NCBI RefSeq assembly: GCF_019890615.1
Contig: NZ_JAINVZ010000038.1
Coordinates: 1 to 43,224, forward strand
Source of the DNA: Streptantibioticus parmotrematis
GTDB lineage: Bacteria; Actinomycetota; Actinomycetes; Streptomycetales; Streptomycetaceae
Reading direction: 5' to 3'
Length of the DNA stretch: 43,224 nucleotides
The notes beneath the pieces are model-generated. The model searched no databases and was not told the origin of the DNA. It worked only from the letters and a program-made list of their open reading frames with translations. Every line of letters starts with the position of its first letter. Position 1 is the first letter of the stretch. The position numbers were made by a program, and so were the translations under genes. Positions 1 through 43,224 of the stretch are shown here, one piece after another.

Positions 1-2
1 CC

Positions 3-632
3 CGACTCGCCGGAGCTGCCCCCGCTGTCGGCTCCCTGATCCTCGCCGTGAGCGGAACCACCGTCGTGGCCTGCGCACTCCACCAGAACCAGTTCCCGAG
101 CACGAACTCCGGCGCGCAGCGGCAGGGCCCACCGCTTACGACGGCGCTACCGCGCTCGCCCTCCGCCACGCCGACCACGAGCAACCACGGCGCCGCAGAT
201 GCGGGCAGCGACACACGTCCCGCGCCCGCCTCCAGTTCCAGCGCGACCGTCCGGGCGCAGCACGAGCAGACGGTCCTCGGTGACAGGCCCGCCGGCGACC
301 AGGCCATCCAGGAAGTCCTCGAAGCTAGCAGTCGCCGGAACCTCCCGGTCGCCACCGAGCACCAGTTGACGGCCTTGGGCCGGGAAGTGCTGCTCGCCGA
401 GGTCACCGGGGCAGGCCGGAGCACCTGGCCGGGCTACTTCGGCTCCACCGGCACCCCCTGGGTCTACACCCGCGTCAGAGTCCAGGCCGCGATCGCCCGG
501 GCGACCAGCCCGGGCCACGCGGATGTCCATCTCGTGTGGACCGGCACCTACCCCACCGGCCTCGAACACGACGACCAGCCCGCCACTATCCACCTCCAGC
601 AGCAAAACGGCGCCTGGCAGCCCGTTCAGTGA
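3..632 (+). CDS. Membrane-anchored protein of unknown function, 5' end outside window
   Basis: The reading frame is open from the first full codon of the window, so the gene starts upstream. The first visible residues form a hydrophobic stretch (LAGAAPAVGSLILAVSG then TTVVACAL) that looks like a transmembrane segment or the end of one. A Ser/Thr/Pro/Ala-rich linker follows, and then a folded domain from about residue 75 onward of the visible part. That domain contains VLEASSRRNLPVATEHQLTA and ends WTGTYPTG...GAWQPVQ. The layout (membrane anchor, linker, extracytoplasmic domain) is typical of small conjugation- or envelope-associated actinobacterial proteins, but I do not recognise the family. 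A GTG at 48 could be an internal start, but starting there would cut the membrane segment. The function is unknown. Confidence 0.6.
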   Translation, partial: RLAGAAPAVGSLILAVSGTTVVACALHQNQFPSTNSGAQRQGPPLTTALPRSPSATPTTSNHGAADAGSDTRPAPASSSSATVRAQHEQTVLGDRPAGDQAIQEVLEASSRRNLPVATEHQLTALGREVLLAEVTGAGRSTWPGYFGSTGTPWVYTRVRVQAAIARATSPGHADVHLVWTGTYPTGLEHDDQPATIHLQQQNGAWQPVQ

Positions 633-738
633 CACTCGGCCACGGCTCGCCGGAAACGGCGCCCCCGCTATTCAGGGCCGGGTGCGGGCGGGCCAGCGGG
701 GTGGTCATGAGGGATCGGGTGCGGTGACGCGTAGCTGT

Positions 739-972
739 TCAGTGGTGGTACGGATCGTCTCCCGGCGGATCCGACGCGCTGGAGCGTGGAGTGGGCCACG
801 GCCCCGCAACCCCGACGGCCAAGATCACGGTGAGGATCCGGTACCCGGCGTGGTCGAGCTGCGCCTGGTCCGGAATGCGGCCGGTGTGCTTGGTGTGGAT
901 GGCCGTCACCAGGGCGTAGACGAAGATCGAGGCGACCGCGGTCACCAGCGCGGTGGCCAGCCACATGCCCAC
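739..972 (-). CDS. Small membrane protein, unknown function
   Basis: This is a 77-residue frame with a GTG start and an ATG two codons in. Residues 3-25 (MWLATALVTAVASIFVYALV) form a clear membrane helix. A second hydrophobic stretch (YRILTVILAVGVAGPW) lies near residues 44-60. A charged loop with His, Lys and Asp separates the two helices. The tail is Ser/Pro/Asp-rich. The hydrophobic pattern makes it more credible as a gene than the overlapping plus-strand frames, which are Arg/Gly-rich. No family is recognised, and the gene has no obvious operon partner. Confidence 0.45.
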   Translation of the reverse strand: MGMWLATALVTAVASIFVYALVTAIHTKHTGRIPDQAQLDHAGYRILTVILAVGVAGPWPTPRSSASDPPGDDPYHH

Positions 973-1165
973 GATGGTCTTCGCCGAGAACAGCAGCCGC
1001 CCGACAGGCAGGCCAAGAGCGGCCTGCTCCCGCCGGGCCCAGGCCAGTATCTATGTGCCCAGACTGCCCCGGGGCGAGCCTGTGCCGCATTCGGGCCGTC
1101 CTCGCTTCTGCATACGCTTAGACAGCCCTGCTCACTTGTGAGGTGCGCGAGAGAAAGCGGGGCTA

Positions 1166-1699
1166 GTGTGGCTGGCTGTGACGAGCTATGTATGGCATCA
1201 GGCGTGGCCCGCTCCGGGGCATCTCCCCGTCCGTCAGGTGTATGCGTGGGTACTCGACGAGAACGCCCAGGTCCTGCTGATCGAGATGCCGGGAGGGTGG
1301 AACCTACCTGGTGGCACTCCTGAGCCATGGGACGAAGGCTGGGAGGCGACCTTGAGCCGGGAGGTCGCAGAGGAGGCAAGCATCACTGTGCGGGAGGTCA
1401 TCCCGCTCGGCTATCAGGCCGTGCGCACCGATGATGGGGAGTCTTTCGCTCAACTGCGGGTCGTTGCCCGGGTGCAGGAGTGGCTTCCGGCTGGGGCTGA
1501 TCCGGATACGGGGCTGGTGTATCCGCGGGTGTGGGTGCCGCTGGAGCGGGCGGCTGGTCTGCTCGGGTGGGGGGAGCCGGGCCGGGCGCAGGCGGTGGCT
1601 GCCGCCCGGGTCGCTCACGACGTCTACGGGTTCGCCGCGGCGGCGCCGCTCGCCCAGGGCGCCAGGTGTGCGAGTACGCCGGTGATGCAGCGGGTGTAG
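1166..1699 (+). CDS. Nudix hydrolase-like protein
   Basis: The 177-residue protein has a Nudix fold signature. A core strand (VYAWVLDENAQVLLIEMPGG) is followed by the box around residues 49-73, GGTPEPWDEGW...SREVAEEAS. The REVAEE metal-binding core is intact. The first spacing is one residue longer than the canonical GX5E, and the final Gly is Ser, so it is a slightly deviant box. Nudix enzymes cleave nucleoside diphosphates linked to another moiety; the substrate here is unknown. The start could be GTG 1166 or GTG 1178. The gene converges on, and overlaps by 76 bp, the 3' end of the glycosyltransferase gene on the other strand. Its neighbours are nucleotide kinase-like proteins, so a nucleotide or nucleotide-sugar substrate fits, by inference only. 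Confidence 0.8.
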   Translation: MWLAVTSYVWHQAWPAPGHLPVRQVYAWVLDENAQVLLIEMPGGWNLPGGTPEPWDEGWEATLSREVAEEASITVREVIPLGYQAVRTDDGESFAQLRVVARVQEWLPAGADPDTGLVYPRVWVPLERAAGLLGWGEPGRAQAVAAARVAHDVYGFAAAAPLAQGARCASTPVMQRV

Positions 1700-2880
1700 T
1701 CCCGGGCTGCGACCAGTGCGGCGCCTGCCGCTCGCAGCCGCTCGACCGTGTCCGGCGGTGCGGTCAGCGCGCGGTGGATGGCGTCTGCGAGTGCCGCCGG
1801 GTTGGCAGGGGGCGCGGTGTAGCCGGTGATCTGGTCGGTGACGGTCTCGGCCAGTCCTCCGGCGGTGGTGGCGACCACCGGTGCGGCTCCGGCCGCGTGT
1901 GCCTCCAGCGGGATGCGGCCGAGAGGTTCGGTGCGGGACGGCACGATCACGGCCCGCAGCCTGGGGTGATAGAGCAGGCCGGGCAAGGTCGGGTCGTACC
2001 GAGTCCACAGGGACACCGGCAGCGGCAGGGCGGCGGCGCGCTCGCGCAAATGGTGCTGGTAGGTGTTCGGTTCGCCGTTGTCGGTGACGGCGGCGAGCAG
2101 CAGGGGCGGCACCGCTACCTGGCGGGTGGCCAGGAGAGCGAGCGCGTCGAGCAGGTCGGTGAACCCCTTGTACGGGGTGGCGCGGCCCATGGAGAGCAGG
2201 AACCCGGCCTCGCCGGCGACGTCGGAGGGTAGGGCGGGGGCGGCGCTCAGCGGGGTTCGGTCGAGCTCGGTCAGGCCGCCGGGTACGGCGAGGATGCGGG
2301 TGGCGGGCGCGCCTTTGCTGATCAGCAGGGTGCGCATGTGGTCGCTGATCGCGCCCAACTGGGCGCCGGTGCGGACCCATCCGGTGATGCCGTCGCGTTC
2401 CCAGGCGGCTCGGTGGTGGTCGTCGTGGTGGTCGGCGCTCGACCGCGGCAGGTACATCAGCCGCCATCCGGGGCGCGGGGTCAGCAGGGGGCCGAGTCCG
2501 GCGAAGGGCTGGTCGATGGCGAGCAGCAGGCCGCGGCGGTGACTGGTCATCACTTCGTCCAGGACGCGCGCGGCGTGGTGGGTCAGGTGCCGGAAGGCAT
2601 CCAGCCCGCCGAACCGCTCTCGTCCTTGCGTGCCGTTGTCGAGGTCGATGACCTGGTGCGGCGCCGGTGCGATCCGCTCGCGTAGGCGGTGGTGGCCTGC
2701 CGCGTCGTATTCGGGGCTGGAGGGGTCCAGCCGCACGGGGAGCAGGATCAGGCGCACGTCGGGTGCGAGCGCGTCGGCCACTGCGGTGATGAGGGCGCGG
2801 TTGCTGCGTCCGGCGCCGGTTCCGGTGCTGTACCAGCCGTCGTGCAGCGCGATGGCCACGACCGGCCCGTTCCCGTTCAC
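1624..2880 (-). CDS. Glycosyltransferase, GT4 family (GT-B fold)
   Basis: The 418-residue protein starts at GTG 2880, whose GTGA overlaps the TGA of the upstream kinase gene. Starting there removes an Arg/Pro-rich, shadow-like N-terminal extension. The N-terminal half begins VVAIALHDGWYSTGTGAGRS, which fits an acceptor-binding Rossmann domain. The C-terminal half has the GT4 donor-site landmarks: SMGRATPYKGFTDLLDAL around residue 210, and VPSRTEPLGRIPLEAHAAG followed by PVVATTAGGLAETV in the last third. The first Glu of the EX7E pair is in that PSRTE segment. The protein would transfer sugar from a nucleotide sugar to an unknown acceptor in the cytoplasm. It is the last gene of the four-gene minus-strand operon, and the translational coupling suggests it acts with the upstream enzymes. 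Confidence 0.85.
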   Translation of the reverse strand: MNGNGPVVAIALHDGWYSTGTGAGRSNRALITAVADALAPDVRLILLPVRLDPSSPEYDAAGHHRLRERIAPAPHQVIDLDNGTQGRERFGGLDAFRHLTHHAARVLDEVMTSHRRGLLLAIDQPFAGLGPLLTPRPGWRLMYLPRSSADHHDDHHRAAWERDGITGWVRTGAQLGAISDHMRTLLISKGAPATRILAVPGGLTELDRTPLSAAPALPSDVAGEAGFLLSMGRATPYKGFTDLLDALALLATRQVAVPPLLLAAVTDNGEPNTYQHHLRERAAALPLPVSLWTRYDPTLPGLLYHPRLRAVIVPSRTEPLGRIPLEAHAAGAAPVVATTAGGLAETVTDQITGYTAPPANPAALADAIHRALTAPPDTVERLRAAGAALVAARDYTRCITGVLAHLAPWASGAAAANP

Positions 2881-3470
2881 CGGGTGCCGGCCGCTTCGAT
2901 CGCGCGGGCGAGCTGCTCGGGGTCTCGGTCGGCGTCGATCCGCAGCCGGGGCACGGCTGTCACGAGTGCGGCAAGGTCCTGGTGGGCGTGCGTGAGTGCG
3001 GCGGGCGGGTCGCGGTAGAAGTCGCGGAGTCGGTGCAGGACCCCGACGTTCCACCAGGGGTGAGCGGGCTCGAGTCGCGCGCGGCGGCGGGCGAGGCTGA
3101 CAGTTGGGGGGACGTCCAGCACGATCCAGCACCGCGGCGGGAGCAGGGTCCCGGCGGCGAGGTGCCGGTACGCCCAGGCGGCCCGCTCCGCCAGGCCGCC
3201 GGTGCTGGCCGCGTAGGCGAGTGCGGTCAGCCAGTTGCGATCCACCCATACCGGCCCCGTGCACCCGCGGACCTGGGCCGCCTTGCGCAGCCAGTTCGTC
3301 AGGTGCGCCGCCTCGTCGCGGTGGTGCGGGTGGTCAGCGGGGGCCAGCAGGGCGCCGCCCGTAGTCGTGTACTCGCCGAGGACGGTGTGTCCGGCCCTCT
3401 CCAGCGCGCGTAAGGCGGTCGTCTTGCCGGCGCCCGGCAGTCCCTCGACGGTGAGGTCAAAACAGTGCAT
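2877..3470 (-). CDS. P-loop deoxynucleoside/thymidylate kinase-like protein
   Basis: The 197-residue protein has a textbook Walker A at its N terminus (VEGLPGAGKTTALRAL). A WVDRNW segment follows near residue 90, resembling the DR(S/Y) motif of deoxynucleoside and thymidylate kinases. An Arg-rich LID-like segment (SLARRRARL) comes after IVLDVPP. It probably phosphorylates a nucleoside, nucleotide or related small molecule with ATP; the substrate cannot be read from sequence. The start ATG lies inside the end of the DUF2797 gene (14-nt overlap), and the stop overlaps the glycosyltransferase start as GTGA, so it is tightly coupled in the operon. Confidence 0.8.
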   Translation of the reverse strand: MHCFDLTVEGLPGAGKTTALRALERAGHTVLGEYTTTGGALLAPADHPHHRDEAAHLTNWLRKAAQVRGCTGPVWVDRNWLTALAYAASTGGLAERAAWAYRHLAAGTLLPPRCWIVLDVPPTVSLARRRARLEPAHPWWNVGVLHRLRDFYRDPPAALTHAHQDLAALVTAVPRLRIDADRDPEQLARAIEAAGTR

Positions 3471-4368
3471 CTTGTGTCGTCTCCGGGTGGTTGACGGCGG
3501 CCACCGGGGCGGTGACCGGTGCGCCGGGCGGGGCGGGGGCCAGGGCCCAGCCCGTCAACTGCCGTGTGTCCAGCAGCAGCAGGCCCGCGCTGGTGTGCAG
3601 ATACAGATCCGTCCCGATGCGGCATGCGATGCGTCCGCTGATCACGCATCCGGCCGCGAGCGCGGTCACCTCGATGTCCGGGCGCACTCCGCCGTCCGGC
3701 AGTCCGTAGGTGGGGGTGTGGTCGACCGGCTGCGCCTGGCGCCGCTCCTGCGCCTCGGGCCAGGCGAGTGCGTGAGCGCTCTCGGCTGTGGCTGTCAGCT
3801 CGTCGGCCCGCTGGCCGGGGGTGCCTGGGTCGCGTCGGGCGGTGCGTTTGCGGCTGGTGGTGATGCGGTCGGGCAGGCCGAGGGCCGCGTGTAGTAGGTG
3901 CTCGGTGCGCCGGGCGGACGCCAGTGTGCCGGCGGACACCACCAGGGAGGACAAGGCGCCCTGTTCCAGCAGCCGGACCGCGCCGCGCTCCTCGGCGGTG
4001 ATGCCCACCTTGATGCCGGCTGTGCCGTGGTGGGCAAGGTAGACGAGGAAGGGGCGCGGGTCGTCCATGGCGGTATCGGCCGCAATGGAGCGGGAGCGGT
4101 CTACCGCAGTGCAGGAAGGGCACTGCGGCGTGCGGGCCGCCGGGGCGAGCTCGACGGCGGTGGGGCAGGGCAGGCGCCGCCCGGCCCGCCACACCCCGAC
4201 ACAGCGGCGGTCTGCCGAGGCGCGCATCGACACCTCAGCGTCGATCGTCAGCGGGCTCGTCCGCGCCGGGCGGCCGTCGGGGGCCGACCACTCCAACTCC
4301 GGTCCCGTGGCGCTCCAGGTAAGCGCGGTAGCCCGCCACGCGGGCGGCCGTGTGCCGTCCATGTCCAC
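3457..4368 (-). CDS. DUF2797 family protein
   Basis: This 303-residue protein matches the DUF2797 pattern as I know it. There is an RxCVGVW-like segment and a CP...CPSC cysteine cluster (likely metal binding) around residues 54-85. After these comes VYLAHHGTAGIKVGITAEER, followed by LLEQGA and an AxRTEHLLH segment. The part from VYL through KVGIT to the Glu resembles the GIY-YIG-like T5orf172 layout, which would suggest a nucleic-acid or nucleotide role, but that is inference. The start is GTG 4368 or ATG 4362. Its first roughly 130 nt overlap the 3' end of the NDK-like gene, an unusually long overlap; the N-terminal residues look family-like, so I keep it. No biochemical function is established for the family as far as I know. 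Confidence 0.75.
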   Translation of the reverse strand: MDMDGTRPPAWRATALTWSATGPELEWSAPDGRPARTSPLTIDAEVSMRASADRRCVGVWRAGRRLPCPTAVELAPAARTPQCPSCTAVDRSRSIAADTAMDDPRPFLVYLAHHGTAGIKVGITAEERGAVRLLEQGALSSLVVSAGTLASARRTEHLLHAALGLPDRITTSRKRTARRDPGTPGQRADELTATAESAHALAWPEAQERRQAQPVDHTPTYGLPDGGVRPDIEVTALAAGCVISGRIACRIGTDLYLHTSAGLLLLDTRQLTGWALAPAPPGAPVTAPVAAVNHPETTQDALF

Positions 4369-5101
4369 TCATCTCCCACCGCTCGTACAGGGTGCGCAGG
4401 ACGTCCCAGCCAGCCAGTAGGGCGATATCGGCCAGGGCCTCGCCGGGATTGTCGGGCATGTGCAGGTGATTGCGCAGCGGCCCGGCCCTGAGCTGGTCAC
4501 GCACCGCCCGCTTGAGCTTCGTGCCGGTGGTGACCGCGGTCGTGTCCCCAGCCAGCACCACCACCTGAACCGGGCCGCTGGTCAGGTACGCGGTGCGGCG
4601 GTCGACGAACGCGGCACCGTAGGCGTCCGGATACAGCCGGTCGCACACGGCGGGCGTCAACACGGCGTCGCTGACGTGGACCTCGCGCAGGACGTACCTC
4701 AGCCGGGCGCGGATCGCCTGGCGGGGCGCGCCGGGCTTGAGCAGAGCGATGGTGAGCCGCTGCGGCACGGTCGGCAGGTCGCGGGCCGGAGCCCGCATCG
4801 CCTGAGCCCAGGTGCGGTGACAGCCGCACCGGCGCTCACCGTGCCCGGGGTGCACCGGCACCGGCGGCGCCATCGCCGCGGCGGCGTCGCCGGCGCACAG
4901 CGCGCACGCCCCGCCCGGGCCGGGTGCGGGCCGGACGCGCCCGGCCGTTCGCATGGCTACCCACCAGGCGTCCCACGGGTGCGCCACCGTTGGCAGCGGG
5001 ACGGGTCGGGCGGACAACACCGCGTCCAGGGACAGGCCGAGGACTGCCGCAAGGCGGCCCCGGCCCATCCCCGGCCCCAAGACGGGAGCGGGGGCGCTCA
5101 T
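4235..5101 (-). CDS. Nucleoside diphosphate kinase-like protein with N-terminal cysteine cluster
   Basis: The protein has 288 residues, about twice the length of an ordinary NDK. Residues about 116-226 read as an NDK domain: TIALLKPGAP (the ATP-site Lys), TSGPVQVVVLAGD, then RAGPLRNHLHMPDNPGEAL. His214 occupies the position of the phosphohistidine in the N-x-x-H-G-S-D consensus. The Ser two residues later is Pro, and the Glu that assists the His in NDKs appears to be Asp, so activity may be altered. Upstream, CALC (about residue 66) and CGCH (about 92) could bind zinc. The C-terminal tail (residues 230-288) is helical and Arg-rich, and it overlaps the DUF2797 gene. As first gene of the operon, it and its neighbours suggest nucleotide chemistry. 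Confidence 0.7.
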   Translation of the reverse strand: MSAPAPVLGPGMGRGRLAAVLGLSLDAVLSARPVPLPTVAHPWDAWWVAMRTAGRVRPAPGPGGACALCAGDAAAAMAPPVPVHPGHGERRCGCHRTWAQAMRAPARDLPTVPQRLTIALLKPGAPRQAIRARLRYVLREVHVSDAVLTPAVCDRLYPDAYGAAFVDRRTAYLTSGPVQVVVLAGDTTAVTTGTKLKRAVRDQLRAGPLRNHLHMPDNPGEALADIALLAGWDVLRTLYERWEMSGHGRHTAARVAGYRAYLERHGTGVGVVGPRRPPGADEPADDRR

Positions 5102-5143
5102 CGCCAGGATTTGACTATTCCTCCGCTGCGCCCGGCGAATGCC

Positions 5144-5178
5144 GATGGCCCTCCTCTAATCGCCAGGGGAGGACCATC
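5144..5178 (-). terminator. Imperfect hairpin, candidate terminator
   Basis: Arms 5144-5156 and 5166-5178 pair at 11 of 13 positions around a 9-nt loop. The hairpin sits just downstream of the DUF397 stop on the minus strand and before the NDK-like operon start. It could end the HTH/DUF397 transcript. There is no T-run, which is common for Streptomyces terminators. Confidence 0.4.
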
Positions 5179-5208
5179 GTCTCGCGCGCTACCAGAGTTC
5201 GAACGCCA

Positions 5209-5448
5209 TCAAGCTCCGTCGAAATCCACCTCGCCTGACTGAGCCAACGCGACGAATGACGACCACCCGACCGGACTGAACTGTAGGGCCGGGCCGCTAG
5301 GGTCCTTGGAGTCGCGGACGCCGACCACCCCACGGGTGGTGCGCAGGTCCGCGACCTCGACGCAACTGTTGCCTGAGCCTCCGCTGTACGACGACTTGTA
5401 CCAGGCGCCCTCGGGCGCCAGCTCCGGGGCTGGGATGTGAGTGTTGAT
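5209..5448 (-). CDS. DUF397 family protein, no canonical start codon
   Basis: The frame encodes PAPELAPEGAWYKSSYSGG, then SGNSCVEVADL, VGVRDSKDP and ALQFSPVGWSSFVALAQ. This is the complete signature of DUF397, a small acidic actinobacterial protein that works with WhiJ-like HTH regulators. The stop is at 5209-5211. It follows the HTH gene immediately (stop at 5453-5455). Between the in-frame TAG at about 5467 and the conserved domain there is no ATG, GTG or TTG; the first plausible codon is ATC at 5446-5448. The gene may use a non-standard start, be fused to the HTH by a +1 slip near its TAG, or have lost its start. The domain itself is intact. Confidence 0.7.
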   Translation of the reverse strand: MNTHIPAPELAPEGAWYKSSYSGGSGNSCVEVADLRTTRGVVGVRDSKDPSGPALQFSPVGWSSFVALAQSGEVDFDGA

Positions 5449-5452
5449 GGCT

Positions 5453-6337
5453 CTACAACTCTCGTGCTAGTCGTTGCATGAACTCGGGGGTCTCCTCGGA
5501 CGGGAGTGCCGAGGCGATCATCTGGTTGAACCTACGGGTGAACCGTGCCACCTCCTTGGGCTTGTCCGAAGTCGACACTGCCCCCCAAGCGTTGTCCACC
5601 TGGACCATCGGGGGAAGCCCGTCACCCAGATCGAGGATGGCCAAGTCGCTGCTCGCCCGATACCCCCGACCGCTGATGGGCAGCACCTGGATTTTGACAT
5701 GGTCGAGTTCCGACAGCCTCGTGATCTCCTCGTACTGCTCGCGCATGACGTCGGGGCCCCCGATGGCGTACCGGAGCCCCGCCTCGCCGAGGATCGCCCA
5801 CAACTTGACCGGATCGGGATCACGCGCCAGGACGCGCTGCTTGCGCTCCATGCGCAGTGCCACGTTGACACGGTTGAACTCGCTGGTCGTCTCTTCGATG
5901 GGCTTCTCGATCTCGAAGATCGCCTGAGCGTATGCCTCGGTCTGGAGTAGCCCATGCACCACCTGCGGGTGGTAGATCCTGATCTCCTGAGCCTCGGCCT
6001 CGATGCCCACGAATCCCTGCATCGTGGGGAGCATCTGGCCCCGGTAGCGCGTCACCCAGTCCTGGCTGGTCGCGTCACGGTTCATCTCGACGAAGGAGTC
6101 AATGGTCTCCTCGTCGTCCACCCCGTACTTGGCCAGCAGCTTTCGTAGGTCGCCGACTTTGCGGAAGTTGAGGCCCCCGGTCTCGATCCGTTGGAGTGCG
6201 GCTTCGGAGAGCTTCGTTCCCTGCACCGCCACCTTGCGGGTCATCGGCTTGCCGTTGACCAAGATGTTCTCGCGGATGCCTCTCAACTGGAGACCCAGTT
6301 CGAGACGCCTGCCTGTCGCCCCCCGCTTCGCTGCCAC
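5453..6337 (-). CDS. WhiJ-like helix-turn-helix regulator with DUF5753 domain
   Basis: The start is GTG at 6337, preceded at 7 nt by a strong AGGAGGG; the frame upstream of it is probably leader. The product has 294 residues. The N terminus (GRRLELGLQLRGIRE...TKLSEAALQRIETG) is an Xre-type HTH in which the first loop carries an insert (NILVNGKPMTRKVAVQG). Residues from about 100 to the end match the DUF5753 effector domain (YRGQMLPTMQGFVGIEAEA, then YHPQVVHGLLQTEAYA and VRF/FNQMIASAL-type segments). Proteins of this type are DNA-binding developmental or metabolic regulators in Streptomyces, paired with DUF397 proteins. The paired gene is directly downstream, and an anti-sigma-like ATPase diverges from it. 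Its likely operators are the dyads in the 6338-6611 gap. Confidence 0.9.
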   Translation of the reverse strand: MAAKRGATGRRLELGLQLRGIRENILVNGKPMTRKVAVQGTKLSEAALQRIETGGLNFRKVGDLRKLLAKYGVDDEETIDSFVEMNRDATSQDWVTRYRGQMLPTMQGFVGIEAEAQEIRIYHPQVVHGLLQTEAYAQAIFEIEKPIEETTSEFNRVNVALRMERKQRVLARDPDPVKLWAILGEAGLRYAIGGPDVMREQYEEITRLSELDHVKIQVLPISGRGYRASSDLAILDLGDGLPPMVQVDNAWGAVSTSDKPKEVARFTRRFNQMIASALPSEETPEFMQRLAREL

Positions 6338-6370
6338 CTGTGCGCCCTCCTTGTGCCCGTGTGCCGACCT

Positions 6371-6401
6371 CAAGGTGCCCTGTGCGCAGTGTTGCACCTT
6401 G
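6371..6401. promoter_or_regulatory. Perfect 8-bp inverted repeat upstream of HTH gene
   Basis: CAAGGTGC at 6371-6378 is repeated exactly in inverted orientation (GCACCTTG) at 6394-6401 with 15 nt between. It lies 34 nt upstream of the GTG start of the HTH gene. It fits either an operator for the HTH protein itself (autoregulation) or a leader stem-loop. Confidence 0.45.
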
Positions 6402-6554
6402 TGTTCGGGGCTGGCAGCCCCTTGTGCAGGTTCATGCATAGTCCAATGTCGTCTCCGCTGAATTTTCAATGCAGATGCGGTTGCAGATGAACCTACCTAC
6501 ACGAGACGGTAGTTGAGCCAGCACGAACGCGGGCGGCGAAGTCGTGATTCCCCA

Positions 6555-6567
6555 CTACAGGCTGTAG
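6555..6567. promoter_or_regulatory. 13-bp dyad upstream of ATPase gene
   Basis: CTACAG, a central G, then CTGTAG form a perfect dyad 45 nt upstream of the ATPase start, flanked by C and G runs that extend the pairing. The position fits an operator in the divergent control region between the HTH and ATPase genes. Confidence 0.4.
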
Positions 6568-6611
6568 GGGTTCAGGCTGCGTTGTCCCTCTGAGCTGCGG
6601 AGGAGTGGGGC

Positions 6612-7115
6612 ATGGCTGTCACTGCGCTGGGCCCGGAGATCCTTGAGGAGCTACGAGCCGGGTGCTCTTCGGACGCCGTGCCCGCCGTCCTTGACGACCT
6701 TCATCTGACCATTGAACGTGAGGGCCCGGTAATCGGTACGGAACTGCCGGACGCCGCCGCTGTCTGGGTCGGGCGTCTTCGCCGGATCGGCCGGGCCAAG
6801 CTGAACGCCTGGGGTCTGACAGCATTGGTTGATGACGCGCAGCTACTGATCAGCGAACTTGTCACGAACGGTCTCCGGCACAGCACCGAGCAGCAGATCA
6901 CCTTTCGTCTGGTGGTCGGCACGGACGTGCTGGTGATGGAGGTGGATGACGGTTCGCCTGCTCTACCGCGACTCCGCCAGGCCGACTCCGATGCGCTCGA
7001 CGGCCGCGGCCTCCTCCTCGTGGATGCGGTTGCAGCGTCCTGGGGCGTCAGCTCGGACGGTACGAGGACCTGGTGCACCCTCAAGTTCCCTGACACGGCA
7101 CGGAGAAGTCGATGA
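6612..7115 (+). CDS. Anti-sigma regulatory factor-like ATP-binding protein (HATPase_c_2)
   Basis: The 167-residue protein has the GHKL ATPase signatures of the RsbW/SpoIIAB-like family. The N box is DDAQLLISELVTNGLRHS (Glu, Asn and His as expected), the G1-type segment is VMEVDDGSPALPRL, and GRGLLLVDAVAASWGV forms the ATP lid region. It starts at ATG 6612 after GCGGAGGAGTGGGGC, which has good Shine-Dalgarno character. Homologues bind ATP and restrain partner regulators by protein contact. It diverges from the HTH/DUF397 pair, completing a triad typical of Streptomyces. Its stop overlaps the next start as ATGA. Confidence 0.9.
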   Translation: MAVTALGPEILEELRAGCSSDAVPAVLDDLHLTIEREGPVIGTELPDAAAVWVGRLRRIGRAKLNAWGLTALVDDAQLLISELVTNGLRHSTEQQITFRLVVGTDVLVMEVDDGSPALPRLRQADSDALDGRGLLLVDAVAASWGVSSDGTRTWCTLKFPDTARRSR

Positions 7116-7540
7116 GGTACAGGGTGCTTGGGCGCAACGTGGACTCACCTCGTCTCAGTCAGGAGGGGCTTTGCCGGACCGACCCTCTGGTGAAGGCACG
7201 AACTCTCGCCGCGTTGCGAGGGCACTTCCTCTTGGAGTCGCCGGAAGTCCCCGTGGTTGACGCCGTCTTCGATGACCTGGAACTCGTCCTCGGCGAGGAT
7301 GCCGAGCTGACAGGTGCAGACGTAGCGCGCCTCACGCCACGTCTGCACCTGGTGTACCGACGCATCCTGCTCGCCGCCAGCCAGCCGAGCAGCGGCGTCC
7401 GCCCCGAGACGGCCGCGGCGTCCCGGAATCTCTTAGTCGAGAGATTCCCGAACGAGTTCGTCCCGGCCCGCGCCCACCTTCGACGTCTAGCCATGGCCGT
7501 TTCGGATCTGCTCGACGAGCTGCTGGAGGACATGCCGTGA
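7112..7540 (+). CDS. Small helical protein, DUF6415-like
   Basis: The 142-residue protein starts at the ATGA overlap with the ATPase gene. It is rich in charged helices: DLELVLGEDAELTGADVARL, then a LTPRLHLVYRRILLAA helix, and a C-terminal ARAHLRRLAMAVSDLLDELL helix. Length, helix arrangement and neighbours resemble the DUF6415 proteins found beside regulators and biosynthetic genes in Streptomyces; this match is by eye and moderate. A role as a partner of the ATPase or HTH system is inference. The next gene starts at GTG 7537, again overlapping the stop. Confidence 0.65.
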   Translation: MRYRVLGRNVDSPRLSQEGLCRTDPLVKARTLAALRGHFLLESPEVPVVDAVFDDLELVLGEDAELTGADVARLTPRLHLVYRRILLAASQPSSGVRPETAAASRNLLVERFPNEFVPARAHLRRLAMAVSDLLDELLEDMP

Positions 7541-8049
7541 ACCTTCTAGCGACTGCGGCCGGGCAGCACGACCGCACCCGTACGTCTCTGTCGGTCGAGA
7601 TATTGCCCGCTCGCGAAGCCTACGACTACGAATTCGTAGCCGCGCGGCTGCACGACCAGGGCCTTCTGGCCGGTAGCGTCGCCGTGCGCATCTTCCGGGC
7701 TCCGCTCCTCGCAGTACCGGTAGGCGGGTGTCGACGGGGCAGACGGACGGACATAGGACCGGTGACGGCAGCCTTGGCCGTTCGCTCAGCCCTCCTCGGC
7801 CGACCGGGCTTCCCCCTGCTCCGGGTCAGCTTGTCCAGGGACGCACGCGGGGAGAGTTGGCTTGTCGAATGGGGCGAACAGGCGCTGGGTCACCGCGCTG
7901 GCACCCCGGAGCGGCTTCGATTCTTCGGGTACTCCGATTGCGGGCGCTGCCGACTGTCCTCACCGGTCGCCCTGCGGCCCTGCGCGAACACTGTCGGCCT
8001 CGGCGTCCGTGGGCATCAGCGTGAGACGGACACAACCCGCCACCTCTAG
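7537..8049 (+). CDS. DUF6302-like protein
   Basis: The 170-residue protein starts with GTG overlapping the previous stop. The central part (REAYDYEFVAARLHDQGLL, SVAVRIFRAPLLAVPVGG, then TAALAVRSALLGRPGFPLLR and WLVEWGE) follows the pattern I associate with DUF6302 of Streptomyces. ERLRFFGYSD follows and probably ends the conserved domain. The last 30 or so residues (CGRCRLSSPVALRPCANTVG) look atypical and Cys-containing, so the 3' end may have shifted frame relative to homologues. The function is unknown; such genes occur in small operons with HTH and ATPase regulators. Confidence 0.65.
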   Translation: MNLLATAAGQHDRTRTSLSVEILPAREAYDYEFVAARLHDQGLLAGSVAVRIFRAPLLAVPVGGCRRGRRTDIGPVTAALAVRSALLGRPGFPLLRVSLSRDARGESWLVEWGEQALGHRAGTPERLRFFGYSDCGRCRLSSPVALRPCANTVGLGVRGHQRETDTTRHL

Positions 8050-8061
8050 ACGGCCGCCCTG

Positions 8062-8214
8062 GTGAACCGGTGCTTCGAGCAGATCATCGGCGCGGCGCAA
8101 GACCCGGACTGGGAAAAGCGGCCCCTCGCAACTCACGTCAGGGGCATGGCACCTCGGATCGGTGGCCGGGATCCACCTCTGTGGAGTTGCGTTCTCCGTA
8201 CGCTCCGCGCGTAG
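8062..8214 (+). CDS. Possible 50-codon gene in the leader region of the lanthipeptide locus
   Basis: A GTG-initiated frame encodes a product beginning MNRCFEQIIGAAQDPDWEKR. The first 30 residues look like a real helical peptide, while the rest is Pro/Arg-rich. No clear ribosome site precedes it. It occupies the 217-bp gap before the precursor gene and could equally be non-coding leader or a gene remnant. Confidence 0.2.
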   Translation: MNRCFEQIIGAAQDPDWEKRPLATHVRGMAPRIGGRDPPLWSCVLRTLRA

Positions 8215-8266
8215 GTGCCCGGCAGTAACACCACCCGCATTTCACATCGACACCACGGGAGTTCGA

Positions 8267-8440
8267 ATGAGTCCCCAGATCACCCACAGCAGGCAGGCAC
8301 AGCCCACGGGCCTCGGCGCGTCGGACGGCTTTGACCTGGACGTCACCCTGGTCGAGGTCGGCGACACCGCCGGGCTGGTCAGCCTGACCGACGACGGCTG
8401 CGGCGAGACCTGCGGCGCCTGCACGACCAACGTCGCCTGA
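8267..8440 (+). CDS. FxLD family lanthipeptide precursor
   Basis: The 57-residue peptide starts at ATG 8267 after GGGAG. An upstream in-frame TTG-type extension is not needed. The leader carries the family motif FDLDV at residues 22-26 (F-x-L-D), and the core region is LTDDGCGETCGACTTNVA. The core has three Cys (45, 49, 52) and nearby Ser/Thr (39, 41, 48, 53, 54), which supply thioether partners. Asp-Asp-Gly (42-44) is a favoured site for succinimide or isoaspartate formation, matching the methyltransferase encoded downstream. LanB should dehydrate Ser/Thr, LanC should close rings, and the FxLD methyltransferase should act on Asp. The leader protease and exporter are not in this window. The mature product and its activity are unknown. 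Confidence 0.92.
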   Translation: MSPQITHSRQAQPTGLGASDGFDLDVTLVEVGDTAGLVSLTDDGCGETCGACTTNVA

Positions 8441-8459
8441 TCAAGGCACACGGAATCCA

Positions 8460-8494
8460 GGCCGGTGCCTTCGCGCAGCGCGAAGGCACCGGCC
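8460..8494 (+). terminator. 17-bp perfect hairpin between precursor and lanB: attenuator
   Basis: Arms 8460-8476 and 8478-8494 are exact inverted complements with one base between, so the real loop is the central 3-5 nt. The hairpin starts 19 nt after the precursor stop and ends 26 nt before the lanB start. A strong GC hairpin here is typical of lanthipeptide operons, where it protects precursor mRNA and lowers read-through into enzyme genes. Confidence 0.8.
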
Positions 8495-8520
8495 GCCCGC
8501 CTGGACCCCCGAAGGTTGCG

Positions 8521-11500
8521 ATGGCTTCGAGCACCGCGTTCCGCGCCGGGAAGACTGCTCTCCTCCGTGCGGTCGCCCAGCCGGAACTTCACGTTCCCCC
8601 CTGCCCAGACCTGGACGCCACCTCTGCGCAGGACACGGCAGCCCGCCTCGCGTGGCTGCGCGAGGTCTCGGCCGTGGAAGACCTCGCCGAGGCCCTGGAG
8701 CACGCCAGCCCGGTCCTGGCCGCCCAGGTTCGGGCACTGTGCTCCGCCGAAACTCCGTCCGACCGCGATGTGCGGCGAGCCGCTGCCTCGGTGGCTCGCT
8801 ATGTGTCGCGCGCCGCGCAACGGGCAACCCCCTTCGGACTGTTCGCCGGCGTGGCCCCAGCCATGATCGGCACTCGGGCCGAGGCGAACTGGGGCTCCGA
8901 CCACACGGTGGTCGCGCGGACCAGCGCGGAGTGGCTGACGGCGGTCGTGGAGCGGCTGGAGTCCTGCCCCGAACTGGTGGAACGGCTTGCTGTGACCCTC
9001 AACAACGCCGCCCAGGTGCGCGGCGGACAACTCGTGGTGCCGTACCAGTCCGACGGCCAGGGCGAGCGGCAGCGGGCAGTCGAGGCGTCCATGGCCCTGA
9101 CCGATCCGGTACGCATGGTCTTGGACACCGTCCGGGAACCCATCTCTGTGGGCACCCTCGCCGACAAGCTGGTGGCGGACTTCCCCACAGCGGGCCAGCG
9201 GAGGGCGCAGCAACTCGTACGAGGGCTGATCCACAACCACGTGCTGATCACCAGCCTCCACGCGCCGAGCACGGAGACCGAGGTTCTGAGCTACCTGCTC
9301 GGACAACTCGACGCCGTGAACGCAGACACGATCGCGCCCGTGGCCGACCTGATCCGTGATCTGCGCTCGGTGCAAGCCGAACTGCACGGGTGCGGCACCC
9401 GGCGCGACCGAACCGCGGCTGCCGACAGGATGCGCGCACTCGTTCCGGACCTCCGCCGCCATCCCCTCGCCCTCGACCTGTGCTTGGACGCCACGGTCGA
9501 GTTGCCGGATCTGGTCGCCCGCGAGATCGAGCGCGCCGCCAGCGTCCTGACCCGGGTCAGCCCCCTGCCCTACGGGACCGCCGCGTGGAAGGCATACCAG
9601 CGGCGGTTCTACGAGAAGTACGGCATCGGCACGCTGGTGCCCCTCAACGAGGTCGTCGCCGACAGCGGCACCGGCTTCCCCGACGGATATCCCGGCACCC
9701 GGGCCGCCGATCGTCGCTCGCGCCTGTCCGTTCGCGACGACACCTTGGTGCGACTGGCGCAGGCCGCCGTTCTCGACGGCCGCGACGAGGTGATCCTCAC
9801 CGACGAGGTGATCGCCGCCATGGACCTGGGGCCGGAATCTCCGAGGGTGCCTCCTCACCTGGAACTGACCGTGCAGGTGCACGCCGCGAGCACTGAGGAG
9901 CTGCAACGGGGCCGCTTCCGTCTCGAATTGGTGAGCGTGTCGCGCGGCGTCGGCGTCACCACCGGCCGCTTCCTCAGTGTGCTGGCTCCCGAGGATCACG
10001 AGCGGCTGACCGCAGAGCTGTCTGACCTGCCGACCGCCGACGCCGGCACCGTCGCTGCCCAGTTGTCCTTCCCTCCACTGCGTCCCACCAGCGCCCACGT
10101 CACCCGTGTCCCGCAGGTCCTGCCCACCGTGATCAGCGTCCAGGAGCACCGAGGTACCGACAGCGACGTGCTCACGCCGCACGACCTGGCGGTGGGCTGC
10201 GACGGACGCCGCATGTACCTGGCGGCACCGAAGCGCGGCCTGCGGATCGAGGCCGTAGGGATGCACGCGCTGAACCTCAAGGAGCACACGCCGCCCTTGG
10301 TCCGGTTCCTCACTGAGCTGCCCCGCGCCCAGTGCGCGCAGGTCACCATGTTCGACTGGGGCGCCGCGGAGGCGATGCCGTTCCTACCCCGGCTGCGCTA
10401 CGGCCGCACGGTGCTCGCCCCGGCCCGATGGTGGCTGGAGGCCGCCGAGCTGCCCGGCCGTGACTGCCCGCAGGACGAGTGGGACGCCGCTCTCCAGGGG
10501 TGGGGCACCCGGCGGAGGTTGCCGGGGCGGGTCCACCTGGCCGAAGGCGATCGACGCCTCCTCCTCGACCTCGCCCTCGCCGCGCACCGAACCCTGCTGC
10601 GCCAGCACCTCACCCGGGCCCCGTCGGCGGTGCTTGTGGAAGTCCCTGATCTCGACGCCTACGGCTGGAGCGATGGGCGCGCACACGAGGTCGTTGCACC
10701 TCTCAGGGCGGTCCGGCCCCCGGCTTGGCCCGTGCTACCGGCCCCCACCCCCGCCCGGACCTTCTCCCCGGCGCAGATCCAGACGCCGGGCGTCTCCTCG
10801 CTGCTGCTCGCCACGCTCTACGGCGACCTGCGCCGACAAGACGTCCTCCTCGCTCGCTACGTCCCTGACCTGTTGGACCGGCTCAGTGATCCGCCCTGGT
10901 GGTTCATCCGATTCCGCGACCCGGACCACCACCTCCGGCTGCGCATCGCGCTGCCGGAATCCGACGCCTTCGCCGAGACCGCACATGCTGTTGGCACCTG
11001 GGCCAACGAGCTACGCGCAGCCGGCCTGTTGTCGGACGTACGCTTCCCGACGTCTTACCGCGAGATGGGCCGATGGGGCTCCGGCTCAGCGTGGGACGCA
11101 GCCGAGGACGTCTTCCGCGCCGACTCGCGATCCATCGTGGCCCAGCTCGGCCTGCGGCAGCAACCGTCCAGGCGCGCGCTGGTGGCCGCCCACACCATCG
11201 CTATCGCCACAGCGTTCCTCGGTAGCACCGAGGCCGCGATGCGCTGGCTGGCCGCCAACATCCCCTCCTCGATGCACGCTCGCGTGCCGCGCCCGGAGTT
11301 CACCGAAGTCGTACGGCTGGCCGACCCGACCAACGACTGGGCGGCGCTGCGCGACGTAGCAGGCGGGCAGGCCATCGTGGAGGCGTGGAGAGAACGGGAC
11401 GCGGCACTATCCGCTTACCGCCCCCACCTCTTCGGCCCGGACACCCAAGGAGTCCACCCGGACGACGTCCTCTCCTCGCTGCTGCATGTCCACTTCGTGC

Positions 11501-11592
11501 GGCACGTCGCGGTCGACTTCCCGGAGGAAGAAGTCTGCCTCTACCTCACCCGCGCCGCCGCCCTGGCCTGGCTGTCTCGGAGGGCACGGTGA
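8521..11592 (+). CDS. Lanthipeptide dehydratase LanB (full length)
   Basis: The 1023-residue protein starts at ATG 8521 after GAAGG. The N-terminal lantibiotic dehydratase domain runs from about residue 15 to 700 and carries the hallmark RATPFGLFAGVA near residue 100. The C-terminal SpaB_C-type elimination domain runs from about 745 to 1020 (PWWFIRFRDPDHHLRLRI, YREMGRWG, SLLHVHFVRHVAVD). Enzymes of this type glutamylate Ser/Thr of the precursor using glutamyl-tRNA and then eliminate glutamate to give dehydroalanine or dehydrobutyrine. Both halves are present in one chain here. The stop overlaps the lanC start as GTGA, so the two are translationally coupled. It acts in the cytoplasm, probably with LanC. 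Confidence 0.93.
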   Translation: MASSTAFRAGKTALLRAVAQPELHVPPCPDLDATSAQDTAARLAWLREVSAVEDLAEALEHASPVLAAQVRALCSAETPSDRDVRRAAASVARYVSRAAQRATPFGLFAGVAPAMIGTRAEANWGSDHTVVARTSAEWLTAVVERLESCPELVERLAVTLNNAAQVRGGQLVVPYQSDGQGERQRAVEASMALTDPVRMVLDTVREPISVGTLADKLVADFPTAGQRRAQQLVRGLIHNHVLITSLHAPSTETEVLSYLLGQLDAVNADTIAPVADLIRDLRSVQAELHGCGTRRDRTAAADRMRALVPDLRRHPLALDLCLDATVELPDLVAREIERAASVLTRVSPLPYGTAAWKAYQRRFYEKYGIGTLVPLNEVVADSGTGFPDGYPGTRAADRRSRLSVRDDTLVRLAQAAVLDGRDEVILTDEVIAAMDLGPESPRVPPHLELTVQVHAASTEELQRGRFRLELVSVSRGVGVTTGRFLSVLAPEDHERLTAELSDLPTADAGTVAAQLSFPPLRPTSAHVTRVPQVLPTVISVQEHRGTDSDVLTPHDLAVGCDGRRMYLAAPKRGLRIEAVGMHALNLKEHTPPLVRFLTELPRAQCAQVTMFDWGAAEAMPFLPRLRYGRTVLAPARWWLEAAELPGRDCPQDEWDAALQGWGTRRRLPGRVHLAEGDRRLLLDLALAAHRTLLRQHLTRAPSAVLVEVPDLDAYGWSDGRAHEVVAPLRAVRPPAWPVLPAPTPARTFSPAQIQTPGVSSLLLATLYGDLRRQDVLLARYVPDLLDRLSDPPWWFIRFRDPDHHLRLRIALPESDAFAETAHAVGTWANELRAAGLLSDVRFPTSYREMGRWGSGSAWDAAEDVFRADSRSIVAQLGLRQQPSRRALVAAHTIAIATAFLGSTEAAMRWLAANIPSSMHARVPRPEFTEVVRLADPTNDWAALRDVAGGQAIVEAWRERDAALSAYRPHLFGPDTQGVHPDDVLSSLLHVHFVRHVAVDFPEEEVCLYLTRAAALAWLSRRAR

Positions 11593-12860
11593 CCAGTCCC
11601 CTCGCGCTGGAGGTCGCGGACGCCGTCGCCGACCTCTTGGCCGATCCCAACACCGCCCCGGTGAGCCCGCGCACCACAACCACCGACCGGCAGCAACTCG
11701 CCTACGGCCCGCTGGGAATCGCACTGCTGCACATCGAGCGAGCCGCAGCCGACCGCGGCCCGTGGCAGCGCGCCCAAGCCTGGCTCGCAGCCGCCACCCG
11801 GGAACCCTTCACGAGCGGACCCGACAGCCATCCCTTCTACGGTGCCCCGGCGCTCGCCCATGCCGTGGCGTGCGCCGCCGACCACCAACCTGCTTCGTAC
11901 CAGCGCGCCCTCCGAGACCTGGACGCGCAGATCGACCGCGACGTACGCCGTCGTCTGGATGCAGCGCACCGCCGGATCGACGCCGGCGAACTGCCGGAGC
12001 TGGCCGAGTTCGACGTAATCCGTGGTCTCAGCGGCTACGGCGCCCACCTACTCCACCGCGACCCGCTGAGCCCGACTCTGAGCAGGGTCCTGCACTACTG
12101 CGTCCGTCTCGCCGAGCCGGTCGGGCACGACGGCGAACGACTGCCCGGCTGGTGGGCAGCTTCCGGGCCCTCCGGCCGCCCGGACGAACGCTTCCCCGGA
12201 GGACACGCGAACAGCGGCATGGCCCACGGCATCGGAGGAGTCCTCGCCCTGCTGGCCCTCGCTGCCCGGCAGGGCAACACCGTCGGCGGCCACTACGAGG
12301 CGATCCGAACGATCTTGGCGTGGCTCGACCGGTGGCGAGAGAACGGCCCCGGCCCGGCTTGGCCGTACTGGGTCACGCGTGACGAACTCCGCGACGGTCG
12401 TCTCGCCCCTGTCGCCCCGCGCCGCCCCTCGTGGTGCTACGGAACCGTCGGCCTCGCCCGTGCCCAGCAGCTCGCGGCCCTCGCCCTGGGCGACTCCCCC
12501 CGCCAGGCCGAGGCCGAGAACGACCTCGTCGCCGCCATCACAAACTCCGCGCAGCTCAAAGCCACGGTTGATGACGGCCTGTGCCACGGCATCTCCGGGC
12601 TTGCCCACGTCGCGGCCCGGACGGCCGCCGACGCACTTCCCTCAACCGCCTCGCAGATCCGGACGGTCATACCGGCTCTCCTGAGCGTGTTGTGCCCGCC
12701 GGGCGCCTACCCCGCCGCGGTGGCCGCGGCCCTGCTGAAGGACGAGGGAGCGGGGCCCGGCTTCCTCGACGGGGCCGCAGGGACAGCCTTTGCCCTGCTC
12801 GCACCTGCCTCCGCCGCCTCGCCCGTATCCGCCTGGGACTCCTGCCTGCTCCTCGCCTGA
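11589..12860 (+). CDS. LanC-like lanthipeptide cyclase
   Basis: The 423-residue protein starts at GTG 11589, overlapping the lanB stop. LanC landmarks are in order: GHANSGMAHGIGG with the catalytic-site His, PSWCYGTVGLA with the first zinc Cys, and LCHGISGLAH with the second zinc Cys and zinc His. The alpha-alpha toroid repeats (GLSGYGAHLL, GIGGVLALLALAA, GTVGLARAQQL, GISGLAHVA, GFLDGAAGTAFALL) are recognisable. All three zinc ligands are present, so it should be active. It adds Cys thiols of the core to dehydrated residues to form thioether rings. The methyltransferase start is 23 nt downstream. Confidence 0.93.
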   Translation: MTSPLALEVADAVADLLADPNTAPVSPRTTTTDRQQLAYGPLGIALLHIERAAADRGPWQRAQAWLAAATREPFTSGPDSHPFYGAPALAHAVACAADHQPASYQRALRDLDAQIDRDVRRRLDAAHRRIDAGELPELAEFDVIRGLSGYGAHLLHRDPLSPTLSRVLHYCVRLAEPVGHDGERLPGWWAASGPSGRPDERFPGGHANSGMAHGIGGVLALLALAARQGNTVGGHYEAIRTILAWLDRWRENGPGPAWPYWVTRDELRDGRLAPVAPRRPSWCYGTVGLARAQQLAALALGDSPRQAEAENDLVAAITNSAQLKATVDDGLCHGISGLAHVAARTAADALPSTASQIRTVIPALLSVLCPPGAYPAAVAAALLKDEGAGPGFLDGAAGTAFALLAPASAASPVSAWDSCLLLA

Positions 12861-12882
12861 CGTCTCCGATCGAAGGACCCCC

Positions 12883-14964
12883 ATGGACCACGACCGCTGG
12901 CACCAGCACAACATCGTCTTCATCGAGCGCGAGAACGGCAAGCGCGCCATCGCCGAACGCCTCGGTCCCGCGCTGCTCGCGGCGGAGCGCGCCGGACAGC
13001 TCGGAGGCTGGTGGTTCATGAACAAGCAGCCGTGGCCACTGCGCTACCGGGCCGTCGAGCCGTCACCGCTGGTTGAGTCGGCCTTGAGCGGACTCGTTGA
13101 GGACGGCACGGTGCAATCCTGGCTGCCCGGCATCTACGAGCCGGAATCCGCCGCCTTCGGTGGAGCCCTCTCGATGGACGCCGCCCACGACCTGTTCCAC
13201 GAGGACAGCAGGCACCTGCTCACCTACCAGCCCGGTCCGGGACGCGTCGGGCGCAGGGAGACCGCTGTCCTGCTGTTCAGCGCCCTGATGCGTGCCGCCA
13301 ATCTGGACTGGTTCGAGCAGGGAGACGTCTGGGCGAAGGCCGCCGCGCTGCGCACAGCCCCCGTCCCTCTCACACCGGAGCGGACCGCCGCCCTCATACC
13401 GGCGATGCGCACGCTGATGACCGTCGACGCCCACAGCCTGTCCGTCGCGGGCGGCCCCCTCGACGGCCACGCCGAGTGGGTGGCGGCGTTCGAGCGGGCC
13501 GGTACGACGCTGGCCTACCTCGCCAGCGGTCCCGGCCTCTCGCGTGGCCTACGAGCCGTCATCGCCCACCACGTGATCTTCCACGCCAACCGGGCTGGTC
13601 TCCTTCCAGACGACCAGAGCGCCCTGTTCAACATCGCACGAGAGGCAGTCATGGGATCGAGTGACAACACCGCGTCGTCCGCCGGGAGCACGCCCGAAAG
13701 CACTAGCGTCAGGGCGGTGAACACCGACACGATCACCACCTCCCAGGCCGACGCCGCGCGGCTCCGCAACGACCTGGTCGACAAGATCCGTGAGTCCGGA
13801 TACGCCCGCACTCCCGAGGTCGAGAACGCTCTGCGCACGGTGCCGCGCCACCTGTTCGTGCCGGACTCAACTCTCGAAGACGCCTACGCCAACACCCCGG
13901 TGAACGTGAAGTACGACACCGACGGCACGTCGATCTCCTGCGCCTCACAACCCGGAGTCGTCGCCCTCATGCTGGACCAACTGGAGGCTCAGCCCGGCGA
14001 GCGCATCCTCGAACTCGGCGCTGGCACCGGCTACAACGCCGCCCTCCTCGCGCAACTCGTCGGCGAGAGCGGCCACGTCACGACCATCGACGTCGACGAC
14101 GACCTCGTGGAGGGGGCCCGCGAGCACCTGGCCGCAGCCGGGGTCACCAACGTGGAGGCCCTGACCCGCGACGGGGCGGTCGGTCATGCGGAGGGAGCGC
14201 CGTACGACCGGATCATCGCAACCGTCGGCGCGCACGGGGTCCCGCACGCCTGGATGCAGCAACTCTCCGACGGGGGACGGCTCGTCGTGCCCCAGCGTCT
14301 CAAGGGCAGCGTGTCTCGATCCATCGCCTACGAGAAGCGCGACGGCCGCTGGACCAGCGTCAGCAGCAAGATGAACACGTTCATGCCGCTGCGGCGGGGC
14401 ATCGCCGACGACGACCGCCGCGTCATCACGCTCAGCAGCGACGGCACCGTACGCCTCCAGGCCCCCGCCGGGCAGACCATCGACGCCGAGGCCCTGGCCG
14501 GTGTGCTGGAACAGCCGCGCACCGAGGAGTGGACCGGGATGATGGTCCGGGCTATGGAGTCCCCGGAGTGGATGGAGCTGTTCGTCTCCTGCTCCGTGCC
14601 CAGCGGGCTGATCCGGATGCTGTTTCCGCAGGACGCCAAGGGGACGGTCCTCACGGACGATCCCTACCCGTCATCCACCGCAGCCGTGGACAAGGGCGCC
14701 CTCACCTACCTCGCCCGGCGCCTGTCGGAGCAGAAGACCCCGGAGGGCGGCAAGCTCTGGGAGTTCGGGGTCATCGGCCACGGACCCGGCAGCGAGGACC
14801 TGATCGCACGGGTCGCCGACGCGATTCGCACGTGGGACCGCGAGTTCCGGGACCGTGAGGCCACGTTCGAGATCCAGGACCTGGGCGCTCCGGCACTGGA
14901 GCCGAGCCCCGGTCTCTTCGCTCTGGACACCCCGCTGAACCGCATCGTCATCGACTGGCGGTGA
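12883..14964 (+). CDS. FxLD-system O-methyltransferase fused to thiopeptide-type bacteriocin domain
   Basis: The 693-residue protein starts at ATG 12883 after GAAGGACC. Residues about 5-255 (RWHQHNIVFIERENGKRAIA, WWFMNKQPWPLRYR, then AHDLFHEDSRHLL) match the thiopeptide-type bacteriocin biosynthesis domain related to SpaB_C. Residues about 290-480 are a protein-L-isoaspartate O-methyltransferase domain, with RTVPRHLFVP, the SAM-binding LELGAGTGYNAALLAQL near 374-390, and YDRIIATVGAHGVP. The C-terminal 200 residues are specific to the FxLD family. It probably methylates an Asp side chain of the modified peptide, which then collapses to succinimide and hydrolyses to isoaspartate or stays as aspartimide. 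The Asp-Asp-Gly in the precursor is the likely target, by inference. Confidence 0.9.
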   Translation: MDHDRWHQHNIVFIERENGKRAIAERLGPALLAAERAGQLGGWWFMNKQPWPLRYRAVEPSPLVESALSGLVEDGTVQSWLPGIYEPESAAFGGALSMDAAHDLFHEDSRHLLTYQPGPGRVGRRETAVLLFSALMRAANLDWFEQGDVWAKAAALRTAPVPLTPERTAALIPAMRTLMTVDAHSLSVAGGPLDGHAEWVAAFERAGTTLAYLASGPGLSRGLRAVIAHHVIFHANRAGLLPDDQSALFNIAREAVMGSSDNTASSAGSTPESTSVRAVNTDTITTSQADAARLRNDLVDKIRESGYARTPEVENALRTVPRHLFVPDSTLEDAYANTPVNVKYDTDGTSISCASQPGVVALMLDQLEAQPGERILELGAGTGYNAALLAQLVGESGHVTTIDVDDDLVEGAREHLAAAGVTNVEALTRDGAVGHAEGAPYDRIIATVGAHGVPHAWMQQLSDGGRLVVPQRLKGSVSRSIAYEKRDGRWTSVSSKMNTFMPLRRGIADDDRRVITLSSDGTVRLQAPAGQTIDAEALAGVLEQPRTEEWTGMMVRAMESPEWMELFVSCSVPSGLIRMLFPQDAKGTVLTDDPYPSSTAAVDKGALTYLARRLSEQKTPEGGKLWEFGVIGHGPGSEDLIARVADAIRTWDREFRDREATFEIQDLGAPALEPSPGLFALDTPLNRIVIDWR

Positions 14965-14982
14965 TGGCCGCCTCAACCTGAT

Positions 14983-15021
14983 GGTGGCGGTGCCCGCGTC
15001 CGATCGGCGGGCACCGCCACC
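14983..15021 (+). terminator. 15-bp perfect hairpin ending the lanthipeptide operon
   Basis: Arms 14983-14997 and 15007-15021 pair exactly around a 9-nt loop, 18 nt after the methyltransferase stop. There is no T-run, as usual for Streptomyces. It marks the likely end of the lanthipeptide transcript. Confidence 0.8.
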
Positions 15022-15063
15022 CTCTCGCCCACCGCATCCCGCACCCGTCGCCCCGGGGGGCAC

Positions 15064-16164
15064 ATGGACCCGCACGGCCCGATAGCAAGGCGCTTCCCGC
15101 TCGTGGCCCGGTTCCGGCCTGCCTGCCCACCGCTGCCCGCCCGTATCCGGGCGCTGACGGAACTCGCCGACAGGGCCGTTGAGGAAGATGGACAGGGGCT
15201 GGCCTCCACCGTCTTCAACCAGGCCGCGCTTCTCGCGTCCGATCTCGGTCTTCCCGAGCTGGCCCGCTCGATGTGCCACCGGCACGCCGACGCGTACCTT
15301 CGGGCCTGCCCGCTCACCGCGATGAGCGCCATCCGAGGACTGGAACCGCTGGTCAACCTGGCCCGATTGCAGATCCGCGCCGGCCAGACCGATGACGGGC
15401 GTCACCGGCTTCTTGACCTGTACGAAGCTGTGGGCGCCGGGAACACCGCCGTCTTCGAGGGCATCACCGTGCCCCCCGCACTGACCACGACTGTCGAGGA
15501 ACGGCGCGAAGTCCACGCATGGCTCTGGCGCGTGGTACTCGCCGACGGCACACGCACCCTCACCACCACAGGCCGCTGGCGCGAGGCTCTGGCCCACATC
15601 GAGCAGCACCGAGGCGTGGGTACCAGGATGCTTGACGGGCGACAAGTCGCCGTAGTGGCGGCCCTCACGGGGGGCGACCGGGAACGCGCGGCGGCGCTGC
15701 TCGCCGAGACAGCCCCAGGTGAACCGTGGGAGCAGGCTGTCACCGCGTGCTTGGTGGTCCTCTCCCGCCGCGACGTCCCGCAGCGAGAGGACGGCAGTGC
15801 GGCCGAGCTGGTGAACATCTTCCTCGGCCGTGAGGCGGAGCCGGGCTTGACCGTCTTCGACACCAGGCTTGGCCTCACGGTCCTTGACGCGGTCGGGCTG
15901 GAGCACCCCGGAGCCCGCTCGGTCGCCGAGGACTTGATGCGGCGGGCCACCGCGTCACTCAACGGCTACGCCGCCCGCGACCTGATCTCGCACGCGCTGT
16001 TCGCCGCACTTGCCACCGACGGCGAAGCCCGTGCCTGCCGCGACCTGATCCGGGCCTGCGGGCTGGGAGCGGAACTTCTTCCCGATGAGTTGTCGAGTGA
16101 ACTCTCGACGGCACTGGACCGCAGTGAGGCAGTGATCACCCAATCGTCAGCGGCTGCGGCGTGA
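15064..16164 (+). CDS. Helical-repeat (TPR-like) protein, unknown function
   Basis: The 366-residue protein starts at ATG 15064 after a G-run (CCCCGGGGGGCAC). The sequence consists of paired helices with TPR-like spacing: LASTVFNQAALLASDLGLPELARSM, AIRGLEPLVNLARLQI, GRWREALAHIEQHRG, then ACRDLIRACGLG. There is no catalytic motif, signal peptide or membrane segment. Such proteins often sit beside FxLD loci and HTH/ATPase triads in Streptomyces, so it may be a regulator or scaffold lacking its own DNA-binding domain. It lies after the terminator and is therefore probably expressed separately from the enzymes. Confidence 0.75.
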   Translation: MDPHGPIARRFPLVARFRPACPPLPARIRALTELADRAVEEDGQGLASTVFNQAALLASDLGLPELARSMCHRHADAYLRACPLTAMSAIRGLEPLVNLARLQIRAGQTDDGRHRLLDLYEAVGAGNTAVFEGITVPPALTTTVEERREVHAWLWRVVLADGTRTLTTTGRWREALAHIEQHRGVGTRMLDGRQVAVVAALTGGDRERAAALLAETAPGEPWEQAVTACLVVLSRRDVPQREDGSAAELVNIFLGREAEPGLTVFDTRLGLTVLDAVGLEHPGARSVAEDLMRRATASLNGYAARDLISHALFAALATDGEARACRDLIRACGLGAELLPDELSSELSTALDRSEAVITQSSAAAA

Positions 16165-16224
16165 GCACGGCGACCTGACGGTCCCCGACCCGGGACCTTG
16201 GCGGCCACGGAATCCGGACTGTCT

Positions 16225-16677
16225 GTGAGCACGGCTACGCTCGAACGCTTGAGTGCGTCTACCGAAGGGCTGACTCTGGGGGCCGTCAGCGCGATCGTCG
16301 AGAAGAAGATCCTTACCAACAAGATCCGCATCTACCGGCCTGGCGAGCCGGTCTTCAATCCGGACACGGGGCAGTACGAGCCCGGTCCTCCCATCACGAT
16401 CTACGAGGGGCCGGGGGCGATCTTTCCCATCGGTGGGCCGTCCGTCGTGCTGCACCTCGCCGGACAGGCGTACGCGCACGACGCTTCTTCCGGTACCGAC
16501 TGCTTGTCAGCGCCGGTCGCCTCCCGCGAAGACACCGTCACCGTCGTCCAGGCGGACGACGAGTCAGCCGTCGGCCGGACGTGGCGAGTGATCGACATCG
16601 GGGAGACCTCCACCCTCAGCATCGTCCGCACCACGTGGGTGGACCAGAACACGCAGACGACGGGGGCCGGGGTATGA
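16225..16677 (+). CDS. DUF6093 phage head-tail-type protein, orphan
   Basis: The protein has about 150 residues from GTG 16225; a TTG at 16198 in the same frame is an alternative. A small hairpin just upstream of the TTG favours the later start. The body (VEKKILTNKIRIYRPGEPVF, then TGQYEPGPPITIYEGPGAI, DTVTVVQADDESAVGRTWRV and SIVRTTWVDQ) matches the DUF6093 pattern, a family in actinophage morphogenesis clusters near head-tail connectors. No capsid, portal or tail gene is visible nearby, so it is likely a prophage leftover or an adopted gene. It lies immediately next to the decayed IS110, whose arrival may have removed the rest. Confidence 0.65.
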   Translation: MSTATLERLSASTEGLTLGAVSAIVEKKILTNKIRIYRPGEPVFNPDTGQYEPGPPITIYEGPGAIFPIGGPSVVLHLAGQAYAHDASSGTDCLSAPVASREDTVTVVQADDESAVGRTWRVIDIGETSTLSIVRTTWVDQNTQTTGAGV

Positions 16678-16694
16678 CACCGCCTGTGTCAATC

Positions 16695-17075
16695 TCACAT
16701 CGCTTGAGCGGACGGTTGTGGGGTTGTGAGACGTTGAAGTCCGCCGTGTCGGTCGGGCTGGTAGGGCTCGTGGTTGAGCCAGCAGCGGTGGATCACGCGG
16801 ATCCAGGCGCGGGCCAGGACGCGGACGGCGTGCGGGTGGTCCATGCCCCGGCCCCGGGCCCGTTGGTAGGTGTCCGCCGCCCACGCGCTCTCGTGGCGGC
16901 TGTTGTCGGCGAACGTGGTCATCGCCTGGCGGAGGCGTTTGTTGCAGGCCCACCGGCAGGACACCCCGCGCATGCGTCCGGACGCCTTGGTGACCGGGGC
17001 GACGCCGGCGAACGCGGCGACGGCGTCCGCGCTGTCGTAGGCGGTGCGGGAGTCTCCCCACTCGGCCAGGATCTA
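16695..17075 (-). pseudogene. IS110 family transposase, C-terminal fragment
   Basis: Read on the minus strand the fragment gives ILAEWGDSRTAYDSADAVAA, then FAGVAPVTKASGRMRGVSCRWACNKRL and TTFADNSRH. This is the C-terminal part of an IS110-type transposase (Transposase_20 region). It is cut at 17074-17075 by the IS630-ended element. The N-terminal part continues on the far side at 18260, so the two pieces were one gene. Confidence 0.85.
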
Positions 17076-17117
17076 GTGTCCTGAGTCTTAGAAAGTCCAT
17101 AGAAGTATGCTGGGTTC

Positions 17118-17611
17118 ATGGCGCGGATGGGTCGGCCGACGGTCGAAGTGGTCCTGACGGATGACGAGCGGGAGACGTTGCTTCGCTGGTCACGGCGTGC
17201 AACGTCTGCCCAGGCCCTGGCGCTGCGCTGCCGGATCGTCTTGGCGTGCGCCGACGGGTTGTCGAACACGCAGGTGGGCAAGGATCTTGGGCTCCATCCG
17301 ACGACGGCGGCGACCTGGCGCAAGCGTTTCGCTGCCCACCGGCTGGAGGGTTTGGCGGACGAGAAGCGGCCGGGGCCGGCCCGCACGGTGACCGACGACC
17401 AGGTCGAGGACGTGATCGTGCGGACGCTGGAGACCACGCCGAAGGGTGCCACCCACTGGTCCACGCGGGAGATGGCGAAGCAGAGCGGGCTGAGTCAGTC
17501 GACCGTCTCGCGGATCTGGCGCACCTTCGGCCTCAAGCCGCACCAGGGGGACACCTTCAAGCTCAGCAAGGACCCGCAGTTCGTCGAGAAGGTCCGCGAC
17601 GTGGTGGGCCT
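17118..17611 (+). pseudogene. IS630 family transposase, N-terminal part only
   Basis: The start codon ATG 17118 leads MARMGRPTVEVVLTDDERET, a helix-turn-helix region (LSNTQVGKDLGLHPTTAATW) and HWSTREMAKQSGLSQSTVSR. Homology runs to FVEKVRDVVGL and then stops. The DDE catalytic domain that normally follows (CVDEKSQIQAL-type segment) is absent, replaced by foreign sequence in another frame, so it cannot make an active transposase. Confidence 0.85.
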
Positions 17612-18256
17612 CGGCACGTCCACAAGACCCGCAGCCACCAGCAGGACGGCTTCAAGGCCTACCTCGCCTTCGAACCCGAGACCGGGCTGTTCACCGCCGT
17701 CGCCCTGCGGCCCGGCACCGGCGCCGAGCACCACGAAGCCGCCGTCGCCCTGGACTTACTGGGCGAGGAGGACGGCCCCCTGGACGTGCTGGGCGACACC
17801 GCCTACTCCAGCAGTCGGGCCCGCCAGGCCCTGGAAGAAGCCGGTCACCGGCTCTTCGTGAAGCCGCCACCCCTGCGGCCCGCCGTCCCCAGCGGCTTCG
17901 CCCTGGACGACTTCGCCATCGACACCACCGCCGACACGGTGACCTGCCCCCAAGGCCACACCGTCGAACTCGCCCCACCACGCGGACAGCACCAGCAGCG
18001 CAAGGCGACCTTCGGGAGCCTGTGCACCGGATGCCCGCTGCACGAACGCTGCACCACAGCCAAGGCCGGGCGCATCCTGACCATCCGCCCGCACTACGAC
18101 CAGCAGGCCACCGCGCGCCGCCAGGCCGCCACCGACCCCGCCTGGCAGGCCGAATACCGCCGATGGCGACCGCCGGTCGAGCGGGCCGTCGCCTGGATCG
18201 TCCAGCACGGCAACCGCCGCCTGCACTACCGCGGCACCCTCAAGAACGACACCTGA
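17612..18256 (+). pseudogene. IS1182 family transposase, C-terminal fragment
   Basis: The frame starting at CGG 17612 reads HVHKTRSHQQDGFKAYLAFE, then LDVLGDTAYSSS, TVTCPQGHTVELAPP, CTGCPLHERCTTAKAGR and RRWRPPVERAVAWIVQHGNRR. This is the second half of an IS1182-type (DDE_Tnp_1_6) transposase, with the Cys cluster and the Glu-containing C-terminal region. There is no start codon of its own, and it ends early at LKNDT where the family normally continues. Confidence 0.85.
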
Positions 18257-18259
18257 CAC

Positions 18260-19077
18260 TAGGCGGCGTTGACCTGCCCGGCCCGAGGCAGCGAGATGAA
18301 GATCCGTCCGTCGGGATGTTGACCGAGGTGGGCGGCGATAGACCGGTCGAGGTCCTTCTTCACCGTGCCGAGTGTCCGCACCACCGTGACCAGCGCGACG
18401 ACAGCATCACGACCGGTCTCGGCTTCGCCGGTGACGCCGGCCGTGGCCGAACGCAGGCGTTTGACCAGCTCGTCCGCGCTGCGGCGGCCGGAGTATCCGT
18501 GTTTAACGCAGAACGCGGCCATGCGCTTTTGGCCGAGTGCGGCGGCGGAGGCCAGGGTCGGGTAGTGGGTGAGGAAGTCCAACGCGATCGGCGACTCCAC
18601 TTCTGCGAACAGGGTCTTGGCTACCGGGCCAGAAGGCGTCCAGCAGCGAGGTGAGCATGCTGGTGGCCATCGCCCGCAACCGCACCACGTCGTCGCGGGT
18701 GCGGGCCGCGCTGAGCTTGTGGTGCCGCCGCCGCAGGTACTCGGCGATCATTATCGCGTCGCCCGGGTCGGACTTCGCGCCGGACAGGACCTCGGCGTCC
18801 CGCCATGCCTCGATGGCGTTGGACTTCACCGCACCACCGGATGGCCAGCCTCCAGCAACTGGTCGACCAGCCGTCCGTCGGGCCGTTCGATCGCCACGGG
18901 TATGTCCTCGGCCTGGCCGAGCTTCGCGAGCCTGCGGATCACGTCGGCGAACCCGATGGCGGTGTGGGTGATGGCGAACTCGGTCTTCACGCGGCCGGCT
19001 TCGATCAGGACGCAGACCGCGTGCTCGGCCGAGCCCAAGTCGATGCCGACGTAGTACGCGCTCTCGGGCAGTGCCAC
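18260..19077 (-). pseudogene. IS110 family transposase, N-terminal and middle part, frameshifted
   Basis: The start is GTG 19077 after AGGAGAG. The N terminus (YYVGIDLGSAEHAVCVLIEA, then PDGRLVDQLLEAGHPVV) carries the DEDD nuclease start. A frameshift at about 18830 moves into NAIEAWRDAEVLSGAKSDPG, and a second at about 18630 moves into SPIALDFLTHYPTLASAAAL. That frame runs to SLPRAGQVNAA and the IS630 junction. The gene was therefore decayed independently of the insertion. Confidence 0.85.
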
Positions 19078-19673
19078 AGCTCTCCTCGTGCCTATCGGTG
19101 GCAGGCCGGTGGAGGCCGCCGGGTCGAACCTCTCTTGTCGAGCCCCCCGTAAGCCCCCGCGCCATCGAGTGAGCCAACGGGCGGGTAGAAGCCTCAGCCG
19201 CAGCCACCGCCCACCCTGATCCGACCCTGCCAGCCACCGAGGCAAAGCCGTCGCCGGTGATCCCGCCGCGACCGCAGCAGCCGTCCGCTGTCCTGCGCCC
19301 GCCCTCGCCTCCGCCGGTGGCGCCGGTGGATGGTTCCCGACAGCGTTGGCTCCGTGGGCTGTTCGGCCGCCCGCGCCGCCCCTGGCGCCAGGTCGCCGAC
19401 GTCGATGGAGGCAGCGGAGGACGAGCGGGGGATGCGGCGACCGAGCTGCCTGGGGGTTGCACAGATGCTTGCACAGACCGATTGCACCGCAGGTCGCAGG
19501 CATTCCACCCCTCGTTTCCAATCGGGTTTCGCACCACGTTCCGATCGACCCTCGTCGTTTCCAACGGGCAGCCGGGCGAGAGCTTGAGCAGATCGGCGGT
19601 CACCTTGCCGGGGCGGGCGGCACTTGCTCTGTGTGGCTGGTGGAGTGTGTCCGCCAGCCACAAGGAGACGATC
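19078..19673. other. Non-coding gap between IS110 and the transfer/pilus locus
   Basis: There is no credible gene on either strand; open frames here are Arg/Pro-rich and lack ribosome sites. The left part is probably the IS110 end. The right part (about 19440-19620) is less GC-rich and holds short direct repeats. It presumably contains the promoter of the long plus-strand locus that begins at 19674. Confidence 0.5.
19458..19488 (+). repeat. Three phased TTGCAC repeats
   Basis: TTGCACAGA occurs at 19458-19466 and 19470-19478, and TTGCAC again at 19483-19488. The starts are spaced 12 and 13 bp, about one helical turn. A second similar pair built on CGTTTCCAA follows about 50-90 bp later. The arrangement resembles an iteron or regulator-binding array in front of the transfer locus. 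Confidence 0.4.
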
Positions 19674-20195
19674 ATGGTTCATGCGGTGGAAGGCCTCGGC
19701 GGGTGGGCGCGCTGGCTCGGGCCGGTGGCGTACGGGCCGAGCCGGGCTCTGGGCTGGGCCGGCGCCCACGAATGGCTGCCGGCGGCGGTCGCGGCGTTCG
19801 CGGCTGCGGGATGTGCGGCGTTCGAGGCGTGGCGCCGGAGGCGGGCTCAGGAGGCGCTGGAGGGCCGTTTCACGGTGGAGCTGGTGCCCGCCCGGTCCTT
19901 TGATCCGGCGCCGGCCGAGGTGGGGTGGTTCACCCGGCAGGTGGCGTCTGTGCGGGCGGCGGCCGGGCCGGTACCGCAGCGTGCCGCGGGGACCCGGGTG
20001 CGGCTGGTGTGCGTGGACGGGCAGATGCGCTACCAGCTCGAGGGTCCGGCCCGGGCGGCGAGTGTGCTGCGGATGCCTGGCTATCAGGGAGTCGAGGTCG
20101 TCACGGCTGATGCCCGCACGCACTGCCCGCCCCGGATTCGGTTCAAGGGCGCGCCGCCGGTGGCCGGTGGGCGCCGGTCGGGCGGTGGTCGGTGA
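19674..20195 (+). CDS. Membrane-anchored protein opening the transfer/pilus locus
   Basis: The 173-residue protein starts at ATG 19674 with AAGGAG 6 nt upstream. An N-terminal hydrophobic segment (WLPAAVAAFAAAGCAAFEAW) follows a short amphipathic stretch and is followed by Arg-rich cytoplasmic sequence. The rest (RFTVELVPARSFDPAPAEVG, then RVRLVCVDGQMRYQLEGPAR) is a small soluble domain. Its stop overlaps the start of the VirD4-like ATPase gene. It looks like a membrane partner that tethers the ATPase, as small partners do in T4SS coupling complexes; no named family is recognised. Confidence 0.75.
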   Translation: MVHAVEGLGGWARWLGPVAYGPSRALGWAGAHEWLPAAVAAFAAAGCAAFEAWRRRRAQEALEGRFTVELVPARSFDPAPAEVGWFTRQVASVRAAAGPVPQRAAGTRVRLVCVDGQMRYQLEGPARAASVLRMPGYQGVEVVTADARTHCPPRIRFKGAPPVAGGRRSGGGR

Positions 20196-22471
20196 TGGTC
20201 GACCTGGCCAAGGACGTGGCGGCCGGTGAAGGGCGTGGGCGTCGGTATACGGCGCGGGCGGAGCTGGTGCTGGCCCGGCCGGATCACCGGCCGCTGGCCT
20301 CTTTGGGCCTGAGCCCGGATCCGTTGCAGCGGATCGCGGGGGCGATGGGAACGGTGCGCAGCGAGGCCGGTGAGGAGGCGGAGGTGGTCCTCGACCTGGT
20401 GCCGGTGCCGGATGGGGTGGTCGCCCGGCGGCGCCGGCGGTTGATGCGGGGCGCGGCGCGGCGGGGGCCGTCCGCGTTCGGCGAGCGCATCGGCGGCGCC
20501 GGTGGTGGTGGGGGCTGGTTGTCCTCGCTCGCGGGCACGCTCAACGGCAAGCCCGCCGGGCCCAGGCAGGGGGCGGGCCGGGTACCGCGGCAGACGGATC
20601 TGGCCGACGGGGTGGGGAAGTTCGTCCCCGGGCAGGACGTCTTCCGTGTCCAGTTGCTGGTGCGGGTGACCGCGACGCATCCGGCGCGGGCGCAGGCGCA
20701 TCTGCACCAGCTGCTGGCGGCCTTGGAGATGTACGCGGGCGAGAACCGGTGGGTGCCGGTCGGTCCGCGGCGTACCGGGTGGCGGCCGTATTCGAATGTG
20801 TGGTGGCGGCGCGCGTCGTTCGATCGGCGGATCGGCAGCGGGGAGTTCGCTCCGGCGCGGCGGCAGTGGGTGACGCGGGCGGAGATCGCGGGCCTGCTCA
20901 AGCCGCCGACGGTGGAGTGCGCGGCGGCGAACGTGGCGCGGGGCGGGGGCATGGTGCCGCAGGCCCCGGCCGGGCTGCCGACGTGGAGCGGGCAGCCGGA
21001 TGTGGTGCCGCTCGGGCTGGTGACGGATGCGGACGGGCGGCCGCGGATGGGCGGGGTGTATGCGAAGGACACCTTGTTCGGCGCGTTCCTCGGAAAGTCC
21101 GGCAACGGCAAGTCGGAGATCGGTCTGGTGCAGGCGATCGCCCGCGCGTATGCCGGGCGGGGTGTGTGGTTTCTCGATCCGCACAACACGACGATCGAGC
21201 GGGCTCTGCCCTACCTGACGCATCCGGCGGTGCGCGACCGGGTCCAGCGGATCGACCTGAACACCCCCTCGATGGACGACATGGTCGCCTCCTGGAATCC
21301 GCTGTCGATGGCCGGGCGGCGCATCGAGCACGTCCAGGAGGTGATCGGCACGGTCGTCAACGCCGTGGCCGCGGCCCAGGGCTGGGGAGAAGGCGCGCCG
21401 CGGGCGCGCACGATTCTGGCGAACGCGGTGCAGGTCCTTGCGTGCTTGTCGAAGTGCATGATCGACGCGGGGCGGCCGGATCTGCAGCCGACGGTCTTCC
21501 AGATCAAGACGCTGCTGGAGGACGACGCGTGGCGCGAGGAAGTCCTCGCTCATCTGCCGGACCGGTTTCTGCCGGCGCGCTCGCGCCGGTTTTGGACCGC
21601 CAGCTTCCCCAAGTACTCTGGCGAGGCGCTCACTACCGTCACCAACGCGCTCAACCGGCTGGAGACTTCGCTGTCGATGCGGGCGTTCCTCGGCTCGCCG
21701 ACCGGCTCCTACAACGTGCGCCGTGCGATGGACACCGGCCAGGTGGTGTGGATCTGCCCGACCGGCGGCGGCGAGTGCGACGACCTGATCACCTCGATGC
21801 TCATCTACGACGTGTTCGTCGCCGGCCTGTCCCGCCGGGACACCTCCTTCGAGGACCTGGAGGAGTTCTGGGTCTGGATCGACGAGATGAGGGCCGTCGA
21901 CGGCGCCGGGCGCGGCTACATCGCCAAGGTTCTCGAGCAGCTGCGCAAGTACCAGGTGAGGATGATGGGGCTGACGCAGATGGCGATGCGGCTGTCCGAC
22001 GACACCCGCCAGGCGCTGCTGCAGAACCAGTCGATCCTGTCCGTGATGGCCTGCGACACCGACGAGGCGAAGTTCATCTCCGCGCGCCTCCCGCACGTGG
22101 AGCCCGCCACCGTCGCCAACCTGCCCAAGTACGAGTACGTGATGCGGGTGATGCTGGGCGGCGAGTACACCCAGCCGTTCCGCGTGCGGGGCGTGCCGGT
22201 CCACCAGGTCTACGCCGACTACTACGACCCGGCCGGACTGCCCGCCCTGGAGAAGGCGATCGACGCGAACCTCAAGCGGCGCCCCGTCGCGGAGATCCTC
22301 GCCGCGCTCGACTCCCTCGACAACGACATCCTCACCCACCTGACCGGCGGCGCCTCACCGGGCGGGCGGGCACCGGGCCGGCGGGCCGTTGAGGACGCGG
22401 ACGTCGTCCACGACCTGCCCTCCCGCACCCTCCCCGACAACCATCACGACGACGATGACGAGGTCGCCTGA
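20192..22471 (+). CDS. VirD4/TraG-like ATPase, type IV secretion or conjugation type
   Basis: The protein has about 759 residues (GTG 20192, or ATG 20195 in a TGATG overlap). Walker A is AFLGKSGNGKSEIG near residue 302. Walker B with the acidic pair is EFWVWIDEMRAV near 560. DPHNTTIE, YSGEALTTVTNALNRLET and MMGLTQMAMRLSDDTRQALL match the FtsK/HerA-type T4SS ATPase layout (VirD4/VirB4-like). The N-terminal 300 residues are specific and contain a Gly-rich linker. The His/Asp-rich C-terminal tail (HHDDDDE) is notable. It probably couples substrate transfer to a membrane channel as a hexameric motor. No relaxase is visible in the window. Confidence 0.85.
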   Translation: MMVDLAKDVAAGEGRGRRYTARAELVLARPDHRPLASLGLSPDPLQRIAGAMGTVRSEAGEEAEVVLDLVPVPDGVVARRRRRLMRGAARRGPSAFGERIGGAGGGGGWLSSLAGTLNGKPAGPRQGAGRVPRQTDLADGVGKFVPGQDVFRVQLLVRVTATHPARAQAHLHQLLAALEMYAGENRWVPVGPRRTGWRPYSNVWWRRASFDRRIGSGEFAPARRQWVTRAEIAGLLKPPTVECAAANVARGGGMVPQAPAGLPTWSGQPDVVPLGLVTDADGRPRMGGVYAKDTLFGAFLGKSGNGKSEIGLVQAIARAYAGRGVWFLDPHNTTIERALPYLTHPAVRDRVQRIDLNTPSMDDMVASWNPLSMAGRRIEHVQEVIGTVVNAVAAAQGWGEGAPRARTILANAVQVLACLSKCMIDAGRPDLQPTVFQIKTLLEDDAWREEVLAHLPDRFLPARSRRFWTASFPKYSGEALTTVTNALNRLETSLSMRAFLGSPTGSYNVRRAMDTGQVVWICPTGGGECDDLITSMLIYDVFVAGLSRRDTSFEDLEEFWVWIDEMRAVDGAGRGYIAKVLEQLRKYQVRMMGLTQMAMRLSDDTRQALLQNQSILSVMACDTDEAKFISARLPHVEPATVANLPKYEYVMRVMLGGEYTQPFRVRGVPVHQVYADYYDPAGLPALEKAIDANLKRRPVAEILAALDSLDNDILTHLTGGASPGGRAPGRRAVEDADVVHDLPSRTLPDNHHDDDDEVA

Positions 22472-23418
22472 TGCCCTACCCCGCCGGGCTCCAGCCCCAC
22501 GAGCACGGACTTCCGCGACTGGCCCAGGACGCCTTGCCGGTCCTCTACCAGCACCGGCTGCTCACCACACGCCAGCTGCACCGGCTCCTGCAGCCCCAGG
22601 CCAACCACGCCGTCTACCTGCGTCGCCAGCTGTCCCGGCTGCGCGAGCGCGGCCTGGCCGCCGCCACCGTGCGGCACCGCGGCGGTCAGGGCGAACTCGT
22701 GTGGTACTGCACGCCCACCGGCAGCGAGATCGTCGAAGCGGCTGGCGAAGTCACCCCACGCGCCTACCGGATGACCGAGGCCGCGGCCGCCAACCAGCTC
22801 CAGGAGCACACCCTCGCCGTCAACGACACCGGCATCAGCTTCGTGGAAGCGGCCCGCCGGTACGGGCACGACTGCGGGCCCCTGGACTGGCACCCCGAGC
22901 GCGCGCACCGGTTCCGCGACGGCACCGGCGACGACGCCTTCCTGATCCCTGACGCCGTCTTGTCCTACGTCCACGACACCGACGGGCGCCGCCGGATGCT
23001 CACCTACTTCCTGGAGATCGACCGCGCCACCGAAAGCCCCCTCAAACTCGCCGCGAAAGTACGCGCCTACGCCCGCTACCTCGACTACATCCCCCTGCCG
23101 CCACCCGGCCGGCGCCCCGCCGGCCGCGGAACCGGGGAAGCCTGGCGGGAGCGCTACCCCGCCTTCCCCCGCCTGCTGTTCGTCCTCACCGGCGCCCCGG
23201 CGGCCACACTCGCCCGGCGGACCGCGGACCTTCGGGCCCTGGCCGACGCCGATCCCCGGCTGCGCCGTGCCGCGGACCGGCTCCTCGCCGGCATCGTCAC
23301 CCTCGAGCAGCTCCAGGACCGGGGGCCGTGGGTACCGGTCATCACCCCGGTCTTCGGACCGGGCGATCCTACCGACGCGCTGCTGCGCACCCCCCAGGAG
23401 GGGCAGAGCCGGCTGTGA
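22471..23418 (+). CDS. Replication-relaxation family protein
   Basis: The 315-residue protein starts at ATG 22471 in a TGATG overlap with the ATPase gene. The N terminus (LPVLYQHRLLTTRQLHRLLQ, then VYLRRQLSRLRERGLAA) is a winged-helix DNA-binding domain. YFLEIDRATESPLKLAAKVRAYARY matches the conserved core of the replication-relaxation (Replic_Relax) family. These proteins are tied to plasmid replication, mobilisation or relaxation. Its coupling to the VirD4-like ATPase supports a DNA-processing role in a transferable element, by inference. Confidence 0.85.
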   Translation: MPYPAGLQPHEHGLPRLAQDALPVLYQHRLLTTRQLHRLLQPQANHAVYLRRQLSRLRERGLAAATVRHRGGQGELVWYCTPTGSEIVEAAGEVTPRAYRMTEAAAANQLQEHTLAVNDTGISFVEAARRYGHDCGPLDWHPERAHRFRDGTGDDAFLIPDAVLSYVHDTDGRRRMLTYFLEIDRATESPLKLAAKVRAYARYLDYIPLPPPGRRPAGRGTGEAWRERYPAFPRLLFVLTGAPAATLARRTADLRALADADPRLRRAADRLLAGIVTLEQLQDRGPWVPVITPVFGPGDPTDALLRTPQEGQSRL

Positions 23419-23740
23419 CCAGACGGAAGCTGGACTCGTTGGAACATGGCGCCAGGCTTGCCGGGGGGAGGGAGGTCGCTGTAGTCCGATTCCGTCCGGC
23501 GGGAAAAGGGCTCTGATACAGCTCCATGACGCCGGGTCGTACAAAAATAAACCGGTTGAGCGGGATCTTTGTGATCAAATCGGCATGGCGAACGTTCTTT
23601 ACCGGGTGCCACATTGGCCGAATTCTAGCTATTCTCATCTCTCTGAAATCGTGAGCGCTTTGACGCAACTTCAACTGCACGCGCTGACGGGTGCAACGGG
23701 GGATCCACACTCACGTCGAGAACTTGCTGGGGGACCTGTC
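23419..23740. other. 322-bp gap with lower GC, probable promoter region
   Basis: There is no gene. The part at about 23520-23660 is clearly richer in A and T than its surroundings (GTACAAAAATAAACC, GAATTCTAGCTATTCTC). An open frame runs from ATG 23585 into the lipoprotein gene, but it would bury the signal peptide and has no ribosome site. I read it as leader with the promoter of the downstream lipoprotein genes; no clear -35/-10 pair is evident. Confidence 0.45.
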
Positions 23741-24322
23741 GTGGGGTCATCAACTGCCCACAACAGCCGTATCGCAATCCGCCCGGCCGCACTGGCGGAG
23801 CTGGCTGCCGCTGCCTTGCTGCTGACGGGGTGCGGCGGCTCGGGTCACAGCTCTTCCGGCCCGATGCCGTCGTCCACCCCGTCGCACTCGCCGTCCCCTG
23901 ATGCCACGTCGACGGCGGAACAGGAAGTACTGGCGGCCTGGAGTGGGATGCGCGCCGAGCAGGTAAAGGCCTATGCAACGGGCGACTCGTCGAAGACGAA
24001 ACTGACCTCGTACGCGTTCGACAAGGCATTGGCCAAGATCCAGGGTGAGCTGTTCGACTACCGCCAGGCCGGTGTGGTGTTCCGCGGGAGTCCGAGCAGC
24101 ACCGCGAAGGTCACCGATGTCGACCTCAGCCAGACTCCCCACCAGGCGGCCGTCCAGGAGTGCTTCGACACCACGCACTGGACTCCGGTGGTGAAGGCGA
24201 CGGGCAAGGATGCTTCAACACCTGGGCAGATCCGCCGGTACACCGTCATGGGGAGCGTACGGACCGTCGGGACGAAGTGGATGGTCGTGGACTTCACCGT
24301 CGAGAAGACGCAGCCGTGCTGA
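23741..24322 (+). CDS. Lipoprotein, paralogue of next gene
   Basis: The 193-residue protein starts at GTG 23741 after GGGGGA. The signal peptide ends in a lipobox (ALLLTGC), giving lipid-modified Cys and outer-face anchoring. A Ser/Pro/Thr linker follows, and then a domain with MRAEQVKAY, VVFRGSPSST, VTDVDLSQTPHQAAVQECFD and a C-terminal VDFTVEKTQPC. The pair of conserved Cys (QECFD and the terminal Cys) may form a disulfide. Homology to the next gene product is clear along the whole domain. Its role in the pilus or transfer machine is unknown, probably extracellular. Confidence 0.85.
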   Translation: MGSSTAHNSRIAIRPAALAELAAAALLLTGCGGSGHSSSGPMPSSTPSHSPSPDATSTAEQEVLAAWSGMRAEQVKAYATGDSSKTKLTSYAFDKALAKIQGELFDYRQAGVVFRGSPSSTAKVTDVDLSQTPHQAAVQECFDTTHWTPVVKATGKDASTPGQIRRYTVMGSVRTVGTKWMVVDFTVEKTQPC

Positions 24323-24555
24323 GGACCGCGGCGCTCAGCGCCGCCGCAACGCTGCCCGCCCTCCGTCTGCTGGACGTCGCTGCGGCTGATCCGCCTCAGG
24401 GTCACCAACAGCTCCTTCGGATCTGGCCTATTACCGTCGTAAGGTTGCCGTCCGGACGGAGAGCGATGCACCGATCACAGAAAGCGGCCAATGGGTCGGT
24501 TATTTGACGTTCATTTACTCAACTTCCCGTGATGACAACGCCGATGGAGGCTCAC

Positions 24556-25134
24556 GTGGTTTCGACGGCACTCGGTTTCGCCCGCCGCAGTTGGCGCGCG
24601 GCCCTCCCCTGCGTGGCAGTGGTCCTGAGCCTCACGTCAGGGTGTGGATCCCATCAGGACTCCGCAGGCTCGCCGCCTTCGGCGCCGGCCGTACGGACGA
24701 CGCCCTCGGCAGACCCGACCGCTTCCGCGAAGGTCCAGGTCGCGGCTGCGTACCAGCACATGCGGGACGAGGATGTCAAGGCGATGCGTACGGGGCTCCT
24801 GTCCGACTCCAATGTGTCGGAGTACGCCATCGGCGCGGCCTACGGCTCGATCAGCTCCGAAGTGGGACGTGACCATCTGCAGGGCATCGTGTTCAAGGGG
24901 GCTCCTACCAGCACCATCACCGTGACGGCGGTGGACCTGGACCAGACGCCGCATAAGGCCGCGGTCACGGAGTGCCTTGATGTGACGAACTGGCAGCCGG
25001 TGGACCAGAAGACCGGCAAGCCGATCACGATCCCGAACCAGGCCAAGCGGTACACCGTCACTGGGGGCCTGGAGACCAAGGGGTCGTCCTGGGTCGTCGA
25101 CAGCTACACCGTCAACCGGACGCAGCCGTGCTGA
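24556..25134 (+). CDS. Lipoprotein, paralogue of preceding gene
   Basis: The 192-residue protein starts at GTG 24556 with GGAGG 5 nt upstream. The signal peptide ends in a lipobox-like LTSGC. The domain shares the landmarks of its neighbour: VFKGAPTST, VTAVDLDQTPHKAAVTECLD and a C-terminal YTVNRTQPC. The gap before it is 233 bp, long enough for its own promoter. It overlaps the next gene by 7 nt. It looks like a tandem duplication that has diverged, suggesting two related surface proteins with separate roles. Confidence 0.85.
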   Translation: MVSTALGFARRSWRAALPCVAVVLSLTSGCGSHQDSAGSPPSAPAVRTTPSADPTASAKVQVAAAYQHMRDEDVKAMRTGLLSDSNVSEYAIGAAYGSISSEVGRDHLQGIVFKGAPTSTITVTAVDLDQTPHKAAVTECLDVTNWQPVDQKTGKPITIPNQAKRYTVTGGLETKGSSWVVDSYTVNRTQPC

Positions 25135-26054
25135 CCGTGGCGGTACGAGCTGCGGCGGCCACCGCGGTCCTCGTCTTCGTCGCGGCCGGGCAGGCTGCGG
25201 CAACTGGCCCTCAGCCGGGGACATCGGTGGCCCCTCCGACGGACTGCGGAAACGACTTCGTGTGCGTGGGAGTCTCCGCACCGGGAGCACCATCGGCCTC
25301 TGGTGGTCACAACCGTTCGTCGGGCAGTGACGCGAAGGGCGGTCACACCTGCCAGACGCCGAAGGGCACGGTCGTTCCGTGCTCGGACCCGAACTGGGGG
25401 ACGTTCTCCGGCGGCTGCTACTACCAGGTCGCCAGGAACGTTCCGCCGACGGGCGATCCCGCCTGGCAGGGGCACAGCGACCAGGACAAGTCCGGGAAGA
25501 TGTACTGGCAGACCTGCCCGGACGACGGCTACGCGACCAAGGACGTGTGGATGCCCAACGGCTCCGTCGGAGCGGCGGTCGACCCGGCTCAGCTGGCGCA
25601 GCAGGCTGTGGCGAAGATGCGGCTCGGGCCGCCGCAGATCGACATCAGCCCGAAGCCGGGCGGCCGCGGGCTGGTGGGCATGCCGGTGTGGATGTCGGTG
25701 GCCAAGTCTGCGACGAGCTGGGGCCCTCAGTCGGCGTCCGCTTCAGCGGGCGGGGTGACCGTGACGGCGACCGCGGTGGTCTCGCAGGTGGTGTGGTCGA
25801 TGGGTGACGGGCACAGCGTCACCTGTACTTCGCCCGGCACCCCGTATTCCGCCTCGGATGGGAAAGCCTCCTCCCCGGATTGCGGCTACCAGTACTCCCA
25901 GCCCTCTTCCAGCCAGCCCGGCGGCACCTATCCGGTGTCCGCGACGGCGACGTGGACGATCCACTGGGCCGGCGGCGGCGAACAGGGCGATCTGACTCAG
26001 ACGCGCGCCGCGCAGGTCCGGATCGCCATCGCCGAGTTGCAGGTCGTGAACTAA
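25128..26054 (+). CDS. Secreted protein, unknown function, Tad-locus associated
   Basis: The protein has about 308 residues with a Sec signal peptide (RAAAATAVLVFVAAGQAAA) and no lipobox. GTG 25128 overlaps the lipoprotein stop; GTG 25137 is an alternative start. There is a Cys-rich first half (DCGNDFVCVG, HTCQTPKGTVVPCSD, GGCYYQV, WQTCPDDGY). The second half, probably beta-sandwich, contains GLVGMPVWMSVAK, QVVWSMGDGHSVTC and YPVSATATWTIHWAGG. The latter resembles a PKD-like fold. Proteins like this accompany actinobacterial Tad-like loci. It may act in the envelope with the pilus, by inference. Confidence 0.75.
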   Translation: MLTVAVRAAAATAVLVFVAAGQAAATGPQPGTSVAPPTDCGNDFVCVGVSAPGAPSASGGHNRSSGSDAKGGHTCQTPKGTVVPCSDPNWGTFSGGCYYQVARNVPPTGDPAWQGHSDQDKSGKMYWQTCPDDGYATKDVWMPNGSVGAAVDPAQLAQQAVAKMRLGPPQIDISPKPGGRGLVGMPVWMSVAKSATSWGPQSASASAGGVTVTATAVVSQVVWSMGDGHSVTCTSPGTPYSASDGKASSPDCGYQYSQPSSSQPGGTYPVSATATWTIHWAGGGEQGDLTQTRAAQVRIAIAELQVVN

Positions 26055-26075
26055 CCCGAAAGGCGCGTTGTAGGA

Positions 26076-26771
26076 ATGGAAGCTCCCTCCGCTCCGCCGT
26101 CTCCGCCCCAGCAGCGTGCGCACACCGGGCCGGTCTACCCCGGCGAGGTGCCGATCACGGCCGGTTCGCCGGTCAAGCGGCAGCGCCGCTGGTCGGTGGT
26201 GGCGCTGTGCGTGGTGCTGGCGGTGGTGTGCGCGCTGGGCGCGTCGGCGGCGGTCACCTCGGCCGGCCACCGCGTCGACGTCCTGGCGGTCGCGCAGGAC
26301 GTGCCGGCCGGGCAGAAGCTCACCAGCGCGGACGTGGTGGTGGCCGCGGTCTCCGCGGATCCCGCGCTGCGCCCGGTGAAGGCGACGGAGAAGGGCAGTG
26401 TGATCGGTCAGCGCACGGCGGTTGACCTGCGGGCGGGGCAGTTGCTGACCAGCAGTGACCTGTCGGCCGGTGGCGGCCTGGGCGACAACGAGGCCACGGT
26501 GGGCGTGGCGGTCAAGCGCGGGCAGGCTCCCGACGGGCTGGCCCCCGGGCAGAAGGTCCTGGCCGTCACCACCCCGGCGGCCGGGCAGAAGGTGACCGGC
26601 ACGCCGATCACGGTGGCCGCCACCGTGGTGACGGTCGGGCAGCCGGATGCCACCGGCACCCAGGTGGTCACGCTGGCGGTGCTCGCGGACGGCGTCACCG
26701 GGCCGACGCTCGCCGCGCAGGCCGCGCTGGGCCAGGTGGTTCTGGTGCGCCAGCCGTTGAGCGGGAGCTGA
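26076..26771 (+). CDS. SAF domain protein, CpaB-like pilus assembly
   Basis: The 231-residue protein starts at ATG 26076. A cytoplasmic Pro-rich N terminus is followed by a membrane helix (WSVVALCVVLAVVCALGASA) and then a SAF domain (VLAVAQDVPAGQKLTSADVV, GQRTAVDLRAGQLLTSSDL). The remainder (VAVKRGQAPDGLAPGQKVLA) continues as in CpaB/RcpC proteins. In monoderms without a secretin, this family is thought to organise the pilus base. It is followed 3 nt later by the CpaE-like gene. Confidence 0.85.
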   Translation: MEAPSAPPSPPQQRAHTGPVYPGEVPITAGSPVKRQRRWSVVALCVVLAVVCALGASAAVTSAGHRVDVLAVAQDVPAGQKLTSADVVVAAVSADPALRPVKATEKGSVIGQRTAVDLRAGQLLTSSDLSAGGGLGDNEATVGVAVKRGQAPDGLAPGQKVLAVTTPAAGQKVTGTPITVAATVVTVGQPDATGTQVVTLAVLADGVTGPTLAAQAALGQVVLVRQPLSGS

Positions 26772-26774
26772 CCG

Positions 26775-27644
26775 ATGGCTGTCATCGCTCTGGCGAGCGC
26801 GAAGAGTTCCGGGGTGACCACCGCTTCGCTGGCGCTCGCGCTGGCCTCGCCTCGGCCGACGCTGCTGGCGGAGTGCGATCCGTCGGGCGGTTCGATCCGC
26901 GGCGGGTTCCTGGGCGGTCAGCTCAACCCGCACGTCGGCGTCTACCAGCTGGCGACAGCCGAGCGGCAGGGGCCTGAGCACCTGGCGGCGGCGTTCGCGC
27001 AGCAGCTGCGTGCGCTGGACGGCCGCGGGGACCGGCAGTTGCTGGCGGGACTGGCCGATCCGCGGCAGGCCGCGGCGATGGCCGGCACGTGGGCGCCGCT
27101 GGCGCAGCTGCTGCGGTTGATGGATTCCCAGGCCGGCTACGACGTGATCATCGACGCGGGCCGTCTGGTCACGGAAGCAGGCGGGCTGCACCCGGTGCTG
27201 TCGCCCTCGGCCGTGCTGCACCACGCGGACGTCGTGCTGCTGGTGGTGAACGGCTGGCTGGACTCGGTCGCGGCGACGGCTCCCGTGATCGAGCTGCTGC
27301 AAGCCGAGCTGGCCGCGCGCGGTTCCGGCGCCGACGCGCTCGGGGTGCTGCTGGTCGAAGACGGGCCGGAGCGCCCTCACGGTGTCTCCTCCGCGCTCGG
27401 GGTGCCGGTCGTGGCGGGGCTTCCGTGGGATGCGGCGCCCGCGGCCCATCTACGGCGAGGCGCCGCCGCGCCGCGCAACTTCACCCGCTCGCCGCTGATG
27501 AGGTCGGCGCGCAGCGCGTGCGGGCCGATCGAGGCGCTCGCACAGCACCGCCGGGTGCGGCAGATGCCCAGCCAGCAGCCCTCGCCAGGCGTCGCGGGTG
27601 TCCTGCAGCGTCTGGCCCAGGCCCGGGGGACGATCCATGCCTGA
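26775..27644 (+). CDS. CpaE-like MinD/ParA-type protein with degenerate P-loop
   Basis: The 289-residue protein starts at ATG 26775. It has the MinD-type fold (LLAECDPSGGSIRGGFLGGQ, DVIIDAGRLVTEAGGL, VLLVVNGWLDSVAAT). The deviant Walker A reads AKSSGVTTASLALAL: the signature Lys is kept, but the second GK is replaced by GV, so ATP binding is doubtful. CpaE/TadZ proteins localise the Tad machine, and atypical P-loops are known in that group. The stop lies 8 nt inside the CpaF-like gene. Confidence 0.8.
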   Translation: MAVIALASAKSSGVTTASLALALASPRPTLLAECDPSGGSIRGGFLGGQLNPHVGVYQLATAERQGPEHLAAAFAQQLRALDGRGDRQLLAGLADPRQAAAMAGTWAPLAQLLRLMDSQAGYDVIIDAGRLVTEAGGLHPVLSPSAVLHHADVVLLVVNGWLDSVAATAPVIELLQAELAARGSGADALGVLLVEDGPERPHGVSSALGVPVVAGLPWDAAPAAHLRRGAAAPRNFTRSPLMRSARSACGPIEALAQHRRVRQMPSQQPSPGVAGVLQRLAQARGTIHA

Positions 27645-29175
27645 GCTCAACGGCCACGGCAGGCCACGGGACTTGGCGGCCCTTCTGACCGCGGGCATCG
27701 CCCCGGCGGCCACCGCGGTGGAGGCCACCCCGGTGCCGCCCGCCCGCTCCCCCGCCGGGCAGGCCCCCGCGGCGCCCGCCTCGGGTGCCGCTGGCGTCGG
27801 CGTGGTGGCGTCGCTGCCGGGGCAGTTGCCGGTGGACAGCGCGGTGGTCCAGGAACTGCGGGACGCGGCGTCGAAGCAGGTCACCGCCCAGGAGGCAGCC
27901 TGCGGCGGGCGGTTGTCGCTCGAGGACAAACACCAGCTGGCCCGCTCCGTGGTCTCCCGGCTGGTCGCGGAGTTCGCCGCACGGCACGCCGCGACGGCCC
28001 GTCCGCTGACACGGGAGCAGGAAGCCGCGCTGCGCACCGTGGTGTTCGACACCATGTACCGGGCCGGGCGCGTCCAGGCGCTGCTGGACGACCCGTCGGT
28101 CGAGGACATCCTCCTCGACGGCGAGACGGTGCTGGTCGACTATTTCGACAAGCCGCAGGCCCGCGGACGCGCCCTGTTCGCCTCGGATGCGGAGCTGGTC
28201 AGCTGGGTGAACGAGATGGCCAGCCAGTCCGGCCACGGCGAGCGGCAGCTGTCGCCGGGGTCGCCCTCGGTGGGCTTCCGGCTGCCGGACGGCTCGCGGG
28301 TCCAGGCCTCGCTGCTGTCGCGGCGGCCGTCCGCGGCGATCCGCCGGCACCGCATCCAGCGCACCGTACTGAGTGAACTGGCCGACTGGGGCACCTTGTC
28401 GCCGACGCTGGTGCAGTTCCTGCGGGCGTGCGTGGAGGCCCGCAAGAACCTGCTGATCGCAGGCGACATGGGCGCGGGCAAGACGTCGCTGCTGCGCGCG
28501 CTGGGCCGTGCGATCCCCGAGTGGGAGCGGGTCGTGACCCTGGAGAGCGACCGGGAGCTGTACCTGGACGAGCCGGGCCCCGGCCCGTATGCGATCGCGT
28601 TCGAGGCGCGGCAGTCCAACGGTGAGCGGTCCGGTACGGGGGACCTGGTCGGCGAGGTGTCGATCGCGGACCTGTTCCCGGTCGCGCTGCGCTACAACGC
28701 CTCCCGGGTGATCGTCGGCGAGGTGCGGTCGGTGGAGGTTGTGCCGATGCTGCAGGCGATGACCGCGGGCGGCTCCGGGTCGATGTGCACCATCCACGCC
28801 CGCGACCACGCCTCCGTCATCGGCCGGCTGATCCAGCTGTGCACCGAGGCGGGGATGTCGGAGGCAGCCGCGAATCACCTGGTCGCGCACGCCGTGGATG
28901 TGATCGTCTACATCCGGCTGGTCAACGAGACCGCCGTCGGCGGGCGCAAGCACCGCTTCGTCTCCCACGTGCGCGAGGTGCACACGGCGATGGAGGGCGG
29001 AGGGCCCACCACCTCCGACCTGTTCGCTCCCACGGCCGGGGAGCCGCGGGCCATGCCGTCGATGCCGCCTTCCTTCCTGGCCGGCCTGGAGACCGAGGGC
29101 CGCCTGGATCCCGGCTGGCTGCTGCCGGCCCACGCGGGCTGGAAGTACCCCCTGCAGACGGTGAGGCCGCTATGA
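27637..29175 (+). CDS. CpaF/TadA-like pilus ATPase
   Basis: The 512-residue protein starts at ATG 27637. Walker A is LLIAGDMGAGKTSLLRAL near residue 275. Walker B and the Asp/His boxes follow (RVIVGEVRSVEVVPMLQAM, SMCTIHARDHASV). The N-terminal domain (HQLARSVVSRLVAEFAARHA, VEDILLDG) is as in secretion ATPases of the GspE/VirB11 superfamily, Tad subgroup. It hydrolyses ATP at the inner face of the membrane to power pilin assembly by TadB/TadC. The N terminus has an Ala/Pro-rich extension. The stop overlaps the tadB start as ATGA. Confidence 0.92.
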   Translation: MPELNGHGRPRDLAALLTAGIAPAATAVEATPVPPARSPAGQAPAAPASGAAGVGVVASLPGQLPVDSAVVQELRDAASKQVTAQEAACGGRLSLEDKHQLARSVVSRLVAEFAARHAATARPLTREQEAALRTVVFDTMYRAGRVQALLDDPSVEDILLDGETVLVDYFDKPQARGRALFASDAELVSWVNEMASQSGHGERQLSPGSPSVGFRLPDGSRVQASLLSRRPSAAIRRHRIQRTVLSELADWGTLSPTLVQFLRACVEARKNLLIAGDMGAGKTSLLRALGRAIPEWERVVTLESDRELYLDEPGPGPYAIAFEARQSNGERSGTGDLVGEVSIADLFPVALRYNASRVIVGEVRSVEVVPMLQAMTAGGSGSMCTIHARDHASVIGRLIQLCTEAGMSEAAANHLVAHAVDVIVYIRLVNETAVGGRKHRFVSHVREVHTAMEGGGPTTSDLFAPTAGEPRAMPSMPPSFLAGLETEGRLDPGWLLPAHAGWKYPLQTVRPL

Positions 29176-30086
29176 GCCAGAACTCGTGGGCCCTGCTGGC
29201 GGCCGTGTGCACGCTGGGCCTGCTGGGAGCGGTGTTCGCCGCCGTCCTGGAGGGCCGCGGCCGGATCCCGGATCCGTCCCGGCCGCCGTCCCGGCTCAAG
29301 CGGCGGTGGCAGCGGGCACAGAGCGAACTGCCAGCAGAGTGGCGGCGCCGCTACCGGTGGCTGGTGGCCGCGGCCGCCGCGGCGGCGATCGTGGTGTGGG
29401 CGGTGAGTGGCTGGCCGGTCAACGGGCTGCTGGCCGCCGGCGCAGTGCTGGGGCTGCCCTACCTCCTGCAGCCCGGCGGCGCGGCGACCGCACGGATCGA
29501 GCGGCTGGAAGCGCTGGCGCAGTGGTTGCGGCACCTGGCCGGCGTGCACACCGCCGGGGTGTCGCTCAACCAGACCATCGAGGCCTCCGCGAAGGCCGCC
29601 GCCGCACCGGTCGCGCCGCAAGTCCGTGCCCTTGCGGGGCGGTTGCGGGCGCGCCAGGACCCGGTCGCCGCGTACGGGCAGTTCGCCGACGACTTCGGCG
29701 ACGGGGTGGTCGACCACATCGTGCTGCTGCTCCAGTCTCACGCCACCCTGCGCGGCGAAGGCCTCTCAGGCGCGCTGGAGGCGATGGCCGACAGCATCGG
29801 CCGCCAGGCCCGCGACGCCCGCGACATCGAGGCCGACCGGGCCAAGGTCCGCGCGTCCGCGCGCTGGGTGTCGCTGTTCATCGTGTTCGTCGTCGCGGTC
29901 TGCCTGCTCAACCACAGCTACTCCGCCCCCTACGACTCGGCGTTCGGCCAGATCCTCCTGGTTGTGCTGGGCGCCGCGTTCTGGTGGGCCTTGTCCTGGC
30001 TGCGGCGTATCGCCCGCTCCCAGCCCGAGCCACGGCTCCTCGGCCCCGAGGCTGCGGCCTCTTACCAGAAGGGAGCCGGCCGGTGA
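29172..30086 (+). CDS. TadB-like pilus assembly membrane protein
   Basis: The 304-residue protein starts at ATG 29172. Membrane helices lie at the N terminus (WALLAAVCTLGLLGAVFAAVL), two more at about residues 58-95, and two near the end (SLFIVFVVAVCLLNH, ILLVVLGAAFWWALSWL). A type II secretion F-type domain lies between them (LRHLAGVHTAGVSLNQTIEA, VDHIVLLLQSHATLRGEGL). With TadC it forms the inner-membrane platform driven by the CpaF-like ATPase. Both ends overlap their neighbours by four bases. Confidence 0.88.
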   Translation: MSQNSWALLAAVCTLGLLGAVFAAVLEGRGRIPDPSRPPSRLKRRWQRAQSELPAEWRRRYRWLVAAAAAAAIVVWAVSGWPVNGLLAAGAVLGLPYLLQPGGAATARIERLEALAQWLRHLAGVHTAGVSLNQTIEASAKAAAAPVAPQVRALAGRLRARQDPVAAYGQFADDFGDGVVDHIVLLLQSHATLRGEGLSGALEAMADSIGRQARDARDIEADRAKVRASARWVSLFIVFVVAVCLLNHSYSAPYDSAFGQILLVVLGAAFWWALSWLRRIARSQPEPRLLGPEAAASYQKGAGR

Positions 30087-30982
30087 TCTCCACGGTGGGC
30101 ATGCTGTGCGGGGCCGGTGCCGGGGTCGGCGTGGCCCTGATCGTTCGGGAACTGGCCCCGGCACGGCCGGACTTGTCCGACGCGCTGCGCCGCCTGGACC
30201 CGGACCGCACCCCTCCCCCGCCGCCGGCCGGAACGCTGCCGGCCGGTCCGGCGGCGCTGCCCGACCGTGTCGGCGAACGGCTGCTGTCGCTCGCCGGGGA
30301 CTCGGTACGCCTGCCACGGCGCGATCTCGACCTGCTGCGCATCACCCCGGCCCAGCACCTGGGGAAGAAGACCCTGTGGGCGGCAGGCGGGCTGCTGTTC
30401 CCGCAGATGCTGCAGATCCTTCTGGCCCTGGCCGGGACACGCTTGCCGTTCGCGATCCCCGGCGTCGCCTCCCTCGCGTTTGCCGGGCTGCTGTGGGTCC
30501 ACCCCACCTCCGAGGTCAAGCAGCACGCCAAGGCCGCCCGGCGCGAGTTCCGGTACGCCGTCGCCTCCTACCTCGAGCGCGTCGAACTGGCCCGTGCCGC
30601 CCGTTCCGGCGCACCGCAGGCCTTGTCCCGTGCGGCGGCGGTAGGCGACTCGTGGACGTTCCAGCGCCTGCGCACCCGGCTGGAACAGGCGCAGTTGTCC
30701 GGGGTGAGTGCGTGGGAAGCGCTGCGTCAGCTCGCCGACGAACTGGGCGTGCCGGAACTGGCCCGCCCCGCCGAGACCCTCGCGCTGGCCGGTGAGGACG
30801 GTGCGAGCGTCCGCGCGACGCTGCAGGCTCAGGCGCGTCAGCTGCGTGCGGCACTGCTGGCCGACGCGAAAGCCGAGGCGAACACCGCCTCCGAAGCCAT
30901 GATCATTCCCGTGGTGGCGCTCGTGGTGCTGATGATGTTCTTCGTCGGATACCCGGCCGCCATGCAGATTCTGTCCAGCTGA
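30083..30982 (+). CDS. TadC-like pilus assembly membrane protein
   Basis: The 299-residue protein starts at GTG 30083, overlapping the tadB stop. It contains an N-terminal helix (MLCGAGAGVGVALIV), helices near residues 97-140 (LLFPQMLQILLALAG, VASLAFAGLLWV), an F-domain (ASYLERVELARAARSGAPQA, WEALRQLADELGVPEL) and a C-terminal helix (PVVALVVLMMFFVGYPAAM). The arrangement matches TadC, which pairs with TadB in the assembly platform. The pilin gene follows after 26 nt. Confidence 0.88.
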   Translation: MISTVGMLCGAGAGVGVALIVRELAPARPDLSDALRRLDPDRTPPPPPAGTLPAGPAALPDRVGERLLSLAGDSVRLPRRDLDLLRITPAQHLGKKTLWAAGGLLFPQMLQILLALAGTRLPFAIPGVASLAFAGLLWVHPTSEVKQHAKAARREFRYAVASYLERVELARAARSGAPQALSRAAAVGDSWTFQRLRTRLEQAQLSGVSAWEALRQLADELGVPELARPAETLALAGEDGASVRATLQAQARQLRAALLADAKAEANTASEAMIIPVVALVVLMMFFVGYPAAMQILSS

Positions 30983-31008
30983 CGGAACCGTGAGAAGAGG
31001 ACTGCGCC

Positions 31009-31212
31009 GTGATGGAAGTGTGGACGATGGCCAAAGCCGTCGTGACCTCCCGCTACTACCTGCTCCGGGAACGGATGAAGACCGACGACCGGGGCATCAC
31101 CACGACCGAGGTCGCGCTGATCACCGGCGCGCTGCTGGCCGCGGCCGGACTGCTGGTCGTGGCGATCAAGGCCAAGCTCGCCGAGAAGATCGGCATCATC
31201 AACAGCGGCTGA
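31009..31212 (+). CDS. Flp-type prepilin
   Basis: The 67-residue peptide starts at GTG 31009 or ATG 31012. After a basic leader of about 27 residues comes DDRG, a cleavage-type Gly, and then ITTTEVALITGALLAAAGLL. Glu is at position 5 after the Gly, as in type IV and Flp pilins. The hydrophobic helix and a short tail (KAKLAEKIGIINSG) make the mature subunit only about 38 residues. It is the probable major structural subunit of the Tad pilus. The dedicated prepilin peptidase is not in the window. Confidence 0.85.
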   Translation: MMEVWTMAKAVVTSRYYLLRERMKTDDRGITTTEVALITGALLAAAGLLVVAIKAKLAEKIGIINSG

Positions 31213-31248
31213 CCGGGACGGGCATTGGCAATGCGAGGGGAGGCAGCG

Positions 31249-31674
31249 GTGGGCAGGGGAAGGGCCGGTGGCGTGCTCGCTGCGCGGTGGCGCTGCGTCA
31301 TACGGCACGGTGCGGATCGCGGTTCGTACTCGGTGGAACTGGCGATCCTGGCGCCCGCGGTGCTGATGCTGGTGTTCGCCTGCATCCAGACCGGCCTGTG
31401 GTGGCACGCCCGCGAAGTCGCGCTGACCGCGGCCAAACGCGGCGTGGAATCCGGCCGCACCCTCGACAGCTCCCCCGCCCAAGGCGCGGCCGCCGCACGG
31501 TCGTTCGTCGCGCGGTTCGGCGGCTCCGTACGCGACCCTGCGGTCACCGACGCCGGGAGCAGCGCCACGACCGTGCGGATCGACGTCTCCGGCACGGTCA
31601 TCACCCTGGTGCCGGGCTGGGACCTGCACATCGACCAGCACGCCGACGGCCCGCGGGAGAGGTGGATGCCGTGA
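31249..31674 (+). CDS. TadE-like minor pseudopilin
   Basis: The start is GTG 31249, with GGGGAGG 5 nt upstream; ATG 31231 is in frame but overlies that ribosome site. The product has about 141 residues. ADRGSYSVELAILAPAVLML carries the Gly-x4-Glu prepilin-like motif and membrane helix of TadE. FACIQTGLWWHAREVALTAA follows, and then a small extracytoplasmic domain. It probably primes or caps the pilus. The next gene overlaps its stop as GTGA. Confidence 0.85.
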   Translation: MGRGRAGGVLAARWRCVIRHGADRGSYSVELAILAPAVLMLVFACIQTGLWWHAREVALTAAKRGVESGRTLDSSPAQGAAAARSFVARFGGSVRDPAVTDAGSSATTVRIDVSGTVITLVPGWDLHIDQHADGPRERWMP

Positions 31675-32114
31675 CCAGCCGCAGAAGGCGGGTATGGGCG
31701 GATGACCGGGGCAGCTACTCGCTGGAGACCGCGGTGCTGGTGCCGGTGATCTTCGCCGTGCTCGGGCTGCTGATCGCGTTCGGCCGGGTCACCACGACCA
31801 GCGGCGCGGTGGACTCCGCCGCACGGGAAGCCGCCCGCGCCGCCTCCCTCGACCGCGACCCGGCAACCGCCCAGCGTGATGCCCAACAGGCCGCGCAGGA
31901 CTCGCTGTCCGGTGATGGGGTGCCGTGCACCAACATCGCGGTGCGCGTGGACACTTCCGATTTCGACCTGCCGCTCGGGCAGACCGGGACGGTCGTCGCG
32001 ACCGTCGCCTGCACCGCCCGGCTGTCCGACATCGGCCTGCCCGGCTTGCCCGGCTCCAAGACCCTGACGTCCGACTTCCGCAGCCCCATCGACGCCTACC
32101 GGGCCCGCACATGA
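31671..32114 (+). CDS. TadE/TadF-like minor pseudopilin
   Basis: The 147-residue protein starts at GTG 31671. It has the same architecture as the preceding gene: DDRGSYSLETAVLVPVIFAV with Glu at the expected position, then LGLLIAFGRVTTTSGAVDSA and an extracytoplasmic domain with two Cys (VPCTN, VACTAR) that may be disulfide-linked. It overlaps both neighbours by four bases, so the minor pilins are co-translated. Confidence 0.85.
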   Translation: MTSRRRRVWADDRGSYSLETAVLVPVIFAVLGLLIAFGRVTTTSGAVDSAAREAARAASLDRDPATAQRDAQQAAQDSLSGDGVPCTNIAVRVDTSDFDLPLGQTGTVVATVACTARLSDIGLPGLPGSKTLTSDFRSPIDAYRART

Positions 32115-32563
32115 CCACACCGAGCGCCGCCAGGCGCCGTACGCTTCCTCGCCGGTGGCGCGAGGAGACCGGCAGCATGAGCCTGTTCTACGCGGTCTGC
32201 CTCACCGGCATCTTCATGATCCTGGGCCTGGTCGTCGACGGCGGCGGCCGGCTCCAGGCCGGATCCCGCGCCGACTCCCTCGCCCAGGAAGCCGCCCGCG
32301 CCGGCGGCGAACAGGTCGACCCGGCCCAGGCCATCACCGGAACCGCGATCGCCGTCCAGCCGGCCGCGGCCCAGCAGGCCGCCTCCTCCTACCTCCACCA
32401 GGCCGGCGTCACCGGCGAGGTGTCCGTCAGCGACAGCGGCCAGACCCTCAGCGTGACCGTCCACACCACCTACCACCCGGTGTTCGCCTCACTGCTCGGC
32501 TTCTCCAGCATGCCGGTCACCGGCCACGCCACCGCGACCTTGCTCACCCACGCAGAAGGCTGA
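32111..32563 (+). CDS. TadG-like pilus assembly protein, short
   Basis: The 150-residue protein starts at ATG 32111 in an ATGA overlap. EETGSMSLFYAVCLTGIFMI then LGLVVDGGGRLQ matches the N-terminal TadG/TadE membrane segment that leads into a VDGGG sequence. A helical region and a small beta domain (VSVSDSGQTLSVTVHTTYHP) follow. Full TadG proteins are much longer with a von Willebrand A domain; that domain is absent, so it is a minimal actinobacterial version. The LysM-BTAD gene begins 8 nt after its stop. Confidence 0.8.
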   Translation: MTTPSAARRRTLPRRWREETGSMSLFYAVCLTGIFMILGLVVDGGGRLQAGSRADSLAQEAARAGGEQVDPAQAITGTAIAVQPAAAQQAASSYLHQAGVTGEVSVSDSGQTLSVTVHTTYHPVFASLLGFSSMPVTGHATATLLTHAEG

Positions 32564-32570
32564 CACGCCC

Positions 32571-35500
32571 ATGGCCGCCCATCCCCTGCGCATCGTCTCC
32601 GCGCTGCTGCGCTCCGCGCTCGCCCTCGCCGTTCTGGGCACGGCCTTGTTCGCCGCCCCCTACGCGATACTGCGCTGGGGCAGCCTCCCGCACTCCCTGC
32701 CCACCATCAGCGGCGTACAGCAGTTCCTGTCCGGGCCCGCCGATGACTCGTTGCTGCAAACCGCGATCACCCTGGTCGGGCTCGCCGCCTGGGCGTGCTT
32801 CGCCCTCTCCGTCGTCCTGGAACTGGCCGCGCTGCTACGCCACCAGGCCGCCCCCCGCCTGCGCGGACTGGGCGCGTTCCAGGGGGCCGCGGGATTCCTG
32901 ATCGGCAGCATCGTGCTGCTCGCCCCGACCGCCGCGTCCGCAGCCACCCTCACCGCCACCTCTGCGGCCGCCGCCGCCCACCACGCGACCACGGTGACGG
33001 CGCCCGGCGGGACATCAGCGCCTCGCACCGGTACGACGGCCGTACGGCACACCACCACCCGGGCGGAGACCACGTTGTGGGACCTGGCCGACACTCACCT
33101 CGGTGACGGCTTGCGCTGGAGGCAGATCGCCGACCTCAACCCCCAGCTCGCCGAAGGCCCCATCCCCGCCGGCACCGTTGTACGCCTGCCCGCCGACTCC
33201 ACCACTCCCCCGCCGCCGTCCGGCAACACGCCGCGTACCGACGACGAGACCACCGCGGCGCGCGCGCCGTCACCGACGACGCACTACATCGTCCGCACTG
33301 GCGACGACCTGTCGGACATCGCCCAGGACAAGCTCGGTGACGCCTCCCGGTGGCAGCAGATCTTCCGCCTTAACGAAGGCGAACAGCAGCCGGGCGGTGC
33401 CCGTTTTACCGACCCTGACCTGATCTACCCCGGGCAGAACCTCGCCCTGCCCGGCGCGGCGGCCACCGCACCCGAGGCGCCCCCCGCCACTGCCGACCAC
33501 ACACCGGCCCCCGAACACCACGCCTCCCCGGCACCCTCTACCTCCGCCTCGGCGACCTCACCGTCGCTGCCCCGCCAGCACGGCGGCGCCTCAACGCCGG
33601 AGCACCAGACCGCCCCGGCCACCCCGACGTCCACGCCCACTCCCCCGGCGGGCACGCCGACGCCGTCCGCCGCAGTTCCCTCCCTCTCCGAACCGACCAG
33701 CACGGCAACCGCCACACCGGATCTCGCGCACTCCCCCGCTCCGGCCACCGCCTCAACGGCGCGGACCGGCGCGGCCCGCCCGGTCAACGACCGCCTGATG
33801 CTGCTGCTCGGCGGCGGACTGCTGGCCGCATCCATCCTCACCGCCCTGGGCGCCCGGCGCATCTGGCAGCAACGCAGCCGCCGCCCCGGCCACCGGATCG
33901 CCATGCCCACCGGCAGCGCCGCCGCCACCGAAACGGCCCTGCGCGCGGCCGAGGACCCGACCGGCACCACCCTCATCGACGCCGCCCTGCGCACCGCCGC
34001 AGTCCACCTCGCCGACGACCGCCGGGAGTTGCCGGACCTGGCCGCTATCGTCTACGGCCCACGCGACGGCCTCACCCTCCACCTCGCCACTCCGGCGCCA
34101 CCCGTGATGCCGTTCACCGCCGAACCTGAGGACCAGACCCGCTGGCACTGCCCGCCCGACACCGAGGAACTCCTGGACGCCACGCGCACCGACGACGTCG
34201 ACGCCCCCTACCCGTCGCTCGTCGCCATCGGCGGCAACGACGAAGGCCACACCGTGCTCATCGACCTCGAGCACCACGGCACCGTGCGGGTCACCGGCTC
34301 AGGCCGCCGGGACGTGATGCGGGCGCTGGCCGTCGACCTGGCCACCAGCGTCCTCGCCGACTGCCTGGAAGCCACCGTCACCGGCCCGGTCTGCCCCGGC
34401 CTCGCCGCCCTGGTCCCCGAACGCCTCACCGAAGCAGCCGACCCGGCCACCGCGGTACGCCAGTTCAGCGCCCGGCACGCCGCCCAGCAGAAGGCCCTGT
34501 CCGCCGTCGGATCCGACGGGATGCGAGCCGCCCGCACAGGCGGAGACAACGAAGCCTCCTGGACCCCGCACCTCCTACTCGCCGACCACGACTTCGACCA
34601 AGACACCTGGCAGCACCTGACCACGGTCACCGAGGCGCGTCCGCGGACCGCATCAGCCATCGTGACGACCAGCGACACCAACACCGCCGCCCTTGGCGCA
34701 GGGTGGCAGGTCGTCTGCGACGGCAGCCCGGTCACCGTGCCGGGCACCACGGTCTCCTTCATCCCACTCGCGCTGACCGACACCGACTACGCCGACATCA
34801 TGCAGGCGCTGTCCACCACCACTGAGCCCGATCTGCCCGCGCCCCACGCCCAGACTTCCGCACCCGAGACCATCGCGCCGCCCGACGGAGCGCCCGCCGC
34901 CGCGACGGCACCGGCGGAAAGCCAGCACGAGGCAGACCGCCTCCGGTATCCCGCCCAGGACGGCGAGCCCGTCCTCGCGTGGGCTGACGACTCCGGCGAG
35001 GAAGGCGAGGACCTCATCGCTCAACTCGCGGGCGACCTGGAGGATCCCGGCCTCGACGATCAGGACGCGGACGGAACCGAGTTCGCAAACGACGACGGCA
35101 CCCTGCCCACTGCGGCCGCCATCGAGGTGCGCACGCCGGACGACTACGAACTCGCGCGCTCCGCCGAACCTCCTGTGGCCAACGCACCAGTAGCCGCCGC
35201 GGCGTTGGTCCCGGCAGAGCCCGCGGAACCGGGACCGGTGGCGGTGTCAGCGGAGGAGGCCGATGAGCCGTCGGCTCGGCAGGAGGAGGCCGGGCTGATG
35301 ATCCGGGTGCTGGGGCCGGTGGAGGTCACCGGCGCGGGCGGCACGATCGACAGCCGGTACCGGCGCACCTCCACCGAGCTGGCAGCCTGGATGGTCCTAA
35401 ATCCCGGCAGCGACCACCACGCGCTGGACGAGGCGATCTGGCCCGGCAAGACCGTCAGCCGCGGTACCCGCAACCCGGCGATCAGCCGACTGCGTACCTG

Positions 35501-36008
35501 GCTCGGCACCAACGAGGCCGGGCAAGACCACCTGCCGAAGGTCGCCACGAACCCCGACGTCCGCTACCGCCTCGCCACCTCCGCCCGATGCGACTGGCTG
35601 CTGTTCCAGCACCTGGCCGCGACCGGAACGGACGACAGCCTGCGCGCAGCACTGGAACTCGTACGCGGCCGCCCCTTCGCGGGCGTTCCAGCCCGCCACT
35701 ACGTATGGGCCGAACCCCTCATCCAGGAAATGATCGCCGCGATCGTCGACGCCGCAGCCGACCTCGGCGCCTCCCGGCTGGAGATGTGCGATCCACGCGG
35801 CGCCCTGTGGGCGGCCAGCAAGGGCCTGGACGCCGCACCCGAGATGGAAGTACTACACCGGATCGCGTTCCGCGCCCACCACGCACTCGGCGACCACCAA
35901 GGCCTCGAGCGGGCCATCCAACGCCTGGAGAACCTGCTGTTCGACCTCCAGACCGACATGGACAACGAGACCTCCGGGCTGCTCCACCAACTGGCCACCC
36001 TGGCGTAG
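32571..36008 (+). CDS. Large membrane protein with LysM repeats and C-terminal winged-helix/BTAD domain
   Basis: The 1145-residue protein starts at ATG 32571. There are membrane helices at about residues 8-30 and 60-85, and a third at about 105-125. Two LysM-type segments follow (TTLWDLADTHLGDGLRWRQI near 165, HYIVRTGDDLSDIAQDKLGD near 240), then a Pro/Thr/Ser-rich spacer and a further helix near 410 (LMLLLGGGLLAASILTALGA). The middle holds a Rossmann-like domain. The last 240 residues start MIRVLGPVEVTGAGG and continue as an OmpR-like winged helix plus bacterial transcriptional activator domain (LRAALELVRGRPFAG, LEMCDPRGALWAASKG). LysM binds peptidoglycan, whereas BTAD is usually found in SARP-type DNA-binding activators. 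The final gene of the locus could therefore sense the envelope or pilus and signal inside, by inference. Confidence 0.85.
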   Translation: MAAHPLRIVSALLRSALALAVLGTALFAAPYAILRWGSLPHSLPTISGVQQFLSGPADDSLLQTAITLVGLAAWACFALSVVLELAALLRHQAAPRLRGLGAFQGAAGFLIGSIVLLAPTAASAATLTATSAAAAAHHATTVTAPGGTSAPRTGTTAVRHTTTRAETTLWDLADTHLGDGLRWRQIADLNPQLAEGPIPAGTVVRLPADSTTPPPPSGNTPRTDDETTAARAPSPTTHYIVRTGDDLSDIAQDKLGDASRWQQIFRLNEGEQQPGGARFTDPDLIYPGQNLALPGAAATAPEAPPATADHTPAPEHHASPAPSTSASATSPSLPRQHGGASTPEHQTAPATPTSTPTPPAGTPTPSAAVPSLSEPTSTATATPDLAHSPAPATASTARTGAARPVNDRLMLLLGGGLLAASILTALGARRIWQQRSRRPGHRIAMPTGSAAATETALRAAEDPTGTTLIDAALRTAAVHLADDRRELPDLAAIVYGPRDGLTLHLATPAPPVMPFTAEPEDQTRWHCPPDTEELLDATRTDDVDAPYPSLVAIGGNDEGHTVLIDLEHHGTVRVTGSGRRDVMRALAVDLATSVLADCLEATVTGPVCPGLAALVPERLTEAADPATAVRQFSARHAAQQKALSAVGSDGMRAARTGGDNEASWTPHLLLADHDFDQDTWQHLTTVTEARPRTASAIVTTSDTNTAALGAGWQVVCDGSPVTVPGTTVSFIPLALTDTDYADIMQALSTTTEPDLPAPHAQTSAPETIAPPDGAPAAATAPAESQHEADRLRYPAQDGEPVLAWADDSGEEGEDLIAQLAGDLEDPGLDDQDADGTEFANDDGTLPTAAAIEVRTPDDYELARSAEPPVANAPVAAAALVPAEPAEPGPVAVSAEEADEPSARQEEAGLMIRVLGPVEVTGAGGTIDSRYRRTSTELAAWMVLNPGSDHHALDEAIWPGKTVSRGTRNPAISRLRTWLGTNEAGQDHLPKVATNPDVRYRLATSARCDWLLFQHLAATGTDDSLRAALELVRGRPFAGVPARHYVWAEPLIQEMIAAIVDAAADLGASRLEMCDPRGALWAASKGLDAAPEMEVLHRIAFRAHHALGDHQGLERAIQRLENLLFDLQTDMDNETSGLLHQLATLA

Positions 36009-36072
36009 CAAGGCAACAAGGGCAGGGAGACTTGCACAACCTGATTCGCAGTGCGTTACTGACTTCGGCTCG

Positions 36073-36236
36073 TCAGGGTGATGTTGGGGTGTAGAGGATC
36101 AGGCCGGTGCCGGCTATGAACCCGTCGAGGATGTCGGGCCGGTACTGCAGGCGCTTGAGCCGGTTGCGGACCAGGGCCTCGAGCCGGTCGAGGGCCATGA
36201 CGGCGAGGTTGGCCAGGCTGCGGACTGTCCAGCCAA
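36073..36236 (-). pseudogene. C-terminal fragment of a transposase-like protein
   Basis: The minus frame reads SLANLAVMALDRLEALVRNR then LKRLQYRPDILDGFIAGTGL and ends shortly after. This style of ending resembles C termini of DDE transposases, but I cannot assign the IS family. It is cut at its 5' side by the ISL3 element. The 64 bp between the LysM-BTAD stop and this fragment hold nothing else I can see. Confidence 0.4.
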
Positions 36237-36270
36237 CGGGTCTGGCCCGTAGTCGGTGGTGACGCCGGGT
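36237..36270 (+). repeat. Left terminal inverted repeat of ISL3 element
   Basis: The 34-bp arm begins CGGGTCTGGCCCGTAG. It is complementary to 37820-37853 at 33 of 34 positions. Confidence 0.85.
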
Positions 36271-36275
36271 AGCGG

Positions 36276-37797
36276 TCAGGGCAGAAGGATGCGGTGGCGG
36301 AGGAGGTCGAATCCGGCACGTCCGTGCATCTGTCTCATGATCTTCTTGGTGCGGGTGTTGACGCCTTCGGTGCGGCCGTTGTGGTAGGGCAAGGTGAGGC
36401 CGGCGTTCACGGCGGGCCGGTCGATTTCGAGACCGTTGGTGAAGCTGCGCAGGTGAGGCAGGTCGATGGCCCGGGCGGTCGTGATCCACTCGGTGAGTTT
36501 GATGTCGTTGCCCTCGGCCGGTTTCAGCAGGGTGGCGAAGCCGCGTACGAGATCGGCGAGTGCGGTCATCTCCGGGCAGGCCGCAGCGATCTTCTCCAGC
36601 AGGGTCGTTTCCTTCGGGCGCAGGTTTTCGGGGTTGGTGAGCAGGAGGCGGCTGGCGTGACGGGGCGGTCGCCTTCGGCGCGGCCCTGGTTGAGGTAGCG
36701 GACGAGCAGGTTGGCGCTGCCGGTGTAGCCCAATTCCCGGATCTCTGCGAGGAGGTGGGTGACCGGGACGGCGGGTTCCTCGGCACGTCGTCGACGCAGG
36801 TGCTCGCGGTAGGGGTCGACGAGGGTGGGCCGGTAGGCGGGGGCGATGCGCAGGGCCTGGGGTTCTGGCATGCGGGCGTAGCGTTTGACGGTGTTCAGGG
36901 CCACGCCCAGGCGGCGAGCGCAGTCGAGCAGGCCGACGCCCTGGCCGATGAGATCGTGGATCTTGGTCCAGCGTTCGAGTGTGGTCTGCTCGCGCACTCC
37001 GCCGGGGCGGGGCGGGTTGATGGCGGCCCAGCATCCGGCGTGGGCGCGGACCTCGAGCTGGACTTTGTCGCAGAGATTTCGCCAGAGGTGCCATCGGTCG
37101 CTGACCTGCACCGCGTCGGGCAGAGCTCGGCGGACGGCCTCGGCATAGGTGGCCGAGCCATCCCGGCACACGACCTCGACACCAGGATGTTCGCGCAGCC
37201 CGGACTCCAGGGTGGCCGCCTCGCGGTCGGGCAGGACCGCGACGCGCCGGCCGGTCTCGGCATCCGTGATGATCGTGGCGTAGCGGTGGCGGCGGCGCAG
37301 GGCGAAATCGTCCACGCCGATCACTCGCGGGACCGCCTGCTGCGGCAGCGGCAGGTGCCGCAGATGGCGCAGCGCGGTACTCCGGGAAACGGGCACGGCC
37401 AGCAGTCCGGCCAGGCGTGCGGCCGCCCGGCCGCATAACTCCCGCGCCACCTGGGATATGTGCCCGACAAGACGCACCGTGCGGCGCTGATGGCGCTCCA
37501 GCAGTCCGGGAATCTGCTCGCGGAAGGTCTGCCGCCAGCAGCCCAGGGCCGGACAGGCCAACCGCCGTACGCGCAGCTGGACGACGACCTGGCGGCCGTC
37601 GACCGGCACGTCCCTCACCGTTCGGCGGTGATAACCGTGCACCTTCGCCGTCGGCGTCCCGCACACCGGACACGGCACCGCCACGTCCCGGGTCCGGGCC
37701 GAGACCACCACCGCGTCGCCGCCGTCCGCCACGTCCTCGACGACCAGCGCCGAAAGCCCGAAAACACCGTCCCCATAAGGGAGTTGATATACACCAC
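36276..37797 (-). pseudogene. ISL3 family transposase, two frameshifts
   Basis: The N terminus MVYINSLMGTVFSG shifts frame at about 37752 into LSALVVEDVADGGDAVVVSA. The body follows ISL3: PCPVCGTPTAKVHGYHRRTV zinc ribbon, IGVDDFALRRRHRYATIITD catalytic Asp region, VSDRWHLWRNLCDKVQLEV and RLGVALNTVKRYARM. A second shift near 36660 moves into SRLLLTNPENLRPKETTLLE, LPYHNGRTEGVNTRTKKIM and the stop at 36276. Each break is explained by loss of one C (GGC-CTT, and a C run in CGCCCC). It is inactive unless frameshifting rescues it. Confidence 0.88.
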
Positions 37798-37819
37798 AAG
37801 ACTATGATCAAGGGCGGCG

Positions 37820-37853
37820 ACTCGGCGTCACCACCGACTACGGGCCAGACCCG
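37820..37853 (-). repeat. Right terminal inverted repeat of ISL3 element
   Basis: This is the partner of 36237-36270, with one mismatch near the inner end. It sits upstream of the transposase start. Confidence 0.85.
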
Positions 37854-37886
37854 AACGTTTTACAGACCCGCCGGTTACGCGATGGG

Positions 37887-39262
37887 GTCTGTCCAGTCAA
37901 CGGCTGATCTTGCTTGTTGAGGGTCAGTGGCCGGTGGTGGGGGTGAGGCGTTCTTCGAAGGCGATCTGGAAGGCGGGGTGCCTTCCAGCGTATCGTCCAG
38001 CGGCGCTGTCCCTTGCCGGTTGGGTCCAGGCTCATCAGCGCCATGTGGACGTACTTCAACGCGGCGGCCTCCGACGGGAAGTGGCCCCGGGCCCGGACGG
38101 CCTTGCGGATGCGGGTGCTGACGCTCTCGATCGCGTTCGTGCCGCGGATCACCTTGCGGATCTCGACGTCGAAGGAGAGGAAGGGCACCATCTCGGCCCA
38201 GGCACCGGACCACAGCTTGATCACAGCCGGATACCTGCTGCCCCACTTCTCGGAGAACTCCAGGAACCGCTCGGCTGCGGCCGCCTCGCCCGGCGCAGTG
38301 TAGACGGGCTTGAGATCCTTCGCGAGCTTGTCCCCGTCCTGACAGGCGCAGTAGCGGATGCTGTCGCGGATCAAGTGAACGATGCACGTGTGGACGGCAG
38401 TTCGGGGCCAGACCGTCTCGACCGCGTCCGGCAGACCCTTCAGCCCGTCGCGAACCAGCATGAGGACATCTTCAACTCCGCGGTTCTTCAGCTCGGTGAA
38501 GACCTGGAGCCAGTGCTTGGCACCCCCGCCGCCGTCGCCGACCCAGATCCGGGGGATGTCGCGAGTGCCCTCGGCCGTGACCGCCATCGCTAACACAGAC
38601 AGGCCGACTGGCTGCCTTGCCATCGCGAATCCTCACGTTGACGGCGTCCACGAAGACCACGGGATAGACGCGATCGGGAGGGCGAGACTGCCATTCCGCC
38701 ATGCCCTCCATCACCTTGTCCGTGATCGTGGTGATGGTCTGCTTGGACACCTCGGCGCCGTACACCTCGGCCAGATGCGCCGATATCTCTCCGTGGGTAA
38801 GACCCTTCGCGTCCAGCGACAACACCATCTCATCAACGCCGGCCAGGCGGCGCTGCCGCCTGCGCACGATCTGTGGTCCGAAGGCGCCGACGGTATCGCG
38901 GGGCACCTTCACCTCAACCGGGCCGACGTCGGTCAGCACGGTCTTCGACCGGGTGCCGTTACGGGAGTTGCCGCTGCCCCGGCCCGCCGCGTCGTGCCTG
39001 TCATAGCCGACGTGATCGGTGATCTCGCCCTCCAGGGCAGACTCCAGCACCCGCTTCGTCAGCCGCTGCAGCAGCCCGCCCTCGCCGGTCAGCTGCAGGC
39101 CATCGGAACGGGCAGGGTCGACGAGCATCGCGATCAACTGCTCGTCCGCCACCGCCTCCGCAGCCGACTCGGCGACCGGCTCCTCCACGACCTCGTGCTC
39201 GGTGACAGTCTCACTCATCAGGCGTCTCCTCGATCACCGGATCCGCCGTCCATTGGACACTC
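37887..39262 (-). mobile_element. IS256 family insertion sequence, decayed
   Basis: Imperfect terminal inverted repeats lie at about 37887-37909 and 39240-39262 (roughly 17 of 23 bases pair, with a shared TGTCCA core). The single transposase gene is on the minus strand. It lies between the ISL3 right end and an IS5 fragment. No target duplication is recognised. Confidence 0.65.
37924..39218 (-). pseudogene. IS256 (Mutator) family transposase, frameshifted
   Basis: The start ATG 39218 leads MSETVTEHEVVEEPVAESAA, then LLQRLTKRVLESALEGEITD, RNGTRSKTVLTDVGPVEVKV and YPVVFVDAVNVRIRDGK. A frameshift at about 38600 moves into AMAVTAEGTRDIPRIWVGDG, KHWLQVFTELKNRGVEDVLM and STRIRKAVRARGHFPSEAAA. A second change near 37985 shifts the final residues (AFQIAFEERLTPTTGH then TGA at 37924-37926). 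The catalytic Asp and Glu regions are recognisable but spread over frames, so the gene is dead. Confidence 0.88.
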
Positions 39263-39280
39263 CCGGCATGGGAGCTGTCC

Positions 39281-39562
39281 GGCGCGAGGGCCGCCGTCGG
39301 CAGGACCACGGTCATCGCGGACGGCGGCTACCAGGGTACCGGCCTTGTCATCCCGCACCGCCGCGAGGCAGGCCGGGCCGAGCTCCCCGCCTGGAAGGAA
39401 GACCACAACGCCGCCCACCGCAAGGCCCGTGCCCGCGTCGAGCACACCTTCGCCCGATTGAAGGGCTGCAGGATTCTCCGCGACTGCCGCCTGAAAGGCG
39501 ACGGCGTCCACCACGCCATGCTCGGCATCGCCCGCCTGCACAACCTCGTCCTTGCCGGGTGA
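39281..39562 (+). pseudogene. IS5 family transposase, C-terminal fragment
   Basis: The plus frame reads TTVIADGGYQGTGLVIPHRR, then ELPAWKEDHNAAHRKARARV, EHTFARLKGCRILRDCRLKG and HHAMLGIARLHNLVLAG, ending at TGA 39560-39562. This is the last third of a DDE_Tnp_4-type IS5 transposase. Everything before it is missing, replaced by the IS256 element boundary. Confidence 0.85.
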
Positions 39563-39600
39563 CACAGAAACGGAAGGTCACCGAGCATACCAAAGATCAT

Positions 39601-39614
39601 TTACGGGACAACCC
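39601..39614 (+). repeat. Right end of IS5-type element
   Basis: TTACGGGACAACCC is followed directly by TTAG (39615-39618), a YTAR-type IS5 target. The same end, with one mismatch, recurs inverted at 40835-40848. The TTAG contains the stop codon of the cysteine desulfurase gene. Confidence 0.7.
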
Positions 39615-40805
39615 TTAGTCAGCACCCGCGCTGCCCGCTCCACTCACTTCCCCCTGGTCCATCGCCATTCCTGGAAGCACCGCCGCTGCCAGGTATCGAG
39701 CCGCGTCGATCGCGTCGGACTCCTCCGTGAAGCGGCCGAAACTCAGGCGGATGCTGCCCCTGATGTGCTCCGGCAACAGCCCGATCGCCTGGAGCACATG
39801 CGAAGGCTCCTGGGCCGAGCTGTTGCAGGCCGAGCCCGTCGAGAGGGCGAGGTTGCCGAGGCGCAGCAGCAGTTCCTGCGCGTCGACACCCCCCAGGGAC
39901 AGGTTCAGCGCGTGAGGCAGGAATCCCGGACCTATCCCGCTGTTCAGCCGGAAGGGCACCCGTGAGCTAGTGGCGAGTTCGACCAGGAAGGCGCTGCGAA
40001 GCCTCTCCAGGCGGTGTGCCTCTTCCTCCCGCCGGTCCTCGACAAGGGTGACCGCCGTGCCGAGGCCAATGATGGCAGCCGTGTTAAGCGTGCCCGCCCG
40101 CATTCCTCGCTCCTGGCCGCCGCCGTGCATGAGCGGAGTCAACGGAGCCATGTCGGTGAGCCAGTTGGAGATGTAGAGCGCGCCGATGCCCTTTGGACCG
40201 TAGATCTTATGGCCAGAGAATGTGAGCAGATCGACGCCGAGTTCGGTCACGTCCACAGCGAGCGAGCCAACCCCCTGCGTGGCATCGCAATGCAGCGGGA
40301 CGCCCGCCTGCCGTGTCACCCGGCCGATCTCTGCGATTGGCTGGATGGTGCCGATCTCGTTGTTGGCGAGCATCACTGAGACAAGCACCGTGTCATCCCG
40401 CAATGTGCCAGCCACCTGCTCAGCGTTGATCCGCCCCTCGGCGTCGACGGGGAGGACGGTCACCGAGTAACCCGCTTCATGAAGGTACGCGCAGGTGTCG
40501 AGCACCGATTTGTGTTCGGTCGCCGTAGTCACGATGTGGCCGCCGGGGTATCGTCCAGCTACCCCTTTGATCGCGATGTTGTTGGCTTCTGTCGCTCCGG
40601 AGGTGAAGTAGATTTCGCTGCGTGCCCCTCCGAGGAAGCGGGCGACCGCGCTCCGGGCTCTCTCCACCTCGCGGGAGGCGCGGACTCCTGCGGCGTGTGG
40701 ACTGGCGGGGTTGGCGAAGTACTCCACGTAGGAGGTTTGCATGGCCTCCATCACCGCGGGATCCATGGGTGTGGTGGCCTGATGGTCGAGATAGATGCTG
40801 CGCAT
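39615..40805 (-). CDS. Cysteine desulfurase (IscS/NifS/DndA-type)
   Basis: The 396-residue protein starts at ATG 40805 (MRSIYLDHQATTPMDPAV) with GGGAG about 9 nt upstream; the frame is open further upstream but only overlaps the next gene. It is a fold-type I PLP enzyme: SGATEANNIAIKG, TATEHKSVLD (cofactor-stacking His), CDATQGVGSLAVDV (Asp for the pyridine N) and FSGHKIYGPKGIGALY with the Schiff-base Lys. ALSTGSACNS carries the catalytic Cys that receives persulfide sulfur. All key residues are present. It converts cysteine to alanine and delivers sulfur to a partner such as a scaffold, tRNA, DNA or a biosynthetic enzyme. The stop TAA lies in the target site of an IS5 end. The unknown gene upstream is the likely partner, by inference. 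Confidence 0.93.
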   Translation of the reverse strand: MRSIYLDHQATTPMDPAVMEAMQTSYVEYFANPASPHAAGVRASREVERARSAVARFLGGARSEIYFTSGATEANNIAIKGVAGRYPGGHIVTTATEHKSVLDTCAYLHEAGYSVTVLPVDAEGRINAEQVAGTLRDDTVLVSVMLANNEIGTIQPIAEIGRVTRQAGVPLHCDATQGVGSLAVDVTELGVDLLTFSGHKIYGPKGIGALYISNWLTDMAPLTPLMHGGGQERGMRAGTLNTAAIIGLGTAVTLVEDRREEEAHRLERLRSAFLVELATSSRVPFRLNSGIGPGFLPHALNLSLGGVDAQELLLRLGNLALSTGSACNSSAQEPSHVLQAIGLLPEHIRGSIRLSFGRFTEESDAIDAARYLAAAVLPGMAMDQGEVSGAGSAGAD

Positions 40806-40834
40806 GGAAATGCTCCCTGTTTGGCTGGTTCTAA

Positions 40835-40848
40835 GGGCTGTCCCGTAA
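40835..40848 (+). repeat. Solitary left end of IS5-type element
   Basis: GGGCTGTCCCGTAA is preceded by CTAA (40831-40834). It is an inverted copy, 13 of 14, of 39601-39614. There is no transposase beside it; the next gene stop begins 13 bp further on. Confidence 0.65.
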
Positions 40849-40860
40849 TACCTGGCGGGC

Positions 40861-41637
40861 TCAGAAATCGCATGTGGAAAAAGCCATCTCGACCACATCG
40901 GTACACGACGGGTCAGCGAAGACGAGGATGATCTCGTCGGTTGGAGATGCGTGATTCCGCAGGTATATCTCGGCACCCTTAGTGACTTTCTCCTTATCCG
41001 CGAACGAATTGATGTCGATGACATAGGCTCGAGTACAGTCGGAGTACTGGCGCATCCGGGCGAAGTACTTGATGAAGTACTCGTTGACTATCAACGGGCA
41101 TCGTGGAACGACGTAATTGTCCTTGACCGCACCAGCGAGGACCTTCTCGTACTGGCGGGACCGGTAGTAGATGTCGTCACCATCCCGGACGAACCTCGGC
41201 TCCACGGACGGGTCCTTAAGCCACTGCTTCATCGACCGGGCCGCCCGGTTGCGCAGAGTCCGTTCGCGGGTGACGGTGAAAGTGACCCCGGCAGCGGCGG
41301 CGGCAGCGGTGAGGGGAGTGATGTCGTACGCCCCCGGTTTTGCCGGTGCTGTGTTCACCGAGCAGGCGTCGTCTCCACAGGCCCGCCCGAGGTCGTTGTG
41401 GATGACATCGAAGAGCACTTTGTTGCCACGATGGCGGTAGCGAACGGACGCACCCAACTTGTGGGCGAGGGCGAAAGAGTTGCGGGAGAAGTTCCCAATA
41501 CCTCCGGCGGACTCGAAGTAGCCTCCGGCGATGAGTGACACAGAGCGGTGCTCACGGCTGATGAGTTCGAGAATCGGACCGATGTGGTCGTCGTTGGCGA
41601 GACGCGCGAATCGGTCGGGCAGGTGACTGGACGGCAT
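40861..41637 (-). CDS. Protein of unknown function, likely sulfur-pathway partner
   Basis: The 258-residue protein starts at ATG 41637 with GAAGGG 8 nt upstream. I do not recognise the family. Visible features are LIAGGYFESAGGIGNFSRNS, KLGASVRYRHRGNKVLFDVI, DIYYRSRQYEKVLAGAVKDN and YVIDINSFADKEKVTKGAEI, which alternate strand and helix as in an alpha/beta domain. There are six Cys (RACGDDACSV, PRCPL, SDCTR, PSCTDV, STCDF). It has no signal peptide or membrane segment. Base composition looks lower in GC than the neighbouring pilus genes, suggesting separate origin. It ends 55 bp before the cysteine desulfurase start on the same strand, so the two probably form an operon. An IS5-type end in the gap may have altered its 3' end. 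Confidence 0.75.
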   Translation of the reverse strand: MPSSHLPDRFARLANDDHIGPILELISREHRSVSLIAGGYFESAGGIGNFSRNSFALAHKLGASVRYRHRGNKVLFDVIHNDLGRACGDDACSVNTAPAKPGAYDITPLTAAAAAAGVTFTVTRERTLRNRAARSMKQWLKDPSVEPRFVRDGDDIYYRSRQYEKVLAGAVKDNYVVPRCPLIVNEYFIKYFARMRQYSDCTRAYVIDINSFADKEKVTKGAEIYLRNHASPTDEIILVFADPSCTDVVEMAFSTCDF

Positions 41638-41755
41638 GAGATGACCCTTCTTTATGAATCTTCTGCGAGTGTTCTACGGGCCTTCCACGAGGAGGCGGCC
41701 CTCTCCTGTGGACTTCTTCGGATCCGGTGCGGTGCCAGGTGCTCTGGCCCGGCCT

Positions 41756-42578
41756 TCAGTTCGCCGCGACAGCGGCGACCCTCATAGGCAGCACCCTGAC
41801 CCATTGCAGCGTGGAGAGCGCCTCGCCCAGCACGACGAAGCCCACCAGTGTCGCGATCACCGGCTCCAGGGTGTTGAGTACGGCGGACACCCGGGCGGCA
41901 ATCCGACGCAGCGCGACGGACTCCAACGAGAAAGGCACTGCCGTGGCCGGTACGGCGACTGCGAACGCCACCGTCAGGACCCCGGGTCAAGCGGTGCGCT
42001 ACCGGCGATAGCGGAGTACGAAGACGCCCGACAGTGCGACGACGGACGCCACCGCCATACGCATCGTCAGCCCCGCGCCGCCTGGCGTGGCCAGGGCTGG
42101 CCGCCGACGCCGGCGGGATGTACCCGTTCAGCGCCATACCGGTGAGGAGGGCTGTAAGCACTCCGTCGGAATCATCCCTCGCGTGGCTGCCGCCAACGAC
42201 GACCAACCCGCCCCGGGCGAGTAGGCCCCAGAGCATGTCCAGCGCCCTGCGAGAACTGACGAGCGTGATGAGCAGCGGCCCGGTGTACCCCAGCGTCACC
42301 ACGACACCGAGCGGGAGTCGTGAGGTCGCTTCGTAAAGGCGAGAGAAGAGGCAGCGCCGCGCGGTAACGATGAGCGGACTCGGCAGTGGGGCACCAGCGA
42401 GGCCGGTGCATTCGAAGAGCTGCCTCGCAAGGGCCGAGCCAGACTGGAATCTCACCATTCCGGCCAGCAGCATGAACGGCGCTGGAGCGACTCCGGACAA
42501 TCCGGTCGGAATGGCCTTAACGCCGTGCAAGGCTTTGGTTCCGGGAACGGACTTCCTGGCCGTGCTAGCCCTAATCAT
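41756..42578 (-). pseudogene. EamA (RhtA-like) transporter, broken
   Basis: The start ATG 42578 opens a frame with PAPFMLLAGMVRFQSGSALA, SRLYEATSRLPLGVVVTLGY and RRALDMLWGLLARGGLVVVG, the first EamA repeat. After about 42110 that frame turns Arg-rich. The second repeat resumes in another frame as AFAVAVPATAVPFSLESVAL, LRRIAARVSAVLNTLEPVIA and LVGFVVLGEALSTLQWVRVL, ending at 41756. Middle helices are missing, so it is a frameshifted or deleted amino-acid or metabolite exporter. It lies upstream of the sulfur genes on the same strand and may once have belonged to that operon. Confidence 0.75.
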
Positions 42579-43224
42579 GAACCATCTGCGCCGTCTGTGG
42601 CGGCGGACGGGGCTGATCGCGCCCTGAGGGCGGACGTTGATGGAGCCATCACCCCAGATGTCCGACTCTTCATCGGGACGAGGATTTACGTCGAGGCGGC
42701 AGTCCTCATGGCGATGGTGATCTCCTTTACACTGCACGACCTGGCCCCCGATCTTCGCTCAAGGCACCGTCGGCTGTGGCAGCAGGCACAACCGATCCAC
42801 TGGTACTACGGATCCCGGCGAGCGCAAGTTCTCAATGAGCCCTTTCCAACCTCACATGGCAGCGGGGCAGTTAAGGTGACAGACAGGTGAAGCCCCTGGT
42901 AGATGGGTTTCGACCAAGAGAACCGTTGCACCGCCTCTCAGCAGATCCGGCCGCGCCGTCGTCCTGCCGCACTCACGTGATGCCTCGGTAAAGCGCAGCG
43001 GTCCGGCCCGCTCAGCGACACGGCCGATGCATCTGCACGCTCAGCCGCGGTGGGCGGGCGACCACCGAGACGGCCACGACACGGGCGATAGAACGCGGCG
43101 ATCCCTGAGGGCCAGGCAACCCAGACGCCGCCCTTCGCCGGGCACTTGCTTGAAAGATCGTGGGGCTACAGCGCAGAAGCCAGCAGCTGTCCCTGATCGG
43201 GGGACACAGAGGCGGCCACAGTCG
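42579..43224. other. No supportable gene
   Basis: Several short frames are open, the longest from 42525 to 42890 on the plus strand with RLFIGTRIYVEAAVLMAMVI followed by HDLAPDLRSRHRRL. None shows a ribosome site with a recognisable domain, and the plus frame overlaps the transporter remnant. The region may be further decayed sequence. I see no RNA gene or strong repeat. Confidence 0.4.

Follow-up and report, generated by a model that had tools for sequence, protein, structure and literature searches.

A probable class I lanthimiditide operon with a fused elimination-type domain and a conserved TPR-type gene in Streptantibioticus parmotrematis

Organization of the operon

The window, i.e., the whole 43,224-nt stretch of S. 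parmotrematis DNA that was analysed, carries an operon for a class I lanthipeptide of the type known as lanthimiditides, which have a TxDGC core. The ORF check revealed four open frames in the order precursor, LanB, LanC, and methyltransferase. Each of them also gave family or domain matches. The initial annotation, which had described these four genes as intact and the product as an FxLD lanthipeptide made with an isoaspartyl-type (PIMT-type) methyltransferase, was confirmed in these respects, and the assignment to class I was supported. It was right about the core genes but had overlooked three features: a hairpin downstream of the precursor gene, an elimination-type domain fused to the methyltransferase, and a TPR-type gene with which the operon continues beyond the methyltransferase (15064–16164).

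The precursor (8267–8440, plus strand; 57 aa) has an FDLDV leader motif and the core LTDDGCGETCGACTTNVA, as had been correctly read before. With 45.8 bits against the TIGR04363 cut-off of 30 bits, it belongs to the FxLD family. LanB (8521–11592, plus strand) is the Ser/Thr dehydratase, which depends on tRNA-Glu and includes an elimination domain: Lant_dehydr_N matched over profile positions 4–649 of 649 and Lant_dehydr_C matched as well, corresponding to the glutamylation and elimination domains. The start was set at the ATG at 8521, while the profile searches were run on the frame from 8473. The separate LanC cyclase (11589–12860, plus strand, GTG start) gave a LANC_like match and contains the WCYG (282) and CHG (332) motifs, as is characteristic of class I; we take these to be the zinc-ligand motifs from their roles in NisC.

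The fourth gene, named fxlM by NCBI (12883–14964, plus strand), encodes a fusion protein with matches to TIGR04364, TIGR03891, and Pfam models. An extra, second elimination-type domain (aa 6–256; 12898–13650, plus strand) scored 139 bits with TIGR03891 and 60 bits with Pfam Lant_dehydr_C, and it precedes a PIMT-type O-methyltransferase domain with a C-terminal extension (13753–14958, plus strand), which reached 446 bits with TIGR04364 (cut-off 320 bits). The mean pLDDT of the AlphaFold model of the whole fusion protein was 77.6.

The gene order is common to the related named loci (best 80 of 143) and, because it recurs there, the observation lies far beyond chance. Among the conserved genes, no protease or exporter was found. 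The ABC transporter homologues that two annotated relatives carry gave matches in 5 of the best 80 of 143 loci and none in the window. A consensus scan detected no promoter-like sites and a single terminator-like site, on the minus strand, the count being below that of shuffled sequences. The FxLD methyltransferase model matched in 180 of 394 sampled Streptomycetaceae genomes. Lanthipeptides of this kind are thus very common in the family, and the available parts of the literature on them mention neither a mature product nor a role.

Hairpin between the precursor and LanB genes

The stem-loop at 8460–8494 (plus strand) consists of 16 contiguous pairs (z −3.73) and is probably an attenuator. 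In an alignment of 29 sequences, 10 of the 16 pairs were changed on both sides and 96.4% of the cells were paired, a pair-count result reached in 0 of 500 shuffles. The count covered 29 of 71 loci, including four with short perfect stems, and leaving these out (25 sequences) gave the same result. Perfect stems of at least 12 pairs were present in 59 of the 71 loci vs. 8 of 213 control windows. The mean z of −10.2 was inflated by outliers and was not used as evidence. In one locus (L047) the hairpin pairs less well, and another (L052) was masked with N in the pair count.

The precursor core

The core survey comprised 71 parsed 18-residue cores. Asp4, Cys6, Cys10, and Cys13 were invariant in all 71; the parsing pattern itself required Asp4 and Cys6, but a looser one without this demand recovered these precursors too, with the exception of the one in L083. 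The first Asp of the window's DDG, Asp3, varied (D in 67 cores, N in 4), and Asp4 was followed by N in 50 cores and by G in 21. The DDG motif, which had been put forward as the distinguishing feature of this core, was not supported as such: its first residue may be D or N, and N is commoner than G after the target. The TDDGC of the window contains the conserved Asp of TxDGC-type cores, and on sequence grounds the second Asp of DDG, Asp4, is the likely methylation target. The predicted aspartimide or isoaspartate at Asp-Gly was supported as probable. Two further acidic residues, Asp3 and Glu8, lie in the core; they count against the assignment to Asp4.

Only Thr2 and Thr9 precede Cys residues in the window core, and position 8, Ser or Thr in most relatives, is Glu, as in 11 of the 71 cores. 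Hence, two canonical Thr-before-Cys rings at most are predicted, fewer than the "up to three" expected earlier; a third would need an unusual ring. The L094 core has no Thr2, which means that not every relative can form the ring enclosing the target. L090 encodes a second FxLD-like peptide, outside the 71 cores, with Asp followed by Thr.

The suggestion that the exact core might be new did not hold, the identical core being present in 9 of 80 other named loci (best 80 of 143). No precursor relatives were found in viral contigs. Core conservation was also compared between clusters with the fused and the standalone methyltransferase (23 of 40 standalone cores parsed). At 60–70% methyltransferase identity, mean core identity was 0.80 for fused (132 pairs) vs. 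0.62 for standalone (21 pairs), but the values were 0.82 vs. 0.87 at 70–80% and 0.90 vs. 0.90 at 80–90%, and no strong claim of unusual core conservation in the fused clade is made.

The two domains of the fusion protein

The best fold match of the methyltransferase domain was the Thermotoga maritima PIMT 1dl5, including its C-terminal domain. Such resemblance to repair PIMTs, together with the scores that repair PIMT models gave on this domain, could mean that the enzyme repairs isoaspartate arising spontaneously in the peptide, turning it back into Asp. These scores, however, stayed below the cut-offs of the models, and the FxLD-specific model is the only methyltransferase model shown whose cut-off is exceeded. 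Moreover, the domain has a C-terminal extension like that of PIMTs from RiPP clusters; a PIMT homologue extended in this way is what characterises a lanthimiditide (LanSA) cluster. OlvSA, according to the available parts of the review PMC13001092, methylates Asp itself, although isoAsp faster. We consider the repair function very improbable and favour methylation of the core Asp.

The fused elimination-type domain matches TIGR03891 and Lant_dehydr_C, and it retains the equivalent of NisB R786 as R54, a position that is Arg in every one of the aligned copies (79 fused, 35 standalone) but in only 78% of 112 LanB domains. It might, accordingly, work as a second glutamate-elimination domain that speeds dehydration. 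The other two elimination residues argue against this. The equivalents of NisB R826 and H961 are Ala91 and Ala228, so that the elimination triad is incomplete, whereas LanB of the window keeps all three (R808, R851, and H989). At the R826 position, fused copies have Ala (74%) or Thr (18%) and 97% of standalone ones have Ala, vs. Arg in 97% of LanB domains; at the H961 position, nearly all fused and standalone copies carry Ala, Ser, or Thr, vs. His in 99% of LanB domains. An EQGDVW-type insertion is common to fused and standalone copies and absent from LanB domains. The residue roles were taken from NisB (available parts of PMC4979651 and PMC4341554), whose R826A and H961A variants are reported to glutamylate without elimination. 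A working second elimination domain is therefore quite unlikely; we infer that glutamate elimination has probably been lost and that the domain may present the substrate or perform another reaction.

The loss of two elimination residues also fits a non-catalytic module that holds the cyclised peptide and delivers it to the methyltransferase. The fusion itself points the same way, and of 40 loci selected for having a standalone methyltransferase, 37 encode a homologue of the domain separately (in one case a partial one), which makes it a regular partner of this enzyme. On the other hand, R54, E145, G147, D148, W150, R157, H230, N236, and R237 are 97–100% conserved across fused and standalone copies, seemingly beyond the needs of a mere holder. 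We regard such a module as plausible, with a chance somewhat short of even. A more tentative and rather doubtful proposal is that the domain is a new enzyme, acting on the core after dehydration or cyclisation in a reaction not described before, which the fusion would couple to Asp methylation, with the TPR-type protein as a peptide-binding partner. It is based on the loss of the two elimination residues and the gain of the EQGDVW-type insertion and of an FxxNR motif after the shared His; if true, the mature product would have a modification beyond thioethers and isoaspartate. Searched alone against solved structures, the domain gave no significant sequence match, and the literature searched yielded no characterised system in which it is fused to the methyltransferase.

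The TPR-type gene

The conserved last gene of the operon (15064–16164, plus strand) encodes a 366-aa, probably TPR-type helical-repeat protein and was present in 78 of 80 related loci (best 80 of 143). Its model is all-helical (pLDDT 92). The match of the window protein to TPR_7 was weak (E 0.11); among 37 family members, 20 matched TPR_4 at E ≤ 1, the best at 2.5e-6, and TPR folds were among the structural neighbours (Z 10–12.6). As a clue to function the list of folds favoured none. We infer that the protein may bind the peptide or one of the enzymes.

Peptide receptors (NprR, RapH, RapI, and RapF) were among the fold matches, and for 109 of 122 typed family matches, a match to the FxLD methyltransferase or precursor lay no more than 10 kb away. 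Together with the conserved position beside the operon, this would agree with an intracellular receptor that reads the product, the peptide being a signal and not an antibiotic. Such Z scores, however, may be generic for helical repeats, the top rows including the unrelated Scc4 and LGN; domain searches found no DNA-binding domain in the protein; and the gene was found downstream of 0 of 20 standalone clusters, a set selected for the lack of a listed gene of this kind in the vicinity. The receptor role is unlikely. Word searches showed that the main texts of three publications on these clusters do not name the gene, "tetratricopeptide" and "TPR" being absent from the main text of PMC7268733; it is a conserved part that they leave unnamed.

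Proposed pathway and comparison with known systems

The intact genes, domains, motifs, conserved Asp, and gene order are observed; the succession of steps and the chemistry at Asp are modelled on OlvSA as reviewed. LanB would glutamylate core Thr residues from glutamyl-tRNA and then eliminate glutamate, and LanC would add Cys residues to form (methyl)lanthionines. The likeliest ring, Thr2–Cys6, would enclose the target Asp4, and Thr9 may give rise to a second ring. After cyclisation, the PIMT domain would methylate Asp4, and the methyl ester would close to an aspartimide, hydrolysing mainly to isoaspartate. We put the probability that this lanthimiditide-kind operon, with LanB/LanC rings, Asp4 methylation, and aspartimide-to-isoaspartate conversion, is the best explanation of the whole at about 0.83.

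A close parallel, OlvA/OlvSA of Streptomyces olivaceus NRRL B-3009, is likewise class I with a PIMT-type enzyme acting on Asp of a cyclised core; the available parts of the review (PMC13001092) supplied the OlvSA chemistry, the TxDGC motif, and the fusion to glutamyl lyase domains. Compared by this description only, the window differs in two points: a second elimination-type domain forms one protein with its methyltransferase, and the operon goes on to a TPR-type gene; the parts of the review at hand do not mention a fused domain for OlvSA. A query with an OlvA-like core against solved structures did not find the OlvA NMR entry. The operon also resembles class I families I 1–4, the most abundant actinobacterial class I precursors, with a conserved Asp and a PF01135 enzyme, in which the extra elimination domain is standalone or, as here, fused (available parts of PMC7268733). 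That paper, the only one found on an elimination domain with a PIMT in lanthipeptides, raises another activity for the domain without a test, and our residue survey is a concrete test of its question of whether the domain eliminates glutamate.

Searches for fxl gene names returned unrelated papers only. With both TIGR04363 and TIGR04364 over their cut-offs and the gene called fxlM, the operon shows no essential difference from the NCBI FxLD system. The same operon is annotated with FxLD names on two plasmids, where the TPR-type gene is "hypothetical" and its homology was confirmed (59–60% identity). Both the lanthipeptide kind and the exact core are already present in other species. The operon is thus an ordinary representative of a family that is known and widespread, although two of its conserved parts are uncharacterised.

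The operon and its family

Positions 8267–16164 carry five co-directional genes in order, encoding a 57-residue FxLD precursor, LanB, LanC, a 693-residue fusion protein (12883–14964) and a 366-residue helical-repeat protein of TPR type (15064–16164). The FxLD operon had been recognized correctly in the initial annotation. The FxLD models of the precursor (TIGR04363) and the methyltransferase (TIGR04364) were both matched above their curated cut-offs, with one match apiece in the whole 7.4 Mb genome. The closest relatives of the genome in the family search were Streptomyces and allied genera (Streptomycetaceae-type); among 394 sampled Streptomycetaceae genomes, TIGR04364 was found in 180 (E ≤ 1e-50) and TIGR04363 in 135 (E ≤ 0.001). 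In the consulted part of PMC13001092, such peptides are called lanthimiditides, their core motif is TXDGC, and fusion of their methyltransferases to glutamyl lyase domains is said to occur. Among the class I precursors of Actinobacteria, families I 1–4 are described as the most numerous (PMC7268733, in the section consulted), and 1305 lanthipeptide clusters with such enzymes are counted in an excerpt of PMC10787088. The operon is of this known kind, a lanthimiditide operon, and not new; its interest lies in two conserved, uncharacterized components of a very common family, the fused elimination-type domain and the TPR-type gene.

The precursor core

Relatives were retrieved with the fusion protein, and the best 80 of 143 were taken as named loci. 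A precursor could be parsed in 72 of 81 loci (the window and the 80), the exceptions being L041, L058, L072, L081, L085, L097, L102, L109 and L110. The exact core, LTDDGCGETCGACTTNVA, once thought possibly new, is present in 10 of the 72 parsed precursors, the window counted in. Residues were counted, one precursor per locus, in the 71 cores of 18 residues, the longer core of L076 being left out. Asp4, Cys6, Gly7, Cys10, Gly11, Ala12 and Cys13 were invariant, and the strict parsing pattern itself demanded Asp4, Cys6 and G or N at residue 5. Residue 2 was T (70) or N (1), and residue 8 was S (43), T (17) or E (11). A looser pattern missed the L083 precursor and otherwise recovered the same set; it also picked up two peptides judged spurious, and from L090 a second FxLD-like peptide. 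The latter (L090:5013) lies directly upstream of the first and has a GDTC core, with Asp followed by Thr. Thr2, which would be expected to close the ring enclosing the target Asp, is absent from the L094 precursor, whose core is LNDDNCGSSCGACVTFTD.

The initial annotation treated DDG as the key sequence, but residue 3 was either D (67) or N (4), and residue 5 was more often N (50) than G (21). Because Asp4 is constant and its two neighbors vary, Asp4 is the likely methylation target and, judging from these cores, the first Asp and the Gly of DDG are both dispensable. The proposed chemistry remains plausible by analogy with OlvSA, the PIMT-type enzyme of the lanthimiditide OlvA. In the window core, only Thr2 and Thr9 can be dehydrated and also precede a Cys, so at most two canonical rings would form, and not up to three; the remaining Cys would be free, in a disulphide or joined to Thr14 or Thr15 in a reversed ring.

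A 16-bp stem (8460–8494; z −3.73 for folding) lies in the gap between the precursor and LanB. In 29 of 71 loci, both-side changes affected 10 of 16 pairs and 96.4% of cells were paired; shuffles gave 3.8 changed pairs and 88.0% pairing, and 0 of 500 attained either observed value. A lanA–lanB attenuator of such a type is familiar.

The fused elimination-type domain

Of 40 loci selected for having a standalone methyltransferase, 37 encode a homologue of the fused domain as a separate gene, 36 over most of its length and one partially; the other three also had no LanB or LanC in the stretch examined. The alignment comprised 112 LanB C-terminal domains, 79 fused copies and 35 standalone copies. 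Ala mutants of NisB R786, R826 and H961 are described, in the part of PMC4979651 consulted, as glutamylating without elimination, and the H961 result also appears in the portion seen of PMC4341554, which names S958, H961 and R966. The window LanB has equivalents of all three, at 808, 851 and 989; that of R826 was located by alignment to NisB, and that of H961 by the S958-H961-R966 spacing and alignment to 9g04.

At the R786 position, Arg occupied 100% of the fused and standalone copies versus 78% of the LanB domains. The R826 position was Arg in 97% of LanB domains, Ala in 97% of standalone copies and Ala (74%) or Thr (18%) in fused ones; the H961 position was His in 99% of LanB domains, Ala (57%) or Ser (37%) in standalone copies and Ala (88%) or Thr (10%) in fused ones. 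An insertion carrying an EQGDVW-type motif is common to the fused and the standalone copies, as is a stretch of three inserted residues and then NR that comes after a His found in LanB as well (H230 of the fusion). The most economical interpretation of these alignments is that glutamate elimination would have been lost in the fused domain. It may act as a substrate holder or catalyze another reaction, the latter a possibility raised for the extra elimination domain in the consulted section of PMC7268733.

The TPR-type gene

With tblastn (E ≤ 1e-4), 78 of the 80 loci yielded a homologue of the TPR-type gene; in 77 the match stood in the expected position and spanned more than half of the gene, and 76 of those 77 were on the same strand. 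The copy in L109 is distant (33% identity, opposite strand) and that in L041 partial; the L057 sequence stops just past the fusion gene, and L076 gave no match at this threshold. Matches occurred in 104 of 394 sampled genomes. Among 122 matches, a listed methyltransferase match was at most 2.5 kb away in 69 cases and, in another 40, either a methyltransferase match or a precursor match was at most 10 kb away; 13 had neither neighbor among the matches listed, though some may have one. The standalone-methyltransferase regions extend some 6 kb beyond that gene, and 12 of the 40 contain a homologue; no TPR-type gene was found in the downstream stretches of 20 clusters picked for having none among the matches listed. 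The gene is not universal in the wider family. The model of its product is confident (pLDDT 92) and entirely helical, and its fold neighbors include TPR proteins, some of them peptide receptors, with Z up to 12.6, a value possibly generic. On two plasmid records the gene, its homology checked, is annotated "hypothetical protein".

Surroundings of the operon

No protease or exporter was seen among the genes common to at least 12 of the 80 loci, in a comparison built on three reference loci with some of their genes identified. Two relatives of the operon are borne on linear plasmids; matches to ABC transporters of the type adjoining these occurred in 5 of the 80 loci but not in the window. Upstream, a HATPase protein (6612–7115, +) is divergent from a DUF5753 protein (5453–6469, −), whose helix-turn-helix match is below threshold. 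Because 48 of the 80 related loci also have a HATPase homologue upstream, this pair may be a regulator. Signs of mobile DNA adjoin the operon within 16198–37811: an IS630-type transposase match (17118–17861, continuing in another frame at 17246–18256), a replication-relaxation protein (22471) and an ISL3-type transposase match (36276). An open frame of 1145 residues with one LysM match (32571–36008) is unexplained.

The fusion protein and other PIMT groups

The fold model of the fusion protein was moderate (mean pLDDT 77.6), with residues 256–286 poorly defined. Its top solved match was the T. maritima PIMT with a C-terminal domain (1dl5), and MibB (5ehk) ranked 44 among the fold matches. The consulted part of PMC13001092 gives WXXXGXP as the motif of other RiPP PIMT groups; in its place, the translated window fusion has WEFGVIGHGP at 626–635.
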